A DNA stretch of 64,000 nt. Source: Phycicoccus jejuensis. Its GTDB lineage: Bacteria > Actinomycetota > Actinomycetes > Actinomycetales > Dermatophilaceae. Made by a program: the position numbers and the translations under genes. The stretch spans positions 62,001 to 126,000 of the forward strand of contig NZ_JOEE01000003.1 in NCBI RefSeq assembly GCF_000720925.1. Reading direction: 5' to 3'. The notes below the pieces were generated by a model. That model was given only the letters and a program-made list of their open reading frames with translations, ran no database searches and had not been told where the DNA came from. Below, one piece after another: positions 1 to 64,000 of the stretch (within the stretch, counting starts at the first letter, position 1; every line of letters begins with the position of its first letter).

Positions 1-1098
1 CCGGCCGGCGAGCGAGGCCCGCATCCGGAAGAGCTCGACGTCGGCAGCGGTGACGGTGCTGCGCTCGACCCATCCGTCACCCACGGGCACGTCGCCGGCC
101 TCGAGGGCGACGACGCGCTGGCGGGTCGGCGGGTGGTCGGCGTCGACGGCCGTCGTGGGCGCGGCCTCGAGGCGGGAGCGCAGCTCGGCGGGCGCCGGCC
201 GGTCGGCCGCCTCGATGGCGAGGAAGACGTCGGCCCCCGGTGTACGAGCGGCGTTGTGCGCGGCGGTCGCGCCGCGCGGCACCCCGACACCGGCGAGCAG
301 CCAGCCGCGCACCGCGGCGGGCCCGGCGAGCGCGGCGGCGCGCCGGTCGGCCTCGAACGCGGCGTGGTGCAGGGTCGGACGCCAGGCCCGGTCGAGGACC
401 GCGTGGAGCGCACGGAAGGGCACCGCCACGACCTGCATCCCGGCACCGCCGACGGCCGCGGACGCCTGGCGACGCACGAGGTTGCCCGCCATCTCGTCAC
501 CCGGCCCGTAGTAGCCCATCGTCGAGGTCGCCTGCTCGACGGCCTTGCGGTCGGCGGTCACGGCTCGGACGGGCGTGAGGATCGTCCGGGCTCCCGAGAG
601 CACGTCCCCGGCGAGGCGCACGAGGATGCCGGCCGGCCCCCGCCGGACCCCCGAGCAGCGCAGCTCGTGGGCGAGACCGGCGACCCGCTCCCCGGGGTCG
701 AGGGCCGTCCACTCCGGCAGGCCGACGACCAGCGCGGCCCCGCCCAGGTAGCCCGTGGGGTGCACCCGGGTCGCGGCGACGGTGTCGACGAGCACGCGGG
801 TCGGGGCGGCGACGCCCACCTCGCGCGCCACGGCGTCGACGAGCTCGTGCACGGCCGGCTGCTCCTCGCGGCTCGTCGCGACCGCCCGACGGTCGACGCG
901 CGCGGGGCGCGGCACGAGCCGCCACAGCACCAGCGCGCCGAGGACTCCCCAGATCCAGCGGCTGACGCCGTCGTCGAGGACGAGTACGGCCACCCACCCG
1001 ACGGCGAGCGCGAGCAGCGCGAGGACGACCAGCAGGGCGAGCAGGACGGCCGCCACCGCGGAGAGCGTCGCGGACGGGGCTCGGCGGGAGTCGGTCAC
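1..1098 (-). CDS. M48-like peptidase homologue, membrane-anchored, degenerate active site (3' end outside window)
   Basis: The GTG at 1098 opens a 366-codon reading frame with no stop before the window edge, so the C-terminus is missing. An N-terminal hydrophobic stretch (about residues 11-62) suggests two membrane helices. A region typical of M48 metalloproteases follows: a short sequence ending in GLAHELRCSG at residues 141-150, where active enzymes have HExxH. Here the second histidine is a cysteine (H144, E145, C148), so zinc binding and proteolysis are doubtful. A downstream FEADRRAA stretch matches the usual third-ligand region. A -10-like TAGCCT (1110-1105) lies six bases before the start, which points to leaderless expression. 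The family call is moderate; the missing His is directly visible. Confidence 0.75.
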   Translation of the reverse strand, partial: MTDSRRAPSATLSAVAAVLLALLVVLALLALAVGWVAVLVLDDGVSRWIWGVLGALVLWRLVPRPARVDRRAVATSREEQPAVHELVDAVAREVGVAAPTRVLVDTVAATRVHPTGYLGGAALVVGLPEWTALDPGERVAGLAHELRCSGVRRGPAGILVRLAGDVLSGARTILTPVRAVTADRKAVEQATSTMGYYGPGDEMAGNLVRRQASAAVGGAGMQVVAVPFRALHAVLDRAWRPTLHHAAFEADRRAAALAGPAAVRGWLLAGVGVPRGATAAHNAARTPGADVFLAIEAADRPAPAELRSRLEAAPTTAVDADHPPTRQRVVALEAGDVPVGDGWVERSTVTAADVELFRMRASLAGR

Positions 1099-1151
1099 CC
1101 GCCGAGGCTAACCTCGGGCGACCTCGCGTCAGGGCAGGCGCGGCGGCGGGC

Positions 1152-1787
1152 TCAGGCGCCGACCGTCCACTTCTCGCCGTCCCAGTAGCGGTGCCGGCGG
1201 CGGTGGTGCGGGGAGGGGTACCAGCCCGGCGCCAGGGTGCCCCCACCCTTCGTCGCGTCCTTGATGACGCGCCGCGTGTGGAAGGTGGGGACGAGGGCCG
1301 CGAGGACGCCCGTCGCGCAGCCCACGGTGAGGACGTAGAGCCCGACCCCCGCGTCGACGGTGGTGGCCGAGAAGGCGTCGAGGACGGCCGGGGCGGACTC
1401 GGCGAACCACGACGGGCGGCCGACGGCCGCACCGGGGTCGAAGAGCAGCATCCAGAAGGCGAAGGTGACGAACGAGCCCGCCATCAGCCCGACGAGGGCC
1501 GCGAGACGCCACACCCCGCCGACGAACCGGAGGCGGGTGAGGATGAGCGCGACCCCCATGAGCAGCGCGACCGCGCCCGACAGGACGAGGTACTCGCGGA
1601 AGCCGTCGGCGAGGCGGACGGACGTGCCGTCCGCGCCCAGCCCCAGCGCGGCCCACACGTCGGGGGCCACCGCGCCGCGCCCGACGGTGTACACGGGCAA
1701 CAGCGTCCCGAGCATGACGACGGCGCTGCCGAGGGAGAGGGTCAGCCCGGCGACGGCGTGGCTCCTGCGGTGCCTGACCTGCGACAT
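1152..1787 (-). CDS. Membrane protein with C-terminal DUF2510 domain
   Basis: 211 residues. Four hydrophobic segments (about residues 12-35, 62-84, 92-116 and 140-165) predict an integral membrane protein. The last 25 residues carry the DUF2510 signature: GWYPSP, an arginine/histidine-rich stretch, then RYWDGEKWT. This short aromatic domain is common at the ends of actinobacterial membrane proteins and has no established biochemical role. The 54-base gap to the M48-like gene downstream on the same strand allows co-transcription. Function is unknown beyond membrane location. Confidence 0.85.
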   Translation of the reverse strand: MSQVRHRRSHAVAGLTLSLGSAVVMLGTLLPVYTVGRGAVAPDVWAALGLGADGTSVRLADGFREYLVLSGAVALLMGVALILTRLRFVGGVWRLAALVGLMAGSFVTFAFWMLLFDPGAAVGRPSWFAESAPAVLDAFSATTVDAGVGLYVLTVGCATGVLAALVPTFHTRRVIKDATKGGGTLAPGWYPSPHHRRRHRYWDGEKWTVGA

Positions 1788-1886
1788 ACGACTCCTCCCG
1801 GCGTGCTCGAGGCGAGTGTGACACCCGGTGGGCGCGTCCGCGGCCGGTTCCGGCGAAGTCGGTCCCCTCGACCGGAGGGGGGTCGC

Positions 1887-3305
1887 TCAGCGGGTCGCGA
1901 CCGCCTCGCGCAGCAGCCGCCACAGCTCCTCGACGTCCGCCCGCTCGGTGGCCTCCGCGCCGACGGACACCCGCACCATCCAGCGGCCGTCGAGGCTGCT
2001 GGCCCCGAGGAAGACCCGGCCGGTCGCGTTGACGGCCTCGAGCCAGGCGAGGGTGTGCGCGTCGAGCTCCTCGCCCGTCAGCCCCTCGGGCTCGTGGACG
2101 ACGCAGACCGTCTGCAGCTCGACGGGTGCCAGCACCCGCCATCCCGGCTCGGCCTGCACCTGCTCGGCGAGCCACCGGGCGTTCGCGAGGTCACGCCGCA
2201 GCCGCTCGCGGATGGCCTCCACGCCGTCGAGCCGGAGGTGGAACCACAGCTTGAGCGCGCGGAAGCGTCGGCCCAGCGGGATGCCCCAGTCCTTGTACTG
2301 GACGACCTGGTCGTCGGTACTCGCCCGCAGGTAGCTCGGGGTCGTCGACATCACCGAGACGAGGTGGTCGACGTCGCGGACGTAGAGCAGGGAGGTGTCG
2401 AGGATCGTGCCCATCCACTTGTGCGGGTTCCACGCGAGGCTGTCGGCGTCGTCGACCCCCGCGAAGAGGTGGCGCATCTCCGGCAGGAGCATCGCCGAGC
2501 CGGCCATCGCCGCGTCGACGTGCACCCACGCCCCGTGCTCGCGGGCGATCTCGACGATGGCGGGGACGGGGTCCATCGCCGTCGTGCCGGTCGTGCCGAC
2601 CGCGGCGACGACGACCGCCGGCACGCGACCGGCCGCGGCGTCCTCGGCCATCGCCCGGCGCAGGGCGGCGGGGTCCATCGCGTAGGTCACCGGGTCGACG
2701 TCGACGTAGCGCAGGTTGTCGGCCCCGAAGCCGGCGAGGAGGACGGCCTTGGGGACCGAGCTGTGCGCCTGCGGCGAGGTGTAGGCGACGAGCGGGGCGT
2801 CGAGGGACTGGAGGCCACCGCGGTGCTCGGAGCCGTCGCTCGCGCGCTCGCGGGCGGCGAGCATGGCGACGAGGCACGCGGTGGAGGCGGTGTCCTGGAT
2901 GGCGCCGCGCCACTCGGGGGCCAGGCCGCAGAGGTCGCGCAGCCAGTCGGTGACGACCTGCTCGACCTCGGTGAGCGCCGGCGCCGACTGCCACGTGATG
3001 CCGAGCGCGCCCACGCCCCCGGACGCGATGTCGCCGAGGACGCTGGCCAGGCTCGCGTTGCTGGGGAACCAGCCGTAGAAGCCGGGGTGCTGGGTCTGGG
3101 TGACGCCGGGGACGACGACGCGGTCGAGGTCGGCGAGCACGTCGGCGAACGGCTCGGGCTCGGTGGGGGCGTGCGGCGGGAGGGCGTCGCGGACCTCGCC
3201 CGGTCGGACCTGCGCGGCGACCGGGAGGTCCGGGACGCGGCTGCGGTGGTCGGCGATCCAGTCGATGAGCTGGTGTCCGGCGGCGCGGAACTCCTCGGGC
3301 GTCAT
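1887..3305 (-). CDS. Pyridoxal-phosphate-dependent group II decarboxylase (aromatic-L-amino-acid decarboxylase-like)
   Basis: 472 residues, the usual length for this family. The PLP-binding lysine is K296 in NPHKWMG, and the aspartate that contacts the pyridine nitrogen is D264 in HVDAAMAG. The N-terminal half has the GxTWQSxPALTEVE region found in the DOPA/tyrosine/tryptophan decarboxylase branch. The expected reaction is decarboxylation of an aromatic amino acid to an amine and CO2 in the cytosol; the exact substrate cannot be read from the sequence. I chose the ATG at 3305 because a -10-like CAGAAT ends seven bases before it (leaderless). In-frame GTG 3323 and ATG 3314 are possible earlier starts. 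The gene stands alone, with no neighbour that points to a pathway. Confidence 0.9.
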   Translation of the reverse strand: MTPEEFRAAGHQLIDWIADHRSRVPDLPVAAQVRPGEVRDALPPHAPTEPEPFADVLADLDRVVVPGVTQTQHPGFYGWFPSNASLASVLGDIASGGVGALGITWQSAPALTEVEQVVTDWLRDLCGLAPEWRGAIQDTASTACLVAMLAARERASDGSEHRGGLQSLDAPLVAYTSPQAHSSVPKAVLLAGFGADNLRYVDVDPVTYAMDPAALRRAMAEDAAAGRVPAVVVAAVGTTGTTAMDPVPAIVEIAREHGAWVHVDAAMAGSAMLLPEMRHLFAGVDDADSLAWNPHKWMGTILDTSLLYVRDVDHLVSVMSTTPSYLRASTDDQVVQYKDWGIPLGRRFRALKLWFHLRLDGVEAIRERLRRDLANARWLAEQVQAEPGWRVLAPVELQTVCVVHEPEGLTGEELDAHTLAWLEAVNATGRVFLGASSLDGRWMVRVSVGAEATERADVEELWRLLREAVATR

Positions 3306-3358
3306 GGGCGCCATTCTGCCCACGCGTGATGGTCCCGGCCGCGTGCGCCCCGCGCCTC

Positions 3359-3407
3359 AGCCCGCACGTGCGGGCTTGTCGCTGTCGGACACAGGGTCTG
3401 ACAGCGA
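3359..3407. repeat. Paired palindromes in the divergent region between the decarboxylase and the 3558 operon
   Basis: A perfect 18-bp palindrome, AGCCCGCACGTGCGGGCT (3359-3376), is followed by a hairpin with arms 3379-3390 and 3396-3407 (TCGCTGTCGGAC against GTCTGACAGCGA, one mismatch, 5-nt loop). A second CCGCACGTG lies at 3413-3421. The position between two divergent genes suggests regulator binding sites rather than a terminator. No regulator is encoded next door. Confidence 0.6.
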
Positions 3408-3557
3408 TCACCCCGCACGTGCCGGGTGGGTCCCGGTCGTGGGCAGGGCCATCCGCCCCGGTCGTCGGAGCCGTCCCGGTGAAGCGGGGTCTTGCCAGGT
3501 ACCCCGAGTGCAGAGGACAGTCGTCCGTCATCGGATCGTGGCCGAGGAGGGGCAGCG

Positions 3558-3797
3558 ATGGGACGCACGTACTGCGCGCTGGAACGGCGAAAGTTCAACG
3601 ACGTGGAGTTCGCCCGAGCGCCCCGGGGGGTGACGGTCCACGTGCTGGCCGCTGACGATGGGCACACCACGGACGGATGGCCGGCCACGTTCCGGGCCGA
3701 GGGCAACGGCGATCAGGGATGGACGGTGTCGGACGTCGAGATCCACAGACCGGATCTCGACGTGGCCGCCGACGAGGCTCCCGAGGAGGACCGATGA
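3558..3797 (+). CDS. Small hypothetical protein, first gene of a two-gene operon
   Basis: 79 residues from an ATG preceded by a good Shine-Dalgarno (GAGGAGGGG, about 7 bases upstream). An in-frame extension to 3492 exists but lacks such a site. The protein is soluble, has no membrane segment, and ends in an acidic tail. I recognise no family. Its TGA overlaps the ATG of the next gene (ATGA at 3794-3797), so the two are translationally coupled and probably act together. Confidence 0.7.
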   Translation: MGRTYCALERRKFNDVEFARAPRGVTVHVLAADDGHTTDGWPATFRAEGNGDQGWTVSDVEIHRPDLDVAADEAPEEDR

Positions 3798-4738
3798 CGG
3801 GCCCGCTCGGTGACGACGGCTGGCCGACCGACGACGCCGTCGCTGACGACACTCGCGCGGAGAAGGCCTTGGAGGCGCGGCTCGCCGCGCATGCAGCCGG
3901 CCTGGCGGCGCAGGAGGAGCGCACGACCGAGACGCACAAGAGCGCACTGGCCTCTGCTGCTGCAGCACAGGCCGCGGCCACCGCCGAGCTGAAGGCCGAC
4001 GACGACGACGCGCGCGCACTCGCCGCGGCCGATCGCGCGGCCGACCTTGCCAGTCTCCAGGCGTTCGCCACGTCGTTGACGACGCTCGCCGTCGGCGCGG
4101 TCGACCGGGCTCGTTCCGGGGCCGACACCGTGCAGAAGGCCTCGGCGGCGATCGTCACGATCTACACCGGGATCCTCGGCTTCGTGTTTGTGGCATCCGA
4201 CAACCCGCTCCCCACCCGCGGGGTCCTGGCTCCCGTGTTCCTCGGTGCAGCGGTCGTCCTGTCCACGGCGTACCTCGCCTACGTCGACGGGCGGGAGGCC
4301 TCCACGCGCGGTCCCGAAGCCGTCGGAGGGGTGGAGCCCAAGGTTCTCGCGCGGGTCAATGCCACCGTCGCGGCCGCGTCGGCCATCTCGACCCGTCGGT
4401 CCTACGCGCTGCGTGCCAGCGTCGTCGCCCTGGGCGTCGGCCTCGTGTACATCGTCCTGCCCTTCGTCGACCTCGGCTCGGCGCGGGCGGCCACGCCCTC
4501 CGCCGTCGCGTCGCTCCCGGCCTGGCCCACACCTGCCGTCAGCTCGCCCGTCGAGCTCGGAGCCGTCGTGTACGAGGCGCAGGTCGCCGAGGTCGCCGCG
4601 TCACGGACCTCGGCTCTCGAGGCAGCGTCCCTGCCCCCGGACGTCGACGACAGCGGTGTCGTGGCCCTCCTCTTCCTCGCCGGTCTCGCGGCGGTCGTCG
4701 TGGTTCCTGCCGCGTGGGGGCGTCCGACATCCACGTGA
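3794..4738 (+). CDS. Membrane protein with N-terminal Ala/Glu-rich helical region, unknown function
   Basis: 314 residues starting at the ATG that overlaps the previous stop. Residues about 20-95 are alanine- and charge-rich without prolines and look like a long helix or coiled coil. Four hydrophobic segments follow (about 115-135, 145-165, 205-228 and 290-310). The stretch of about 60 residues between the third and fourth segments may be extracytoplasmic. No known domain is recognised. The operon ends at the strong terminator at 4756-4798. Confidence 0.75.
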   Translation: MTGPLGDDGWPTDDAVADDTRAEKALEARLAAHAAGLAAQEERTTETHKSALASAAAAQAAATAELKADDDDARALAAADRAADLASLQAFATSLTTLAVGAVDRARSGADTVQKASAAIVTIYTGILGFVFVASDNPLPTRGVLAPVFLGAAVVLSTAYLAYVDGREASTRGPEAVGGVEPKVLARVNATVAAASAISTRRSYALRASVVALGVGLVYIVLPFVDLGSARAATPSAVASLPAWPTPAVSSPVELGAVVYEAQVAEVAASRTSALEAASLPPDVDDSGVVALLFLAGLAAVVVVPAAWGRPTST

Positions 4739-4755
4739 CGGCCGGACCCCGGAAC

Positions 4756-4798
4756 GTCCACGAGACCCCGGCTCGGAGCCGGGGTCTCGTGGACTTTT
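4756..4798. terminator. Intrinsic terminator between convergent genes
   Basis: A perfect 18-bp stem (4756-4773 with 4777-4794, 3-nt loop) is followed by TTTT (4795-4798). It lies between the + strand membrane protein gene and lpdA, which end towards each other. It is the only hairpin noted here with a T-tract. Confidence 0.9.
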
Positions 4799-4848
4799 CG
4801 GGGTGACCCCGAAATGTGGAGGTACGAGGGGCGCGTGGGGTGCGCGGC

Positions 4849-6246
4849 TCAGAGGTTGATCATGTGGCCGGCGATGCCCTCGACGGCCTCCTTGACCGCC
4901 TCGGAGAGCGTCGGGTGCGCGAAGACGTTGCGCGACACCTCGTCCGCGGTGAGGTCCCACTTCTGCGCGAGGGTCAGCACGGGCAGCAGCTCGGTGACGT
5001 CGGGGCCGATCATGTGGGCGCCGATGATCTCGTTGTGCTCGGCGTCGGCGACGACCTTGACGAAGCCGACGGCGTCGCCGAGGCCCATCGCCTTGCCGTT
5101 GGCCGAGAACGGGAACTTCGCCGTCTTGACGTCGTAGCCCTTCTCCTTGGCCTGCGCCTCGGAGTAGCCGAAGGAGCCGATCTGCGGGTGGCAGTAGGTG
5201 GCGCGCGGGATGAAGTCGTACTCGACCGGCATCGTCTCGGCGCCGCAGAGGTGCTCGGCGGCGACGACGCCCTGGGCCTCGGCGACGTGGGCGAGCATCA
5301 GCTTGGCGGTGCAGTCGCCGATCGCGTAGACGTTCTCGACGTTGGTGCGGCCGTACTCGTCGATGGCGATGGCGCCGCGCTCGGTCAGCTGCACGCCGGT
5401 GGCCTCGAGCCCGTAGCCCTCGGTGCGCGGGGCGAAGCCGATGGCCGACATGAACTTGTCGGCCTCGAGGACCTGCTGGTCGCCGCCGGCGGCGGGCGAG
5501 ACGGTGACGCGGACGCCGGAGCCGGTGTCCTCGACACCCTCGACCTTCGTCGAGAGCATGACCTTGACCCCGAGCTTCTTGTAGTGCTTGAGGAGCTCCT
5601 TGGAGATCTCCTCGTCCTCGGTCGGGACCATCCGGTCGAGGAACTCGACGATCGTGACGTCGACGCCGAAGTTCTTCATGACGTAGGCGAACTCGACGCC
5701 GATGGCGCCCGAGCCGGCGATGACGATCGAGCCGGGCAGGTTCTCGTCGAGGATCTGCTCCTCGTAGGTGACGACGTTCTGCGACACCTCGACGCCAGGA
5801 AGCATCCGGGTGACGGCACCGGCCGCGATGATCAGGTGGTCGAAGGTCAGCTGACGGGTCTCGCCGTCGTTGAGCGCGACGTCCATCGAGGTGGCGCTGG
5901 TCAGCGTGCCCCAGCCGTCGACCTCCTCGATCTTGTTCTTCTTCATGAGGAAGTGGACGCCCTTGACGATGCCGGCCGACACCTTGCGCGAGCGCGCGTG
6001 CGTGGCGCCGTACTTCATCGTCGCCTCGCCCTCGATGCCGTACAGCTCCTTCTCGTGCTGGAGCGTGTGCGCGAGCTCGGCGTTCTTGATGAGCGCCTTC
6101 GAGGGGATGCAGCCGACGTTGAGGCAGACCCCGCCCCAGTACTTCTTCTCGACGACCGCGACCTTCTTCCCGAGCTGGGAGGCGCGGATCGCCGCGACGT
6201 ACCCACCAGGACCAGCACCGAGCACCACGACGTCGAAGTCAGCCAT
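4849..6246 (-). CDS. lpdA: Dihydrolipoyl dehydrogenase (E3)
   Basis: 465 residues, full length. The N-terminal FAD-binding GxGxxG is seen in [13 protein letters not shown]. The redox-active disulfide is C41/C46 in [10 protein letters not shown], and the C-terminal catalytic His-Glu pair lies in [10 protein letters not shown]. It reoxidises the lipoamide of 2-oxoacid dehydrogenase complexes and passes electrons to NAD+ in the cytosol. No E1 or E2 gene is adjacent, so it probably serves several complexes. A -10-like TAGGCT (6259-6254) is seven bases before the ATG, so the mRNA is probably leaderless. It is transcribed in the same direction as mrdA just upstream (38-base gap) but has its own promoter signal. 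Confidence 0.97.
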
Positions 6247-6284
6247 GCTCGACAGCCTATCGGGGCGGCGTCGGCTCGTGACGC

Positions 6285-8270
6285 TCAGCCCAGCCCGCGC
6301 AGGGTGAGGTGCACCGCGCGCGTCACCGGCGCGGCCGTCGAGCCGCCGGAGCCGCCCTGCGCGACGACGGCGGCGACGACCCAGCGCGGCCGGGTGGCCG
6401 GTGCGTAGGAGACGAACCACGAGGTGTCGCGCTTCCCGACGACCTCGCCGGTGCCGGTCTTGCCCGCGACCGGCCAGTCCGCCGGCATCCCGGCGAAGGC
6501 GGCGGCGGCCGTCCCCGAGGTGACGACCCTGCGCAGGGCCGAGCGGAGGTAGCGGTCGGTGGCCGCGCTCATCGGCGCCCGGTGGGTCGGGCCGGGGGCG
6601 AGCGCCGTCCGCTCGCCCGAGACCGGGTCGACGAGGGCCGCCCCGACGCGCGGGGTGCGGACGGTGCCGCCGTCGGCGATCGCGCCGTACACGACGGCCA
6701 TCTGCAGGGGCGTCGCGAGGACGTCGCCCTGCCCGATGGCGAAGTTGGCCGCGTCGCCGGCGCGCAGCTGCCAGCCGGTCGCGCAGTTCTCGCGCGCGAC
6801 CTCGGTGAGGAAGCGGCGCCGCTCGCGGTCGGCGACCTCCGGGTACCCGGTCCGCGCCCGGCGGCACAGCTCGTCCTTCTGCTGCTCCCACTGCGCGCGT
6901 CGCCAGGTGCGGTCGGGCACCCGGCCCGCCGACTCGCTCGGCAGGTCGACGCCCGTCGCGCGGCCGAGGCCGAGACCCTGTGCGGTCGAGGCGAACGGGT
7001 CGGGGGTGGTGGCCGGCGCGTCGGGCCCACCCTGGCGCAGCCACGCGTCGTGCGCGAGCCGGTAGAAGACGGTGTCGCAGGAGATCTCGACCGCCGTCGC
7101 CAGGCTGATGCGGCCCCGCGGCGCGCTGTCGACGTTCTTGAAGTCGCGGTTCCCGATCCGGTAGACCGCCGGGCAGTCGTAGGTGGCGCGCAGCGAGCGC
7201 CCGTCGCGGACGGCCGCGGCGACCGACGCGGGCTTCATCGTGCTCGCCGGGGCGAAGCCCACGTCGGTGGCGCGGGACAGCATGGGCGTCCCCGCCGCGG
7301 GGTCGGTGAGGCGCCGGTAGTCGGCGGACGAGATGCCGCCGGTCCACACGTTGGGGTCGTACGTCGGCAGGCTGGCGAGGGCGGCCACCGCGCCGGAGCG
7401 GGGGTCGAGGACGACGACCGCGCCGGAGTCGGCCGGCCATCCGCGGCCGCGCGCGCGTCGCATCTCCGTCGCGAGGGCCTTCTCGGCGCGGGCCTGCACG
7501 GCCGCGTCGAGCGAGGTGACGAGGTCACGGCCGGGCACGGGGTCGACCCGCGACACCACCCCGGTCACGAGGCCACGGGCGTCGACCGACACGACGGTCC
7601 GCCCGGGGGTCCCCCGCAGCTCCCGGTCGTACTGCTGCTCCAGCCCCGCGCGTCCGACGAGGTCGTCGGGGTGCAGCGTCGGGTCGGCCGCGAGGTCCTC
7701 CGCGGTCGCCCGGCCGAGGTAGCCGAGCACCTGCGCGGCCTGGGCGCCCGCCGGACGGGGGTAGGTCCGGACCGGGACCGAGGACACGGCGACGCCGGGG
7801 AACCGGTCGGGGCGCTCGACGAGCGAGAGCGCGCGGGCCGGGTCGACGTCCGCGGCGAGCGGGACCGGCACCTGGGCGGACCCGGCCCAGCACGCCGGCG
7901 CGGCCGGGGCGCCGTCCTCGCCGCACAGCCAGAGCCTCCCGAGCAGGTCCTCCGGCGGGCGCCCGAGCACCCGGGCGACCTCGCGGACCTCGGCTTGGGC
8001 GGCATCACGGTCGTCGGCGACGACCCGGCGCTCGAGGGTGACGACGGTGCTCGTCCGGTGCCCCGCCAGCTCGCGGCCGTGGGCGTCGAGGATGCGCCCG
8101 CGCAGCGCCGGCACGAGGACCGTCCGGGTGTCGAGCGCGACCGCGCGGGCGGCGAGGTCGTCGGCCTGCGCGAGCTGCACCTCGCCGAGCCGGACCACGA
8201 GTCCGGCGAAGGCGAGGACGACGGCCACGAGCACCGCCGTGACGCGGCCGCGCCGGCCGACGACGCTCAT
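6285..8270 (-). CDS. mrdA: Penicillin-binding protein 2, elongasome transpeptidase
   Basis: 661 residues. One N-terminal membrane helix (about residues 7-25) precedes a dimerisation region and a transpeptidase domain. The catalytic motifs are visible: SxxK with S343 and K346, SxN-type SCD at 397-399, and KTG at 604-606. The enzyme crosslinks lateral-wall peptidoglycan in the periplasm-like space. Its ATG overlaps the mreD stop (ATGA), completing mreB-mreC-mreD-mrdA. The usual partner rodA is not next to it; lpdA follows instead. The C-terminus ends shortly after the transpeptidase fold. Confidence 0.95.
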
Positions 8271-8758
8271 CCGAACCTCCGCCGCACCACCGCGCGCTCG
8301 GCGCGGACCACGAGCGGGACCACGAGCGCGGCGACGGTCGCGGTGAGCAGCACGCGCACCACCACCTCGCCGAGGTCGACCGGCGCCCGGACCGACAGGG
8401 CCCGCAGCACGTCCGCCCCCTCGACGAGCCCCGACACGACGAGGGCGGTCCCGGCCACGCGCGCTGCGCCGACCGGGCCCTCGACGCGCAGGCGGCCGGC
8501 GAGCAGCCCGGCCCCGGCGTAGACGAGCGCGTGCAGCCCGAGCAGGTCGGCGCCGGGCGGCACGAGGTCGAGGGCCCATCCACCCGCGAGCCCGGCGAGC
8601 GCGCCCGCGACGGGTCCGCGCCAGAGGGCCCAGCCGACGACGAGCACCGCGACGAGGTCGGGCACCGGCCGCACGTGCCGGGCCGCGAGCGCGGCGAGCA
8701 GGACGGCCGCGAGGACGAGGAGGGCGGTCCGCGCGAGGAGCCCGAGGGGTCGCATCAT
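8267..8758 (-). CDS. mreD: Rod shape-determining protein MreD
   Basis: 163 residues, almost entirely hydrophobic, with five to six predicted membrane helices. MreD is poorly conserved, so the call rests on size, topology and position between mreC and mrdA, with overlapping start and stop codons on both sides. It links MreC to the elongation machinery. Two adjacent ATG codons (8758, 8755) are possible starts; the first is used here. Confidence 0.92.
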   Translation of the reverse strand: MMRPLGLLARTALLVLAAVLLAALAARHVRPVPDLVAVLVVGWALWRGPVAGALAGLAGGWALDLVPPGADLLGLHALVYAGAGLLAGRLRVEGPVGAARVAGTALVVSGLVEGADVLRALSVRAPVDLGEVVVRVLLTATVAALVVPLVVRAERAVVRRRFG

Positions 8759-9594
8759 CCCCCCGCGGTCGCGGACGGGCGCGGCTGCGCGCGGCGCTCA
8801 CCGAGGACGACGCCGACGACGTCGAGCGTGGCGGGCGCGACGGCGGGGGTGACGACGCCGCCGGCCGTCGGCCGTCCCCGGGCGTCGTCGACGGCGGTGA
8901 CCGTCCCGACGACGAGGCCGGCCGGGAACGGCTGGTCGCCGGGGCTGCCGAGCGTCGTCACGGTGTCGCCGGTGGCGAGGGCTCCGCCGGTGACCGGGGC
9001 GAGCGCGAGGGTGCCGGGCTTCGGCGCTGGCGCGCCCGCGGGCGCCGCCGCGGACACCTCACCGAGGACGCCCCGCGGTCCGACCCGCACGCCGACGGCG
9101 ACCTCGCGTCCGCCGAGGAGCAGGACGTCGCACGTCCACGGCCCGACCGCGACCACGCGGCCGACGAGCCCGTCGGCGGTGACGACGGCGCGGTCGGTCT
9201 GCACCCCGTCGCGCGCCCCGACGTCGAGGGTGACCCGCTCGGGCCCCGCCGGTCCGGACGGCCCGACCCCCACGACGCGGGCCGCGACGAGGGTCAACCC
9301 GCGCAGGGTGGGGGTGTCGAGCAGGGCGTCGGCACGCTCGGCGGCGGCCAGGCGCTGCTCGGTGTCGGCGAGGCGCGTCGTCAGGCGGGTGTTCTCGGCC
9401 CGCAGGCGCGCGGCCTTGTCCTCGCGCGGACCGACGGCGCGCTCGAGCGGCCCGAGACCGGCGGCGGCGAGACCGCGGACGGGTGAGGTGTCGACGGCCC
9501 CGGACAGGTCGAGCGCGAGGACGAGCGCGGTCGCGACGGCGAGCCCGGCCACGACGCGCCGGCCGCGGGGGCGGCGGTGTCGGTCGCGGGTCAC
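8755..9594 (-). CDS. mreC: Rod shape-determining protein MreC
   Basis: 279 residues from the GTG at 9594, which overlaps the mreB stop (GTGA). A short basic N-terminus is followed by one membrane helix (about residues 15-32), a coiled coil (about 60-90, with the heptad-rich run AARLRAENTRLTTRLADTEQ) and the beta-rich MreC domain. It sits outside the membrane and scaffolds PBP2 with MreD. An in-frame ATG at 9648 would add 18 residues inside mreB and is unlikely. Confidence 0.95.
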   Translation of the reverse strand: MTRDRHRRPRGRRVVAGLAVATALVLALDLSGAVDTSPVRGLAAAGLGPLERAVGPREDKAARLRAENTRLTTRLADTEQRLAAAERADALLDTPTLRGLTLVAARVVGVGPSGPAGPERVTLDVGARDGVQTDRAVVTADGLVGRVVAVGPWTCDVLLLGGREVAVGVRVGPRGVLGEVSAAAPAGAPAPKPGTLALAPVTGGALATGDTVTTLGSPGDQPFPAGLVVGTVTAVDDARGRPTAGGVVTPAVAPATLDVVGVVLGERRAQPRPSATAGG

Positions 9595-10625
9595 GGCCGG
9601 CAGGTGTCGACGAGGACGCGGTGGAGCGTCGCGAGCTCCTCGACGCACCGGCCCGCGCCGCGGGCGACGGCGTGCAGCGGCTCCTCGGCCGCACGGACGG
9701 GGACCCCGAGCTCGTGCGAGAGCCGTTCGTCCAGGCCGCGCAGGAGGGCTCCCCCGCCGGTCAGGGCGATGCCGCGGTCGACGACGTCGCCGGCGAGCTC
9801 GGGCGGGCAGACGTCGAGGACGGACCGGACGAGGTCGACGATCCGGGCGACCGGCGTCTCGATGGCCCGGCGCACCTCGGCCGAGCCGATGGTCACCGTC
9901 TTCGGCAGCCCCGTCACGAGGTCACGCCCGCGAACCCGTTCGGAGATCTCCTCGACGAGCGGGAAGGCCGACCCCACGGCGATCTTCAGCCGCTCCGCGC
10001 TCGACTCCCCGAGCAGCAGCGAGTACTCGGCCTTGACGAAGGCGACGAGCGCCTCGTCGATCTCGTCTCCGCCGAGGCGCACCGTGCGGCTGACGACGAT
10101 GCCGCCGAGGCTGATGACCCCGACGTCGGTCGTGCCGCCGCCGATGTCGACGACCATCGAGGCCTCGGTGCCCTCGACGGGCAGGCCGGCGCCGATGGCG
10201 GCGGCCATCGTCTCCTCGACGACGTGGACCCGGCGCGCGCCCGAGCGCAGCGTGGCGTCCTCGAGGGCGCGGCGCTCGACGCTCGTGATGTCGCTCGGGA
10301 CGCAGACGACGACCCGCGGCCGGCGCAGGCGCGAGGGGGCGACGCGGTCGACGAACCAGCGGATCATCCGCTCGGTGACGTCGGCGTCCGAGATGACGCC
10401 GTCGCGCAGCGGCCGGACCGCCGTGACGGCCTCGGGCGTGCGCCCGAGCATCTCCTTGGCGCGGCGGCCCGCGGCGACGAGCTCGCCGGTGCCGGCGCGG
10501 ACGGCGACGACCGACGGCTCGTCGAGGACGACGCCGCGGCCGCGCTCGTAGACGACGGTGTTGGCGGTGCCGAGGTCGATGGCGAGGTCCCTCCCCCGGA
10601 CCCATCCCGTCGACCAGCCGCTCAT
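9591..10625 (-). CDS. mreB: Rod shape-determining protein MreB, actin-like ATPase
   Basis: 344 residues, the standard length. It begins with the actin-fold phosphate-1 loop (IDLGTANTVVY) and also shows VVDIGGGTTDVGVISLGG (phosphate 2) and ALTGGGALLRGLD (adenosine loop). It forms membrane-associated filaments that position cell-wall elongation. The ATG at 10625 follows a -10-like TAGCCT (10638-10633) by seven bases, indicating a leaderless mRNA that starts the four-gene mre operon. An extension to 10769 exists but is upstream of this promoter. Confidence 0.97.
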   Translation of the reverse strand: MSGWSTGWVRGRDLAIDLGTANTVVYERGRGVVLDEPSVVAVRAGTGELVAAGRRAKEMLGRTPEAVTAVRPLRDGVISDADVTERMIRWFVDRVAPSRLRRPRVVVCVPSDITSVERRALEDATLRSGARRVHVVEETMAAAIGAGLPVEGTEASMVVDIGGGTTDVGVISLGGIVVSRTVRLGGDEIDEALVAFVKAEYSLLLGESSAERLKIAVGSAFPLVEEISERVRGRDLVTGLPKTVTIGSAEVRRAIETPVARIVDLVRSVLDVCPPELAGDVVDRGIALTGGGALLRGLDERLSHELGVPVRAAEEPLHAVARGAGRCVEELATLHRVLVDTCRP

Positions 10626-10773
10626 GCGGTGCAGGCTAGGCCGGGCCCGCCGGTGGGCCGGGGACGCAACGCCGGGGAGGGGCGAGGCGCTCCGGCATCC
10701 CGTGGTCGGTGTGACGGGAGTGACGCGTGGTGCCTCGCCGGGGCGGGCGGCGCGGGCCTTGCCCGACATGGCT

Positions 10774-10848
10774 GCGCCTCACCCGAGAACCGTTGTCGGG
10801 TGAGGCGCGGGCGTATCGGGTCACCCGATACGCGTGGTGCTCGTGGGG
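10774..10848. repeat. 75-bp bipartite palindrome element, copy 1 (downstream of ndk)
   Basis: A 35-nt palindrome (10774-10808, 17-bp arms with one mismatch around a single central base) is followed by a second one, GCGTATCGGGT-c-ACCCGATACGC (10811-10833), and a GTGG-rich tail. The same arrangement with the same spacing occurs at 19742-19816. It begins one base after the ndk stop codon on the minus strand, so it may act as terminator or mRNA 3' end. Confidence 0.8.
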
Positions 10849-10849
10849 C

Positions 10850-11272
10850 TCAGAGCTCGGGGAACCAGATGCCGATCTCGTGGGCGGCCGACTCCGGGGA
10901 GTCCGAGCCGTGGACGATGTTCTTCTGCACCTTGGCGCCCCAGTCGCGGCCGAGGTCGCCACGGATCGAGCCGGGCGCGGCCTTCGTCGGGTCGGTCGCG
11001 CCGGCGAGCGAGCGGAAGCCCGCGATGCACTGCTCGCCCTCGATGACGACCGCCGTCACGGGGCCGGAGGACATGAACTCGACGAGCGGCTCGAAGAACG
11101 GCTTGCCCTCGTGCTCGGCGTAGTGGCGGTGCAGCATGTCGGTCGTCGGGCTGACGACCTTGAGCGCGGCGAGGCGGTAGCCCTTGGCCTCGATGCGGCG
11201 CAGGACCTCCCCGGTGAGGCCGCGGGCGTAGCCGTCGGGCTTGACGAGGACGAGGGAGCGTTCGGTGGTCAC
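10850..11272 (-). CDS. ndk: Nucleoside diphosphate kinase
   Basis: 140 residues with the full NDK fold and the phospho-accepting histidine H121 in NIVHGSDS. It moves the gamma phosphate of ATP to NDPs through a phosphohistidine. Start is GTG at 11272, six bases after a -10-like TAGGCT (11284-11279) that also contains the stop codon of the upstream DUF4233 gene. The mRNA is therefore probably leaderless and made independently. The folC-DUF4233-ndk order is typical of actinobacteria. Confidence 0.97.
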   Translation of the reverse strand: MTTERSLVLVKPDGYARGLTGEVLRRIEAKGYRLAALKVVSPTTDMLHRHYAEHEGKPFFEPLVEFMSSGPVTAVVIEGEQCIAGFRSLAGATDPTKAAPGSIRGDLGRDWGAKVQKNIVHGSDSPESAAHEIGIWFPEL

Positions 11273-11281
11273 GCGCCCAGC

Positions 11282-11695
11282 CTAGTCGGCGGCGACCGCG
11301 CCCCCGGCGGCCACCTCGGCCTCGTGCCGGGCGACGAGCGCGTCCGCCTTGACCCCCTGGACGAGCAGCAGCACCCACAGCGCCGTGAAGACGACGGCGA
11401 CCCCGATCATCGCGGGGACGAGCACCGCGCTCAGCCAGGTCGCGAGCTGGACGAGCCAGCCGAGGGTGATGCCGTACGGACGGCGCATCAGGCCACCGGC
11501 GACGACCGCCGCGAGCGCCAGCCCCATCCCGACCCACAGCAGGCGGCTGCCGTCGTCGGGACGCCCGTCGGCGATGGCCTGCGCGCGGGCGACGAGCGCG
11601 AAGAACGACAGCACGATCGCCTGCCCGACGAGGACGACCGCCAGGAGACGGAACGTCAGCTTGCCCTGCTGCCCGTAGAGGTGCAGGCGCCTCAT
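11282..11695 (-). CDS. DUF4233 membrane protein
   Basis: 137 residues with four predicted membrane helices. It matches the DUF4233 family, usually encoded between folC and ndk in actinobacteria, as here apart from an insertion. Function is unknown. The ATG overlaps the stop of the L7/L12-like gene (11695-11692), and its own TAG lies inside the ndk promoter. Confidence 0.85.
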   Translation of the reverse strand: MRRLHLYGQQGKLTFRLLAVVLVGQAIVLSFFALVARAQAIADGRPDDGSRLLWVGMGLALAAVVAGGLMRRPYGITLGWLVQLATWLSAVLVPAMIGVAVVFTALWVLLLVQGVKADALVARHEAEVAAGGAVAAD

Positions 11696-11964
11696 CGGGG
11701 CCCGCCGCTCTTCCAGCTGTAGGTCTCGACCGCGGCCTTGGACTGCGCGAGGCTCGCTCCGGTCGCCGCCCGGTAGTGCTTGATCGCCGCGACCGCCTGC
11801 CCCTGCGCGAGCGAGGCGTCGATGACCTGCCGCACGTCCGCCGAGAGCTCCTCCACCGGGGTGAACGTCACGTCGGCGCCGCCCTGCTGCGCGCGCACCG
11901 CCCGGACGACGTACCAGACGGCCACGAGCGCGGCCACGATCAGCACGAGCTTGAGCAGGGTCAT
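11692..11964 (-). CDS. Membrane-anchored protein with ribosomal L7/L12 C-terminal-like domain
   Basis: 90 residues: one N-terminal helix (about residues 3-22), then a small domain. Its run AVAAIKHYRAATGASLAQSK resembles the L7/L12 C-terminal helix-loop-helix (EAIKLVREATGLGLKEAK type). Such stand-alone modules occur in actinobacteria without known function. The ATG at 11964 is six bases after a -10-like TACGCT (11976-11971), suggesting leaderless expression. It is translationally coupled to DUF4233. Confidence 0.75.
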   Translation of the reverse strand: MTLLKLVLIVAALVAVWYVVRAVRAQQGGADVTFTPVEELSADVRQVIDASLAQGQAVAAIKHYRAATGASLAQSKAAVETYSWKSGGPR

Positions 11965-12092
11965 GCGTCCAGCGTAGGCGAGCCCGCCGGGAGGCCCTGA
12001 CATCCGTCACGCACTGACGCGCGCGGACGTCACGGCGCTCTCGTGACGGCCGACCGAGGCGTCCGGCCGCCGCCCACGGGAGGGTCGTGGCC

Positions 12093-13004
12093 ATGGACGC
12101 GATCACCCTCAGGGGACTCCGCAAGCACTTCGGCGACGTGCGCGCCGTCGACGGCATCGACCTCACGATCGGCCAGGGCGAGGTCGTCGCGCTGCTCGGC
12201 CCGAACGGCGCCGGCAAGTCGACGACGATCGACCTCGTCCTCGGCCTTGGCACGCCGAGCGACGGCGACGTCTCCGTCTTCGGGATGCACCCGCGCGAGG
12301 CCGTCGACCGGGGTCTCGTCTCGGCGGTGCTGCAGTCCGGCGGCCTCCTCGAGGACCTGACGGTCCGCGAGAGCGTCGAGTACACCGCCGCGCTCTTCCC
12401 GTCCGCGCGGCCGGTCGACGAGGCGCTCGAGGCCGCGGGCGTCACCGCGATCGCCGCGCGCCGCATCAAGGACTGCTCCGGCGGCGAGCAGCAGCGCACC
12501 CGCTTCGCGATGGCGCTCGTGCCCGACCCCGAGCTCGTCGTCCTCGACGAGCCGACGACCGGGATGGACGTCTCCGCCCGCCGCGCCTTCTGGCAGGCCA
12601 TCCACGCGGACGCCGCGCAGGGGCGCACCGTCGTCTTCGCGACGCACTACCTCGAGGAGGCCGAGACCTGGGCCGACCGCGTCGTCGTCGTCCGCGGCGG
12701 ACGGGTCGTCGCCGACGGCACGCCGGCCGAGCTCGGTGCGATGAGCGCGGGCCGCGTCGTGCGGGCCACCCTGCCCGGCGCCGACGCCGACGCGCTGCGG
12801 GCGCTGCCGGGCGTCGTCGAGGTCGAGGTGCGCGGCGCCGCGATCTCCGTCGTGAGCACCGACTCGGACGCCCTCGCCCGGCACCTGCTCACCACCACCG
12901 CCGCCCGCGACCTCGAGATCGCCGGCCGGCGCCTCGAGGACACGTTCGTCGCGCTCACCAGCGAGGACGCCACCGCCCCCACGACCGAAGGACTCCCCCG
13001 ATGA
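12093..13004 (+). CDS. ABC transporter ATP-binding protein (ABC-2 exporter type)
   Basis: 303 residues. Walker A GPNGAGKST (about residues 37-45), signature CSGGEQQR and Walker B LVVLDEPTTGMD are intact. A C-terminal extension of about 80 residues is typical of drug/lipid exporter ATPases. GGGAGG sits about 8 bases before ATG 12093, and an earlier GTG at 12087 would be too close to it. The TGA overlaps the permease ATG. With the permease, kinase and regulator downstream it forms a four-gene operon, probably a self-sensing export system for a peptide, antibiotic or lipid. Confidence 0.93.
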   Translation: MDAITLRGLRKHFGDVRAVDGIDLTIGQGEVVALLGPNGAGKSTTIDLVLGLGTPSDGDVSVFGMHPREAVDRGLVSAVLQSGGLLEDLTVRESVEYTAALFPSARPVDEALEAAGVTAIAARRIKDCSGGEQQRTRFAMALVPDPELVVLDEPTTGMDVSARRAFWQAIHADAAQGRTVVFATHYLEEAETWADRVVVVRGGRVVADGTPAELGAMSAGRVVRATLPGADADALRALPGVVEVEVRGAAISVVSTDSDALARHLLTTTAARDLEIAGRRLEDTFVALTSEDATAPTTEGLPR

Positions 13005-13819
13005 CCGCCCTGCCCACGTCGACGGCGCGACCGGCCCCGCGCCGCCCGCTGCTCAACCCGACCGTGCTGCGCATCGAGCTGCGCCGGCTCGTGCGCAACC
13101 GCCGCGTCCTCGTGTTCACCTTCGTCTTCCCCGCGGTGATGCTCGTCTTCATCGGCAGCCAGATCACCGGCCAGGACGACGTGCTCGGACCGCACGCCGT
13201 CGCCAACGTCGGCGCCTACGTCATGGCGAGCATGGCGGTCTACGGCGCGGTGATGGCCTCGACGTCGGCCGGCGCGTCGGTCTCGATCGAGCGCGCGGCC
13301 GGGTGGAGCCGGCAGCTGCGGCTCACCCCGGCCCGACCGGTGTCGCACGTCCTCGTCAAGATGCTCGTCGCCGTCGTGCTCGGCACCTGCGCCACGCTGG
13401 TGACCTTCGCCGTCGGCGCCGCCACCGGGACCGCGCACCTCACCCGGCTCGCGCCGTGGTGGCAGATGGCGCTCGTCATCGTCGTCGGGTCGCTCGTCTT
13501 CGCCGCCTTCGGGCTCTTCATGGGCTACCTGCTGCCCAGCGAGAACGCGATGCAGTTCCTCGGGCCCCTGCTCGCCGTCCTCGCCATCCTCGGCGGGCTG
13601 TTCTCGGGACCGCTCCCGACCGACTCCCTCTACGGGCAGATCGCGCAGTACACCCCGATCTACGGCCTGAGCCAGCTGGCCCACTGGCCCCTGACGCTGA
13701 CCACCGCCGGCACGCACGACGCCTTCCACGTCTCCTGGGTGCTTGACCTCGTCGTCTGGGGTGCGCTGTTCGTCGCCGGAGCCGTGTGGCGCTTCCGCCG
13801 TGACACCGACCGGGTCTGA
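13001..13819 (+). CDS. ABC-2 type transporter permease
   Basis: 272 residues with six predicted membrane helices, after a cytoplasmic N-terminus of about 35 residues that ends in the amphipathic RIELRRLVRNRRVLVFTFVF. This fits the ABC-2 exporter family. It overlaps the ATPase gene by four bases and is followed after six bases by the histidine kinase. The substrate is unknown; coupling to a NarL-type two-component pair is typical of bacteriocin or antibiotic resistance exporters. Confidence 0.92.
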   Translation: MTALPTSTARPAPRRPLLNPTVLRIELRRLVRNRRVLVFTFVFPAVMLVFIGSQITGQDDVLGPHAVANVGAYVMASMAVYGAVMASTSAGASVSIERAAGWSRQLRLTPARPVSHVLVKMLVAVVLGTCATLVTFAVGAATGTAHLTRLAPWWQMALVIVVGSLVFAAFGLFMGYLLPSENAMQFLGPLLAVLAILGGLFSGPLPTDSLYGQIAQYTPIYGLSQLAHWPLTLTTAGTHDAFHVSWVLDLVVWGALFVAGAVWRFRRDTDRV

Positions 13820-13825
13820 CACCCT

Positions 13826-15010
13826 GTGAGCGTGACGGGGCGGCCCTGGGCGAGCCGGCGGGACGAGGACGACCTCGTCGCGCCGGTCCCGGCGTCGGCG
13901 GGGGTCGCGCGGCGGCTCATCGGGCTCATCTGGGTGGTCTACCTCCTCGAGCCCCTCGTCACCGCGTGGCGGACGACCGGGGCGGACCGGGTGGCCGGCG
14001 TCGGCCTGCTCGCGCTCTTCGTCGTCGTCTACGTGTGGCACTACGTCGTCTCCCCGCTGCCGGGCGTCTCGCGGTCGGGCGTCACGACGCCGGAGGGCGG
14101 CCCGTGGCCGCGCGCCCTGCGCTTCGCCCTGCTCTCCGCGCTGTCGGCCGGCTGCGTGCTTGTCATCGGGCAGACGGCCACCGCGACCTGGGTCTTCGTC
14201 GCCGTGTCGGCGATGTGGACCTTCGGCGGGTGGGTCCCCTACGTCATCGCGGTCGGTCTCGCCGCGCTCTACGAGGTTCTCGCACACCGGGTCCCAGGGT
14301 GGGAACGCGACAACAGCCTGAGCTTCGCCATCGCCTTCGCGGTGCTGGCCATCACGAGCGGGATGGTGGCCGTCCGCCGCTCGCGCGACCTCGCCGAGGC
14401 CCAGCGCGAGAACGCCCGCCTCGCCGTCGAGGACGAGCGCAACCGGGTCGCCCGCGACCTGCACGACATCCTCGGCCACTCGCTCACCGTCATCCGGGTC
14501 AAGGCCGAGCTCGCGGCCCGGCTCGTCGACCTCGACCCGGCCCGCGCGAAGGCCGAGGTGGAGGAGGTCGAGTCGCTCGCCCGTGAGGCGCTGGCCGACG
14601 TCCGCGGGGCGGTCGAGGGCTTCCGCGAGATCTCGCTCGCCGGCGAGATCGCCCGCGCGCGGGCCGCACTGTCGTCCGCGGGCATCGAGGCCGACCTGCC
14701 GCGCCGGGTCGACGGGGTCGCCCCCGACCTGCGCGAGCTCTACGCGTGGACCGTCCGCGAGGGCGTCACGAACGTCATCCGGCACAGCGGGGCGAGCACC
14801 TGCCGGGTCACCATCGACGACGGCGGCCTGCGCCTCGCCGACGACGGACGGGTACCGCCCGGAGGTCCCGCCGCCCGCTCGGCCGGCCACGGTCTGCGCG
14901 GGCTCGCCGAACGAGCGCGCACCGCCGGCGCCGTCCTCACCGCACGCCGCCTCGAGCCCCGCGGCTTCGAGATCGTCGTCTCCGCCACCGACACCGGGAG
15001 CCGTCCGTGA
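13826..15010 (+). CDS. Sensor histidine kinase, DesK/LiaS-like (HisKA_3)
   Basis: 394 residues from GTG 13826. Five to six membrane helices occupy residues about 28-185 with no large outside domain, so sensing is probably in the membrane or through the transporter. The phospho-accepting histidine is H213 in VARDLHDILGHS (HisKA_3 type). A C-terminal HATPase domain follows, with GHGLRGLAERARTAG as part of the ATP lid. The stop overlaps the GTG of the response regulator. Confidence 0.93.
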   Translation: MSVTGRPWASRRDEDDLVAPVPASAGVARRLIGLIWVVYLLEPLVTAWRTTGADRVAGVGLLALFVVVYVWHYVVSPLPGVSRSGVTTPEGGPWPRALRFALLSALSAGCVLVIGQTATATWVFVAVSAMWTFGGWVPYVIAVGLAALYEVLAHRVPGWERDNSLSFAIAFAVLAITSGMVAVRRSRDLAEAQRENARLAVEDERNRVARDLHDILGHSLTVIRVKAELAARLVDLDPARAKAEVEEVESLAREALADVRGAVEGFREISLAGEIARARAALSSAGIEADLPRRVDGVAPDLRELYAWTVREGVTNVIRHSGASTCRVTIDDGGLRLADDGRVPPGGPAARSAGHGLRGLAERARTAGAVLTARRLEPRGFEIVVSATDTGSRP

Positions 15011-15618
15011 CCCCCATCCGCGTCGTTCTCGCCGACGACCAGGCCCTCGTGCGCGGCGCCCTCGCCGCGCTGCTCGACCTCGAGCCCGACCTCGAGGTCG
15101 TCGGCCAGGCCGAGGACGGCGAGCACGTCGCCCGCATCGTCGCCGAGACCACGCCCGACGTCGTGCTCATGGACGTCGAGATGCCCGGTGGTGACGGCAT
15201 CGACGCCACCGCGCTGCTGCGCGAGCGCCACCCCGACGTGCGGGTACTCGTCGTCACGACCTTCGGCCGGCCGGGCTACCTGCGCCGGGCGATGCAGGCC
15301 GGCGCGTCCGGGTTCGTCGTCAAGGACACCCCGGCCCACGCCCTGGCCGATGCCGTCCGGCGCGTGCACGCCGGGCTGCGGGTCGTCGACCCGGCGCTGG
15401 CCGCGGACTCCCTGGCGCTCGGCGACTCGCCGCTCACCCCGCGCGAGACCGAGGTGCTGCGGGCCGCCGAGTCGGGCGCGACCATCGCGCAGCTGGCCCG
15501 GACCCTGCACCTCTCGGAGGGCACGGTGCGCAACCACCTCAGCTCCGTCATCGGCAAGACCACGGCCCGCAACCGCGCCGACGCGGTGCGCGTCGCCCGC
15601 GAGGCCGGCTGGCTCTGA
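15007..15618 (+). CDS. NarL/LuxR-family response regulator
   Basis: 203 residues. The receiver domain has the acidic pair D10/D11, phosphorylation site D56 (VLMDVEMPG) and the conserved lysine in FVVKDTPA. The C-terminal LuxR helix-turn-helix begins at LTPRETEVLRAAESG and includes LSEGTVRNHLSS. It is the cognate partner of the kinase just upstream (GTGA overlap) and probably controls the ABC transporter in the same operon. It ends 17 bases from the convergent folC. Confidence 0.95.
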   Translation: MTPIRVVLADDQALVRGALAALLDLEPDLEVVGQAEDGEHVARIVAETTPDVVLMDVEMPGGDGIDATALLRERHPDVRVLVVTTFGRPGYLRRAMQAGASGFVVKDTPAHALADAVRRVHAGLRVVDPALAADSLALGDSPLTPRETEVLRAAESGATIAQLARTLHLSEGTVRNHLSSVIGKTTARNRADAVRVAREAGWL

Positions 15619-15635
15619 GGCCGCGCTGCCGGCGG

Positions 15636-17027
15636 TCAGACGTCGGTGGTGCCGAGGAGCATCCGCACCTCGGCGGCCGTGACGACCGAGCCGGTGGCGA
15701 GGACGCCGCCGGCGACGCCGCCCTCGTCGGCGAGGCCCGCCGCCCGGTCGAGGGCGTCCGGCAGGTCGTCGACGACGGTGACGCGGTGCTCGCCGAAGAT
15801 CTCGGCCGCCAGCTCGCCGAGCTCGCGCGGGCGCATCGAGCGGGGCGAGGTGTTGCGGGTGACGACGACCTCGTCGAGCAGCGGCTCGAGGACCTCGAGC
15901 ATCTCGGCGGCGTCCTTGTCGGCCATGACGGCGACGACCCCGACGAGCTTGACGAAGGTGAACGCGTCCGACATCGCGTCGCGCAGCGCCCGGGCACCGG
16001 CGGGGTTGTGGGCGGCGTCGACGAGGACGGTCGGGCTGCGACGGACGATCTCGAGGCGGCCGGGCGACTCGACCGCGGCGAGGCCGGCGCGCAGGACCTC
16101 GACGTCGAGCGCCTGCTCGCCGCCCCCGACGAACGCCTCGACGGCGGCGACGGCCACGGCGGCGTTCTGCGCCTGGTGGGCGCCGTGCAGCGGCAGGAAC
16201 AGGTCGGGGTACTCGCCGGCGAGACCCTTGAGCGACAGCTGTTGACCGCCGACCGCGACCTCGCGTGTCGTGACTCCGAAGTCGTTGCCCTCGAACACGA
16301 TCCGCGCACCGACCTCGGCTGCGCGGTCGACGAGGACCTCGGCCGCGTCGCGGTCGTCCTGCACGCCGGAGACGGCGATGCCGTCGGCCTTGATGATGCC
16401 GGACTTCTCCTGCGCGATCTCGGCCGGCGTGTCCCCGAGGAAGTGCCGGTGGTCGACGTCGATCGGCGTGATGACGGACACCGGGGCGTCGACGACGTTG
16501 GTCGCGTCCCACGCGCCACCCATCCCGACCTCGACGACGGCGACGTCGACGGGCAGGTCGGCGAACGCCGCGTAGGCGACCGCGACGAGGACCTCGAAGT
16601 ACGTCATCCGCGGGCCGCCCTCGGCCGCCGAGCGCGCGTCGACGATCTCGACGAACGGGATGACGTCGTCGTAGGCGGCGAGGAAGCGCTCGGCGTCGAC
16701 CGGGCGACCCCCGACCGCGATCCGCTCGAGCATCGAGTGCAGGTGCGGGCTGGTGAACCGGCCTGTCTTGAGGCCCATCTCGCGCAGCACCGACTCGATG
16801 ATGCGCGCGGTGCTGGTCTTGCCGTTGGTGCCGGTGACGTGCACGACCGGGAAGGTGCGCTGCGGGTCGCCGACGAGCTCCATGACGGCCGCGATGCGGT
16901 CGAGCGAGGGCTGGAGGTCGTGCTCGGGCGCGCGGGAGAGGATGGACTCCTCGACCTCGCGCAGGCGCTTGCGGACCTCGAGGGCGTGCGCGGCCTCGCG
17001 CTGGGCGGCGTCGGGTGCAGGGCTCAC
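15636..17027 (-). CDS. folC: Bifunctional folylpolyglutamate synthase/dihydrofolate synthase
   Basis: 463 residues with the Mur-ligase ATP site VTGTNGKTSTAR near the N-terminus, the central DxDHxxxLG-type sequence (PIDVDHRHFLGDT) and the C-terminal AHNPAGARAL motif. It adds glutamates to folates using ATP. GTG 17027 was chosen because GGGAGGA lies about 9 bases upstream; earlier in-frame ATGs would read through that site. In most actinobacteria folC directly precedes DUF4233 and ndk. Here 3.6 kb, including an opposite-strand operon, has come between. Confidence 0.95.
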   Translation of the reverse strand: MSPAPDAAQREAAHALEVRKRLREVEESILSRAPEHDLQPSLDRIAAVMELVGDPQRTFPVVHVTGTNGKTSTARIIESVLREMGLKTGRFTSPHLHSMLERIAVGGRPVDAERFLAAYDDVIPFVEIVDARSAAEGGPRMTYFEVLVAVAYAAFADLPVDVAVVEVGMGGAWDATNVVDAPVSVITPIDVDHRHFLGDTPAEIAQEKSGIIKADGIAVSGVQDDRDAAEVLVDRAAEVGARIVFEGNDFGVTTREVAVGGQQLSLKGLAGEYPDLFLPLHGAHQAQNAAVAVAAVEAFVGGGEQALDVEVLRAGLAAVESPGRLEIVRRSPTVLVDAAHNPAGARALRDAMSDAFTFVKLVGVVAVMADKDAAEMLEVLEPLLDEVVVTRNTSPRSMRPRELGELAAEIFGEHRVTVVDDLPDALDRAAGLADEGGVAGGVLATGSVVTAAEVRMLLGTTDV

Positions 17028-17079
17028 CCGCCCATCCTCCCGCATCCCACGGCCGCCACGGGAACCGGCCGGTGCCCGT

Positions 17080-17880
17080 TCACGCGGGACGGCGGGCCAC
17101 CGCGCAGCGCGCGGTCGCGCCCAGCGTGAACGGCCCACCCGTCCCGCCGAGGCGTTGCTCGACGCCGGAGCGCACCCGGGCGCGCTGCTCCTCGGGCAGG
17201 CCGAGGAGGTGGCTGCCCGCCGGTCCGATGCCCGCGAGGAAGCCCGTCCAGAGCTCGTCGACGTCCGCGTAGGTCGACGACACGGCCAGCACGCTCTCCT
17301 CGACCTCGCCCAGCCCGGCCGCCGAGAAGAGGTCGGCGATCTCGCCCGGCCGCCCGAACCGGAGGGTGCGTGCCTCGTCGGGGGCCTCGGGGTCGACGTC
17401 GAGGGCGGCGTCCCAGTAGAGGCGGAGCATCTCCATCCCGGCCGAGGAATCCCAGACGCAGGCGGCCACCGTGCCGCCCGGGCGCACGACGCGGACCATC
17501 TCGGCGGCGGCCGCGGTGGGCTCGCTCACGAAGTGCAGGACGAGCTGGGCGAGGGCGACGTCGTGGGTCCCGTCGTCGGCCGGCAGCGCCTCGGCCCGCC
17601 CCTCGCGCACGTCGACGCCCGGGCACCGCCCGCGGCAGGAGGCGACGAACGGCGGGGACGGGTCGACGGCGGTGACGGCCGCAGCCCCGAGCCGGTCCAC
17701 GAGCACCTCGGTCAGCGCGCCCGGACCGCAGCCGACGTCGAGGGCGCGCTGCCCCGCTGCCACGCCGGCGGCGTCGGCGAAGACGGGGGCCAGGGCCCGG
17801 GAGTAGCGGCCCATGAAGCGGTCGTAGACCTCGCCCGGCTGCCGGAACGTCCGGGCACCGTCCACCTCGTCGCTGGCCAT
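17080..17880 (-). CDS. Class I SAM-dependent methyltransferase (UbiE/Methyltransf_11 type)
   Basis: 266 residues. The SAM-binding motif I is LDVGCGPGALTEVL and motif II is seen at DVALAQLVLHFV, with the post-motif MVRVVRPGGTVAACVWD. ATG 17880 has a strong GGAGGAG Shine-Dalgarno. An upstream in-frame ATG (17922) lacks one. The substrate is unknown. It lies 52 bases upstream of folC on the same strand and may be co-transcribed. Confidence 0.88.
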   Translation of the reverse strand: MASDEVDGARTFRQPGEVYDRFMGRYSRALAPVFADAAGVAAGQRALDVGCGPGALTEVLVDRLGAAAVTAVDPSPPFVASCRGRCPGVDVREGRAEALPADDGTHDVALAQLVLHFVSEPTAAAAEMVRVVRPGGTVAACVWDSSAGMEMLRLYWDAALDVDPEAPDEARTLRFGRPGEIADLFSAAGLGEVEESVLAVSSTYADVDELWTGFLAGIGPAGSHLLGLPEEQRARVRSGVEQRLGGTGGPFTLGATARCAVARRPA

Positions 17881-18002
17881 GGCTCCTCCTCGCCGGCAGG
17901 GCGCGGGCGCGTCCGTGGGCAACCGGTCACGCTACGCCCGAGCGCCGGCGCGGCGACAGCCCCCCGGCTGACGGGCGGGTCGCCACGAGGACGCCACACA
18001 AC

Positions 18003-18050
18003 CCAACAGTTGGTTATGGATTGCATAACCGTTGCTTGTTCAACTACGGT
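18003..18050 (+). promoter_or_regulatory. Promoter and dyad operator of the cysteine dioxygenase operon
   Basis: Two dyads overlap an unusually AT-rich patch: CCAACAGTTGG (18003-18013) and GGTTATG-n5-CATAACC (18012-18030). A candidate -35 TTGCAT (18022-18027) and -10 TACGGT (18045-18050) are 17 bases apart. The expected start of transcription falls at or next to the ATG at 18057. The dyads overlap the -35, which would suit a repressor. Confidence 0.55.
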
Positions 18051-18056
18051 CGTCGC

Positions 18057-18125
18057 ATGAGCTCGCCCCGATCGTCGACCTGCTCCCCGGCGGCCGTGCC
18101 GGCGGGTCGTCGCTGTCCGCGCTGA
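18057..18125 (+). CDS. Candidate leaderless Cys-containing leader peptide of the cdo operon
   Basis: A 22-codon frame, MSSPRSSTCSPAAVPAGRRC plus two residues, begins exactly where transcription from the predicted promoter should start and stops 105 bases before the cysteine dioxygenase ATG. It has two cysteine codons (9 and 20), the second just before the stop. Leaderless Cys-containing upstream frames are known in mycobacteria to control sulfur genes in response to cysteine. The link to this gene is inference from position and content. No protein family match is claimed. Confidence 0.5.
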   Translation: MSSPRSSTCSPAAVPAGRRCPR

Positions 18126-18230
18126 CCGCTCCGCACGCCCGACCTCCCCCCACCGACCGCCGTCGAGCGGCCGCGCCCTCGCGCGCCGTGACGGCCCCTC
18201 CCGCACGCACCGCCACCCGAAGGATCCGCC

Positions 18231-18701
18231 ATGACCGTCATCTCCCGACCCCGAACCCTGACCACCCCCCTCGAGGCCGCCCGCCGGCTCGCCACCGATC
18301 CCGCCCTGTGGCGGCCCGCCGTCGACTTCGACCCCGCGCGCCGCTACTACCGGCGCCTGCTCGCGACCGAGGGGCACGAGGCCTGGCTGCTCACGTGGCT
18401 CCCGGGTCAGCACACCGAGTGGCACGACCACGGCGGCAGCGCGGGCGCCTTCGTCGTCCTCCAGGGCGCGCTCGTCGAACGGACCGCCGCGCACGGGCTC
18501 GTGCGCGGGCTGCGGCGCGTCCACCGGCGCGGCGACGCGCACGGGTTCGGGGCGCAGTACGTCCACCGCGTCTCGAACGAGGGCCCTGACCCGGCCGTGT
18601 CGCTGCACGTCTACGCCCCGCGGCTGGCGTCGATGACCGACTACGAGGAGCATGACGGGGTGCTGCAGCCCGTCGTCACCCGCACCGCGGAGGCCTGGTG
18701 A
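18231..18701 (+). CDS. Cysteine dioxygenase (cupin, CDO type)
   Basis: 156 residues. The iron ligands of CDO are visible: H65 and H67 in EWHDHGGSAG and H112 in VHRVSNEG, with the conserved tyrosine in HVYAPRL (Y128). It oxidises cysteine to cysteine sulfinate with O2. Start ATG has AAGGAT upstream. The stop overlaps the GTG of a rhodanese gene, so the operon probably handles excess cysteine and its sulfur. It is preceded by a candidate Cys leader peptide. Confidence 0.93.
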   Translation: MTVISRPRTLTTPLEAARRLATDPALWRPAVDFDPARRYYRRLLATEGHEAWLLTWLPGQHTEWHDHGGSAGAFVVLQGALVERTAAHGLVRGLRRVHRRGDAHGFGAQYVHRVSNEGPDPAVSLHVYAPRLASMTDYEEHDGVLQPVVTRTAEAW

Positions 18702-19075
18702 CCAGCCGCGTCGACCTCCTGCTCTCCGCGGCGCGCGACCGCATCGAGCGTCTGACCCCGGCGCAGGCGCACGCCGAGCTCGCCGCCGGCGAGGCGGTGC
18801 TCGTCGACATCCGGCCGGCCGCGCAGCGCGCCGAGGAAGGCGAGCCCGAGGGCGCGCTCGTCGTGGAGCGCAACGTCCTGGAGTGGCGCTTCGACCCGAC
18901 GAACGACGCCGCGCTGCCCATCGCGAGCGACGACCTGCGCGTCGTCGTCATCTGCCAGGAGGGGTACACCTCCTCGCTGGCCGCCGCCGCGCTGCGCGAC
19001 GTGGGGGTGCTGCGGGCCGCCGACGTCGACGGCGGCTTCGCGGCGTGGCGCGCCGCGGGCCTCCCAGAGCGCTGA
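18698..19075 (+). CDS. Single-domain rhodanese-like sulfurtransferase
   Basis: 125 residues. The rhodanese fold ends in DVDGGFAAWRAAGLP, and the active-site loop is CQEGYTSSL with C86 as the persulfide-carrying residue. It is translationally coupled to the cysteine dioxygenase gene, a pairing that is common in actinobacteria. A role in handling sulfane sulfur from cysteine catabolism is inferred from that context. Confidence 0.93.
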   Translation: MTSRVDLLLSAARDRIERLTPAQAHAELAAGEAVLVDIRPAAQRAEEGEPEGALVVERNVLEWRFDPTNDAALPIASDDLRVVVICQEGYTSSLAAAALRDVGVLRAADVDGGFAAWRAAGLPER

Positions 19076-19084
19076 TCCTCCGCA

Positions 19085-19130
19085 GTCGAGTGCGGAAGTG
19101 GTCGCCCGGACAACCACTTCCGCACTCGAC
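19085..19130. terminator. Long hairpin between convergent rhodanese and GNAT genes
   Basis: A perfect 18-bp stem, GTCGAGTGCGGAAGTGGT (19085-19102) with its complement at 19113-19130, and a 10-nt loop. There is no T-tract. Its position 10 bases after the rhodanese stop and 21 bases before the GNAT stop supports a bidirectional terminator or mRNA 3'-end structure. Confidence 0.75.
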
Positions 19131-19150
19131 GCGGGGAAGGGGCGACGGGG

Positions 19151-19720
19151 CTAGGGGCGGACGGCGGCCAGCAGGACCATGTCCCGCCACTCGTCGCCGA
19201 GGCGGTGGTGGTCGCGCAGCAGCCCCTCGCGGACGTAGCCGTCCCGCTCCGCCACCGCGAGGGAGGCGGTGTTCCACGGCTCGACGTACAGCTCGACGCG
19301 GTGCGCCACCTCGACGCTCCACGCGAACGTCGTCAGCGCCCGCAGCGCGTCCGTCGCCAGGCCGCGGCCCCGCCACGACGGCGCGACGGTGTAGCCGGCC
19401 CGGAAGCGCCCGTGCCCGAGGTCGTCGACCCAGAGCCCGGCGGTGCCGACCGCCTCGTCGGTGTCCGCGAGGGCGACGCAGAAGCTGAACCCGCGCCCCT
19501 CCCCGAGGCGCCCGTGCTGCCGCTCGAGGTAGGCGAGGGCATCCGCCTCGTCGGCCCCGGCAGGCAGCGTCGAGATGACCGGCACGTAGGGGTCGGTGGC
19601 GAGGTCGAGCACCATCGGGAGGTCGGCGTCCCGGAACCCTCGCAACCGGACCCGTCCGGCGGCCGGTGGGACCACGGGCCACGTCAGCACGGAGTGCGGG
19701 CCGTCGTCGGCGCCGTCCAC
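19151..19720 (-). CDS. GNAT family N-acetyltransferase (RimJ/RimL-like)
   Basis: 189 residues from GTG 19720, which has GGGGAG about 5 bases upstream; GTG 19750 and GTG 19690 are alternatives. The acetyl-CoA binding loop is seen in YTVAPSWRGRGLATDAL, and the C-terminal VEPWNTASLAVAERDGYVRE is typical of the RimJ/L branch. The acceptor is unknown. The longer start would lie inside the repeat element at 19742-19816, which argues against it. Confidence 0.87.
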   Translation of the reverse strand: MDGADDGPHSVLTWPVVPPAAGRVRLRGFRDADLPMVLDLATDPYVPVISTLPAGADEADALAYLERQHGRLGEGRGFSFCVALADTDEAVGTAGLWVDDLGHGRFRAGYTVAPSWRGRGLATDALRALTTFAWSVEVAHRVELYVEPWNTASLAVAERDGYVREGLLRDHHRLGDEWRDMVLLAAVRP

Positions 19721-19741
19721 GCCGCTCTCCCCGGGTCCGCC

Positions 19742-19816
19742 GCGCTTCACCCGGGAACGGTTCCCGAGTGGAGCGCGGCCGTATCGGGTGACCCGATACG
19801 CGTGGGACCCGTGGGG
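19742..19816. repeat. 75-bp bipartite palindrome element, copy 2 (downstream of ileS)
   Basis: This has the same length and layout as 10774-10848: a 35-nt palindrome (19742-19776, 17-nt arms around one base, two mispairs) followed by CGTATCGGGT-g-ACCCGATACG (19780-19800) and the same GTGG-rich tail. It lies 19 bases after the ileS stop. Differences between copies fall mostly in stem positions that remain or nearly remain paired, and in the tail. Confidence 0.8.
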
Positions 19817-19835
19817 AAGCGGCCGGCCGGCAGGG

Positions 19836-22800
19836 TCACCGGCGGGTGACCCGCACGTGCGCCGTGTGGCCGTCGCCGACCGTGACGACCACGACCCGCT
19901 CGCCGTCGGGCGAGTCGAGCGCGTCGACCCGCTCGGCCAGCGTCTCGCCCGCGACGAGCGCGCCGTGGGCCTCGACCGCGGCGTCGACCTCGGGGTCGCC
20001 CGACACCTCGAGGAGGATGCGGTCCGACACCTCGAGCCCGGCGTCCTTGCGAGCCTGCTGCACGGCGCGCACGAGGTCGCGCGCGATGCCCTCGCGGGCG
20101 AGCTCGGGCGTCACCTCGGTGTCGAGGACGACGAAGCCGCCGCCGGGCAGCATCGCCGTCGCCAGCGAGCCGCCGGCGCCGCCCTCGACGACCGTCTCGA
20201 GCGTGTACTCGCCCTCGACGAGCGCCAGCCCGCCGGAGGTGACGGTGCCGTCGTCGGCGACCGACCAGTCGCCGGACTTCGAGCCCTTGATGGCGGTCTG
20301 CACGTCGCGGCCGAGGCGCGGTCCGGCCGCGCGCGCGTTGACCGTGAGGCGCTGCGAGATGCCGAAGTCGGACTCGTGCGCCTCGGCCACGTCGAGGACC
20401 GTCACGCCCTTGACGTTCAGCTCGTCCCGGACGATGGCCGTGAACGGCGCGAAGCCCTCCGGGTCGGCCGTCACGACGGTCAGCTCGCGCAGCGGCAGGC
20501 GGACGCGCAGGCCCTCGGCCTTGCGCAGCGACGAGCCGGTCGAGCAGACCGCGCGCACCTGGTCCATCGCGGCGACGAGCGCGTCGTCGGCCGGCAGGTC
20601 GGCCGCGGCGGGCCAGTCGGCGAGGTGCACCGAGCGGCCGCCGGTCAGCCCGCGCCAGACCTCCTCGGTGACGAGCGGCAGGAGCGGCGCCGCCACGCGG
20701 GTGAGGACCTCGAGCGCCGTGTAGAGCGTGTCGAACGCCTGCTCCGCGGCTGCGGAGTCGCCGGACCCGGTGTCCCAGAACCGCTCTCGCGACCGCCGGA
20801 TGTACCAGTTGGTCAGCACGTCGACGAACTGCCGGACCGACTCGCTCGCGCCGGGGACGTCGGAGGCGTCCATCTGCGCCTCCACGGTGCCGACGAGGTC
20901 GTGCAGCTTGGCGAGCAGGTAGCGGTCGAGCGGGTCCGTGGACGCCGTCGACCAACGCGCCTCGTACCCCACGCCGCCGTTCGCCGCGTTGGCGTAGAGC
21001 GAGAAGAAGTACCAGACGTTCCAGAGCGGGAGAATGACCTGCCGGACGCCCTCGCGGATGCCCTCCTCGGTGACGACGAGGTTGCCGCCGCGCAGGATCG
21101 GGCTCGACATGAGGAACCAGCGCATCGCGTCGGCGCCGTCGCGGTCGAAGACCTCGCGCACGTCCGGGTAGTTGCGCAGCGACTTGCTCATCTTCTGGCC
21201 GTCGTTGCCGAGGACGATGCCGTGGCTGATGCACGAGCGGAACGCCGGCCGGTCGAACAGCGCCGTCGCGAGGACGTGCAGCGTGTAGAACCAGCCGCGC
21301 GTCTGCCCGATGTACTCGACGATGAAGTCGGCCGGGAAGTGCGCGTCCTCGGTCTCGGTGCCCGCGAACCAGTCCGCGTTCTCGAACGGGTAGTGCACCT
21401 GCGCGTACGACATCGAGCCGGAGTCGAACCAGACGTCGAGGACGTCCTCGACGCGGCGCATCGTCGAGCGGCCCGTCGGGTCGTCGGGGTTGGGCCGGGT
21501 CAGCTCGTCGACGAACGGGCGGTGCAGGTCGGGGTTGCCGTCGCGGTCACGCGGGAGGTCGCCGAAGTCGCGCTCGAGCTCCTCGAACGAGCCGTAGACG
21601 TCGATCCGCGGGTACGCCGGGTCGTCCGACTTCCAGACCGGGACCGGGCTGCCCCAGAACCGGTTCCGCGTGATGGACCAGTCGCGCGCGTTCTCGAGCC
21701 ACTTGCCGAACTGGCCGTCCTTGACGTGCTCGGGGGTCCAGGTGATCTGCTGGTTGAGCTCGACCATCCGCTCCTTGACAGCGGTGACCTCGACGAACCA
21801 CGACTCCACGCCCTTGTAGATGAGGGGCTCGCGGCAGCGCCAGCAGTGCGGGTAGCTGTGGTCGTAGGACTCGCGGCGCAGCAGCACCGTGCCGGGCGAG
21901 ACCGCACCGGTCGCGCCCTCGCCGCGGGTCGCGGCCTTGAGGTGGTCGATGACGAGCGCGTTCGCGTCGAAGACCTGGATGCCCTCGTAGTCGGTGACCG
22001 GCGCGGTGAAGCGGCCGTCCTTGCCGACCGGCATGACCGCCTCGATGCCCTCGCGGTCGGTCACCTCCTTGTCGACCTCACCGAAGGCGCCGGCGGTGTG
22101 GACGACGCCGGTGCCGTCGGTGGTCGTCACGGCGTCGTCGGCCGCGACGATGCGGAAGGCGTTGGCGTGGCCGGCGTAGTAGCTGAACGGCGGGGTGTAC
22201 GTACGGCCCACGAGGTCGGCACCCTGGTAGCGGCCGACGACGGTGAACTCGCCCTCGGCGGAGGCGAGCTCGCGCTTGTACGCCTCCAGCCGCGCCTCGG
22301 CGAGGACGTAGCGGGACGTGCGGTCGGTGCCGGGGACGGGCGCCTCGACGACCACGTACTCGATGTCGGAGCCGACCATCGCCGCGAGGTTGCTCGGCAG
22401 CGTCCACGGCGTCGTCGTCCAGACGAGCAGGTGCGCGCCGTCGAGGACCGGGTCGGCGCCGGTGTCGTCGAGGAGGTAGCCGACGGTGACCGACGGGTCC
22501 TGCCGGTTCTGGTAGACCTCGTCGTCCATCCGCAGCTCGTGGTTGGACAGCGGCGTCTCGTCGTTCCAGCAGTACGGCAGGACGCGGAAGCCCTCGTAGA
22601 CGTAGCCCTTGTCGTACAGGGACTTGAAGGCCCAGATGACCGACTCCATGTAGTCGGCGTTCATCGTGCGGTAGTCGTGGTCGAAGTCGACCCAGCGCGC
22701 CTGACGGGTCACGTAGTCGCGCCACTCGCCGGTGTACTTCATGACCGACTCGCGGCAGGCCGCGTTGAACTTCTCGATGCCCAGCTCGAGGATCTCGTCG

Positions 22801-23168
22801 GTCGTCTTGATGCCGTTGAGGCGCATCGCCTCGAGCTCGGCCGGGAGGCCGTGGGTGTCCCAGCCGAAGCGCCGCTCGACGCGCTTGCCCTTCATCGTCT
22901 GGTAGCGCGGGACGACGTCCTTGACGTAGCCGGTCAGGAGGTGGCCGTAGTGCGGGAGGCCGTTGGCGAAGGGCGGGCCGTCGTAGAAGACGAACTCGTT
23001 CTCGCCGCGCTCCCCCGCGTCGCGCTGCTCGACCGAGGCCCGGAAGGTGTCGTCGGCCGCCCAGTGCGCGAGCACCGCCTCCTCGACCTCCGGGAGGCGC
23101 GGGCTGGCGGGGACGCCGAAGGCCGCACCGGTGTGGTCGCCGGTGGTGGACACCTTGGGGTAGGTCAT
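19836..23168 (-). CDS. ileS: Isoleucyl-tRNA synthetase
   Basis: 1110 residues, the length of the large actinobacterial/eukaryotic-type IleRS. HIGH-class motif HYGH is at 73-76 and KMSKS at 659-663. An editing domain lies between them, and there is a long C-terminal anticodon-binding region. It charges tRNA-Ile and edits valine. The ATG at 23168 has GGAG upstream and follows a T-box leader (23175-23380). Its 3' end is followed by the 75-bp palindrome element. Confidence 0.97.
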
Positions 23169-23174
23169 CGGGGC

Positions 23175-23380
23175 TGCTCCTGCGGGTCGTCGACTCGTGG
23201 GGTCGAGGACGACGGCTCCGGCTGCTGACCGGGCACCACCGCGGTACCACCTCGCTTGCCGCCCCGGAGGGCGACCGCTCTTGCACCAGGTCGTGACGTG
23301 ACCCCGACGTCCGGGTCTAGTGAGGACTCGCGTCCCGTTCTTCCGGAGGCTTACCGCTGATGACGGCTCGAGCGCCTGTG
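23175..23380 (-). promoter_or_regulatory. T-box leader of ileS, actinobacterial short-stem type
   Basis: The minus strand holds the T-box core GGTGGTACCGCGG at 23251-23239. Its UGGU can pair with the ACCA end of uncharged tRNA-Ile. A stem-rich region with GGAAGAACGG lies upstream, and an ATC that could be the isoleucine specifier is at 23361-23359. A -10-like TATCAT (23392-23387) would start the RNA near 23380. There is no obvious terminator before the ileS GGAG site, so control is probably of translation, as in other actinobacterial ileS T-boxes. Confidence 0.88.
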
Positions 23381-23445
23381 GGCCCGATGATACCGGGGCC
23401 GGGTGCGTGGTACCCACCGACGTCCCGTGGGGGTAGGCTCACCGC

Positions 23446-23653
23446 GTCGCACGTGAGCGCGACACCACACGCACCCGCCTGGGGGAAGCCGGTCGAAGTC
23501 CGGCACTGTCCCGCAGCCGTAGGTCACCCGCGAGGGTGGCGAGTCGGAATGCCCGGCGGGCGCGAGCGGCTCCATCACACCCGTCGAGGAATGCGGGACG
23601 GAGCCCGGTTGCCGGGGTGTCCCGGTGGGTCGGGCGTTCGTCACGAACCGCTC
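23446..23653 (+). promoter_or_regulatory. Cobalamin riboswitch controlling the B12 capture/ECF operon
   Basis: The conserved B12-box core is present: GGGGGAAGCCGGTCGAAGTC, then CCGGCACTGTCCCGCAGCCG (about 23481-23520), followed by GAGTCGGAATGCCCGG. A -10-like TAGGCT is at 23434-23439. GAGCGG (23564-23569) can pair with CCGCTC (23648-23653), which touches the AGGAAGG ribosome site of the next gene, so a translational switch is plausible. It sits back to back with the ileS T-box. Confidence 0.93.
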
Positions 23654-23664
23654 AGGAAGGCCCC

Positions 23665-25293
23665 ATGTCCCCCACCACGCTCCGTCCCGGCGCCCGCGCG
23701 CTCGGGGCCCTGCTGCTCTCCGCAGCGCTCGTCGGCGCGCCCGCCGTGGCGCACGCCGACGACGCGTCGCCCTCCCCGTCCGCCACCGCCACGAGCTCGC
23801 CGTCGGCGACCACGACGCCGGACGCCTCCGCGTCGCCGAGTCCCTCGGAGACCGCCGAGCCGAGCCCCTCGGCCACCGCGACCGCCGAGCCGAGCCCGTC
23901 GGCCACGACGCCCGCCTCGCCGAAGCCCTCGGCCTCCCCCACCGACGAGGCCCCGACCGGTCTCGTCCCCGGTGGAGACGCCCGCCGCTACGGCGTCGCG
24001 GCCGCTCAGGGTCCCGCCACCTCCACGAACCCCGTGCTCGTCGGCGCCAACTACCTCGAGGAGCAGCTGCGCGACGGCGGGCACCACTTCTCCGTCGACG
24101 TGGCCGGGACGCTGTACGCCGACTACGGCGTGACCGCCGACGCGGTGCTCGCCCTCGCGGCCGCCGGCACCGGCCAGGACGAGGCGACCCTGGCGACCCA
24201 GTACCTCGCCGACAACGTCAAGAACTACGCCAGCTACGACGACGGCGACCCGACGACCGTCGACGACGTCTACGCCGGCTCGGTCGCCAAGCTGCTCAAC
24301 GTCGCGGTCGCCCAGGGCGTCGACCCGACCGCCTTCGGCGGCTGGGACCTCGTTGACACGCTCGAGGGCCTGGAGAACGCCCAGGGCCGCTTCGCCGACC
24401 AGTCGCCGTGGGGTGACTACTCGAACGTCTTCGGGCAGTCCTTCGCGCTGATCGGCCTGCACCGTGCGGGCGCCACCGTCAGCGCCGACGCGCGCGCCTA
24501 CCTTCTCGCGCAGCAGTGCCCGGGTGGCGGGTTCGCCCTCGACATGACCGACGCCGGGTGCACCGACGCCGCGAACGCCGACCCCGACGCGACGGCGATG
24601 GCCGTCCAGGCCCTCGTGGCGGTCGGTGGCGCGTCCTCGGCCGTGTCCGACGCCCTGGACTACCTCGCCGGCCGCCAGAACGCCGACGGCGCCGTCGGCG
24701 GTGCCGGCCCGACCGCCGCGGTCAACGCCAACAGCACCGGGCTCGCCGGCCAGGCCTTCCTCGCCGGGGGCCGCTCCGCGCAGGCCCGTGCCGCCGTCGG
24801 CTACCTGACCGGCCTGCAGTACGGCTGCACCTTCCCCACGGCCCTGCGCGGTGGCATCGCCTACGACCAGGCCGCCTACGACGCGCAGCGCACCGCGGGC
24901 CAGGACGCCACCCCGGGCGACCAGGACCGCCGCTCCACCTCGCAGGCGCTCCTCGCCCTCGCCGGCACCCCGCTCGGCTCGGTGACCGCCCGCGGCGCGG
25001 ACGCCGAGGCCCCGGACCTCGCCTGCGCGTCGGCCTCGCCGACGGCCAGCCCGTCCGGGTCCGCCACCTCCACCTCCGCCCCGACCTCGACGGGTGGCTC
25101 CACGAGCGACCCGACCGGCACCGCGGGCTCCGGTGGCGGTTCGACCACCGACCCGGTCGCGGCGGGGCCGACCGGGTCGCTGGCCCAGACCGGGTCCGAG
25201 CCGCTCACCCCGGTGCTCGTCGGGCTCGTCCTGCTCGTCCTCGGCGGCGTCGCCGTCGCCCTCTCGCGCGGCCGTCGGGGGGCGCACGCCTGA
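23665..25293 (+). CDS. Secreted alpha/alpha-barrel protein resembling the N-terminal domain of intrinsic factor/transcobalamin, with sortase-type tail
   Basis: 542 residues from the ATG behind AGGAAGG. There is a signal peptide (cleavage after AHA, about residue 30), then a Ser/Pro/Thr-rich linker to about residue 95. About 350 residues of helical repeats of the prenyltransferase/terpene-cyclase barrel type follow (for example FGQSFALIGLHRAG, DATAMAVQALVAVGG, NSTGLAGQAFLAGG). Four cysteines could form two disulfides. A second linker leads to LAQTG (506-510), a hydrophobic helix and a basic end: a cell-wall sorting signal of the LAxTG (class E sortase) type. The riboswitch and downstream ECF genes make corrinoid binding the best guess. 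Not a cyclase: no acidic catalytic motif seen. Confidence 0.85.
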   Translation: MSPTTLRPGARALGALLLSAALVGAPAVAHADDASPSPSATATSSPSATTTPDASASPSPSETAEPSPSATATAEPSPSATTPASPKPSASPTDEAPTGLVPGGDARRYGVAAAQGPATSTNPVLVGANYLEEQLRDGGHHFSVDVAGTLYADYGVTADAVLALAAAGTGQDEATLATQYLADNVKNYASYDDGDPTTVDDVYAGSVAKLLNVAVAQGVDPTAFGGWDLVDTLEGLENAQGRFADQSPWGDYSNVFGQSFALIGLHRAGATVSADARAYLLAQQCPGGGFALDMTDAGCTDAANADPDATAMAVQALVAVGGASSAVSDALDYLAGRQNADGAVGGAGPTAAVNANSTGLAGQAFLAGGRSAQARAAVGYLTGLQYGCTFPTALRGGIAYDQAAYDAQRTAGQDATPGDQDRRSTSQALLALAGTPLGSVTARGADAEAPDLACASASPTASPSGSATSTSAPTSTGGSTSDPTGTAGSGGGSTTDPVAAGPTGSLAQTGSEPLTPVLVGLVLLVLGGVAVALSRGRRGAHA

Positions 25294-26168
25294 TGCGTCG
25301 CCTCCTCGCCCGCCTCCTCGCGGTCACCGCCGCGGCGTCCCTGGCCACCGCCGGGGTCGTCGCGGCGGCGGCCCCGGCGTCGGCCGCCGCGTGCTCCGGC
25401 ACGACCGGTGTCACCGTCGTCGTCGACTTCGGCTCCTCGACGACCGTGGCCTGCGCCCCGGGGGACCCGACGAGCGGCCTCGACGCCCTCGCCAAGGCCG
25501 GCTTCTCCGTCACCCAGGTCCAGCGGCAGCCGGGCTTCGTCTGCCGGATCAACGGCGCCCCGAGCTCGGCCGGGTGCGTCAACACCCCGCCCGCCTCGGC
25601 GTACTGGGCGTACTTCCACGCCTCGCGCGGGGGCTCGTGGAGCTACAGCAGCCTCGGCGCGGGCTCCTACGACCCGAAGCCGGGCAGCGTCGAGGGCTGG
25701 AAGTTCGGCTCCGGCGGCGCCCCCGGCACGGCCCCGCCCGCGAAGACGGCGACGTCGACCCCGAAGCCGACCTCCACGCCGAAGAAGACCAGCAAGCCCA
25801 CCTCCACCCCGCGGAAGACCACGAGCGCGCCGCGCACGACGTCGGGCTCGTCGGCGACCTCGGGCTCCTCGACCACGGAGGGCGCGTCCCCGTCGGCGTC
25901 GTCCTCGACGGCGAAGAAGCCCTCGGCGACGAAGGCCCCCTCGGCGTCGGCGACCCCCACCGGCGCACCGACGACGTCGGCCTCCCCCTCGGCGACCGCG
26001 GCCGCGACCCCCGGCAGCGACCCGTCCGACGCCCCGAGCCTCGCCGCGGCGCCGACCAGCGCCGAGGCCTCCGACGGCGGCGGCCTCGGCACGCTCGCCG
26101 TGGGCGCGGCGCTCGTCCTGCTCGTCGGCGGCGGCGCCGTGTGGGTCTCGCGCCGTCGCGCGTCCTGA
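25293..26168 (+). CDS. Secreted DUF4430-type protein (transcobalamin C-terminal domain-like), membrane-anchored
   Basis: 291 residues; the ATG overlaps the previous stop (TGATG). A signal peptide (to about residue 31) precedes a domain of about 110 residues with four cysteines, TSGLDALAKAGFSVTQVQ, FVCRING and an aromatic stretch ending in SVEGWKF. This matches DUF4430, the family related to the beta domain of cobalamin-binding animal proteins. A Thr/Ser/Pro/Lys-rich spacer (about 145-255) and a C-terminal membrane helix with a basic end follow. With the barrel protein it would supply both halves of a B12 carrier. The assignment is from pattern, not from a search. Confidence 0.82.
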   Translation: MRRLLARLLAVTAAASLATAGVVAAAAPASAAACSGTTGVTVVVDFGSSTTVACAPGDPTSGLDALAKAGFSVTQVQRQPGFVCRINGAPSSAGCVNTPPASAYWAYFHASRGGSWSYSSLGAGSYDPKPGSVEGWKFGSGGAPGTAPPAKTATSTPKPTSTPKKTSKPTSTPRKTTSAPRTTSGSSATSGSSTTEGASPSASSSTAKKPSATKAPSASATPTGAPTTSASPSATAAATPGSDPSDAPSLAAAPTSAEASDGGGLGTLAVGAALVLLVGGGAVWVSRRRAS

Positions 26169-26189
26169 GCCGGCTGGGATGATGCCACG

Positions 26190-27311
26190 GTGACCCGATC
26201 GCTCCCCCGCGCCGTCCACCCGGGCGCCTGGTGGGGATGGGCGATCGGGCTCGCCGTGGCCGTCAGCGCGGTGACCAACCCGCTGCTGCTGCTCCTCGCG
26301 CTCGCCGTCGCGGCCCTCGTGGTCTCGGCCCGCCGTGGGTCCTCGCCGTGGGCCCGGGCCTTCCGGCTCTACCTGTGGCTCGGGCTGGCGATCATCGTCG
26401 TGCGCGTGGTCCTCCACGTCGCCGTGGGGCTGAAGTTCGGCACCCTCCGCGTGCTCCCGCTGCCCGAGGCGACGCTGCCGTCGTGGGCGGCGGGCATCCA
26501 GGTCGGCGGCGACGTCTACCTCGAGGGGCTGCTCGGCGCCGCGACGCTGGGCCTGCGGCTCGCCGTCATCATCGCGTGCATCGGGGCGGCCAACGCCCTC
26601 GCCAACCCCAAGCGCCTGCTGCGCAGCCTGCCCACCGCCCTGCACGAGGTCGGCGCCGCGGTCGTCGTGTCGGTCTCCGTCGCACCGCAGCTCGCGGAGT
26701 CGGTGCAGCGGGTACGGCGCGCCCGCGACCTGCGCGGTGAGACGCGCAAGGGCATCCGGGCCGTCCCCGCCATCGCCCTGCCGGTGCTCGAGGACACCCT
26801 CGAGCGATCCCTGCTGCTGGCCGCCGCGATGGACTCGCGCGGCTACGGCCGCAGCGGCACCGCCGCCCCACGGCAGCGCCTCGTGACGGGAGCGGTCACC
26901 CTCCTCGGGCTGCTGCTCACCGCCGTCGGCCTCTACGGCGTCCTCGACGCCTCGACCCCGACGCTCATGGGCACCCCGTCGCTCGTCGTCGGCCTCGGTC
27001 TCGCGCTGACCGGCCTCTGGCTCGGCGGCCGCCACGTGCGCACCACCACCTACCGACCCGACACCTGGGGCGGCCCCGAGTGGCTGACCGTCGCCTGCGG
27101 CGTCGTGCCTGCTGCCGTGCTCACCGTCGTCGGCCGCACCACCCCGGACGCCCTGGCCATGCCGCTCGAGCCGCTGGGCGTCCCCCCGCTCCCCCTGCTC
27201 GCCGTCGTCGGGCTGCTCGTCGCCGCCCTCCCGGCGTTCCTCACCCCCGAGCCGCCGCGCCCGCCGTCGCGCGTGCCCGAGCGCGGTGCCCGGGAGGTGG
27301 CCGGTGTCTGA
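26190..27311 (+). CDS. ECF transporter transmembrane (T) component, CbiQ family
   Basis: 373 residues from GTG 26190. About eight predicted membrane helices. The cytoplasmic coupling region contains VRRARDLRGE and AMDSRGYGR, the two Ala-Arg-Gly-type coupling motifs by which EcfT touches the ATPases. It lies between the two secreted proteins and the ATPase gene in one operon. The C-terminal 110 residues add two or three further helices compared with a minimal EcfT. Confidence 0.9.
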   Translation: MTRSLPRAVHPGAWWGWAIGLAVAVSAVTNPLLLLLALAVAALVVSARRGSSPWARAFRLYLWLGLAIIVVRVVLHVAVGLKFGTLRVLPLPEATLPSWAAGIQVGGDVYLEGLLGAATLGLRLAVIIACIGAANALANPKRLLRSLPTALHEVGAAVVVSVSVAPQLAESVQRVRRARDLRGETRKGIRAVPAIALPVLEDTLERSLLLAAAMDSRGYGRSGTAAPRQRLVTGAVTLLGLLLTAVGLYGVLDASTPTLMGTPSLVVGLGLALTGLWLGGRHVRTTTYRPDTWGGPEWLTVACGVVPAAVLTVVGRTTPDALAMPLEPLGVPPLPLLAVVGLLVAALPAFLTPEPPRPPSRVPERGAREVAGV

Positions 27312-28947
27312 CCAGGCCATCGTCCTCGAGTCGGTCTCGGTGACCCCCGCCGGCGCCGACGCCCCCGTCCTGCGCGACGTCGACCTCGTCGTCGAGGAGG
27401 GCGAGCTCGCGCTCGTCGTCGGGCGGACCGGCTCGGGCAAGTCGACCCTGCTCGGCGCGATGTGCGGGCGCGTGCCGCACTTCACCGGCGGCACCCTGCG
27501 CGGGCGCGTGCTGCTCCACGGCCGCGACACCCGCGAGCACCGACCGCGCGACCTCGCCGACCTCGTCGGGGTCGTCGGCCAGGACCCGCTCGCCGGCTTC
27601 GTCACCGACACCGTCGAGGAGGAGCTCGCCTACGGCATGGAGCAGCTCGGCCTCTCGGCGACGACGATGCGCAAGCGCGTCGAGGAGACGCTCGACGTCC
27701 TCGGCATCCCCGAGCTGCGCGGCGCGAACCTGCGCGAGCTCTCCGGCGGGCAGCAGCAGCGGGTCGCCATCGGCTCGGTGCTGACCGCCCACCCGCGCGT
27801 CATCCTCCTCGACGAGCCGACCTCGGCCCTCGACCCCACCGGCGCCGAGGAGGTGCTCGCGACGATCACCCGGCTCGTCCACGACCTCGCGGTCACGGTC
27901 GTCGTCGCCGAGCACCGGGTCGAGCGGGTGCTCCACTACGCCGACCGCGTGCTGCACGTCGGCGCCGGCGGGGTCGTGCGCGACGGCGAGCCGGCCGAGG
28001 TCATGCGGTGGAGCGACATCGCCTCGCCCGTCGTCGAGCTCGGCCGCTGGGCCGGATGGCGCCCGCTGCCCCTGTCGGTGCGCGACGCCCGGCGGGCCTC
28101 CCGGGGCCTGCGGGCGGAGCTGGCCGACGCGCCGGACCCTGCGGTCGAGGAACGCCCGGGCGGGGCCCCCGTCCTGCGCGCCGCCGGAGTCGTCGTGCGC
28201 CACCCGGGCGACGTCATCGCCGTCGCCGGGGTAGACCTCGGCCTGGCCGCGGGCGAGGTCACCGCCCTCATGGGGCGCAACGGCTCGGGCAAGTCGAGCC
28301 TGCTGTGGGCCCTCCAGGGCTCGACGCGGCCGACGTCGGGCCGGGTCGAGGTGGCCCGTCCCTCGGGCGCCCCCGTCGAGCCGTCCGAGCTCTCGCCGGC
28401 CCGCCGGCGGGCCGTCGTCGGGCTCGTGCCGCAGACCGCGACGGACCTGCTCTACCTCGACACCGTCGGCGGGGAGTGCACGCAGGCCGACCGTGAGAGC
28501 TCCGTCCCCGCGGGGACGTGCGCCGGGCTCCTTGCCCGGCTGGCCCCGGGCATCCCGGCCGACCGGCACCCGCGCGACCTCTCCGAGGGGCAGAAGCTCG
28601 CCCTCGTGCTCGCCGTGCAGCTGACGGCCGACCCGCCCGTGCTGCTCCTCGACGAGCCGACGCGCGGCCTCGACCCCACCGCGAAGGCCGCCCTGACGAC
28701 CACCCTGCGCGACCTCGCCGCCCGCGGCCGGGCCGTCGTCGTCGCGACCCACGACGTCGAGTTCGTCGCCGAGGTCGCCGACCGGGTCGTCGTCATGGCC
28801 GCCGGCGAGGTCGTCGCCGACGGCCCGACCGCCGAGGTCGTCGTCTCCTCCCCCGCGTTCGCGCCGCAGGTCGCCAAGGTCCTGCGCCCGGGTCCGTGGC
28901 TGACCGTCGACGCCGTCCGGACCGCGCTCCCGGCGGGTGCCCGGTGA
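27304..28947 (+). CDS. ECF transporter duplicated ATP-binding protein (fused A and A')
   Basis: 547 residues from GTG 27304 (GGAGG six bases upstream, overlapping the T gene). Two complete ABC domains. The first has GRTGSGKST (40-48), LSGGQQQR and LLDEPTSALD; the second has GRNGSGKSS, a variant signature LSEGQKLAL and LLDEPTRGLD. Fusion of the two ATPases is common in actinobacterial ECF systems. It powers uptake together with the T and S proteins encoded on either side. Confidence 0.93.
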   Translation: MSDQAIVLESVSVTPAGADAPVLRDVDLVVEEGELALVVGRTGSGKSTLLGAMCGRVPHFTGGTLRGRVLLHGRDTREHRPRDLADLVGVVGQDPLAGFVTDTVEEELAYGMEQLGLSATTMRKRVEETLDVLGIPELRGANLRELSGGQQQRVAIGSVLTAHPRVILLDEPTSALDPTGAEEVLATITRLVHDLAVTVVVAEHRVERVLHYADRVLHVGAGGVVRDGEPAEVMRWSDIASPVVELGRWAGWRPLPLSVRDARRASRGLRAELADAPDPAVEERPGGAPVLRAAGVVVRHPGDVIAVAGVDLGLAAGEVTALMGRNGSGKSSLLWALQGSTRPTSGRVEVARPSGAPVEPSELSPARRRAVVGLVPQTATDLLYLDTVGGECTQADRESSVPAGTCAGLLARLAPGIPADRHPRDLSEGQKLALVLAVQLTADPPVLLLDEPTRGLDPTAKAALTTTLRDLAARGRAVVVATHDVEFVAEVADRVVVMAAGEVVADGPTAEVVVSSPAFAPQVAKVLRPGPWLTVDAVRTALPAGAR

Positions 28948-29822
28948 GCGCGGCCGACGCCCGCCCCGGGCGCGCCATCCGGATGCGGCCGCGCTCGACC
29001 GTGGCGGTCGCGCTCGTCAGCCTCGCCGGCCTCGTCGCGTTCGGCTGGCCGCTGCTCGTCGACCCGTCCTCGGGCCTGGCCCACTCGGCCGACGCCCCGC
29101 TCGTCTTCGCCCTCGTCCTGCCGCTGCTGCTCGCGGTCGTCCTCGCCGAGATCGCCGAGGGCGGGATGGACGTCAAGGCGGTGGCGATGCTCGGGGTGCT
29201 CTCGGCCGTCGGCGCCGCCCTGCGTCCGCTCGGTGCCGGCACCGCCGGGCTCGAGACCGTCTTCTTCCTGCTCGTCCTCGGCGGGCGCGTCTTCGGCGCC
29301 GGGTTCGGGTTCGTCCAGGGCGCGGTCACGCTCTTCGCGTCGGCCCTCATCACCGGCGGCGTCGGCCCGTGGCTGCCCTTCCAGATGCTCGGCGCCGCGT
29401 GGGTCGGGATGGGCGCCGGCCTCCTGCCGCGGGCGCGCGGCAAGGCCGAGGTGGTCCTGCTCGCGGGCTACGGGGCGCTCGCCGGCCTCGCCTACGGGTT
29501 CCTGCTCAACCTGTCGTTCTGGCCGTTCTCGACCGGCACCGGTGGGGGGCTGTCGTTCGTCGCGGGGGCGCCCCTGCTGGAGAACCTCCACCGGTTCGTC
29601 GTCTTCAGCCTCGCGACGAGCCTCGGCTGGGACCTCGGGCGCGCCCTGACCAACGTCATCCTCGTCTCGGTCACCGCCCGGCCGGTGCTCGGGGCGCTGC
29701 GCCGGGCCGCCCGGCGGGCCGCGTTCGAGGCGCCCGTGGCGTTCGAGGAGGCGGGCGACGCCGACGCCCCGGCGAGCCCCCGGTCGCGGGCGCCGGGAGA
29801 GTTGGCACAATCGCCTCCATGA
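28944..29822 (+). CDS. ECF transporter substrate-binding (S) component, probably for cobalamin/corrinoid
   Basis: 292 residues from GTG 28944 (GTGA overlap). About six to seven membrane helices, with the conserved stretch GGVGPWLPFQMLGAAWVGMG in the middle and a variable, soluble C-terminal tail. The sequence looks like the CbrT-like branch of S components, but that is from memory of the pattern. Substrate specificity for B12 is inferred mainly from the cobalamin riboswitch and the transcobalamin-like proteins in the same operon. Confidence 0.85.
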   Translation: MSAADARPGRAIRMRPRSTVAVALVSLAGLVAFGWPLLVDPSSGLAHSADAPLVFALVLPLLLAVVLAEIAEGGMDVKAVAMLGVLSAVGAALRPLGAGTAGLETVFFLLVLGGRVFGAGFGFVQGAVTLFASALITGGVGPWLPFQMLGAAWVGMGAGLLPRARGKAEVVLLAGYGALAGLAYGFLLNLSFWPFSTGTGGGLSFVAGAPLLENLHRFVVFSLATSLGWDLGRALTNVILVSVTARPVLGALRRAARRAAFEAPVAFEEAGDADAPASPRSRAPGELAQSPP

Positions 29823-30358
29823 ACCCCCTCGAGCTCGACCGCGACCCCGCCTGGCTGAGCCGCGAGGAGCTCGACTCGGCGCGCGAGAAGCTGCCGATCC
29901 TCTACGTCGACGCCGTGCCCGTGCGGGTCGACGACCGCGGCGAGGTCACCGCCCTCGGCGTGCTGCTGCGCCTCGACGACGAGGGCCGCGTCTGCCGCGA
30001 GCTCGTCTCGGGCCGTGTCCTGCACCACGAGCGCATCCGCGACGCGCTGCTGCGCCACATCGAGAAGGACCTCGGCCCGGTGGCCCTGCCGCGCATCCCG
30101 GTGGCTCCCCAGCCGTTCACGGTGGCCGAGTACTTCCCGACGCCCGGGGTCACGCCCTTCCACGACCCGCGCCAGCACGCGGTCTCGCTCGCGTTCGTCG
30201 TGCCCGTGGCCGGCGACTGCGCCCCGCAGAACGACGCGCTCGACCTCACGTGGCTGACCCCGGCGCAGGCGCTCGACCCGGGCGTGCAGGCCGAGATGGA
30301 CCGCGGCCACGGCGTCCTCCTGCGGCAGGCGCTCGCCCACCTCGGCCACTCCGTCTGA
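29819..30358 (+). CDS. DUF4916 (NUDIX-like) protein
   Basis: 179 residues. It resembles the DUF4916 family of actinobacteria, distantly NUDIX-like (ILYVDAVPVRV, LHHERIRDALLRHIEKDLGP, AVSLAFVVPVAGDC), but the full NUDIX box is not seen, so hydrolase activity is doubtful. The ATG overlaps the S-component stop (ATGA), yet a -10-like CACAAT (29806-29811) seven bases upstream would give a leaderless transcript of its own. It may be unrelated to B12 transport. Confidence 0.8.
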   Translation: MNPLELDRDPAWLSREELDSAREKLPILYVDAVPVRVDDRGEVTALGVLLRLDDEGRVCRELVSGRVLHHERIRDALLRHIEKDLGPVALPRIPVAPQPFTVAEYFPTPGVTPFHDPRQHAVSLAFVVPVAGDCAPQNDALDLTWLTPAQALDPGVQAEMDRGHGVLLRQALAHLGHSV

Positions 30359-30526
30359 CCCGCTGGGTCACACCCGCGGCGCGGTTGCTCCGGCGGGACG
30401 GGGATGCATCCGCGTCCCTGTGGAGGTTCCGCGTCGTCACCGTGACGGCGCGGATGCTCGGGCGCGGGATTCCGGTCCTTCGCCATCGGTCTTCCGCTCC
30501 TGCCCGGCGCAGTCCGCACTGGGCCC

Positions 30527-30775
30527 ATGACCCGGCACGCGACGGAGACGGCGCTCGCCGTCGGGGCGCTGCCGCGGCCGGTCCGCCTGGCCGTGGCCGG
30601 CGCCATCGGCCTCGGGCTGCTGGGCGCCGCGGTGGGACTGGTCCTGGGGCTGCTGGCCTACCCGCCGACCGCCTGGTTCGCCGTCCTCGAGGTGGGGGCG
30701 CCCTCGACGGTGCTCGGTCTCGTCGTCGGCCTGCTCGCAGGGCTGGTCACGCGCGCCCCGACCGGCCCCGGCTGA
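30527..30775 (+). CDS. Small membrane protein, hypothetical
   Basis: 82 residues with two strong hydrophobic helices (about 20-44 and 51-75) and a basic end. No clear Shine-Dalgarno or -10 box is seen before the ATG. Coding is supported by the membrane-protein composition and lack of a competing frame. The preceding 168 bases (30359-30526) hold no recognised feature. No family recognised. Confidence 0.55.
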   Translation: MTRHATETALAVGALPRPVRLAVAGAIGLGLLGAAVGLVLGLLAYPPTAWFAVLEVGAPSTVLGLVVGLLAGLVTRAPTGPG

Positions 30776-30792
30776 CGTCCCGGACACTCGCA

Positions 30793-30850
30793 CACGCAGG
30801 ACCTCCCGCGCCGCCGGTAAACGTCCGGGAGCCGCGGAACCTCCTGCGTG
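30793..30850. repeat. Imperfect hairpin before the VOC gene
   Basis: Arms 30793-30810 and 30833-30850 (CACGCAGGACCTCCCGCG against its near complement, three mismatches). Lies 18 bases after the small membrane protein stop and about 60 bases before the VOC start. The left arm contains CGCAGGACCTCCCGCG, which recurs with one change at 31398-31413. Confidence 0.6.
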
Positions 30851-30912
30851 ACGACCGGTCGGTGCGCGACGGGTCGGTGGGATCTTGACCGACGCGCCCG
30901 GCTGCGCCCACA

Positions 30913-31395
30913 GTGGTCGTCGTGCCGCAGTTCTCCGGGCTCAACCACGTGTCGCTGAGCGTCACCGACCTCGACGTGAGCGAGCGTTTCTACACGCAGG
31001 TGCTGGGGCTGCGTCGAATCCTCGACACCGGCTACGCGCGCATCCTCATCGACCAGCGCACCGGTTTCGTCCTCGCTCTGGTGCGTCACCCCGAGAGCAC
31101 CCGGGCGCGGTTCAGCGAGCTGGTGACCGGGTTGGACCACCTCGGGCTCGCCGCGGCCGACCGCGACGAGCTCGTCGAGTGGCAGGCCAGGCTCGAGGCG
31201 GCGGGCGTGCCGCACAGCCCGATCCAGGACATGCCGCTCGGGTACCACCTGAACTTCCGGGACCCGGACGGCATCGCCCTCGAGCTCCAGGCCCCGACCG
31301 CGGAGTACGCCGCGGTCCTCGCCGACGTCGCGACGCGCGAGGTCACCGACGACGAGGTGGCCGCCCTGGCGGCCCGCCTGCTCGGCACCGGCTGA
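30913..31395 (+). CDS. VOC (glyoxalase/bleomycin-resistance superfamily) protein
   Basis: 160 residues. The VOC metal-binding pattern is seen as LNHVSLSVTDLDVSERFY (first histidine), LDHLGLAA (second histidine) and the C-terminal DPDGIALELQAP (glutamate). Likely a small metal-dependent isomerase, lyase or dioxygenase; the substrate cannot be told. Starts GTG 30913 or GTG 30922 are both possible. It is a single gene enclosed by two related hairpins. Confidence 0.87.
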   Translation: MVVVPQFSGLNHVSLSVTDLDVSERFYTQVLGLRRILDTGYARILIDQRTGFVLALVRHPESTRARFSELVTGLDHLGLAAADRDELVEWQARLEAAGVPHSPIQDMPLGYHLNFRDPDGIALELQAPTAEYAAVLADVATREVTDDEVAALAARLLGTG

Positions 31396-31396
31396 C

Positions 31397-31452
31397 GCGC
31401 AGGACCTTCCGCGACGCCGCACAGCATCCGGGTGCGGCGGGACCTTCTGCGC
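31397..31452. terminator. Hairpin between convergent VOC and plsC genes
   Basis: Outer arms GCGCAG/CTGCGC (31397-31402, 31447-31452) and an inner 7-bp stem GCCGCAC/GTGCGGC (31416-31422, 31432-31438), with mismatched bases between. It begins two bases after the VOC stop and ends ten bases before the acyltransferase stop, so it probably terminates both. It shares the CGCAGGACCTtCCGCG motif with 30795-30810. Confidence 0.65.
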
Positions 31453-31462
31453 GCAGCCGGGG

Positions 31463-32215
31463 TCAGCCGGTGAACTTGTCGCGGGTGCGGCGCATGTCCT
31501 GCTCGTCGGCCTCGTGCGAGGCCTCGAGCGTCGGCGCCGTGCCGCCGAGGCGCGCCGGCAGGTAGACGAGCTCGTCGCCGGTCAGCGCCGGGTAGGCCGC
31601 CTGCTGCACGTCGAGCTGCGCCTGCATCGCCGCCTTGACCCGCGCGGTCGCCGCGGTGACGTCCTCACGGCGCTCGAGGACGATCGGCTCCCCCACCGCG
31701 ATGTGCACGGGGATGTTGGCCCGGCCCATCCGCTTGGGGTGGTCCTTGGTCCAGACCCGGTGCCCGCCCCAGATCGTCGTCGGCAGGACCGGCACGCCGG
31801 CGACCTGCGCCATCTTCACCGCGCCCGGCTTGAACTCCTTGAGCTCGAAGGAACGCGACATCGTCGCCTCGGGGAAGACGCCGACGATCTCGCCGGCCTT
31901 GAGCGCGGCGACGGCGAGCCGGAACGCCTCGCCGCCCTTGTGCCGGTCGACGGGGATGTGGTGCATCCCGCGCATGAGCGGCCCCGCGACACCGTGGACG
32001 AAGATCGACTTCTTGGCCATGAACCGCACGTAGCGGCGGTGGGGCCACGCCGGCAGGCCGGCGTACATGAAGTCGAGGTAGGACGTGTGGTTGATCGCCA
32101 TGACGGCGCCACCGGTGCGTGGCACGTTCTCCTCACCGGTGATGGTGAAGCGGGTGCCCTGGAGAAAGAACAGGGTCTTGGCCGCGTGGATGACGGGGCG
32201 GTACACGGGCTCCAT
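31463..32215 (-). CDS. 1-acyl-sn-glycerol-3-phosphate acyltransferase (PlsC family)
   Basis: 250 residues. Catalytic NHxxxxD is NHTSYLD (N42, H43, D48), and the acceptor-binding motif is FPEATMS (114-120). Probably acylates lysophosphatidic acid or a related lipid at the inner membrane face. Actinobacteria carry several paralogues, so the exact substrate is open. The ATG at 32215 is six bases after a -10-like TAGGCT (32227-32222), a leaderless arrangement. The C-terminal 50 residues are variable and acidic. Confidence 0.92.
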   Translation of the reverse strand: MEPVYRPVIHAAKTLFFLQGTRFTITGEENVPRTGGAVMAINHTSYLDFMYAGLPAWPHRRYVRFMAKKSIFVHGVAGPLMRGMHHIPVDRHKGGEAFRLAVAALKAGEIVGVFPEATMSRSFELKEFKPGAVKMAQVAGVPVLPTTIWGGHRVWTKDHPKRMGRANIPVHIAVGEPIVLERREDVTAATARVKAAMQAQLDVQQAAYPALTGDELVYLPARLGGTAPTLEASHEADEQDMRRTRDKFTG

Positions 32216-32229
32216 GCGGGCAGCCTAGG

Positions 32230-35200
32230 TCAGCGGTGACGAGGAGGCTGCCACGCGGTCTGGAACACCTGGTCGCCGAGGTCCCGCGAGACGATGCGCG
32301 CGCGGCCGGGCGGCTGCGGCGACGCCTTGACGCGGCCGATGAGCATCCCCTCGTCCGGGCTGCCCGAGAGCAGGATGCCGGGGCTGCCGAGGTCGCGGAT
32401 GCTCTGGAGCACCGGCTCGAAGAGCGCCCGCGAGGCGCCACCGCTGCGCCGGGTGACGACGAGGTGAAGACCCACGTCACCGGCCTGCGCGAGCAGGGGC
32501 ACGAGCGGCCGCAGCGGCGAGCCGGACGAGGTGACGACGAGGTCGTAGTCGTCGACGAGGAAGTAGACCTCGGCGCCGCTCCACCACGAGCGAGCCCGCA
32601 GCTGCTCGGGGGTCACGTCCGGGCCGGGCAGGCGGGTGCGGAGGAACTCCGTGATGCCCTCGACCGCCCCGACGGTCTGCTCCTCGGTCGTCAGGTACTC
32701 GCCGACGTGCGCCTCGGGCAGCTCGCCGAGCAGGCCACGCCGGTAGTCGACGACGAAGAGCTTCGCCTCGTCCGGGGTGTGCAGGCGCGCCACCTCGTGG
32801 GCCACGGTGCGCAGGAACGCGGTCTTGCCGCTGTCGCCGTCCCCGAGGAGGTAGAGGTGCGGCTCCTCGGCGAGGTCGAGGCCGATCGGGGCGAGGTTGG
32901 CCTCGTCGACGCCGAGCAGCAGCCGGCGGTCGTCGGGGCCGGCGAGCTCGCGGACGGCGTCGAGCGTGATCTCCTCGGGCAGCAGGCGCAGCTTGGGGCC
33001 GCGCGGGCCCTGCCAGGCCGCGTTGACGCGCGTGACGAGGTCCTCGACGCCGTCGCCGAGGTCGTCAACACTGCCGCGGTCGTCGATCCGCGGGATGCCG
33101 CCGAGGAAGTGGTGCTTGGTCATCGTCAGGCCGCGGCCGGGGCGCCCCTTGGGGACGTTGGCGGCGACGCGCCGGTCGACCTCGGAGTCGGTCGGGTCGC
33201 CGAGGCGCAGCTCGACGCGGGTGCCGAGGACGTCGCGGATCTGGTTGCGGAAGTCCATCCAGCGCGAGGTCGTGAGGACGACGTGGACGCCGAAGGTCAG
33301 GCCGCGGCCGGCGAGCTCGGTGATCTGCCCCTCGAGCTCGTCGAACTCGGCGCGCACGGTGGGCCAGCCGTCGACGACGAGGAAGACGTCGCCGTAGCCG
33401 TCGTCGACCCGGCCCTCGGCCCGGCGCCGGCGGTAGGTCTCGATCGAGTCGATGCCGTTGGCGCGGAAGTAGGCCTCGCGTGCGTCGACGATCCCCCGGA
33501 TCTCGGCGACGAGCCGGCGGACGACCTCGGGCTCGCTGCGGTTGGCCACGCCCGCGACGTGGGCGAGCTTGGCCATCGGCGTGAACGTGCCGCCGCCGAA
33601 GTCGAGGACGTAGACCTGGCTCTCGAGCGGGGTCGTCGTCAGGGCGATGGCCGTGACGAGCGTGCGGGCGAACGTCGAGCGGCCGGAGCGCGGTCCGCCG
33701 ACGACGGCGACGTGGCCGCCGGCCCCGCCGAGGCGCAGGACGAACAGCTCGCGGCGCTGCTCGAGCGGCCGGTCGACGATGCCGACGGGCAGGACGTAGT
33801 CGCCGCGCGCCCGCCACGACGGGCTCGTGAGCCCGAGCGCCGGGTCCTCGCGCAGGTCGCCGAAGAGCTGGTCCATCGAGTTCGGGACGTCGAGCGGCGG
33901 CAGCCACACCTGGTGGGCGGGGCGGCCGTGGCCCTTCATCCGCGAGACGGCGATGTCGAAGACCGCGCGCTCCTCGGCGGCCTCCTGGGGCGCCGGAGCC
34001 GCGGGCTCGACCGGTGCGCGCCGTCGGGCCGCGACCGGGGCGAGGGTGTACGGGAGGATCTCGGACGGGCCGCCACCGCCGGGCTCGCTCGCGGCGCGGC
34101 GCCGGCGGCCCTTCGGCGGGCCGGAGACGTACGCGGCCTTGAACTTCGTCAGCGTCGTCTGGTCCGGCTTGAGGTAGCCGAGCCCGGGGACCGGCGGCAG
34201 CTCGTAGGCGTCGGGCACGCCGATGACGGTGCGGGACTCGCCGGCCGAGAAGGTGCGCAGGCCGATCCGGTAGGACAGGTGGGACTCGAGCCCGCGCAGG
34301 CGGCCCTCCTCGAGGCGCTGCGACGAGAGCAGCAGGTGCATCGAGAGCGAGCGGCCGAGGCGGCCGATGGCGACGAAGAGGTCGGCGAACTCGGGCTTGG
34401 CGGCGAGCAGCTCGGAGAACTCGTCGGCGACGATGAGCAGCGCCGGCAGCGGCTCGAGGTCGGCGCCGCCGGCCCGGGCGCGCTCGTAGTCGGTGACGTT
34501 GGCGAAGTTGCCGGCCGAGCGCAGGAGCTCCTGGCGGCGGGTCATCTCGCCCTGGAGCGCGTCCTGCATGCGCTCGACGAGCGTCAGCTCCTGGCCGAGG
34601 TTGGTGATGACGGCCGAGACGTGCGGCATGTCGGCCATCCCGGCGAACGTCGCCCCACCCTTGAAGTCGACGAGGACGAAGTTGAGCGACTCCGGCGAGT
34701 GCGTCATCGCGAGCGCGAGCACGAGGGTGCGCAGCAGCTCGGACTTGCCGGAGCCGGTGGCGCCGATGACGAGGCCGTGGGGGCCCATGCCCTGCTGCGC
34801 CGACTCCTTGATGTCGAGCGCGACGGGAAGGCCCTTCTCGTCGACGCCGATCGGCACGCGGAGGCGGTCGCGCTGGAGTCGCGCACGCCACGCGGTGTCG
34901 ACGTCGAAGTCGCGGACGTCGCCGGTGCCGAGGAGGTCGACGAGCTCGGTGGAGGCGCTCAGGGCGTCGCGCGCCTCGGGCTCGTCGGCGGTGTACCGCG
35001 GCGCGAGGCGGCGGGCCGCGGCCTCGGCGCGGGTGGTCGAGAGCTGGTCGGCGACCCCGTGGGCCACCCCGCGGGCGAGGCTGATGACCTCGAGCGGTGC
35101 GGTGCCGGCGCGCGGGCCGCTCGTCGTGCGCGGGCCGACGGCGAGGCGCAGCGTCGTCCCCGAGTCGAGCTCGCCCCACTGCTCCGGCAGGTCGAGGACG

Positions 35201-36210
35201 GTGACACCGAGGACGCCGTCCGGCGTGACGACCGGGTTGCCCGGCGGCACGTGCCCGCCGTCGACGACGAGCAGGACGTGCGGCAGCGCGCCGCGCTCGC
35301 TCGGGCCGAAGCGCGGACGCTCGACGATCTCCTGGGGCAGCAGCGGCAGGAGGTCGTGCACCGACTCGCCGACGAGCCGCACCGGCCCGACCGCGTCGTG
35401 CTCGCGGGGGCTGAGGGCGTGCGGCAGCCACTTGAGCCACTCCCACTCGGCGCGCGCCTCGCGCGAGACGAGGGCGGCGACGACGAGGTCCTCGGGGGCG
35501 TGCTGCATCGCGGCCTGGAGGACGAGCGAGCGGGCCAGCGAGCGCGCGGGGTCGGCGTCGCCCGTCACCTCGACGTGCGGCCACGCCCGCAGCGCTGCGG
35601 AGGCCGGCAGGCCGGGCTGGACGCGGTGGGTCGAGAGGAGGCGGTGCAGCGCCGAGGCGGCGACGGGGTCGAGCTGGGCCAGCGGCGGGGTCTCCGGCGG
35701 CTCGAGCTCGAGGCAGAGCGGCTGCGACGTCGTGCCCATCCGCACCTGGAGGAAGTCGACGTCGGAGACCTGCCGCTCCCAGACGCGCGTGCCCTCCGCG
35801 GCGATGACCGGGAGCGCCGCGGGGTCCGGGTAGTCCCACAGGGCCGCCTCGCGCTGGCGGGCGGCGGCGTCGCGGATGGTGCCGCGCACCTCCTGCAGGT
35901 AGGCGAGGTACTCGCGGCGCGCGGCGAGGACGCCGGCGGCGTGCTGCTGGCGCTGCCGCAGGCCGCTCGCGAGGACAAACCCGACGCTGGCGACGAGGAA
36001 CATCCCGGCGGTCAGCCAGGCGCGGGCGCCGTTCTGCGACAGGGCCACGAAGCCGATGGAGCCGAGCGAGCCGAGCATCGGCACCGCCTGCATCAGCAGG
36101 CCGCTCGCGCCCTCGGACGGGGTGATCTCGGGAGGGGGCTGGAGCACGAGACGTCCCGTGGGGACCTCCGGTGCCTGCTCTCGCGTGCCGCTGCGTGCGG
36201 GCACCGACAT
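32230..36210 (-). CDS. eccC: Type VII secretion ATPase EccC
   Basis: 1326 residues in one chain. Two N-terminal membrane helices (about 40-80) precede three FtsK/SpoIIIE-type ATPase domains. Walker A is complete in domain 1 (GATGSGKS, 483-490), altered in domain 2 (GGPRSGRST from 838) and present in domain 3 (GDGDSGKT from 1123). It is the motor that recognises WXG100 substrates and drives export. GGAGGGG before ATG 36210 supports the start. It is encoded divergently from an eccD-like gene. Confidence 0.95.
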   Translation of the reverse strand: MSVPARSGTREQAPEVPTGRLVLQPPPEITPSEGASGLLMQAVPMLGSLGSIGFVALSQNGARAWLTAGMFLVASVGFVLASGLRQRQQHAAGVLAARREYLAYLQEVRGTIRDAAARQREAALWDYPDPAALPVIAAEGTRVWERQVSDVDFLQVRMGTTSQPLCLELEPPETPPLAQLDPVAASALHRLLSTHRVQPGLPASAALRAWPHVEVTGDADPARSLARSLVLQAAMQHAPEDLVVAALVSREARAEWEWLKWLPHALSPREHDAVGPVRLVGESVHDLLPLLPQEIVERPRFGPSERGALPHVLLVVDGGHVPPGNPVVTPDGVLGVTVLDLPEQWGELDSGTTLRLAVGPRTTSGPRAGTAPLEVISLARGVAHGVADQLSTTRAEAAARRLAPRYTADEPEARDALSASTELVDLLGTGDVRDFDVDTAWRARLQRDRLRVPIGVDEKGLPVALDIKESAQQGMGPHGLVIGATGSGKSELLRTLVLALAMTHSPESLNFVLVDFKGGATFAGMADMPHVSAVITNLGQELTLVERMQDALQGEMTRRQELLRSAGNFANVTDYERARAGGADLEPLPALLIVADEFSELLAAKPEFADLFVAIGRLGRSLSMHLLLSSQRLEEGRLRGLESHLSYRIGLRTFSAGESRTVIGVPDAYELPPVPGLGYLKPDQTTLTKFKAAYVSGPPKGRRRRAASEPGGGGPSEILPYTLAPVAARRRAPVEPAAPAPQEAAEERAVFDIAVSRMKGHGRPAHQVWLPPLDVPNSMDQLFGDLREDPALGLTSPSWRARGDYVLPVGIVDRPLEQRRELFVLRLGGAGGHVAVVGGPRSGRSTFARTLVTAIALTTTPLESQVYVLDFGGGTFTPMAKLAHVAGVANRSEPEVVRRLVAEIRGIVDAREAYFRANGIDSIETYRRRRAEGRVDDGYGDVFLVVDGWPTVRAEFDELEGQITELAGRGLTFGVHVVLTTSRWMDFRNQIRDVLGTRVELRLGDPTDSEVDRRVAANVPKGRPGRGLTMTKHHFLGGIPRIDDRGSVDDLGDGVEDLVTRVNAAWQGPRGPKLRLLPEEITLDAVRELAGPDDRRLLLGVDEANLAPIGLDLAEEPHLYLLGDGDSGKTAFLRTVAHEVARLHTPDEAKLFVVDYRRGLLGELPEAHVGEYLTTEEQTVGAVEGITEFLRTRLPGPDVTPEQLRARSWWSGAEVYFLVDDYDLVVTSSGSPLRPLVPLLAQAGDVGLHLVVTRRSGGASRALFEPVLQSIRDLGSPGILLSGSPDEGMLIGRVKASPQPPGRARIVSRDLGDQVFQTAWQPPRHR

Positions 36211-36331
36211 CCTGCTTCCCCTCCCGGTGGTGCTTCTGGCGCTCGGCCTACCGTACCCGTGGATACTGTTCCCCGCGGGGAGTGGCCCGAGGTGGGCCGG
36301 ATCGAGTGCGGGAGAACGACGGGAGGGCCCG

Positions 36332-37906
36332 GTGGACGGGACGACGCAGCAGCTGACGCTCGTCGCGGACGAGCGCAGCTACGACCTCGTCGTCCCGGTC
36401 GGCACCCGTGTCAGCGAGGTCCTCTCGGTCCTCGGCATCTCCTCCAGCGCCACGCCGAGCTCGGTCGCGACCGCCGCCGGCCACGTCCTCGGGCCCCAGG
36501 ACCGGATCTCCGGCGACCTGCCCGCCGGCGCCGTCCTCACCGTCGTCCGGACGACCACCCACGCCGTGCACCGGGGGGTCGTCAGCCTCGACCGGTCCTC
36601 CGCCGCCCCCGGCGCCCGCCCGTCGGCCCCGGCGTGGGCCGGTGGGTCGCGCTCGCCGTCGGTCGCGACCGCCGACCCCGGGCTCTCGCTCGTCGACGAC
36701 GCCACCCAGCGCCGCGACGCCGTCGACGACGTCGACGCCACGGTCAGCCGCTCCGCGCTGCACCACCCGCGGCGCCGTCGTCGCGGGCCCGCCCGACGCG
36801 CCGCGCGACGCGCCTCGGACCTCGGGCCGGTGCTCGTCGCGGCCAGCGCCGTCGTCGCGCTCGTCGCCGCGGCGCTCGCCCTCGCCGCACCGGCCGGCAC
36901 GACCGACCAGGTCCTCGACGCCGCCGCCGTCCGCTGGGCGGCGAGCGGGGTGCTGCTCGCCGCCGCCGTGGCCGCCGTCCTCCTCACCCCCCGGCACCGC
37001 AGCGGTGCCGCCCTGGTCCGGCTCGTCGGCGCCCCCTCGCTCGCGGGTGCCGCGGGCCTCCTCGTCCCGCTCGCGTCCACGCCGTCGCGGGTCGCGGTCG
37101 CGGTGGTGCTGGCGGCCGCGCTCGGGGCCGTGGTGCTCGCGCTCGCGTCGTCCGACGGCTCGCCCGCCGACCGGGCCGAGCGGACGGCCCTGGCCTGCCT
37201 CGGCGGGCTCGCCGCCCTCGTCGCCGGCACCGTGCTCGCCGAGCAGCCGGTGACCGTGGCCGCCGCCCTCGTCGTGGGCCTCGCTCCGGTCGTCGTCCGC
37301 GCGCTGCCGAGCGCCAGCCTCGACGTCGACCAGACCCAGCTCGTCGACACCGACCGCCTCTCGACGACCGTCTGGTCGGTACGCGAGCGGCACGCCGCGC
37401 GCCGCCGCCGCGTCACCGCCACCGACGTCCGCGACCGCGTCGCGCAGGCCCGCTCGGTGGTCTCGGTCGGCACGACCTACCTCGGCGTCCTCGCCGTCGT
37501 CGCCGGATGGGTCGTCGCGCTCACCGAGCCGCTGTCGACGCTCGCGCCGTGGTCGCGCTGGGCGCTCCTCCTCGCCTCGGCCGCCGCGCTGGGGTACCAG
37601 GCGCGCCACGTCCGCGACCGGCTGGCGCGCGCCGCGATGCTCGCCACCGCGGCGTCCCTCACCCTCTCGACCTCGGTCGCCGTCGTCGACTGGGACGGCG
37701 GCTGGCGCTGGGGCGTGGTCGCCGGGGCGGTCGTCCTCGGGGTGGCCGCGGTCCTCGGCGCCGTCGCGCTGTCCGGGGGCTGGGCCTCGACCCGGCTCTC
37801 GCGCGGCGCCGACCGGCTCGAGGCGCTCGCGGTCGTCCTCGCGCTGCCGCTCGCCGTCGTGGCCGGTGGCCTCGTCGAGGCGCTGCGCCGGTTCACCTCC
37901 GGCTGA
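36332..37906 (+). CDS. EccD-like type VII secretion membrane protein (second paralogue)
   Basis: 524 residues from GTG 36332 (GGGAGGG just upstream). An N-terminal ubiquitin-like YukD/EccD domain of about 80 residues (QLTLVADERSYDLVVPVG at the start) precedes a basic linker and 11 predicted membrane helices, the EccD topology. It differs strongly from the EccD at 42591. It is encoded alone, divergent from eccC. A second EccD might pair with the first in the channel, which in ESX systems contains two EccD copies per unit. That is inference. Confidence 0.85.
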   Translation: MDGTTQQLTLVADERSYDLVVPVGTRVSEVLSVLGISSSATPSSVATAAGHVLGPQDRISGDLPAGAVLTVVRTTTHAVHRGVVSLDRSSAAPGARPSAPAWAGGSRSPSVATADPGLSLVDDATQRRDAVDDVDATVSRSALHHPRRRRRGPARRAARRASDLGPVLVAASAVVALVAAALALAAPAGTTDQVLDAAAVRWAASGVLLAAAVAAVLLTPRHRSGAALVRLVGAPSLAGAAGLLVPLASTPSRVAVAVVLAAALGAVVLALASSDGSPADRAERTALACLGGLAALVAGTVLAEQPVTVAAALVVGLAPVVVRALPSASLDVDQTQLVDTDRLSTTVWSVRERHAARRRRVTATDVRDRVAQARSVVSVGTTYLGVLAVVAGWVVALTEPLSTLAPWSRWALLLASAAALGYQARHVRDRLARAAMLATAASLTLSTSVAVVDWDGGWRWGVVAGAVVLGVAAVLGAVALSGGWASTRLSRGADRLEALAVVLALPLAVVAGGLVEALRRFTSG

Positions 37907-38010
37907 TCCCCGGCCACGCGAGACCACCCCTGACCTCGCCCCGCCGCCCCGACTTTGCCCGGCCGCCCCGTCACACCACCCCGGCGAGACGGGACGACCC
38001 CGGCACGACG

Positions 38011-38045
38011 GAGCGCCCCTCCCCCGGCACGGGAAAGGGGCGCTC
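38011..38045. terminator. Hairpin between convergent eccD-like and Gly-rich protein genes
   Basis: 10-bp stem GAGCGCCCCT/AGGGGCGCTC (38011-38020, 38036-38045) with a 15-nt loop, in the 158-base gap between two genes that end towards each other. No T-tract. Confidence 0.7.
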
Positions 38046-38064
38046 GCGTGACGTGGCCGGCGTG

Positions 38065-39534
38065 TCAGCGCCAGACGGGCGGGGTCGCATCGTCCTCGCC
38101 CTCGAACCAGGTCTCCTCGTCCTCGTGGGTCAGGTGGTCGACGTCCTGGGCCTGCTCGTCGCGGCCCCGGCGTCCACCGCGCCCCCCGGAGGCGGCTCCG
38201 ACGGCACCCTTGGCCCCGGCACCGCGGCCGCCGCTCTCGCCGACCTTCGGGACCCCGTACTTCCCGGTGCTGCGCGACCCGGTGACCCCGGCCGCGCCGC
38301 GACCGCCACCGGCGCCCCGGGCACCACCGCGCGCGGCGGCACCCTGACCACCGGGGGCGACGGTCGTGCGCCCGGCCGCGCCGGCCGCACCGCGACCCGC
38401 GGCTCCGCCGGCTCCACGGCCCGCGGCGGAGGTGCTGCCGGCCACCAGGCCGGGGCGGCCGGCCGCGCCGGCGGCACCGAACGCGCCACCACCCATCCGC
38501 CCGAGCACGCCCTTGCCGAGCAGCGCGGCGCCACCCATGAGGGCGCCGCCGCCGACCGCACCGGCGCCGCCGAGGCCTCCGGCACCGCCGCCGGATGACC
38601 CACCGCCCGGCGCGGTCCCGGCCCAGCCGGTGCTGCCGGCGCCACCGGGCGTGACCGTGCCGGTCGTGCCGCCGTCGAGGTGGACCGGGGTCGGCGTCGG
38701 GCTGACCGGGCTGACCGGGGCCGGCGGCTCGACCGGCGGGGTGGTCGTCGGCGGGGTGGTCGTCGGCGGCTGCGGGTTCTCGACGACCGGCTCCTGCACC
38801 CAGCCGGTCGGGTGCGACACGTGGTAGACGCCACCGCCCCCACCACCGCCCGAGGGCGCGACGTACGAGCCCCCGCTCGGGCCGCCACCGGACGGGTACC
38901 CACCCCCGCCGCCGCCCCCGCCGGAGGACCCCGGGTCGATGGTCACGGAGTCCTGCGCGGCCACGGGCATCTCCCGGGCCGCTCCACGGATGCCGGAGCC
39001 GAAGCCGGCGAGCACGGTCGCGGACTGCTGCTCACGCTGCTCGCGCTGCGCGGCGACGGCCGCGTCGAAGCCGGCCTGGTCGAAGACCTTGCCGTCCGGC
39101 GCGGGCTGACCGCCCTGGCGCGCCTGGGTGTGCTCGTAGGACGAGCGGTCGACATCGGTCGAGATCGTGCGCACCGTGTTCTGGTACGCCTGCCGCGCCG
39201 TGTCCGCCGCGTCCGCGGCCTGGTTCAGTCCCCGCTTGATGCCGGTGATCTCCTCGGCCCGGTCATCGAGCTGGCCGGCGAGCCTCTGGAGCGTGGCGTA
39301 GGCCGCGTCGGCGGCCGGGCCCGTCCACGGTCGGTCCGCCCCCTGCAGCTTCGTGATGACCGAGCGCACCTCGGTGGCGAGGTTGCTCACCGTGTCGGCG
39401 GTGGTCCCCCAGTCGTCGGCGGTCATCCGCACGAGGACCGTCGAGAATCCGTAGATCCCGTAGAGCTTGCGCTCGTTGGGCCCCGCGTCGGCCGGCAGCG
39501 CCGGGTTGCTCGGGCCCTCGTCAGGAATGACCAT
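38065..39534 (-). CDS. Large Gly-rich WXG100-like protein, candidate type VII substrate or matrix protein
   Basis: 489 residues. The N-terminal 190 residues are helical, with a W-x-G turn in RPWTGPAADAAY, as in WXG100/PPE-like exported proteins. About 270 residues of glycine-, proline-, alanine- and serine-rich low-complexity sequence follow. The last 35 residues are acidic with two tryptophans (HLTHEDEETWFEGEDDA and on to PPVWR). No signal peptide. Its ATG overlaps the stop of the mycosin gene upstream (TGATG), so it belongs to the mycosin/WXG operon. Export by the T7SS is inferred. Confidence 0.75.
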   Translation of the reverse strand: MVIPDEGPSNPALPADAGPNERKLYGIYGFSTVLVRMTADDWGTTADTVSNLATEVRSVITKLQGADRPWTGPAADAAYATLQRLAGQLDDRAEEITGIKRGLNQAADAADTARQAYQNTVRTISTDVDRSSYEHTQARQGGQPAPDGKVFDQAGFDAAVAAQREQREQQSATVLAGFGSGIRGAAREMPVAAQDSVTIDPGSSGGGGGGGGYPSGGGPSGGSYVAPSGGGGGGGVYHVSHPTGWVQEPVVENPQPPTTTPPTTTPPVEPPAPVSPVSPTPTPVHLDGGTTGTVTPGGAGSTGWAGTAPGGGSSGGGAGGLGGAGAVGGGALMGGAALLGKGVLGRMGGGAFGAAGAAGRPGLVAGSTSAAGRGAGGAAGRGAAGAAGRTTVAPGGQGAAARGGARGAGGGRGAAGVTGSRSTGKYGVPKVGESGGRGAGAKGAVGAASGGRGGRRGRDEQAQDVDHLTHEDEETWFEGEDDATPPVWR

Positions 39535-41024
39535 CAGTGGTTCCTCCCCTCGGCGCTCGCGGCGCCGTCCGTCGTCGTGGTGCTGGTCGTGGTGGCAGAG
39601 GTGGTCGGTGTGGGGGACGCCCCCGCGGCCGCACGGCGTCCGCGCAGGACGAGCCCACCTCCGGCGAGGAGCAGGAGCACGAGCACGACGGCGCCGAGGA
39701 GCAGCCACGGCGGCCCACCCGGGCCGCCGGCGCGGACGGCCGGGGCCGCCTGGGCCGCCGGCGTGCCGGACGGGGTCGCACTGACGGTCGGGGACGTCGA
39801 CGGGCTCGCGGAGCCCGTCGAGGTCGACGCCGGCAGGCCCATGGACGTCGCGACCTGCTGCACCGTCGGCTCCTCGTTCTTGCCCGGGCGGACGAACGGG
39901 TTGTCCTTCGGCAGCGCCGAGGGGTCGACCTCCACGGCGTCGGCAGGGTCGAAGATGCCCCAGCCGTAGGCGGGGTTGGCGCTGCGCACCGTGGGCAGGT
40001 CCGCCCCGCTGCGCCGGAACCAGGTCTCGTAGCCGCTGCCGCTCTTCTTCTCGCGCAGCCCCACGTTGTCCTTGACCGCGTGGAGGATCTGCCCGGCGCT
40101 CGCGTCCGGGTGGGCGGACCGCATCGCCGCGATGCCGCCGGCGACGATCGCCGTGGCGATCGACGAGCCCGAGACGACGGTGTCGCTGTGCCAGCCGGAG
40201 CCGTCGTAGCTGCCGGCCATGACGTCCTTGCCCGGCGCCGCGAGGGCGAGGGACGCGCTGCCCTTGATGCCGAACTCCGGGATCCGGCCGGCCGAGTCGA
40301 CGCTCGTCACCGCGAGCACCCCGTTGCCCTCACCGGGCCACATCCCCGACTTCGCGTCGTTGGGGGTGCCGGCGACGACGATCGCGTCGGCCCGGTAGGC
40401 CGCGAGGAGGGCGTCGACGATCTCGTCGTCGTAGCGGCCGACGAGGCTGATGCTGATGACGTCGGCGCCGTCCGAGGCGGCTCGCTCGACCGCGCGGGCC
40501 ATGCCCTCGTCGACGCTGTCCCCGCCGTCGACGGACGGACAGGTCGGCCGGTCCTTCGCGTCACGGTAGAACGCGGCGTAGTGCCGGATCGTCGCGTCGG
40601 GCGCGACGCCGCGGATCCCACGACCGCCCGGCCCCGTGCCCTTCCCGGAGCCGGCGATGAGCGCCGCCATGCTCGTGGCGTGCTCGGCGGGCTTGCCGGT
40701 GGCCGACGGCGAGCGGAGGGGAGCGTCGTAGCCGTCGCCCCTGCAGAGGCTCCGGCTGGAGTCGACCTTCCCACGGAGCTCGGGGACGTCGGCGTCGATC
40801 GGCCCGTCGATGACGGCGACCGTCACACCCTGGCCGGTGCCCCGGCGGTTGAGCTCGTCGACGCCCATCGCCGTGCGCCACCACTCGCCCGGGGACGCGG
40901 CCGCCGACAGGCGGTCGGGCGCACCGGCGAGGGTCCCGGCCGTCGCGGACGCGGCCGCGGCACCGCCCGTCGTGGCCACGAGGGCCAGGGCGAGCACGGT
41001 GGCAGGCACGCGGGCTCGACGCAT
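39534..41024 (-). CDS. Mycosin-like subtilisin protease (S8), membrane-anchored
   Basis: 496 residues: signal peptide (to about residue 26), S8 catalytic domain with D73 (AVIDGPI), H115 (EHATSM) and S288 (SGSSIATA), a Ser/Thr/Pro-rich spacer and a C-terminal membrane helix (about 440-462). This is the mycosin layout. It is the second mycosin of the locus and is coupled to the two flanking genes by overlapping stop/start codons. Proline and threonine runs at the end are low complexity. Confidence 0.9.
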   Translation of the reverse strand: MRRARVPATVLALALVATTGGAAAASATAGTLAGAPDRLSAAASPGEWWRTAMGVDELNRRGTGQGVTVAVIDGPIDADVPELRGKVDSSRSLCRGDGYDAPLRSPSATGKPAEHATSMAALIAGSGKGTGPGGRGIRGVAPDATIRHYAAFYRDAKDRPTCPSVDGGDSVDEGMARAVERAASDGADVISISLVGRYDDEIVDALLAAYRADAIVVAGTPNDAKSGMWPGEGNGVLAVTSVDSAGRIPEFGIKGSASLALAAPGKDVMAGSYDGSGWHSDTVVSGSSIATAIVAGGIAAMRSAHPDASAGQILHAVKDNVGLREKKSGSGYETWFRRSGADLPTVRSANPAYGWGIFDPADAVEVDPSALPKDNPFVRPGKNEEPTVQQVATSMGLPASTSTGSASPSTSPTVSATPSGTPAAQAAPAVRAGGPGGPPWLLLGAVVLVLLLLAGGGLVLRGRRAAAGASPTPTTSATTTSTTTTDGAASAEGRNH

Positions 41025-41611
41025 CAGCCGACGTCCATGCCGCTGGAAGGCGGCGGGGTGGACGGCGCGGCGCCACCGCTCGACGGACCGGTCGGGGTGG
41101 AGGCCGACGTCCCGCCCGCGCCGGTGTCGACACCGGGGCCCACGGGGTCGGTGGGCGCCGGCGCCTCCTCGGCGATGCGCACCTGGGCCGCGCTCCCCTC
41201 GACCGCGGCCTCGTCCCGGGCGGCCCGCTCCGTCTGCTGCGCGGACGCGAAGTCGTCAGGCGTGGCCCAGCGGGCCTGCAGGGTCTGGAAGGCGTCGCCG
41301 GAGGCCTCGTCGCGCTCGCGGAGCTCGGCGCCGGCCTGGGCCAGCGCCTGCGCGGCGGCGGTCAGGTCGTCGCGGATGCCCCGCAGCGTCGCCTCGTAGA
41401 TGTGGGCCGCGGCCGTGTAGACGGTCGCGAAGTCCTGCGCCTCCGGGATCTCGCCGAAGGTCGAGCGCGACGCGACGGTGTACTCCACCGTCCGCAGCGC
41501 GTCGTGGGTCGAGCTCGTCCAGTCCTGCTCGTAGTCCAGCCCGAGCGTCTGCAGGATGCTCGGGTACTGGATGGGTCCAGCGCCCGGTCCGCCGTCGTCG
41601 AGTCGTGGCAC
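41024..41611 (-). CDS. Helical T7SS-associated protein, hypothetical
   Basis: 195 residues: a mostly helical N-terminal 140 residues, rich in Ala, Glu and Arg, then a Pro/Gly/Ser-rich tail. There is no signal peptide or membrane helix. The size and position between WXG100 genes and a mycosin suggest an accessory or exported helical protein of the type VII locus; no family is recognised. The stop overlaps the mycosin start (TGATG). Confidence 0.7.
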   Translation of the reverse strand: MPRLDDGGPGAGPIQYPSILQTLGLDYEQDWTSSTHDALRTVEYTVASRSTFGEIPEAQDFATVYTAAAHIYEATLRGIRDDLTAAAQALAQAGAELRERDEASGDAFQTLQARWATPDDFASAQQTERAARDEAAVEGSAAQVRIAEEAPAPTDPVGPGVDTGAGGTSASTPTGPSSGGAAPSTPPPSSGMDVG

Positions 41612-41674
41612 GTCGTCTCCTCGGTCCGTTCCGTCACGGGCGCCCCGCGCCCGTGGTCCTCCCCGTCACGCCGC

Positions 41675-41707
41675 GGTGCCGGTGCCTCCCGAGGAGGCAC
41701 CGGCACC
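41675..41707 (-). terminator. Internal hairpin after the WXG100 pair
   Basis: Perfect 15-bp stem GGTGCCGGTGCCTCC (41675-41689) with 41693-41707, 3-nt loop, no T-tract. It lies between the WXG100 gene ending at 41729 and the 41611 start, inside what looks like one operon. Partial termination here would make more WXG100 mRNA than downstream mRNA. Confidence 0.7.
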
Positions 41708-41728
41708 CGGCGCGTGCACGTCGGGCGC

Positions 41729-42019
41729 TCAGCCCCACATGTTGGTGTTGCGCAGCTCGCCGGCGAGGTAGTCCTCCTTGGAGGAGATGACCGCCTGGCG
41801 GACGTCCATGAGGAGCTGCTTGCACTCCTGGATCTGCTTCTCCCAGTCGGCCTGGGCCTTCGAGTACGCGGCGCGGGCCGAACCGTCCCACTGCTCCACG
41901 TACTTGCTGAGGTCGTTCTTCATGTCGCCGAGCCGGCCCTCGATCTGGCCGAGACCCTTCTGCATGTCGTCGACGAGCGCGTCGATGCCGGCGCCGCCGA
42001 CCTTGATTCCGTCACCCAT
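41729..42019 (-). CDS. WXG100 family (ESAT-6-like) protein
   Basis: 96 residues, two helices joined by the W-x-G turn in VEQWDGSARAAY, the classic WXG100 fold and size. GAAGGGGA precedes the ATG. It is paired with the WXG100 gene 24 bases upstream, as in EsxA/EsxB heterodimers. Exported as a dimer by the EccC machine. The C-terminus ends in TNMWG. Confidence 0.9.
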   Translation of the reverse strand: MGDGIKVGGAGIDALVDDMQKGLGQIEGRLGDMKNDLSKYVEQWDGSARAAYSKAQADWEKQIQECKQLLMDVRQAVISSKEDYLAGELRNTNMWG

Positions 42020-42043
42020 GATCGTTCAGTCCCCTTCGTCGGC

Positions 42044-42361
42044 TCAGCCGTTGCCGAGCATGCTGCTGTACTTGCTGAGGTTCGACGACGCGGCGGCATC
42101 GTCGGCGTCGTACTGACGCTGCGTGCCGGTGAGATTCGCCTCGAACGTGTCGAGCACGTCGACGATGTCCTGCGTCTGCACCTTCCACGCCTCGCTGACG
42201 TTCTGGAAGCTGGCAGCGCCCTGCCCCTCCCAGTGCGCCTTGACGGCCTCCATCTGCGTGCGCAGGTCGTTGACCTGCTTGCGGAGGTCCCCCCGCGCAG
42301 CTGAGACGATGTCGGCGCTGGCCTTGACGACGCCTGCGCCGGCCCTGAACTGGTCACCCAT
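42044..42361 (-). CDS. WXG100 family (CFP-10-like) protein
   Basis: 105 residues with the W-x-G turn in AHWEGQGAASF and two long helices. GAAGGA lies before ATG 42361. First gene of the minus-strand WXG100/mycosin operon, divergent from the eccD-eccB-mycP operon. The C-terminus (YSSMLGNG) has no clear YxxxD/E signal. Confidence 0.9.
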   Translation of the reverse strand: MGDQFRAGAGVVKASADIVSAARGDLRKQVNDLRTQMEAVKAHWEGQGAASFQNVSEAWKVQTQDIVDVLDTFEANLTGTQRQYDADDAAASSNLSKYSSMLGNG

Positions 42362-42590
42362 GCTGTGTCCTTCCCTCGTGCGACGACGATCGTGCCGCAG
42401 CCGTTTCACTGACCCCCTGAAGGGCTGGTGTCCATCGGACGTGGTTCCGGTGCGGCCCCTCGTCCTGCACTCGACCCTACGGTGCCATGCGAAAAGGGTC
42501 GATGGGGAGAACTCCCCGAACCCCACGCGTCTATGCTCGGGGCGCGTCGGGACCGGCACCGGGCCGGCCGTCGAGGGGAGAGTCGAAACC
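42362..42590. promoter_or_regulatory. Divergent promoter region of the two T7SS operons
   Basis: 229 bases between wxg100 (-) and eccD (+). A -10-like TATGCT is at 42532-42537 on the + strand, giving an eccD leader of about 48 bases. The region has a short lower-GC part (42470-42540). No clear operator dyad was found and no promoter could be fixed for the minus strand. Confidence 0.4.
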
Positions 42591-43925
42591 GTGAGCCAGT
42601 CCAGCGCCGCCTCCGCGTCGCTCGTCCGAGTCTCCGTGTCGTCGGGCACCCGTCGCGCGGATCTCGGTGTGCCGGGCGGCATCCCGGTCGTCGAGATCGT
42701 CCCCGAGCTCGCGCGCGAGCTCGGGGTCCTCGATCCCGAGCAGGCCACGCACGGCTTCCGGCTCGTCGCGGGCGGCGGGACCCTCCTCGACCCCGACCGC
42801 TCGTTCGCGGCCCAGGGGGTGACCGACGGGTCGGTGCTGAGCCTCGAGGTCGTCGACCCCTCGACCGACAAGGTCTACGACGACGTCGTCGAAGCCGTCG
42901 CGGACGTCGTCGAGACGCAGTTCGCCCCGTGGACCGCGCGGCACAGCGCGGGCACGGCGGTCGGCGCCTCCGTCGTCCTCTTCCTCTGCGCGGCCTGGGC
43001 CCTGTTCACCGCTCGGGACACCGGGCTGCTCGTCGCCGCCGTCGCGCTCGCCGTCGCCCTCCTCCTCGTGGGCTCGGCCGCCGTCCTCCACGCGCGGGCG
43101 CAGGCCGGCGGCGCGCTCGCCCTCGCGCTCACCGCCCTCGCGTTCGCGGCGACCTCCGGCAGCGCCGTCGCCCCGGCCGACGCGCTCTGGGGCCGCGGCC
43201 TGGTCTGGGTCGGCTCCGCCGTCGCGATCGTGGGGCTCGCCGCGGCCCTCGTCGTGGCCCGGCACCGTCTGGTGCTGGCCGCCGGGGCCGTCGTCGGTCT
43301 CGTCGCCACCGCGGTCGGCCTCGCGACCGGGGTGCTCGAGGTCGACGTGACGACGGTGTGCGCCGTCGTCCTCGTGCTCGCGGTCGTCGTCGGCAACGTC
43401 CTCCCCTGGGCCGGCCTCTCCTCGAGCCGGCTCAGCTCGCACGCACCCCGCACCGAGGCCGAGATCGAGGCCGACGTGCCCGAGGTCGACCGCGAGCGCG
43501 TCCGCGGCCAGGTGGCCCTCGGTCACGAGGTGATGGTCGCCGTCGGGCTGTCGACCGGCGGGGCGGCGCTCCTCGTCACGCCGCAGCTCGTCGCCGACGG
43601 GCTGGCCGGGACCGCCCTCGTCCTCGCCGGGTGCGCCGCCACGCTGCTGCGCACGCGGCACGCCCGCACCCGCACCACCGTCGTCATCGCGATGGCCACG
43701 GGCATCCTCGGCGTGGCCCTCGCCGCCGTCGTCGCCGCGCTGACGCACCCGACGTGGCGACCGGCCCTCGCGGTGCTCCTCGGGGCGACCGGCGCGGTCG
43801 TCGTCGCGCTGGCCGTCCTCGCCCCCCGCACCCGGGTCCGCCTCGGCCGGGTGGCCGACGCCCTCGACGGCGTCGCGCTCGTGTCGCTCCTGCCCCTGGC
43901 CGCCGCCACCGTCGGGATCCTCTGA
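42591..43925 (+). CDS. eccD: Type VII secretion membrane protein EccD
   Basis: 444 residues from GTG 42591 with GGGGAG upstream. Ubiquitin-like YukD domain (about residues 8-90, starting SLVRVSVSSGTRRADLGV) followed by 11 predicted membrane helices. EccD builds the inner-membrane pore region of ESX secretion systems. Followed after one base by eccB and then a mycosin, one operon. Confidence 0.92.
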   Translation: MSQSSAASASLVRVSVSSGTRRADLGVPGGIPVVEIVPELARELGVLDPEQATHGFRLVAGGGTLLDPDRSFAAQGVTDGSVLSLEVVDPSTDKVYDDVVEAVADVVETQFAPWTARHSAGTAVGASVVLFLCAAWALFTARDTGLLVAAVALAVALLLVGSAAVLHARAQAGGALALALTALAFAATSGSAVAPADALWGRGLVWVGSAVAIVGLAAALVVARHRLVLAAGAVVGLVATAVGLATGVLEVDVTTVCAVVLVLAVVVGNVLPWAGLSSSRLSSHAPRTEAEIEADVPEVDRERVRGQVALGHEVMVAVGLSTGGAALLVTPQLVADGLAGTALVLAGCAATLLRTRHARTRTTVVIAMATGILGVALAAVVAALTHPTWRPALAVLLGATGAVVVALAVLAPRTRVRLGRVADALDGVALVSLLPLAAATVGIL

Positions 43926-43926
43926 C

Positions 43927-45258
43927 GTGGCGACGAAGAAGGACCTCGTCGAGGCGCAGTCGTTCAGCCGTCGCCGGCTGACCACCGCGTTCGTCAGCGG
44001 TGCCCCGGGCGGTCGCGAGGTCGAGCCCGACCGCCCGCTGCGGGCCGTCGTGGGTGGCCTCGCGCTCACCGTCGTGCTCGTCCTCGGCAGCATGGCGTTC
44101 GGGTACCTGCGCTCGTCGCTCCCGGACGACTGGGGCAACGACCGGCTGGTCATCGCCGAGGACAGCGGCGCGCGGTACGTGTCCATCGACGAGGTGCTGC
44201 ACCCGGTCGTCAACACCGTCAGCGCCCGCCTGCTCATCCCGAGCAACCAGTTCAAGGTGCTCGCCGTGCCGGACGAGGAGCTCGCCGACAAGGAGCGCGG
44301 CGCGACCCTCGGCATCCTCGGTGCCCCCGACTCCCTCGCACCGGCCGACCGCCTCGTCAACACCGGCTGGCTCTCGTGCCTCGGTGCGGGGCAGCAGGTC
44401 TCGTCCGCCATCGGTCCGAAGCGCCGGGCCGAGCCCGCCGACGGCGCCGCCGTGCTCGTCCGCACCGACGAGGCGGTGTTCGTCGTCGCGGACGGGATGC
44501 GCTACCCGGTGCGCGGTCGCGACCTGTCGGCCGTCTCGGTCGCCCTGCGGCTCGACGGGCGCCCGCCGGTCGCCGCCCCGGCCGCGTGGCTCAACCTCTT
44601 CCCCCAGGGGCCGGCGCTCGGCCCGCTCACCGTCGACGACCTCGGCAAGCCGCTCCCCGGTCTCCCGCCCGGTGCCTCGGTCGGGTCCGTGCTCGAGCTG
44701 CAGGACGACGGTCGTCACTACCTCGTCACCCCCGACGGCACCCTCGAGCCGCTGCCCGACGTCGCGCTCGCGATGTACCGCCTCGGCTCGGGGGCGTCCG
44801 CCGACGTCCTGCCCGTCGAGGGCGCGCAGATCGCCCGCCTCCAGGTCGTGCCGCAGCGCACCGCCCCGACGGCCTGGCCCGAGAAGCTGCCGACGGCCCT
44901 GGAGACCACGCCGTGCGCGACGCTCACGGCCGCGGCGAACACGGCCCCCGTCGTCGCGCTGACGACGGTCACCAGCGACCCGCCGGCATCCGACCGCGGC
45001 CGCACCGTCGTCGACACCGGGTCCGGCGCGCTCGTCCGGGCGGTGTCGGGGCAGGTGCTCGGCAAGGGTCCCGTGCTGGCCGTGGACCAGACCGCCACGG
45101 CCTACTCGGTCGTCGGCGCGGACACCGAGGTGCTCGCCCGCCTGGGCTACACGTCCGGAGACGTCGTCCCGGTCCCCGCGGCCTGGACCGAGCTGTTCCG
45201 CTCGGGCCCGGCCCTCGGCGAGGACGCCGCCCGCACGGTCGTCTCGGGCACGTCGTGA
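43927..45258 (+). CDS. eccB: Type VII secretion core component EccB
   Basis: 443 residues. N-terminal cytoplasmic segment with KKDLVEAQSFSRRRL, one membrane helix (about 42-60), and a large outside domain with repeats and two cysteines (WLSCLG, TTPCATL), as in EccB. It forms the extracytoplasmic part of the ESX complex. The stop overlaps the mycosin GTG (GTGA). Confidence 0.95.
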   Translation: MATKKDLVEAQSFSRRRLTTAFVSGAPGGREVEPDRPLRAVVGGLALTVVLVLGSMAFGYLRSSLPDDWGNDRLVIAEDSGARYVSIDEVLHPVVNTVSARLLIPSNQFKVLAVPDEELADKERGATLGILGAPDSLAPADRLVNTGWLSCLGAGQQVSSAIGPKRRAEPADGAAVLVRTDEAVFVVADGMRYPVRGRDLSAVSVALRLDGRPPVAAPAAWLNLFPQGPALGPLTVDDLGKPLPGLPPGASVGSVLELQDDGRHYLVTPDGTLEPLPDVALAMYRLGSGASADVLPVEGAQIARLQVVPQRTAPTAWPEKLPTALETTPCATLTAAANTAPVVALTTVTSDPPASDRGRTVVDTGSGALVRAVSGQVLGKGPVLAVDQTATAYSVVGADTEVLARLGYTSGDVVPVPAAWTELFRSGPALGEDAARTVVSGTS

Positions 45259-46502
45259 CCTCGCGGCGCCGCGCGGCGCGCATCGCCGCGCCGCTCCTGC
45301 TCGCGAGCACCGCCGTGCTCCCCTCGGCCGCACCGGCGCTCGCCTCCGCCGGATCCGCCCCGGCAGTGGCCGCGGTCCTGCCCTCCGCGGCCGAGCAGTG
45401 CGAGGAGGGACGGACCCAGTGGGTCACCGACACCCCGACGGCGCTCGTCCGGCTCGGCTCCCGCACCGCGTGGACGATGGCCACCGGGCGGGGCGTCACC
45501 GTCGCCGTCGTCGACAGCGGGGTCGCCCGCAACCAGCACTTCACCGGCTCCTCCGTGCTCGACGGGCGAAGCCTCGTCGGGGGGTCGGCCCGCACCGACA
45601 CCCGCCTGCACGGCACCGCGGTCGCCGGCATCATCGCCGCCCGGTCCGTCGGCTCGAAGTCCGGCGTCGAGGGCCTTGCCCCGAACGCCCGCATCCTCCC
45701 GGTCAAGGTCGTGTCCGACGAGCGCACCTCGCAGGAGGGGCCGGACACCGACGCCGGCACCCTCGCGGAGGGCATCCGGGCCGCGGTCGACGGCGGCGCG
45801 AAGGTCGTCAACGTCTCGCTGAGCACGGCCGGTGACGACTCCCGCCTGCGGTCGGCGGTCGAGCACGCGCAGAGCAAGGGGGCCCTCGTCGTCGCGGCCG
45901 CCGGGACGAGCACCGAGCAGGACCCCGTGCGCGGCCCCCGCTACCCCGCCGCCTACCCCGGCGTGCTCGGGGTCGGCGCCAGCGACGCGGACGACCGGCC
46001 GGCCAAGGGGTCGGTCACGGGGTCGCACGTCGACGTCGCGGCGCCCGGCACCGACGTGCTGACGACCTTCGGCGCGTGGGGCGACTGCTACCTGTCCTCC
46101 GACGAGGGGTCGACGAGCTACGCCACCGCGTACGTCAGCGCGGCGGCCGCCCTCCTCGCACAACGCTTCCCGTCCGAGGGGCCACAGCTGTGGGCCCACC
46201 GCCTCGAGGTCACCGCCGCCCGCGACCGGCGCGACGCGCGCGACGACGCCGTCGGCTGGGGCGTCATCCAGCCGGTCGAGGCGCTGACGGCGGTCCTCGA
46301 CGCCGGGATGGCCGGGCCACCGCTGCCCGGCACGACCGCCCCGCCGCGTGCGCAGGCCGCCACGACCCGCCTCGAGGTGCGCCCGGTCGCGGACCCGCGC
46401 GCCGGTGAGCGGCGGCAGGTGCTCTGGGTGGCCGTCGCGGCCGGCAGCGCCCTCACGGGGCTGGCGCTCGTGCGCCTCGCACGCCGACGCCGCACCGGCT
46501 GA
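45255..46502 (+). CDS. mycP: Mycosin, type VII secretion-associated serine protease
   Basis: 415 residues: signal peptide (to about 32), S8 domain with D87 (AVVDSGV), H119 (RLHGTAVAG) and S288 (GSTSYATAYVS), two outside cysteines that may pair (C49, C278), and a C-terminal membrane helix with an RRRR end. Last gene of the eccD-eccB-mycP operon. Mycosins stabilise the ESX complex and cleave some substrates. Confidence 0.94.
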   Translation: MTSRRRAARIAAPLLLASTAVLPSAAPALASAGSAPAVAAVLPSAAEQCEEGRTQWVTDTPTALVRLGSRTAWTMATGRGVTVAVVDSGVARNQHFTGSSVLDGRSLVGGSARTDTRLHGTAVAGIIAARSVGSKSGVEGLAPNARILPVKVVSDERTSQEGPDTDAGTLAEGIRAAVDGGAKVVNVSLSTAGDDSRLRSAVEHAQSKGALVVAAAGTSTEQDPVRGPRYPAAYPGVLGVGASDADDRPAKGSVTGSHVDVAAPGTDVLTTFGAWGDCYLSSDEGSTSYATAYVSAAAALLAQRFPSEGPQLWAHRLEVTAARDRRDARDDAVGWGVIQPVEALTAVLDAGMAGPPLPGTTAPPRAQAATTRLEVRPVADPRAGERRQVLWVAVAAGSALTGLALVRLARRRRTG

Positions 46503-46545
46503 ACCCGGGTGAGGGCACCCTCCGCGGTCTGGGAGGATGTCGGCC

Positions 46546-49176
46546 ATGACCGAGCACGCCTCCCCCACCGCCGCCTCCGCCATCCCGGACCGGCCGTCCC
46601 TCGACGGCCTGGAGGAGAAGTGGGGCGCGGTATGGCAGGAGCAGGGCACCTACGCCTTCGACCGCGAGGCCGCCCTCGCCGGTGACCGCTCGCAGGTGTT
46701 CTCCATCGACACCCCGCCGCCGACCGCCAGCGGCTCGCTGCACATGGGGCACGTGTTCAGCTACACACACACCGACTGCATGGCGCGCTACAAGCGGATG
46801 CGCGGGTTCAACGTCTTCTACCCGATCGGCTGGGACGACAACGGCCTTCCCACCGAGAAGCGCGTGCAGAACTACTACGGCGTGCGCGGCGACGCGTCGC
46901 TGCACCACGACCCGGACTTCGAGCCGCCCTTCCGCGGCAACGCCAAGAGCACGAAGGCCGCCGACGAGATGCCCATCTCGCGCCAGAACTTCATCGAGCT
47001 GTGCGACGAGCTGACCGTCAAGGACGAGGAGGCGTTCGAGTCCCTCTTCCGCCGGATCGGCCACAGCTACGACTGGTCCATCGGCTACCGGACGATCGAC
47101 GACCACTCGCGTGCCACCTCGCAGCAGGCGTTCCTCCGTAACGTCCGTCGCGGCGAGGCCTACCAGTCCGAGGCCCCCGGCCTCTGGGACGTCACGTTCC
47201 AGACCGCCGTCGCGCAGGCCGAGCTCGAGGCCCGCGACTACCCCGGCGCCTACCACCGCGTGGCGTTCCACGGCGCCGACGGCCCGGTGCACATCGAGAC
47301 CACGCGCCCCGAGCTCATCCCCAGCTGCGTGGCCCTCATCGCCCACCCGGACGACGAGCGCTACCAACCGCTGTTCGGCACGACCGTGCGCACGCCGCTC
47401 TTCGGTGTCGAGGTGCCGGTCGTGGCGCACCCCGCCGCCGAGATGGACAAGGGCGCGGGCATCGCGATGTGCTGCACGTTCGGCGACCTGACCGACGTGC
47501 TCTGGTGGCGTGAGCTCCGCCTGCCGACCCGCTCGCTGGTGACGCGCAGCGGCCGCATGCAGTCCGAGACCCCCGAGTGGCTCGTCGGCTCGGCGGGCGA
47601 GGCCCTCTACGCCGAGCAGGTCGCGGGCAAGACCGCGTTCTCGGCGCGCGAGGCCATCGTCGGCGCGCTGCGCGAGTCCGGGGACCTCGACGGCGAACCG
47701 AAGCCGACGCAGCGCAAGGCCAACTTCTACGAGCGCGGCGAGAAGCCGCTCGAGATCGTCACGACCCGCCAGTGGTACATCCGCAACGGCGGGCGCGAGG
47801 CCGACCTCAACGCGGCCCTGGTGGCCCGCGGCGAGGAGGTCGACTTCCACCCCGGCTTCATGCGCAACCGCTACTCCAACTGGGTCCAGGGACTCAACGG
47901 CGACTGGCTCGTCTCGCGCCAGCGCTTCTTCGGCGTGCCGATCCCCGTCTGGTACCCGGTCGACGCCGACGGCGAGCCGGACCACGACCACCCGATCCTC
48001 CCCGACGAGTCCGAGCTGCCCGTCGACCCCGCGGCGAACCCGCCGGCCGGCTACACCGAGGACCAGCGCGGCGTGCCCGGCGGCTTCGTCGGCGACCCCG
48101 ACATCCTCGACACCTGGGCCACCTCCTCGCTGAGCCCTCAGATCGCCGCCGGCTGGCGCGGCCGTGACGGCGTCGACCCGGACCCGTTGTTCGAGAAGGT
48201 CTTCCCGATGGACGTGCGCCCCCAGGGCCACGACATCATCCGCACCTGGCTGTTCTCGACGGTCGTGCGCGCGCACTTCGAGCACGACAGCGTGCCGTGG
48301 ACGAACGCCGCCATCTCGGGCTGGATCCTCGACCCGGACCGCAAGAAGATGAGCAAGTCCAAGGGCAACGTCGTGACGCCCGAGGACCTCCTCAAGGAGC
48401 ACTCGGCCGATGCCGTGCGCTACTGGGCGGCCAGCGGTCGCCTCGGCGCCGACGCCGCCTACGACGTCGGGCAGATCAAGGTCGGCCGGCGGCTGGCCAT
48501 CAAGGTCCTCAACGCGAGCAAGTTCGCCCTCTCCTTCGGCGACGTCGAGGGCGACCTCGCCGCGCAGGTCACCGACCCGCTCGACCTGTCGGTGCTCGCC
48601 GCGCTGCGCGAGGTCGTCGAGAAGGCGACCGCCGGCTTCGAGGGCTGGGACCACACCCGCGCCCTCGAGGTGACCGAGTCGTTCTTCTGGACCTTCTGCG
48701 ACGACTACCTCGAGCTCGTCAAGGACCGCGCCTACGGCTCGCGCGGCGACGCCGAGGCCGCCTCCGCCCGCGCCACGCTGCGCCTCGTCCTCGACGTCGT
48801 CCTGCGCCTGCTGGCGCCGGTCCTCCCGTACGTCACCGAGGAGGTCTGGAGCTGGTTCCACGAGGGCACGGTGCACCGCGCGCCGTGGCCGACCGCCGAC
48901 GAGGTGCCGGCCGGTGGTGACCCCGCTGCGCTGCCCGCCGTCGGGGCCGCCCTCGCGGTCGTCCGCAAGGCGAAGTCCGAGGCCAAGGTCGGGATGCGGG
49001 CCGAGGTGCCCACCGCGACGATCGTCGCCCCGGCCGCGCTGCTCGAGCACCTGCGCGCCGGCGAGGCGGACCTGCGGGCCGCCGGCCGGCTCACCGGGTC
49101 GCTCGAGTGGGCCGAGGGCGAGGAGGTCGCGACCCGCGACCTCGAGCTCGTCCCGGTCCCCAAGCCGACCGCCTGA
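46546..49176 (+). CDS. valS: Valyl-tRNA synthetase
   Basis: 876 residues. HIGH-class motif HMGH (66-69), KMSKS (601-605) and an editing domain between. It lacks the long C-terminal coiled coil of some ValRS, ending shortly after EEVATRDLELVPVPK. The start ATG 46546 is 9 bases after GGGAGG; ATG 46537 is too close to it. It charges tRNA-Val. The usual actinobacterial neighbour folC is 30 kb away here, because the T7SS and B12 regions lie between. Confidence 0.97.
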   Translation: MTEHASPTAASAIPDRPSLDGLEEKWGAVWQEQGTYAFDREAALAGDRSQVFSIDTPPPTASGSLHMGHVFSYTHTDCMARYKRMRGFNVFYPIGWDDNGLPTEKRVQNYYGVRGDASLHHDPDFEPPFRGNAKSTKAADEMPISRQNFIELCDELTVKDEEAFESLFRRIGHSYDWSIGYRTIDDHSRATSQQAFLRNVRRGEAYQSEAPGLWDVTFQTAVAQAELEARDYPGAYHRVAFHGADGPVHIETTRPELIPSCVALIAHPDDERYQPLFGTTVRTPLFGVEVPVVAHPAAEMDKGAGIAMCCTFGDLTDVLWWRELRLPTRSLVTRSGRMQSETPEWLVGSAGEALYAEQVAGKTAFSAREAIVGALRESGDLDGEPKPTQRKANFYERGEKPLEIVTTRQWYIRNGGREADLNAALVARGEEVDFHPGFMRNRYSNWVQGLNGDWLVSRQRFFGVPIPVWYPVDADGEPDHDHPILPDESELPVDPAANPPAGYTEDQRGVPGGFVGDPDILDTWATSSLSPQIAAGWRGRDGVDPDPLFEKVFPMDVRPQGHDIIRTWLFSTVVRAHFEHDSVPWTNAAISGWILDPDRKKMSKSKGNVVTPEDLLKEHSADAVRYWAASGRLGADAAYDVGQIKVGRRLAIKVLNASKFALSFGDVEGDLAAQVTDPLDLSVLAALREVVEKATAGFEGWDHTRALEVTESFFWTFCDDYLELVKDRAYGSRGDAEAASARATLRLVLDVVLRLLAPVLPYVTEEVWSWFHEGTVHRAPWPTADEVPAGGDPAALPAVGAALAVVRKAKSEAKVGMRAEVPTATIVAPAALLEHLRAGEADLRAAGRLTGSLEWAEGEEVATRDLELVPVPKPTA

Positions 49177-49201
49177 GGCCCCGTCTCTCGCCGGGTGCGC
49201 C

Positions 49202-49285
49202 CTCACCCGTCGAGTGAACAGGACACGCCGTCTGCGGAGCCCCGCACGCGGCGTGTCCTGTTCACTCGACGGGGTTCAGGCGGGC
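49202..49285. repeat. 84-bp hairpin repeat, copy 1
   Basis: 25-bp perfect arms (49206-49230, 49249-49273) enclose an 18-nt loop that has its own 5-bp stem (TGCGG/CCGCA). The same 84 bases recur at 49590-49673 with one change (C49243 to T49631). It lies 26 bases after the valS stop and its right arm contains the stop of the small gene at 49262-49558, so it may terminate both. Confidence 0.9.
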
Positions 49286-49558
49286 GGGCGGGGGCGCCAG
49301 CGCAGGCGGACCCGCTCCGGCGCCCAGGCCGAGGCAGAGGGGGGCTACACCGAGCGCGAGGGGCATCGGCACCGCCGCCGCCAGCAGCCGCCCCAGCCAG
49401 AAGCCGACGGCGGCCCCGAGCAGCGCGTGCCGCGCGAGGTGCCGGCGGTCCGTGCGGACCGCGTAGGCGGTGCCGACCGGCGAGAGGACGACGACACGGC
49501 CGAGCTCCTCGACGAGCGCGGCGGCTCGTCCCGGGGCGAGGTCCGGCGGCAGCGGCAC
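49262..49558 (-). CDS. Small membrane protein, hypothetical
   Basis: 98 residues with two hydrophobic helices (about 46-64 and 66-84). GTG 49558 is six bases after a -10-like TAGGCT (49570-49565), a leaderless start. The last codons (NPVE and stop) come from inside the repeat arm, so the present C-terminus was set by the repeat. No family recognised. Confidence 0.65.
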   Translation of the reverse strand: MPLPPDLAPGRAAALVEELGRVVVLSPVGTAYAVRTDRRHLARHALLGAAVGFWLGRLLAAAVPMPLALGVAPLCLGLGAGAGPPALAPPPARLNPVE

Positions 49559-49589
49559 GAGCGCAGCCTAGACCGCGCGCCCGGGCACT

Positions 49590-49673
49590 CTCACCCGTCG
49601 AGTGAACAGGACACGCCGTCTGCGGAGCCCTGCACGCGGCGTGTCCTGTTCACTCGACGGGGTTCAGGCGGGC
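49590..49673. repeat. 84-bp hairpin repeat, copy 2
   Basis: 83 of 84 bases match copy 1, exactly 388 bases further on. Arms 49594-49618 and 49637-49661. It carries the TGA (49666-49664) of the C39-like gene. Position fits a terminator for that gene, just upstream of the small gene's promoter. Confidence 0.9.
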
Positions 49674-50347
49674 ATCGGGCCGAGGGACGGGGCGCCCTGG
49701 CGTGCCTCGACGCGGCGCAGACCCGTCGGCCGCACCGCCACCCAGGGGACGTCCCAGCCGGACAGGCGCATCCGGTGCTGCACGACCTCGTCCCGGCGCA
49801 GGTGGCCCACGCGGCCGGTCCCGGGGTCGTAGACGTCGAGCATCCGGTCGCCGTCGCCGGGCAGGACGAGGACGATGTGGCGCGGCAGCACCGCGTTGCC
49901 GATGTACAGCAGCGCCGGCTCGCCGTCAGCGACGACCTGCTGGAGGGTCTCGAAGCGCTCGACCAGCCCGTACTCGTCGGCGCCGCGCAGCAGGTCGAGC
50001 GTGTAACGGGTCCCGAGACGGGCCGCCCCGAACTCCAGCTCGCGCAGCGCCCCCCACGGCGGCGTACCGAGCGCCCGCGGCCACGGCAGGTTCGGGCGCC
50101 GACCGCCCGAGAGCACCCCGTTCGTGCGCCGCATGACGACCCGCTCGTACGCGGCGAAGCGCTCGGCCTGGGTGGCCCCCGCCGGTGAGCCGGGCGGGTG
50201 CGGGTCGCCCGTCCGGACCCACGACGCGAAGACCGGGTCGACGAGCATCCGCGCGACGGTCAGGCACGCCGACCCGCAGGTCACCGGCGACTGCTGCACC
50301 GGGCCGGTGTCGCCGGCCCGCAGCCGGAAGGTCGTCGCCACGGGCAC
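49664..50347 (-). CDS. Predicted papain-like (C39-type) cysteine peptidase
   Basis: 227 residues from GTG 50347 (GGGAGGGG upstream). The N-terminal QQSPVTCGSACLTVARM places a cysteine where C39 peptidases have their nucleophile. LPRHIVLVLPGD supplies a histidine and LDVYDPGTGRV an Asp, in the C39 order Cys-His-Asp. No signal peptide or transporter domain, so this is not a bacteriocin exporter. The target is unknown. Divergent from the DUF4129/MoxR operon 54 bases away, which may hint at joint regulation. Confidence 0.7.
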   Translation of the reverse strand: MPVATTFRLRAGDTGPVQQSPVTCGSACLTVARMLVDPVFASWVRTGDPHPPGSPAGATQAERFAAYERVVMRRTNGVLSGGRRPNLPWPRALGTPPWGALRELEFGAARLGTRYTLDLLRGADEYGLVERFETLQQVVADGEPALLYIGNAVLPRHIVLVLPGDGDRMLDVYDPGTGRVGHLRRDEVVQHRMRLSGWDVPWVAVRPTGLRRVEARQGAPSLGPMPA

Positions 50348-50401
50348 ATCGTCCCCTCCCGGTCCCCCTCTCGCCAAGCCGCGTGTGGTTGGGTGTGTCG
50401 C

Positions 50402-51139
50402 GTGGGGGAGGCACGACGCAGTGACCGCGCCCGGCGGAGCCGGGTCGCCCTGGGGGCGACCGCGGCCGCCGCGGCGCTGCTGGCCGTCTGGGCGGCCTCG
50501 GTCCCCGGCATCCCGCGGGTCATCAGCGGCCCGCACCTCGGCCCCGTGACGCAGTACGGCGCCGACGACGACGTCTTCCGCCCCTCCTCGGAGGTCGACG
50601 CCCGGGCCTTCCGCTCCGCCTCGGTCAACGGCGACTCCCTCGCGGCGCTCGTCGGGTGGACCGCGGTGGGCCTCGTCGGGCTCGCGCTCCTCGTGGTCCT
50701 CGTCCTCGTCCTGCGGGCGCTGCTCCGCTCGCTCCAGGGGCCGCGCGCCGTCGAGGCCGACGACACGGCCGGGCCGGACCTGGCCCGGCTGGGCACGGCG
50801 CTCTCGGAGGACGCGGAGGAGCGGCTGGTCGTGCTCGGGCGGGGCACGCCGGCGGAGGGCATCATCGCGGCGTGGGACCGGCTCGAGGACACGCTGCGGG
50901 GCGCCGGCCTCACCCTCAGCGCGTCGCGCACCTCGACGGAGACCGCCGTGGGCGTGCTGCGCCGCTTCGAGGTCGACGAGGAGACCCTGCAGTCGCTGGC
51001 GGCCCTCTACCGTGAGGCAGCCTGGTCGCACCACGAGCTGACCGAGGACCACCGGGCCACGGCGGAGGCTGCCCTGACCCGCCTCGGCGCCGACCTGCGC
51101 GCCGCCGTCGAACGGCAGGAGGCCGGATCCCGTGCGTGA
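50402..51139 (+). CDS. DUF4129 domain protein with two membrane helices
   Basis: 245 residues; GTG 50402 used, GTG 50393 possible. Helices at about 12-32 and 80-102. The C-terminal half carries the DUF4129 pattern (IIAAWDRLEDTLRGAGL ... ETAVGVLRRF ... LAALYREAAWSHHELTE). DUF4129 proteins usually accompany MoxR and DUF58 genes, as here. Overlaps the next gene by eight bases. Confidence 0.85.
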   Translation: MGEARRSDRARRSRVALGATAAAAALLAVWAASVPGIPRVISGPHLGPVTQYGADDDVFRPSSEVDARAFRSASVNGDSLAALVGWTAVGLVGLALLVVLVLVLRALLRSLQGPRAVEADDTAGPDLARLGTALSEDAEERLVVLGRGTPAEGIIAAWDRLEDTLRGAGLTLSASRTSTETAVGVLRRFEVDEETLQSLAALYREAAWSHHELTEDHRATAEAALTRLGADLRAAVERQEAGSRA

Positions 51140-51620
51140 CCTGCACCTGACCCGAGGCCGGGTCGTCGGCCTCGGCGTGGCCGGCGTCGCGCTGGTCGCG
51201 CTCGTCCTCGTCCGCGGCGTCGTCGTGCTCGCGGCGGCCGCGGCGGTCGTCCTCGTCGTCTCGCTCATCGGGCTGCTCGTGCCCCTGCAGCGCGACGACG
51301 GCGTCGACTGGGACTGGCTCCCCCGCCGGGCCGACGAGGTCCCGCCCGAGCCCGGGATCGGTGCCCTCCGCCGGCTGCTGGCCCCGAACCGGACGGACAC
51401 GAGCGCCCCGGCCGAGCTCCAGGAGCTCGTGCGCTCGTTGACCGCCGAGCGGCTCGGCGCAGCCGCGGGCCGCCCCGTGACCCCGCCCGACGGAGCCCTC
51501 GCCCGCTACCTCGCGGCGCCACCGCGCCGCCTGACCCCCCAGGACGCCGAGGCGGTCATCGCCGACCTCGAGTCGCTGCGCCCGACGCAGACCGTGACCC
51601 CGACGAAGGAGACCGCATGA
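51132..51620 (+). CDS. Membrane protein of the MoxR/DUF58 operon, hypothetical
   Basis: 162 residues from GTG 51132, two adjacent N-terminal membrane helices (about 10-52) and a soluble, proline-rich C-terminal part. No family is recognised beyond its constant place between DUF4129 and MoxR in related operons. Coupled to MoxR by ATGA overlap. Confidence 0.78.
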   Translation: MRDLHLTRGRVVGLGVAGVALVALVLVRGVVVLAAAAAVVLVVSLIGLLVPLQRDDGVDWDWLPRRADEVPPEPGIGALRRLLAPNRTDTSAPAELQELVRSLTAERLGAAAGRPVTPPDGALARYLAAPPRRLTPQDAEAVIADLESLRPTQTVTPTKETA

Positions 51621-52582
51621 CCGACCTCGCCACGACCCACCGACGCGCCGTCGCCGTCCTCGACGAGGTCGACACCGTCGTCGTCGGCAAGCGGGCGGCC
51701 ACCGAGGTCGTCGTCGCGGCGGTCCTCGCGGGCGGGCACGTCCTCCTCGAGGACTACCCCGGGCTCGGCAAGACGCTCGCGGCGCGCACCCTCGCGCAGG
51801 CGCTCGGCCTCGACTTCACCCGGGCGCAGTTCACCCCCGACCTGCTGCCCTCCGACCTCACCGGCAGCTTCGTCTACGACCAGGGCGAGCGGCGCTTCGA
51901 GTTCCGTCAGGGCCCGGTCTTCACCGGCCTGCTGCTCGCCGACGAGATCAACCGGACGCCCCCGAAGACGCAGGCCGCGCTGCTCGAGGCGATGCAGGAG
52001 GGGCAGGTCACCGTCGAGGGCCAGACCTTCCGGCTGCCGCGGCCGTTCCACGTGCTCGCGACCGCCAACCCCGTCGAGTACGAGGGCACCTACCCGCTGC
52101 CCGAGGCGCAGCTGGACCGCTTCCTCGTCCGGGTCGCCTTCGGCTACCCCGACGCCGACGAGGAGTGGCAGGTCCTCGGCCGTCGCCTCGAGCGACGCCG
52201 CGAGGAGCAGGAGGCCCGCCGCGTCGTCGACGCCGCCGAGCTGCTCGAGCTGCAGGCCTCCCTCGAGGACGTCACCGTCTCGCCCGAGGTCGGGCGGTAC
52301 TGCGTCGCCCTCGCCCGGGCCACCCGTGAGCACGAGCACGTGCTGATGGGCTCCTCCCCCCGTGGCTCGCTCGGCCTCATGCTCGTGGCGCGCGGCCTGG
52401 CCGTCGTCCGCGGCCGTGACTACGTCGCCCCCGACGACGTCAAGGCCGTCGCCCCCGCCGTCCTCGAGCACCGCGTCGTCGTCCGGCCCGAGCTGTGGAT
52501 GGGCGAGGTCACCTCGGCCACCGTCGTCGCGGACGTCCTGCGCACCGTCCGCACCCCGCGCACGACGGCCCGCACGGCGTGA
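51617..52582 (+). CDS. MoxR family AAA+ ATPase
   Basis: 321 residues. Walker A EDYPGLGKT, Walker B LLADEINRTPPK, sensor 1 VLATANPVEYEGTYPLPEAQ and the MoxR lid are present. MoxR ATPases act as chaperones that activate or insert partner proteins, often with DUF58 proteins. The stop overlaps the DUF58 start. Confidence 0.95.
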   Translation: MTDLATTHRRAVAVLDEVDTVVVGKRAATEVVVAAVLAGGHVLLEDYPGLGKTLAARTLAQALGLDFTRAQFTPDLLPSDLTGSFVYDQGERRFEFRQGPVFTGLLLADEINRTPPKTQAALLEAMQEGQVTVEGQTFRLPRPFHVLATANPVEYEGTYPLPEAQLDRFLVRVAFGYPDADEEWQVLGRRLERRREEQEARRVVDAAELLELQASLEDVTVSPEVGRYCVALARATREHEHVLMGSSPRGSLGLMLVARGLAVVRGRDYVAPDDVKAVAPAVLEHRVVVRPELWMGEVTSATVVADVLRTVRTPRTTARTA

Positions 52583-53928
52583 CCGGCGGGTGGCGCCCCA
52601 CCCGAGCGCTCGGTCGGGCCCTGCTCGTCGGGCTGCTCGTGCTCGTCGTGGGCGTCGCGTTCGGGCGCGGTGACCTCGTCGTCGTCGGCGTGCCGCTCCT
52701 CGGGGCGGCCGCGTGGTCGCTCGTCACGCGCCCCCGCCGGGCGCCCCGGGTGCAGTCGTCGGTCGACCCGCTCGTGGTGCGCGAGGGCGAGTCGTTCGTG
52801 TGGCGGCTGGACCTCGCGCCCGTCCCCGGGCTGCGCGACGTCGTCGCCCACCTGCCCGCCGACCGCTGGGGGCGCTCGACGCCTCGGCACGGTCACGTGG
52901 CCGCGGCGACCGAGGGCCTGCAGCCGCACGAGCTGGTGCCGCTCGGGGTCGAGGTCGAGGCGCTGCGGTGGGGCTCGCGCCGGGTCGGACCCGCCCAGGT
53001 CGCCGGCTTCGGCGACCTCGGCGGACTCGTGTGGCTCTCGCCCGAGCAGCTGCGCGGGGCCGTGACCGTCGTGCCGCACCCGGGCCGGTTCTCCTCGCGT
53101 GCCGGCCTGCCGCACCCGTCCGGCCTCGTCGGGCAGCACCGCTCGAACCGGCAGGGCTCCGGCACCGAGCTCGCCGACCTGCGCCCGTTCCGCACCGGCG
53201 ACCGGCTGCGCCGCATCAGCTGGCCGGTGTCGCTGCGGACCGGCACCCTCCACGTCACGACGACCCACGCCGACCAGGACGCCGAGGTCCGCCTCCTCGT
53301 CGACGCGCTGCGCGACGTCGGCGTGCCCGACACCGACACCGGTCGCCGCTCGAGCCTCGACGTCGCGGTCGACGCCGCCGGTGCGCTCGCCGCCCACTAC
53401 CTCTCGACCGGCGACCGGGTGGGCGTGTCGGTCCTCGGGGGCGGCGGGGTCGTCGACGTCCCGGCGGTCGGCGGGCACCACCAGCTGACCCGCATCCTCC
53501 TCGGCGTCGGCCGGGCCGAGCCCTCCGGCGGCTCGGTCGGTGAGGAGCGCGCCCTGCGGGCCCAGCTGCGCCGGTCGGTGCCACCCGGCGCCGTCGTCGT
53601 CATCCTCTCGGCGCTCGTGTCGGCCGAGCCGCTCGCTCACGCCGTCCGCCTGGCCCGCAGCGGGCACGTCGTCCTCGTCGTCGACACCCTGCCGGGGCAC
53701 CTGGCGACCCCCGACGCCGACCCCGCCGCGCTCGTCGCCGCCACGGGCATCGAGGACCCGCGGCTGGCGTCCCTCACGTGGCGGCTGCGGCTGCTGGAGC
53801 GTGAGCGGGAGGCCCACCGCTGCGCGCGGGCCGGGGTGCCGGTCGTCCCCTGGGGCGCCGACGGCGCCCTCGACACGGTGCTGCGCGGCATCGGACGTCG
53901 GCCCCGCACGGCAGGAGCAGCCCGATGA
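52579..53928 (+). CDS. DUF58 domain protein
   Basis: 449 residues from GTG 52579 (GTGA overlap). Two N-terminal membrane helices (about 11-50), then the DUF58 core ELADLRPFRTGDRLRRISWP and a von Willebrand A-like region (VAVDAAGALAAHYL and on to VSVLGGGGVVDV). The usual partner of MoxR. Probably membrane-bound with a cytoplasmic MoxR-binding domain. Confidence 0.93.
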   Translation: MTGGWRPTRALGRALLVGLLVLVVGVAFGRGDLVVVGVPLLGAAAWSLVTRPRRAPRVQSSVDPLVVREGESFVWRLDLAPVPGLRDVVAHLPADRWGRSTPRHGHVAAATEGLQPHELVPLGVEVEALRWGSRRVGPAQVAGFGDLGGLVWLSPEQLRGAVTVVPHPGRFSSRAGLPHPSGLVGQHRSNRQGSGTELADLRPFRTGDRLRRISWPVSLRTGTLHVTTTHADQDAEVRLLVDALRDVGVPDTDTGRRSSLDVAVDAAGALAAHYLSTGDRVGVSVLGGGGVVDVPAVGGHHQLTRILLGVGRAEPSGGSVGEERALRAQLRRSVPPGAVVVILSALVSAEPLAHAVRLARSGHVVLVVDTLPGHLATPDADPAALVAATGIEDPRLASLTWRLRLLEREREAHRCARAGVPVVPWGADGALDTVLRGIGRRPRTAGAAR

Positions 53929-54443
53929 CCCCCGCGCGCCGCTGGCGGTCGCTCGCCGCCCTCCTCGTCGTCGTCGCCGACGTCCTGCTCCTCGGGCTCG
54001 CCGCGCTCTCGACCCCGGTCACGGCTGCCGTCCTCGCGCTCCCGCTCGCCGGCCTCACGTGGTGGGGGCTGCGCCGGCCGGGTCGCTGGGGGGCGACGCT
54101 GCTGCTCGTCGGCCAGGTGGTCGTCGTCGGGACGAGCGGCGTGACACCGACGGACGTCGGCGGCTGGGCCGTTGCGGTGCTCGTCGCGACGCTCGTGCTG
54201 GCGACACACCTGTGCCTCGCCCTGCTCGCCGCCTTCCCGCCCGGCGCCGGGCTGCCCCGGGCGACCCTGCGCCGCTGGGCGACCCAGGGCGGGCTGCTCG
54301 CGACCGCGGGAGCGGGCGCGGCGATCGTCGGGCTCCTCGGCACCCGGACCCCGTCGGCCTGGGGCACCGCCGTCGTGACCCTCGCCCTCGCCGGGCTGGC
54401 CGCCACCGCGGTCCTCGCCTGGCGGGCGGCCCGCACCGGCTGA
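53925..54443 (+). CDS. Membrane protein, last gene of the MoxR/DUF58 operon
   Basis: 172 residues, five to six hydrophobic helices and almost no soluble part. ATGA overlap with DUF58. No family recognised; probably a partner membrane subunit of the MoxR system. Confidence 0.8.
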   Translation: MTPARRWRSLAALLVVVADVLLLGLAALSTPVTAAVLALPLAGLTWWGLRRPGRWGATLLLVGQVVVVGTSGVTPTDVGGWAVAVLVATLVLATHLCLALLAAFPPGAGLPRATLRRWATQGGLLATAGAGAAIVGLLGTRTPSAWGTAVVTLALAGLAATAVLAWRAARTG

Positions 54444-54478
54444 CCCGGCCGGCCGCACCGCCCGAGCCCCCGAACGCC

Positions 54479-54510
54479 CGCGAGCCCGGACCGACCGGTC
54501 CGGGCTCGCG
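54479..54510. terminator. Hairpin between the MoxR operon and clpX
   Basis: 15-bp perfect stem CGCGAGCCCGGACCG with a two-base centre (54479-54493, 54496-54510), between convergent genes. No T-tract. Confidence 0.8.
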
Positions 54511-54529
54511 ACGTGGCGGGGGTGCGCCG

Positions 54530-55813
<1,284 letters not shown>

Positions 55814-55921
55814 GGAACGTCCTCCACCTCGGCTCGACAACGCCCCCGACGCTACCCGCCGACGGTTTCCGCCGCACCCATTGAAGCCCCCGCGGGCCCG
55901 GCGCGTCGCGTGGGTTCGCTG

Positions 55922-56511
55922 TCAGCGCAACGCGAGGTCGGTCCCGGTGGCCCCGGGTCCCTCGTGGTCGGCCCCCGGAGCCGCCACCCGCACGAGCAGC
56001 GCGGCCACGCGCAGCTGCTCGCGTGACGGCCGTCGCACACGTGCCGCGGAGGTCAGCGACACGTGTCCCACGACGCCCCGGGGCGAGGTGGCGACGACGG
56101 ACGTGATGCGGTCGGTCGGCAGCCCCTCGCGCTCCGGCTCCCGCACCCGGCCGTCGACACGGGGCAGGCGGAGGCGGCCTGGGCCCGCTGGCCCCGGATC
56201 GCGACCTCGCTCACCGCGAGCCCGACGAGGACGAGCGCCACGACGAGCTCGACGTCGGCCGGTGAGGCGATCGTCGGGCTGAGGAAGGGGCGCGTGAAGA
56301 ACACGTCGTAGCCGAGCGCCGCGCTGAGGGCGGCGACGACCCCGGAGAGCCGGTCGCCGGCCGCCGCGACCGCGACGACCGCGAGGACGAGCACGAGGGC
56401 GACGACGATGGGCGTCAGCGCGTCCCGGGCGAGGCCGAGCAGCGCGGCGAGCAGGACCGGGCCGAAGGCGGAGGCGGCGTGCAGGAGGGTCAGGTCACTT
56501 CGGGCGGACAT
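55922..56511 (-). pseudogene. DUF4118 membrane protein, apparently frameshifted
   Basis: From ATG 56511, three to four membrane helices and the DUF4118 pattern AALGYDVFFTRPFLSPTIAS are intact to about 56190. That frame then runs into unlikely sequence and stops at 56053. The next frame (56200 to 55922) gives the expected C-terminal sequence (GLPTDRITSVVATSPRGVVG, then EQLRVAALLV). A frameshift, with possible loss of an intervening segment, is the simplest reading. A sequencing error is possible. Confidence 0.6.
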
Positions 56512-56595
56512 GCCCCCCAGCGCAGCACCCCTGCGCCTCGTGGAGGGGTCGCCAACGCCGTGTTGACGGCGTCCTGACGCCATCCTGACGCCGGG

Positions 56596-58740
56596 TCAGC
56601 GCCCCCCGACGGCGGACGCCCGCGGCGCGACGTCCGAGACCTTCGGCGCCTCGACGGCCGGGCCCTTGACGACGGGCGCGGCGACGGCGGAGCCCGTGGA
56701 CCCGAGGACGAACGGCACCCCGGCGATCGTGTCGGGGAGCTGGGGGAAGCCCTCGAAGGTGCCCGACACGTCCATCACCGCCTCCACCGAGCCGGAGGCG
56801 TTGTGCAGCCTGAACCCGTTGCCGGTGTCGAGCCCGGGCCACGCGGAGTTGGCCCGGGTGGCCCCGCGCATGAGGTTGAGGTTGCTCGCCGTCGGGCGGG
56901 CACCGGCGTCCCAGGCCGTGAGGTAGGTGTTCGTCGAGGGGGCGACGCCGGTGAGGTTGCCCACGAGGCTGTAGGTGTCGCGGCCCGCCACGGAGGTCGG
57001 CACCTGCACGCGCTGGACCTTGCCCGCCCCGAGGCTCGCCACGCCGAGGTCGCGGCGGGTGTCGACCACGCGGGTCGGCGCCAGGGAGCGGTAGCGCAGG
57101 CCGTAGTCACCGTCCTGCGGCGTGGCGAAGAAGCCGACGACGTCGATGACGACGTGGGTGCTCGCGGAGCCGGTGTTGGCGACCCACACGGTCGGCACGC
57201 GCAGCGAGGTGGACGTCGCGGCGACCCGGGGCACCACGGCCATGTTCGCGGCGGTCAGGCCCTTCGTGTAGTTGAGGGTCGAGGTCGAGGGCGGCGCGTT
57301 GCGCGGCTCGATGTCGGTGGCGCTGAGGTAGGAGGTCCCCGTCGTGCCGGTCGCCGTCACGTTGAGCACGAGCGCCTCGACGCGGCCGTTCATCGCGGCG
57401 CCGTAGTCGGCCCGCACGGCGAAGTACTCGTTCGGGCCCAGCCGTTCCTTCCACACCGTGCGCGAGTCGAACAGTCGGGTCGGCTCGTGGGGGTAGAAGT
57501 CGGTGGTGCGGCCCAGGCTCGTGAACGGGCCGGTCGAGTAGATGCCGACGAGGTCGGCCACGAGGTGCGCCGACCCCGCGTTGTTGAAGAACGAGACCGA
57601 GCCGTTGCTGCCGATCGGGACGGTCACGAGGTTCGCGCCGGTCCAGCCGGTCGGGAAGTTGATGTTCGAGGCGGTCGGTCGGGTCGACCCGGCCGGGTAG
57701 GCCGTGACGTGGCCGGCGCGGGTGGTCCCGGTGACGGTGAGGTTGAGGACGGCGGCCGCGGTGCCGCTCGCCGGGACGACGCCCCGGCCGGCGACCTTGA
57801 GCGTGACCGTGCCGCCGGGCCCGACCGCCCCCTTGCGCACCCCGAGGCCCTTGCGGGTGTCCATGACCCGCCCCGTCATCGGGGTGTACTGCCCGCGCTG
57901 CGACATCGAGACGCCCTCGTCGCGCAGGGACGTCAGGCCGGTCGCCCCGTCGGCCGTGCCGAGGAGGAGTCCGTGGCTCCCGCTGGTGTAGCGGGGCGCC
58001 GTGGGGGCGGGTCGCAGCCGGATGGTGCAGGTCTGGAGGTGCGTGAGCGTTCGGCCGGTGCACCCGTCCCCACCGTGGAGGACGACGTACTGGGGCTCCT
58101 GGCCCGCCTCCGCGGCCACCGCGACGCTCGTGACGACCGGCGCCTGCGTCCCGCGCGCCCGGACGACGAGGGAGGTCGCCGGCGGGATCTCGCCCATCGT
58201 CACCCGCCCGAAGTCCAGCGCCTCGGGGACGTCGAGGCCCCCGTAGGCCACGTCGGAGGCGACCCGGACCTGGCCGGAGGTCGCGGTGCCGCAGCGTCCC
58301 TCCCAGTCGACGGCCAGGCTCGTGGGGGCGCCGGTGTCGTCGAAGGCCAGCTGGCGGACGAACACCGTGCCCTCGACGTGGCAGCTCGAGCGCAACCCCT
58401 CGCCGACGAGCAGCGAGAGCGGACCCGACGCCGAGACCTCGTGCGTCCCTTCCGTGGGCAGCGCCGCGGCCGCACCCGGCGAGAAGAACCAGGCGTAGCT
58501 GTCGTTGCTGCCGTCGGGGTGAGTCCCCGTGACGATGACGGCCGAGCGGTCGCCCCGCCAGGTGATCGTGCTGTTCGAGGCGTCGTCCACCCAGGCGTTG
58601 CTGTCGGTGCCGCCGGAGACGACGATCGCGCTGCCGGTCACCTCCTTGGCGGCGGCGCCGGGGGCCGCCCCGACGACGCCTGCCCCGACCATCGCCACGA
58701 CGACCGCGACGACCCACCCACGACGACGACGAGCCACCAC
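56596..58740 (-). CDS. Secreted protein with three beta-rich repeats, surface-exposed
   Basis: 714 residues from GTG 58740 (GGAGG upstream). Signal peptide (to about residue 32), an unrecognised N-terminal part with two possible disulfides, then three related modules of about 130 residues. Each begins with an (M/F/V)DTR or FDSR sequence, passes through LNLTVTGTT/LNVTATGTT and PTASNINF/LNL, and ends in VADLVGIYS, VIDVVGFFA or VMDVSGTFE. Such modules occur in many actinobacterial exported proteins, often next to peptidases or amidases, with no known ligand. It lies between clpX and clpP2 without apparent relation. Confidence 0.8.
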   Translation of the reverse strand: MVARRRRGWVVAVVVAMVGAGVVGAAPGAAAKEVTGSAIVVSGGTDSNAWVDDASNSTITWRGDRSAVIVTGTHPDGSNDSYAWFFSPGAAAALPTEGTHEVSASGPLSLLVGEGLRSSCHVEGTVFVRQLAFDDTGAPTSLAVDWEGRCGTATSGQVRVASDVAYGGLDVPEALDFGRVTMGEIPPATSLVVRARGTQAPVVTSVAVAAEAGQEPQYVVLHGGDGCTGRTLTHLQTCTIRLRPAPTAPRYTSGSHGLLLGTADGATGLTSLRDEGVSMSQRGQYTPMTGRVMDTRKGLGVRKGAVGPGGTVTLKVAGRGVVPASGTAAAVLNLTVTGTTRAGHVTAYPAGSTRPTASNINFPTGWTGANLVTVPIGSNGSVSFFNNAGSAHLVADLVGIYSTGPFTSLGRTTDFYPHEPTRLFDSRTVWKERLGPNEYFAVRADYGAAMNGRVEALVLNVTATGTTGTSYLSATDIEPRNAPPSTSTLNYTKGLTAANMAVVPRVAATSTSLRVPTVWVANTGSASTHVVIDVVGFFATPQDGDYGLRYRSLAPTRVVDTRRDLGVASLGAGKVQRVQVPTSVAGRDTYSLVGNLTGVAPSTNTYLTAWDAGARPTASNLNLMRGATRANSAWPGLDTGNGFRLHNASGSVEAVMDVSGTFEGFPQLPDTIAGVPFVLGSTGSAVAAPVVKGPAVEAPKVSDVAPRASAVGGR

Positions 58741-58867
58741 GGCCCCCCTCCTGCTCGGCAACTGCGCGAAGCCTAGGGCCGCGGGCCGGTGCACGCCGCA
58801 CGTTCTGCGACAACTCGCAGACGGGACCCGGGCGGACGGGCCGAGGCCCCCACGGCCGGGGGCACGA

Positions 58868-58904
58868 CGACGCCGCCCGGTCCTCGCGGAGCCGGGCGGC
58901 GTCG
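58868..58904 (-). terminator. Hairpin after clpP2
   Basis: 13-bp stem CGACGCCGCCCGG (58868-58880) with 58892-58904, loop 11 nt with a TCC/GGA inner pair. 23 bases beyond the clpP2 stop. No T-tract. Confidence 0.75.
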
Positions 58905-58926
58905 GTGGTGCGGGGTGCGGCGGACC

Positions 58927-59574
58927 TCAGACGGTCGAGGCCTTGCGCGAGGCGAGCACCTCGTCGATGAGGCCGTACTCCTTCGCGCCCTCGGCCGAGA
59001 GGATCTTGTCGCGGTCGATGTCCTTGCGGACGAGGTCGAGCTCGCGGCCGGAGTGCTTGGCGATCGTCTCCTCGAGCCACCCGCGCATCCGGATGATCTC
59101 GTTCGCGTGGATCTCGAGGTCGGAGGCCATGCCGCCCGTCCCCTCGATCGCCGGCTGGTGGATGAGGACCCGGGCGTTCGGCAGGGCGAAGCGCTTGCCG
59201 GGGGCGCCGGCGCCGAGCAGGACCGCCGCGGCCGACGCGGCCTGCCCGATGACGAACGTCTGCACGTCCGGGCGGATGTACTGCATCGTGTCGTAGATGG
59301 CCGTCATCGCCGTGAACGAGCCACCGGGGCTGTTGATGTACATGAGGATGTCGCGGTCGGGGTCCTGGGACTCCAGCACGATCAGCTGCGCGATGACGTC
59401 GTCGGCGGACGCGTCGTCGACCTGCACCCCGAGGAAGATGATGCGGTCCTCGAAGAGCTTGGTGTACGGGTCGAGGCGCTTCATCCCGTAGGAGGTGCGC
59501 TCCTCGAACTGCGGCAGGATGTAGCGGCTGCTCGGGCCGGGCACGTGGAGGCGGCCGGTCAGGTCTGCGTTCAT
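58927..59574 (-). CDS. clpP2: ATP-dependent Clp protease proteolytic subunit ClpP2
   Basis: 215 residues. Catalytic S114 (IGQAASAAAVLL), H139 (VLIHQP) and a downstream Asp. The purine-rich GAGAGAGAC precedes ATG 59574. Actinobacterial ClpP works as a mixed ring of ClpP1 and ClpP2, both encoded here with a 29-base gap. Confidence 0.97.
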   Translation of the reverse strand: MNADLTGRLHVPGPSSRYILPQFEERTSYGMKRLDPYTKLFEDRIIFLGVQVDDASADDVIAQLIVLESQDPDRDILMYINSPGGSFTAMTAIYDTMQYIRPDVQTFVIGQAASAAAVLLGAGAPGKRFALPNARVLIHQPAIEGTGGMASDLEIHANEIIRMRGWLEETIAKHSGRELDLVRKDIDRDKILSAEGAKEYGLIDEVLASRKASTV

Positions 59575-59603
59575 GTCTCTCTCTCGCGTCGTCTCGGCCG
59601 GGG

Positions 59604-60230
59604 TCAGTCGCCGGTCACCGGGTTGTCGGCACGGCGTCCCGCCATGTCGGCCTTGGTGATGACGTGGTCGACGAAGCCGTACTCCTTGGCCTCGGCCGCG
59701 GTGAACCAGCGGTCGCGGTCGGAGTCGGTCTCGATCTGCTCGACGGTCTGCCCGGTGTGCTCGGCGATCAGCTCGGCCATCTGCTTCTTGATGTGCAGCA
59801 GCTGCTCGGCCTGGATCTTGATGTCGGACGCCGTGCCCCCGATGCCGCCCGAGGGCTGGTGCATCATGACGCGCGCGTGCGGGGTGGCGTAGCGCTTGCC
59901 CGGGGTGCCGGCCGACAGGAGGAACTGCCCCATCGAGGCGGCCATGCCCATCGCGACGGTGGCGACGTCGTTCGAGACCCACTGCATGGTGTCGAAGATC
60001 GCCATGCCCGCGGTGACCGAGCCGCCGGGGCTGTTGATGTAGAGCCAGATGTCCTTCTCGGGGTCCTCGGCCGCGAGGAGCAGCATCTGCGCGCAGATCG
60101 CGTTCGCGTTGTCGTCGCGCACGTCGGACCCGAGGAAGATGATCCGCTCCTTGAGGAGTCGGTTGTAGATGGAGTCGTCGAGGCCGGCCTTCTGGCCCTC
60201 GCCCGCGGCGACGATCTCGGTGCTGGTCAC
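59604..60230 (-). CDS. clpP1: ATP-dependent Clp protease proteolytic subunit ClpP1
   Basis: 208 residues from GTG 60230 with GAGGAG upstream. Catalytic S99 (MGMAASMGQ), H124 (VMMHQP) and downstream Asp. Forms the mixed protease ring with ClpP2 and is fed by ClpX. tig, normally just upstream, is separated by the MFS/LacI pair. Confidence 0.97.
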
Positions 60231-60341
60231 GCTGGGATGCTCCTCGCTCGTGGTGGGTCGTTCCTGTCAGTGACCCTAACGCCCGGCCACCCCGCCGCAC
60301 TCCACTGCCGGTCCCGTGTTCGCCGTGAGCACAACGCGCGA

Positions 60342-60377
60342 GGGCGGGCCCGCGCACGAGGGTGCGCGGGCCCGCCC
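60342..60377 (-). terminator. Hairpin after the MFS gene
   Basis: Perfect 15-bp stem GGGCGGGCCCGCGCA (60342-60356) with 60363-60377, 6-nt loop, 20 bases after the MFS stop. No T-tract. Confidence 0.75.
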
Positions 60378-60396
60378 CGGGTTCCCCCGGGCCGGG

Positions 60397-61650
60397 TCAG
60401 CCGACCGGGCTGCCCGCGGCGGGGTCGTGGGGCCGCTCCCCCACCGGCCGACCGTCCGGCTCGCGGACGGCGGTGACGACGGAGAGGGCGAGGATGGCCA
60501 GCGCGCCGACGACGAGCAGGGCGTGGAGCACGCCGACCCGGTCGCCGAGGAAGCCCAGGAGCGGCGGGCCGGCGATGAAGGCGACGTAGCCGATCGTCGC
60601 GACGACGGACATCCGGGCGGCGGCGCGCCGGGGGTCGTCGGCCGAGGCGCTCATCCCGACGGGGAAGCCGAGCGCGGCCCCGACACCCCAGACGGCGGCG
60701 CCGACGAACGCGAGCCAGTCGGCCCCGAAGATGACGAGCGCGGCGCCGACGACGGCCAGGCCGAAGCTGACCCGCAGGACCGGGACGCGCCCGTGCGTGT
60801 CGAGCAGGCGCGTGCCGAGCAGCCGCCCGACCGTCATGAACGTGAGGAACGTGGCGAACGCGAGGACGCCGGCCCACGTCGGGAGCTCGTGGCCCTCGAC
60901 GAACGCGACCGCCAGCCAGTCGTTCGCGGTGCCCTCGGTGAAGGCGGCGGCGAGGACGACGACGCCGATGAGCAGGGTGCGCGGCTCGAGCCAGGCCGAG
61001 CGCTCGCGCGCGCCACCCGCGACGGCCTCGCCCGGCTCCTCGAGCTCGAGGCCCTGCGGCAGGAAGCGCGGCAGCGCCCACGCGGCGCCGACGACGGTGA
61101 CGACGACGGCCCCGGCGAAGTGCAGGCTGAGCGGCACGCCGGCGGCCGACATCCCGGCCCCGACGAGGGCCGAGAGCACCGTCCCGCCGGAGAACGCGGC
61201 GTGGAAGTGCGGCATGACCGAGGTGGCGAGCTCGCGCTCGACGGCGGCGCCCTCGAGGTTCATCGACACGTCCCAGAGGCCGACGCCGAGGCCGACGAGG
61301 AAGAGCCCGACCATGACGAACCCGCGCGAGGCGCCGGCGTCGACGACGGCCCCGGTGCCGATCAGCCCGACGAGCGAGACGGCCATCCCGATCATCACGG
61401 TGCGGCCGGCGCCGAGCCGGTTGCTGACCCGGCCGGCGAGCGGCAGCCCGGTGACCGACCCGACGCTCGCGGCGAGCAGCGTCGCGCCGAGCTCGCCGGC
61501 GCTGAGGCCGAGCGCGACCTTGGTGTCGGCGATGCGGGCCGCCCACGAGGCGAAGACGAGCCCGGCGAGCGCGAACACGACGAACACGGCCGTGCGGGCG
61601 CTCGTGACGCGGGTTCGGGACAGGGGCGGGGCGGTCATGGCGGAGGTCAC
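60397..61650 (-). CDS. MFS transporter
   Basis: 417 residues from GTG 61650 (GAGAG upstream; ATG 61638 is an alternative), 12 predicted membrane helices. The pattern of helix 1 (ALAGLVFASWAARIADTK) and the middle FMTVGRLLGTRLLD region are typical of small-solute MFS members related to the FucP/YfkF-like group. Substrate unknown. It is divergent from a LacI-type regulator and shares its 28-bp operator, so it is probably induced by the regulator's ligand, likely a sugar or sugar-like compound. Confidence 0.9.
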   Translation of the reverse strand: MTSAMTAPPLSRTRVTSARTAVFVVFALAGLVFASWAARIADTKVALGLSAGELGATLLAASVGSVTGLPLAGRVSNRLGAGRTVMIGMAVSLVGLIGTGAVVDAGASRGFVMVGLFLVGLGVGLWDVSMNLEGAAVERELATSVMPHFHAAFSGGTVLSALVGAGMSAAGVPLSLHFAGAVVVTVVGAAWALPRFLPQGLELEEPGEAVAGGARERSAWLEPRTLLIGVVVLAAAFTEGTANDWLAVAFVEGHELPTWAGVLAFATFLTFMTVGRLLGTRLLDTHGRVPVLRVSFGLAVVGAALVIFGADWLAFVGAAVWGVGAALGFPVGMSASADDPRRAAARMSVVATIGYVAFIAGPPLLGFLGDRVGVLHALLVVGALAILALSVVTAVREPDGRPVGERPHDPAAGSPVG

Positions 61651-61706
61651 GGGTCGCTCTCGGGTCGTGGTGGTCGTGGGTGTCCGTGACGCGGTCGTGA
61701 CCCGCG

Positions 61707-61734
61707 TCGAATCGATTCGATCGAATCGATTCGA
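61707..61734. promoter_or_regulatory. 28-bp perfect palindrome, operator between MFS and LacI genes
   Basis: The 28-bp palindrome is made of two copies of GAATCGATTC (61709-61718 and 61723-61732) with centres 14 bp apart. The -10-like TATTGT (61735-61740) directly follows and is seven bases before the LacI ATG. A protein bound here would block that promoter. LacI proteins usually bind a single dyad; two adjacent half-helix-offset dyads are unusual. Confidence 0.85.
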
Positions 61735-61747
61735 TATTGTCGGCCGC

Positions 61748-62830
61748 ATGAGCCAGCCACGTCAAGCCGGGGACCGCCGCCCCACCCTGCGCGACGTGGC
61801 CGAGCTGGCCGGGGTCTCGACCTCCACCGCCTCCCTCGTGTTCAGCGGCAAGGGGCCGGTCTCGCCGGGCACCGCCGACCGGGTGCGCGCGGCGGCCGAG
61901 GAGCTGGGCTTCGCTGGCCCCGACCCCCTCGCCTCCTCCCTGCGGCAGGGCCGCGTCGGCACCGTGGCGGTCGTCGTCGAGGCCCCGCTGCGCGACGCGT
62001 TCCGCGACCCCTTCGCGCTCGCCGTCCTCGACGGCCTCGCCGAGGAGCTCGAGGCCGCCGGCCGCTCGATGCTGCTCGTCGCCCAGCCGGCCGACGACCC
62101 GGTCCGGGCCGTCGGGCAGCTCGCAACCCAGGCCGTCGACGCGGCCGTCTTCCCCCTCTGCGGCCTGCGTGACAACCCCGTCGTCGCCCACCTCGGCGCC
62201 CGCGGCATCCCGCTCGTCGGCGCCGGCTCGCCCGGCGACCCCGGCGTCGCGCACGTCCGGGTCGACGAGGCCGGCGCGATCGGCCTGACGACCCGGCACG
62301 TCCTCGGGCTCGGGCACACCCGGGTCGCGTCGGTCGCGATGGCGCTGCACCCCGCGGCCACGACCCGCGCCGTGACGGCCGCCGACCTCGACGGCGCGCT
62401 CTACCCGGACGCCGGCGGCCGCCTGCGCGGCTTCTGGGACCTCGTGGGCCCGGACGCCCCCGTCGTCCAGGCCGCCGCCCTCACCGTCGGCGCAGGCGAG
62501 GCGGCGGGCCGCCTCCTCCTCGACCGCCCAGCGGCGGAGCGCCCGACCGCCGTCGTCGTCCAGGCCGACCTGCTCGCGGCCGGCGTCGTCCGCGCGGCCC
62601 AGGCCCTCGGGCTCGACGTCCCGGGCGACGTGTCCGTCACCGGCTTCGACGGGGTCGACCTGCCGTGGCTCGACCAGACGCTGACCACCGTCGTCCAGCC
62701 CGGGGCCGAGAAGGGCCGCGCCCTCGGCCGGCTCGTGCGCGCGGCCCTCGACGGCGAGCCGGTCGCCGACGTCGACTTCGAGGTCTCGCTGCGGGTCGGC
62801 ACGACGACCGCTCCCCCGCCCGCCGCCTGA
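61748..62830 (+). CDS. LacI family transcriptional regulator
   Basis: 360 residues. N-terminal helix-turn-helix (TLRDVAELAGVSTSTASLVF) with hinge region, then a periplasmic-binding-protein-like ligand domain. ATG 61748 lies seven bases after a -10-like TATTGT, so translation is probably leaderless. Probably represses itself and the divergent MFS gene through the palindrome at 61707-61734. Confidence 0.93.
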   Translation: MSQPRQAGDRRPTLRDVAELAGVSTSTASLVFSGKGPVSPGTADRVRAAAEELGFAGPDPLASSLRQGRVGTVAVVVEAPLRDAFRDPFALAVLDGLAEELEAAGRSMLLVAQPADDPVRAVGQLATQAVDAAVFPLCGLRDNPVVAHLGARGIPLVGAGSPGDPGVAHVRVDEAGAIGLTTRHVLGLGHTRVASVAMALHPAATTRAVTAADLDGALYPDAGGRLRGFWDLVGPDAPVVQAAALTVGAGEAAGRLLLDRPAAERPTAVVVQADLLAAGVVRAAQALGLDVPGDVSVTGFDGVDLPWLDQTLTTVVQPGAEKGRALGRLVRAALDGEPVADVDFEVSLRVGTTTAPPPAA

Positions 62831-62873
62831 CGCCGTCGCGCCGGACCCCCGACGCCCTCCCCCCCGGACGACG

Positions 62874-62909
62874 CACGGCGCCGCACCCCGGTCGGGGTGC
62901 GGCGCCGTG
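62874..62909. terminator. Terminator between lacI-type gene and tig
   Basis: Perfect 17-bp stem CACGGCGCCGCACCCCG (62874-62890) with 62893-62909 and a 2-nt centre, between convergent genes. No T-tract. Confidence 0.85.
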
Positions 62910-62930
62910 TGGTCGCTGCTGCGGGAGGCG

Positions 62931-64000
62931 TCAGGCCTTCGCCGACTCCTGCTCCGCCTGCTCGTCCGCGGGGGCCTCGTCGGCCACGGCCTCGGTCTCG
63001 TCGGCCGCCTCGTCACCCTCGGCGTCCGGCACGAGCTCGTCGAGGTCGACCGCGTTGCCGCTGGCGTCGGTGACGGTCGCGTCGTCGAGGACGGCCGCGA
63101 GCGCCTTGCGGCGGGCGACCTCCTGGACCATCGCGGGGACCTGGCCCTGCTGGTCGAGCGCCTGGGCGAACTGGTTCGGGTCCATCCCGTACTGCTGCGC
63201 GCTCATCACGAGGTACTCGATGAGCTCGGGCTGCTCGACGCGGACCTCGAGCTTCTCGGCGATGGCGTCGAGGAGGAACTGGGCCTTGAGCGCCTTGCGG
63301 GTCGACTCGTCGACCTCCGCGCGGTGCTCGTCGTCGTCCATCCGGTTCTCGCCCTCGAGGTGGGCGTCGACCTCGGCCTTGACGATGCCCTCGGGGACGG
63401 GGACCTCGACGGTCTCGAGGAGGTGCTCGAGGACCTTGTCGCGGGCCTGGATGCCCTGCTCGTACTTCTTGGCCTGCTCGGCCTGGGTCACGACGTCGGC
63501 GCGCAGCTCGTCCATCGTGTCGAACTGGGAGGCGAGCTGGGCGAACTCGTCGTCGAGCTCGGGGAGCTCACGGACCTTGACGGACTGGACGGTGACGGTG
63601 CACTCGGCGTCCTCGCCCTCGTGGTCGCCGCCGGCCAGCGGAGCGGTGAAGGTCTTGGTCTCGCCCGCGGTCATGCCGGCGAGCGCCTCGTCCATCCCGG
63701 GGAGCATGTTGCCGCTGCCGACCTCGTAGGAGATGCCGGTGACGGAGTCGATCTCCTCGCCGCCGATCTCGGCGCGCAGGTCGATGGAGACGTGGTCGCC
63801 GTCCTCGACGGCGCGGTCGACGCCGACGAGGGTGCCGAAGCGCTCGCGCAGCGAGGTCATCCGCTCCTCGACGTCCTCGTCGGAGACGGCGACGTCGTCG
63901 ACGCTCACGGCGATGCCGGTGAGCTCCGGGAGCTCGATGGTCGGGCGCACGTCGGTCTCGACCGTGAAGGTGAGCTCCTGGCCGTCCTCGAGCGGCACGG
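62931..64000 (-). CDS. tig: Trigger factor (N-terminus outside window)
   Basis: The last 356 codons are in the window. They cover the end of the ribosome-binding domain, the FKBP-type prolyl isomerase domain (SYEVGSGNMLPGMDEALAGM) and the helical C-terminal chaperone domain. A very acidic Ala/Glu tail follows. It binds nascent chains at the ribosome exit. Gene order tig-clpP1-clpP2 is kept apart from the inserted MFS/LacI pair. Confidence 0.96.
   Translation of the reverse strand, partial: VPLEDGQELTFTVETDVRPTIELPELTGIAVSVDDVAVSDEDVEERMTSLRERFGTLVGVDRAVEDGDHVSIDLRAEIGGEEIDSVTGISYEVGSGNMLPGMDEALAGMTAGETKTFTAPLAGGDHEGEDAECTVTVQSVKVRELPELDDEFAQLASQFDTMDELRADVVTQAEQAKKYEQGIQARDKVLEHLLETVEVPVPEGIVKAEVDAHLEGENRMDDDEHRAEVDESTRKALKAQFLLDAIAEKLEVRVEQPELIEYLVMSAQQYGMDPNQFAQALDQQGQVPAMVQEVARRKALAAVLDDATVTDASGNAVDLDELVPDAEGDEAADETEAVADEAPADEQAEQESAKA

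Follow-up and report, generated by a model that had tools for sequence, protein, structure and literature searches.

A cobalamin riboswitch-led operon of Phycicoccus jejuensis predicted to encode a two-part corrinoid trap and its ECF importer

Five genes that follow a cobalamin riboswitch in Phycicoccus jejuensis are likely to form a B12-repressed system for the capture and import of corrinoids. The first two encode secreted proteins, an alpha/alpha barrel and a beta-domain protein, and the other three encode an ECF transporter. The parts, the predicted folds, the riboswitch, the conservation of the set and the natural one-chain forms of the two surface proteins were computed here, starting from one stretch of 64,000 nucleotides (the window). 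The gene set recurs in many actinobacteria and is thus probably a B12 capture-and-import machine.

The operon and the proposed mechanism

The features of the operon, all on the plus strand, are as follows.

23460..23595, plus strand: cobalamin riboswitch, short form (Rfam core 23482-23554)
23665..25293, plus strand: barrel protein, a secreted alpha/alpha-barrel of 542 aa, SCO2321-like
25180..25194, plus strand: LAQTG motif of the wall-sorting type in the barrel protein, read in the sequence
25293..26168, plus strand: secreted beta-domain protein of 291 aa, SCO2322-like
26190..27311, plus strand: ECF T component (EcfT, CbiQ-like); PF02361 at 1.9e-10, 41.2 bits against a cut-off of 25
27304..28947, plus strand: ECF ATPase with two ABC domains in one chain; PF00005 at 1.6e-48 in two stretches
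28944..29822, plus strand: ECF S component, a substrate-binding membrane protein, assigned by family matches and operon position

The five genes lie 3' of the riboswitch with ends that overlap or almost touch. In the window sequence the barrel and beta-domain genes share an ATGA overlap and the ATPase and S genes share a GTGA overlap, and the position of the S gene after the ATPase is conserved among relatives. The sequence-only reading had described a riboswitch ahead of five tightly packed genes, three of them forming a complete ECF set, and both descriptions stand. The riboswitch scores above the Rfam gathering score, the T component and the ATPase are recognized by Pfam, and the S component is recognized through its family members. 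A Nudix-like DUF4916 gene (29819-30358) overlaps the S stop codon, again with ATGA; homologues were found in 36 of 128 S-gene loci (some genomes counting twice), on the S strand in all 36 and often adjoining S. On the minus strand, the ileS leader (23180-23460) contains the stretch GAGGTGGTACCGCGG, which we take to be T-box-like; the leader gave no match to Rfam, even at E up to 1.

It is proposed that scarce cobalamin lets the riboswitch permit expression and that plentiful cobalamin shuts the set. The wall-linked barrel, carrying the LAQTG motif, and the membrane-anchored beta-domain protein would be the halves of a transcobalamin-like trap, and a corrinoid would be held between them at the cell surface. 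The trapped corrinoid would then be brought directly to the S component, and the module of T and the double ATPase would drive import. A more specific form of this proposal is offered tentatively, with slightly less than even confidence: the wall-linked and membrane-linked halves would assemble only around B12, so that capturing the ligand would connect wall and membrane and load the S component, and the ECF importer would depend on this extracellular device. The general view, to our knowledge, is that ECF importers do without extracellular binding proteins, and that picture would change if the trap feeds S.

The riboswitch and the identity of the ligand

The RF00174 match at 23482-23554 (plus strand) reaches 33.8 bits, which is 2.3 bits above the gathering score of 31.5, and is the sole Rfam match above the gathering score in the window. 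The riboswitch is a short form with 13 nt in place of 64 model positions, so that a large peripheral part is missing. The core is almost invariant among 40 aligned homologous leaders (39 distinct), and 96.0% of the pair cells are standard. Cells changed on both sides numbered 69, whereas shuffles gave 16.5 +/- 4.4 and slid versions of the same alignment gave 7-21. By a cruder count, 7 pairs have a double change against 4.8 +/- 1.0, a value matched by 17 of 500 shuffles. The leader folded alone is no better than its shuffles (z -0.76), and the structural evidence for the riboswitch therefore consists of the Rfam match and the covariation. These bear out the earlier claim of a cobalamin riboswitch. 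A scan of the leader for promoters and terminators returned none, nor any terminator-like site.

The 40 sequences used for a covariance model, R1, comprise the window and 39 members of loci L062-L121. This model replaced a regular-expression search for the core that was dropped because of false hits. The window scores 129.2 bits with R1 by construction, as it is one of the model sequences, and hits on L062-L121 are partly circular. Other loci are the better test of R1, of which at least three (L136, L141 and L146) apparently overlap the model genomes G065, G115 and G117. Some relatives have stronger Rfam matches ahead of the barrel, such as L119 (85.9 bits), and a match of the AdoCbl type occurs in L118. 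Cobalamin riboswitches are common in the family, with at least one in 148 of 149 genomes. The genome of the window has one other above the cut-off (L001, contig G000:C10; 90.4 bits). It adjoins a partial frame for a ribonucleotide reductase alpha chain, for which class I models come first, below their cut-offs; this neighbourhood suggests a B12-dependent alternative enzyme.

Cobalamin riboswitches are described in the available text of PMC11477304 as a class that is off at high cobalamin, and by analogy the riboswitch in the window would also be off when cobalamin is high. Judged by the riboswitch, cobalamin is at least the product of importance. It is nevertheless conceivable, at a probability that we regard as low but appreciable, that the trap is real and that its main ligand is another corrinoid (cobinamide or other cobamides) or another tetrapyrrole. 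Sequence does not specify the ligand exactly, and the known ECF B12 importer also takes the precursor cobinamide according to passages of PMC5997447 and PMC6593275.

Partnership of the two surface proteins

The barrel and the beta domain are found in one open frame in 11 of 140 loci, and both orders occur. The barrel comes first in L099 (same genus, one-contig genome), L063, L144 and L156, and the beta domain comes first in L147 (Crossiella), L157 (Nocardioides), L192 and L206 (Streptomyces), L213 (Actinomadura), L187 and L153. In the L099 fusion the barrel lacks its wall-sorting tail, and the domains are closely consecutive, in the order of the animal carriers. L064 was considered as a further fusion and rejected, since its barrel match (5e-16) lies in a tail beside the beta domain and the locus also contains a barrel gene apart from it.

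Five genomes (G027, G070, G097, G114 and G123) have the barrel gene apart from the operon of beta-domain and ECF genes. The operon has a riboswitch in four of the five (all except L221), and the barrel gene has a riboswitch of its own in three (L024, L084 and L089, as against L088 and L098). For G070, whose S gene is on a different contig, the neighbours of the barrel were checked within the 3.6 kb of L024. In G003 the riboswitch-led operon (L217) includes a barrel gene, and another barrel gene, also behind a riboswitch, is found away from it at L086. Fusion in either order and the unlinked barrels under riboswitches support the conclusion, as far as gene arrangement can indicate it, that the barrel and beta-domain proteins are partners. 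If this is true, the split form together with the fusions in both orders would mean that the splitting or joining of a transcobalamin-type trap has happened on more than one occasion.

Other arrangements were also seen. Three clusters (L081, L121 and L166) each contain two barrel/beta-domain pairs, and L081 and L121 have a riboswitch ahead of each pair. L110, L114 and L115 contain riboswitch-led barrels, and the other four genes are absent within the local 10-13 kb.

It could be argued that the operon imports B12 but that the two surface proteins bind it independently, one perhaps as a store on the wall and the other as a further binder. The two chains in the window have different ends, in some loci the stretch covered includes a beta-domain gene but lacks a barrel, nine loci have a barrel alone, and L147, L157, L192 and L206 combine one beta domain with two barrel stretches that follow it in frames of 952-1169 aa. 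Against this stand the eleven natural one-chain forms and the animal carriers, which hold one B12 between both domains as described in the available text of PMC1796856. Separate binding is therefore considered improbable, and a trap shared by the two proteins is preferred.

Conservation of the gene set

Two surveys were made. The NCBIfam model SCO2321_fam scores above its cut-off in 8 of 296 genomes, and barrel, beta domain, T, ATPase and S occur together in all eight. Sixty loci were chosen by SCO2321_fam score, 40 from the family and 20 from the phylum. All five genes are present in 46 of these, the barrel is without the other four in 9, and the remainder, some of which lie at contig ends, miss between one and three genes.

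The second survey began from the S component and took the best 80 of 550 confirmed places, which are those most like the S of the window and not a random sample. Of these, 58 loci were counted, including L203 and L206 from one strain, and 22 with less than 8.7 kb of upstream DNA were left out. Within this best-scoring set the T component and the ATPase are present in 58 of 58 loci. A beta domain lies upstream on the same strand in 55 with a core profile and in 54 with a longer profile, a riboswitch lies upstream on the same strand in 55, and a barrel is in the locus in 50. A survey of barrel and DUF4430 gene pairs for riboswitches and ECF genes had been proposed with the sequence-only reading. 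Among these 58 loci from the best 80 of 550, beta domain (longer profile), barrel and riboswitch occur together in 45. The organisms named include Streptomyces, Nocardioides, Amycolatopsis, Lentzea, Actinomadura, Phytohabitans, Knoellia and Janibacter. If the proposed function is correct, a trap system in split and joined forms would be spread over the actinobacteria.

The importer and the B12 need of the genome

The genome encodes MetH (1330.3 bits against a cut-off of 1010.85) and the N- and C-terminal domains of methylmalonyl-CoA mutase, both above their cut-offs. Corrin-ring synthesis requires more than three TP_methylases. Only three TP_methylase matches were found in the genome. One frame resembles CobA joined to HemD, below the cut-offs, and the other two matches are at L130 and L132 (the scan of the L130 frame was mostly beside the match). 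With three matches only, the genome is probably unable to make B12 from scratch. FecCD permeases gave only two matches in the genome; they lie side by side, resemble FhuB and fall short of the BtuC cut-offs. An unrelated B12 importer may also be present.

The S protein of the window itself has no match in Pfam. In an alignment of 25 S proteins (A3), 20 members match PF12822 (ECF_trnsprt, best 3.2e-9) and four match PF07155, and no cobalt S family was matched by any of the 25. A search of the PDB with the A3 profile returned no chain at E up to 5, so that no sequence relationship with a solved S component was found.

These results bear on whether the operon could be a cobalt importer, with the surface proteins as accessories and the riboswitch as the usual one of cobalt uptake. 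The T component is CbiQ-like, the ATPase exceeds the cut-off of the cbiO model TIGR01166 (223.3 bits against 211.8), and a cobalamin riboswitch precedes CbiMNQO in C. difficile according to the available text of PMC11477304. The families matched by the S alignment, the predicted transcobalamin fold of the beta domain and the apparent lack of a methylase set for corrin synthesis all speak against cobalt. A cobalt importer was rejected on these grounds and is judged very improbable; import of a corrinoid remains the preferred reading.

Folds of the two surface proteins

As read in the sequence, the start of the beta-domain protein resembles a signal peptide, and a hydrophobic stretch at the C-terminal end precedes arginines. 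The domain modelled on 25380-25757 is predicted to have a transcobalamin-type fold, with a helix at 33-39 followed by two strands at 44-46 and 54-57. The protein had been called DUF4430-type, a label that holds for the predicted fold only. By sequence, PF14478 (DUF4430) has no match in the window protein, in its own genome, in 72 aligned proteins or in 36 diverse members. No sequence bridge to DUF4430 appeared among the best 120 of 680 matches to the diverse alignment, where the only Pfam label was PF28005. Most of the relatives listed for the beta domain (P0121-P0349) carry a precomputed PF28005 label, and a Pfam scan of the window protein did not return PF28005. The description of PF28005 could alter the assessment of novelty. 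The protein scores 23.6 bits with SCO2322_fam, whose cut-off of 85 is not reached.

The barrel protein also has a signal-peptide-like start, and the LAQTG tail noted earlier was found again at 25180-25194. The tail matches the LAETG domain NF041528 below its cut-off (E 2.5e-4), and the genome has four sortase matches above the cut-off. The barrel may be linked to the wall through LAQTG. With SCO2321_fam it scores 111.6 bits, short of the cut-off of 300. The predicted model has a pLDDT of 95.6 and matches alpha/alpha toroids in general fold only. Terpene cyclases of type II rank first in the fold search, sugar-processing toroids (epimerases and hydrolases) are also among the closest solved folds, and the animal carriers are absent among the 50 matches listed. 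The idea that the two proteins correspond to the halves of the animal carriers holds for the predicted fold of the beta domain, and for the barrel at the level of the general toroid fold, which does not single out the carriers.

Class II terpene cyclases carry the acid motif DxDD. The full motif is absent from all 28 diverse barrels and all 91 close ones. Its fourth position is never D in either set; its third is N in 13 of the 28 diverse barrels and an invariant D in the 91 close relatives. A terpene cyclase was rejected on the missing motif, and it is highly doubtful that the barrel is any secreted enzyme, cyclase or sugar-processing toroid, despite these nearest folds, a profile match to squalene-hopene cyclase (2.8e-9) and a match to SQHop_cyclase_C below its cut-off (E 4.2e-4), since the barrel is also fused to the beta domain and shares riboswitch control with it.

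Comparison with known systems

The first two proteins of the window are remote members of the NCBIfam families SCO2321 and SCO2322, below both curated cut-offs, and the names of these families state no function. If the proposal is correct, both families would gain a function across Streptomyces and its relatives. No experimental description of such a two-protein system was found in the open-licence literature, and a search there for SCO2321-2325 gave nothing related, judged by title.

Burroughs et al. 2007 (PMC1796856) described transcobalamin-like SLBB proteins with signal peptides and Gram-positive anchors, toroids fused at the N- or C-terminus, and operons with CbiO/CbiQ. The hosts usually lack key enzymes of B12 synthesis, and scavenging of B12 or its precursors was proposed. 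The system had been put forward as one without a known experimental description: none was found in the open-licence literature, as stated above, but scavenging by transcobalamin-like proteins joined to toroids had already been predicted, and the novelty has to be trimmed accordingly. The available text of that paper places the clade in low-GC Gram-positives, planctomycetes and euryarchaea; its main text has 'riboswitch' and 'Streptomyces' zero times and 'actinobacteria' once, about ComEA. The window shares with those SLBB proteins a transcobalamin-like domain, a toroid and partners of the CbiO/CbiQ type. It differs in the split pair and the S component, which the available text does not mention. 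The operon opens the 2007 prediction to direct tests in harmless laboratory strains.

ECF-CbrT of Lactobacillus delbrueckii is a tested ECF B12 importer; its prediction, by Rodionov et al. 2009, relied on gene context, as reported in the available text of PMC5997447. That 2009 study may already list actinobacterial transporters of the kind found in the operon. Both systems are importers of the ECF type, for B12 in CbrT and by prediction in the window. The energy module used by CbrT also serves other S components, whereas the module genes of the window are in the operon. Surface-trap genes are not mentioned for CbrT in the available text of PMC5997447, and the S profile of the window has no PDB match.

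The animal carriers intrinsic factor, transcobalamin and haptocorrin likewise consist of a toroid and a beta domain, and the predicted beta-domain fold matches theirs. PDB searches with the single proteins and with profiles found no match to the carriers at the level of sequence. In the animal proteins both domains are in one chain, whereas in the window they are encoded by two genes, have different anchors and lie beside an ECF importer. If the proposed trap is real, bacteria would have their own equivalent of intrinsic factor, in which each half is open to study by itself.
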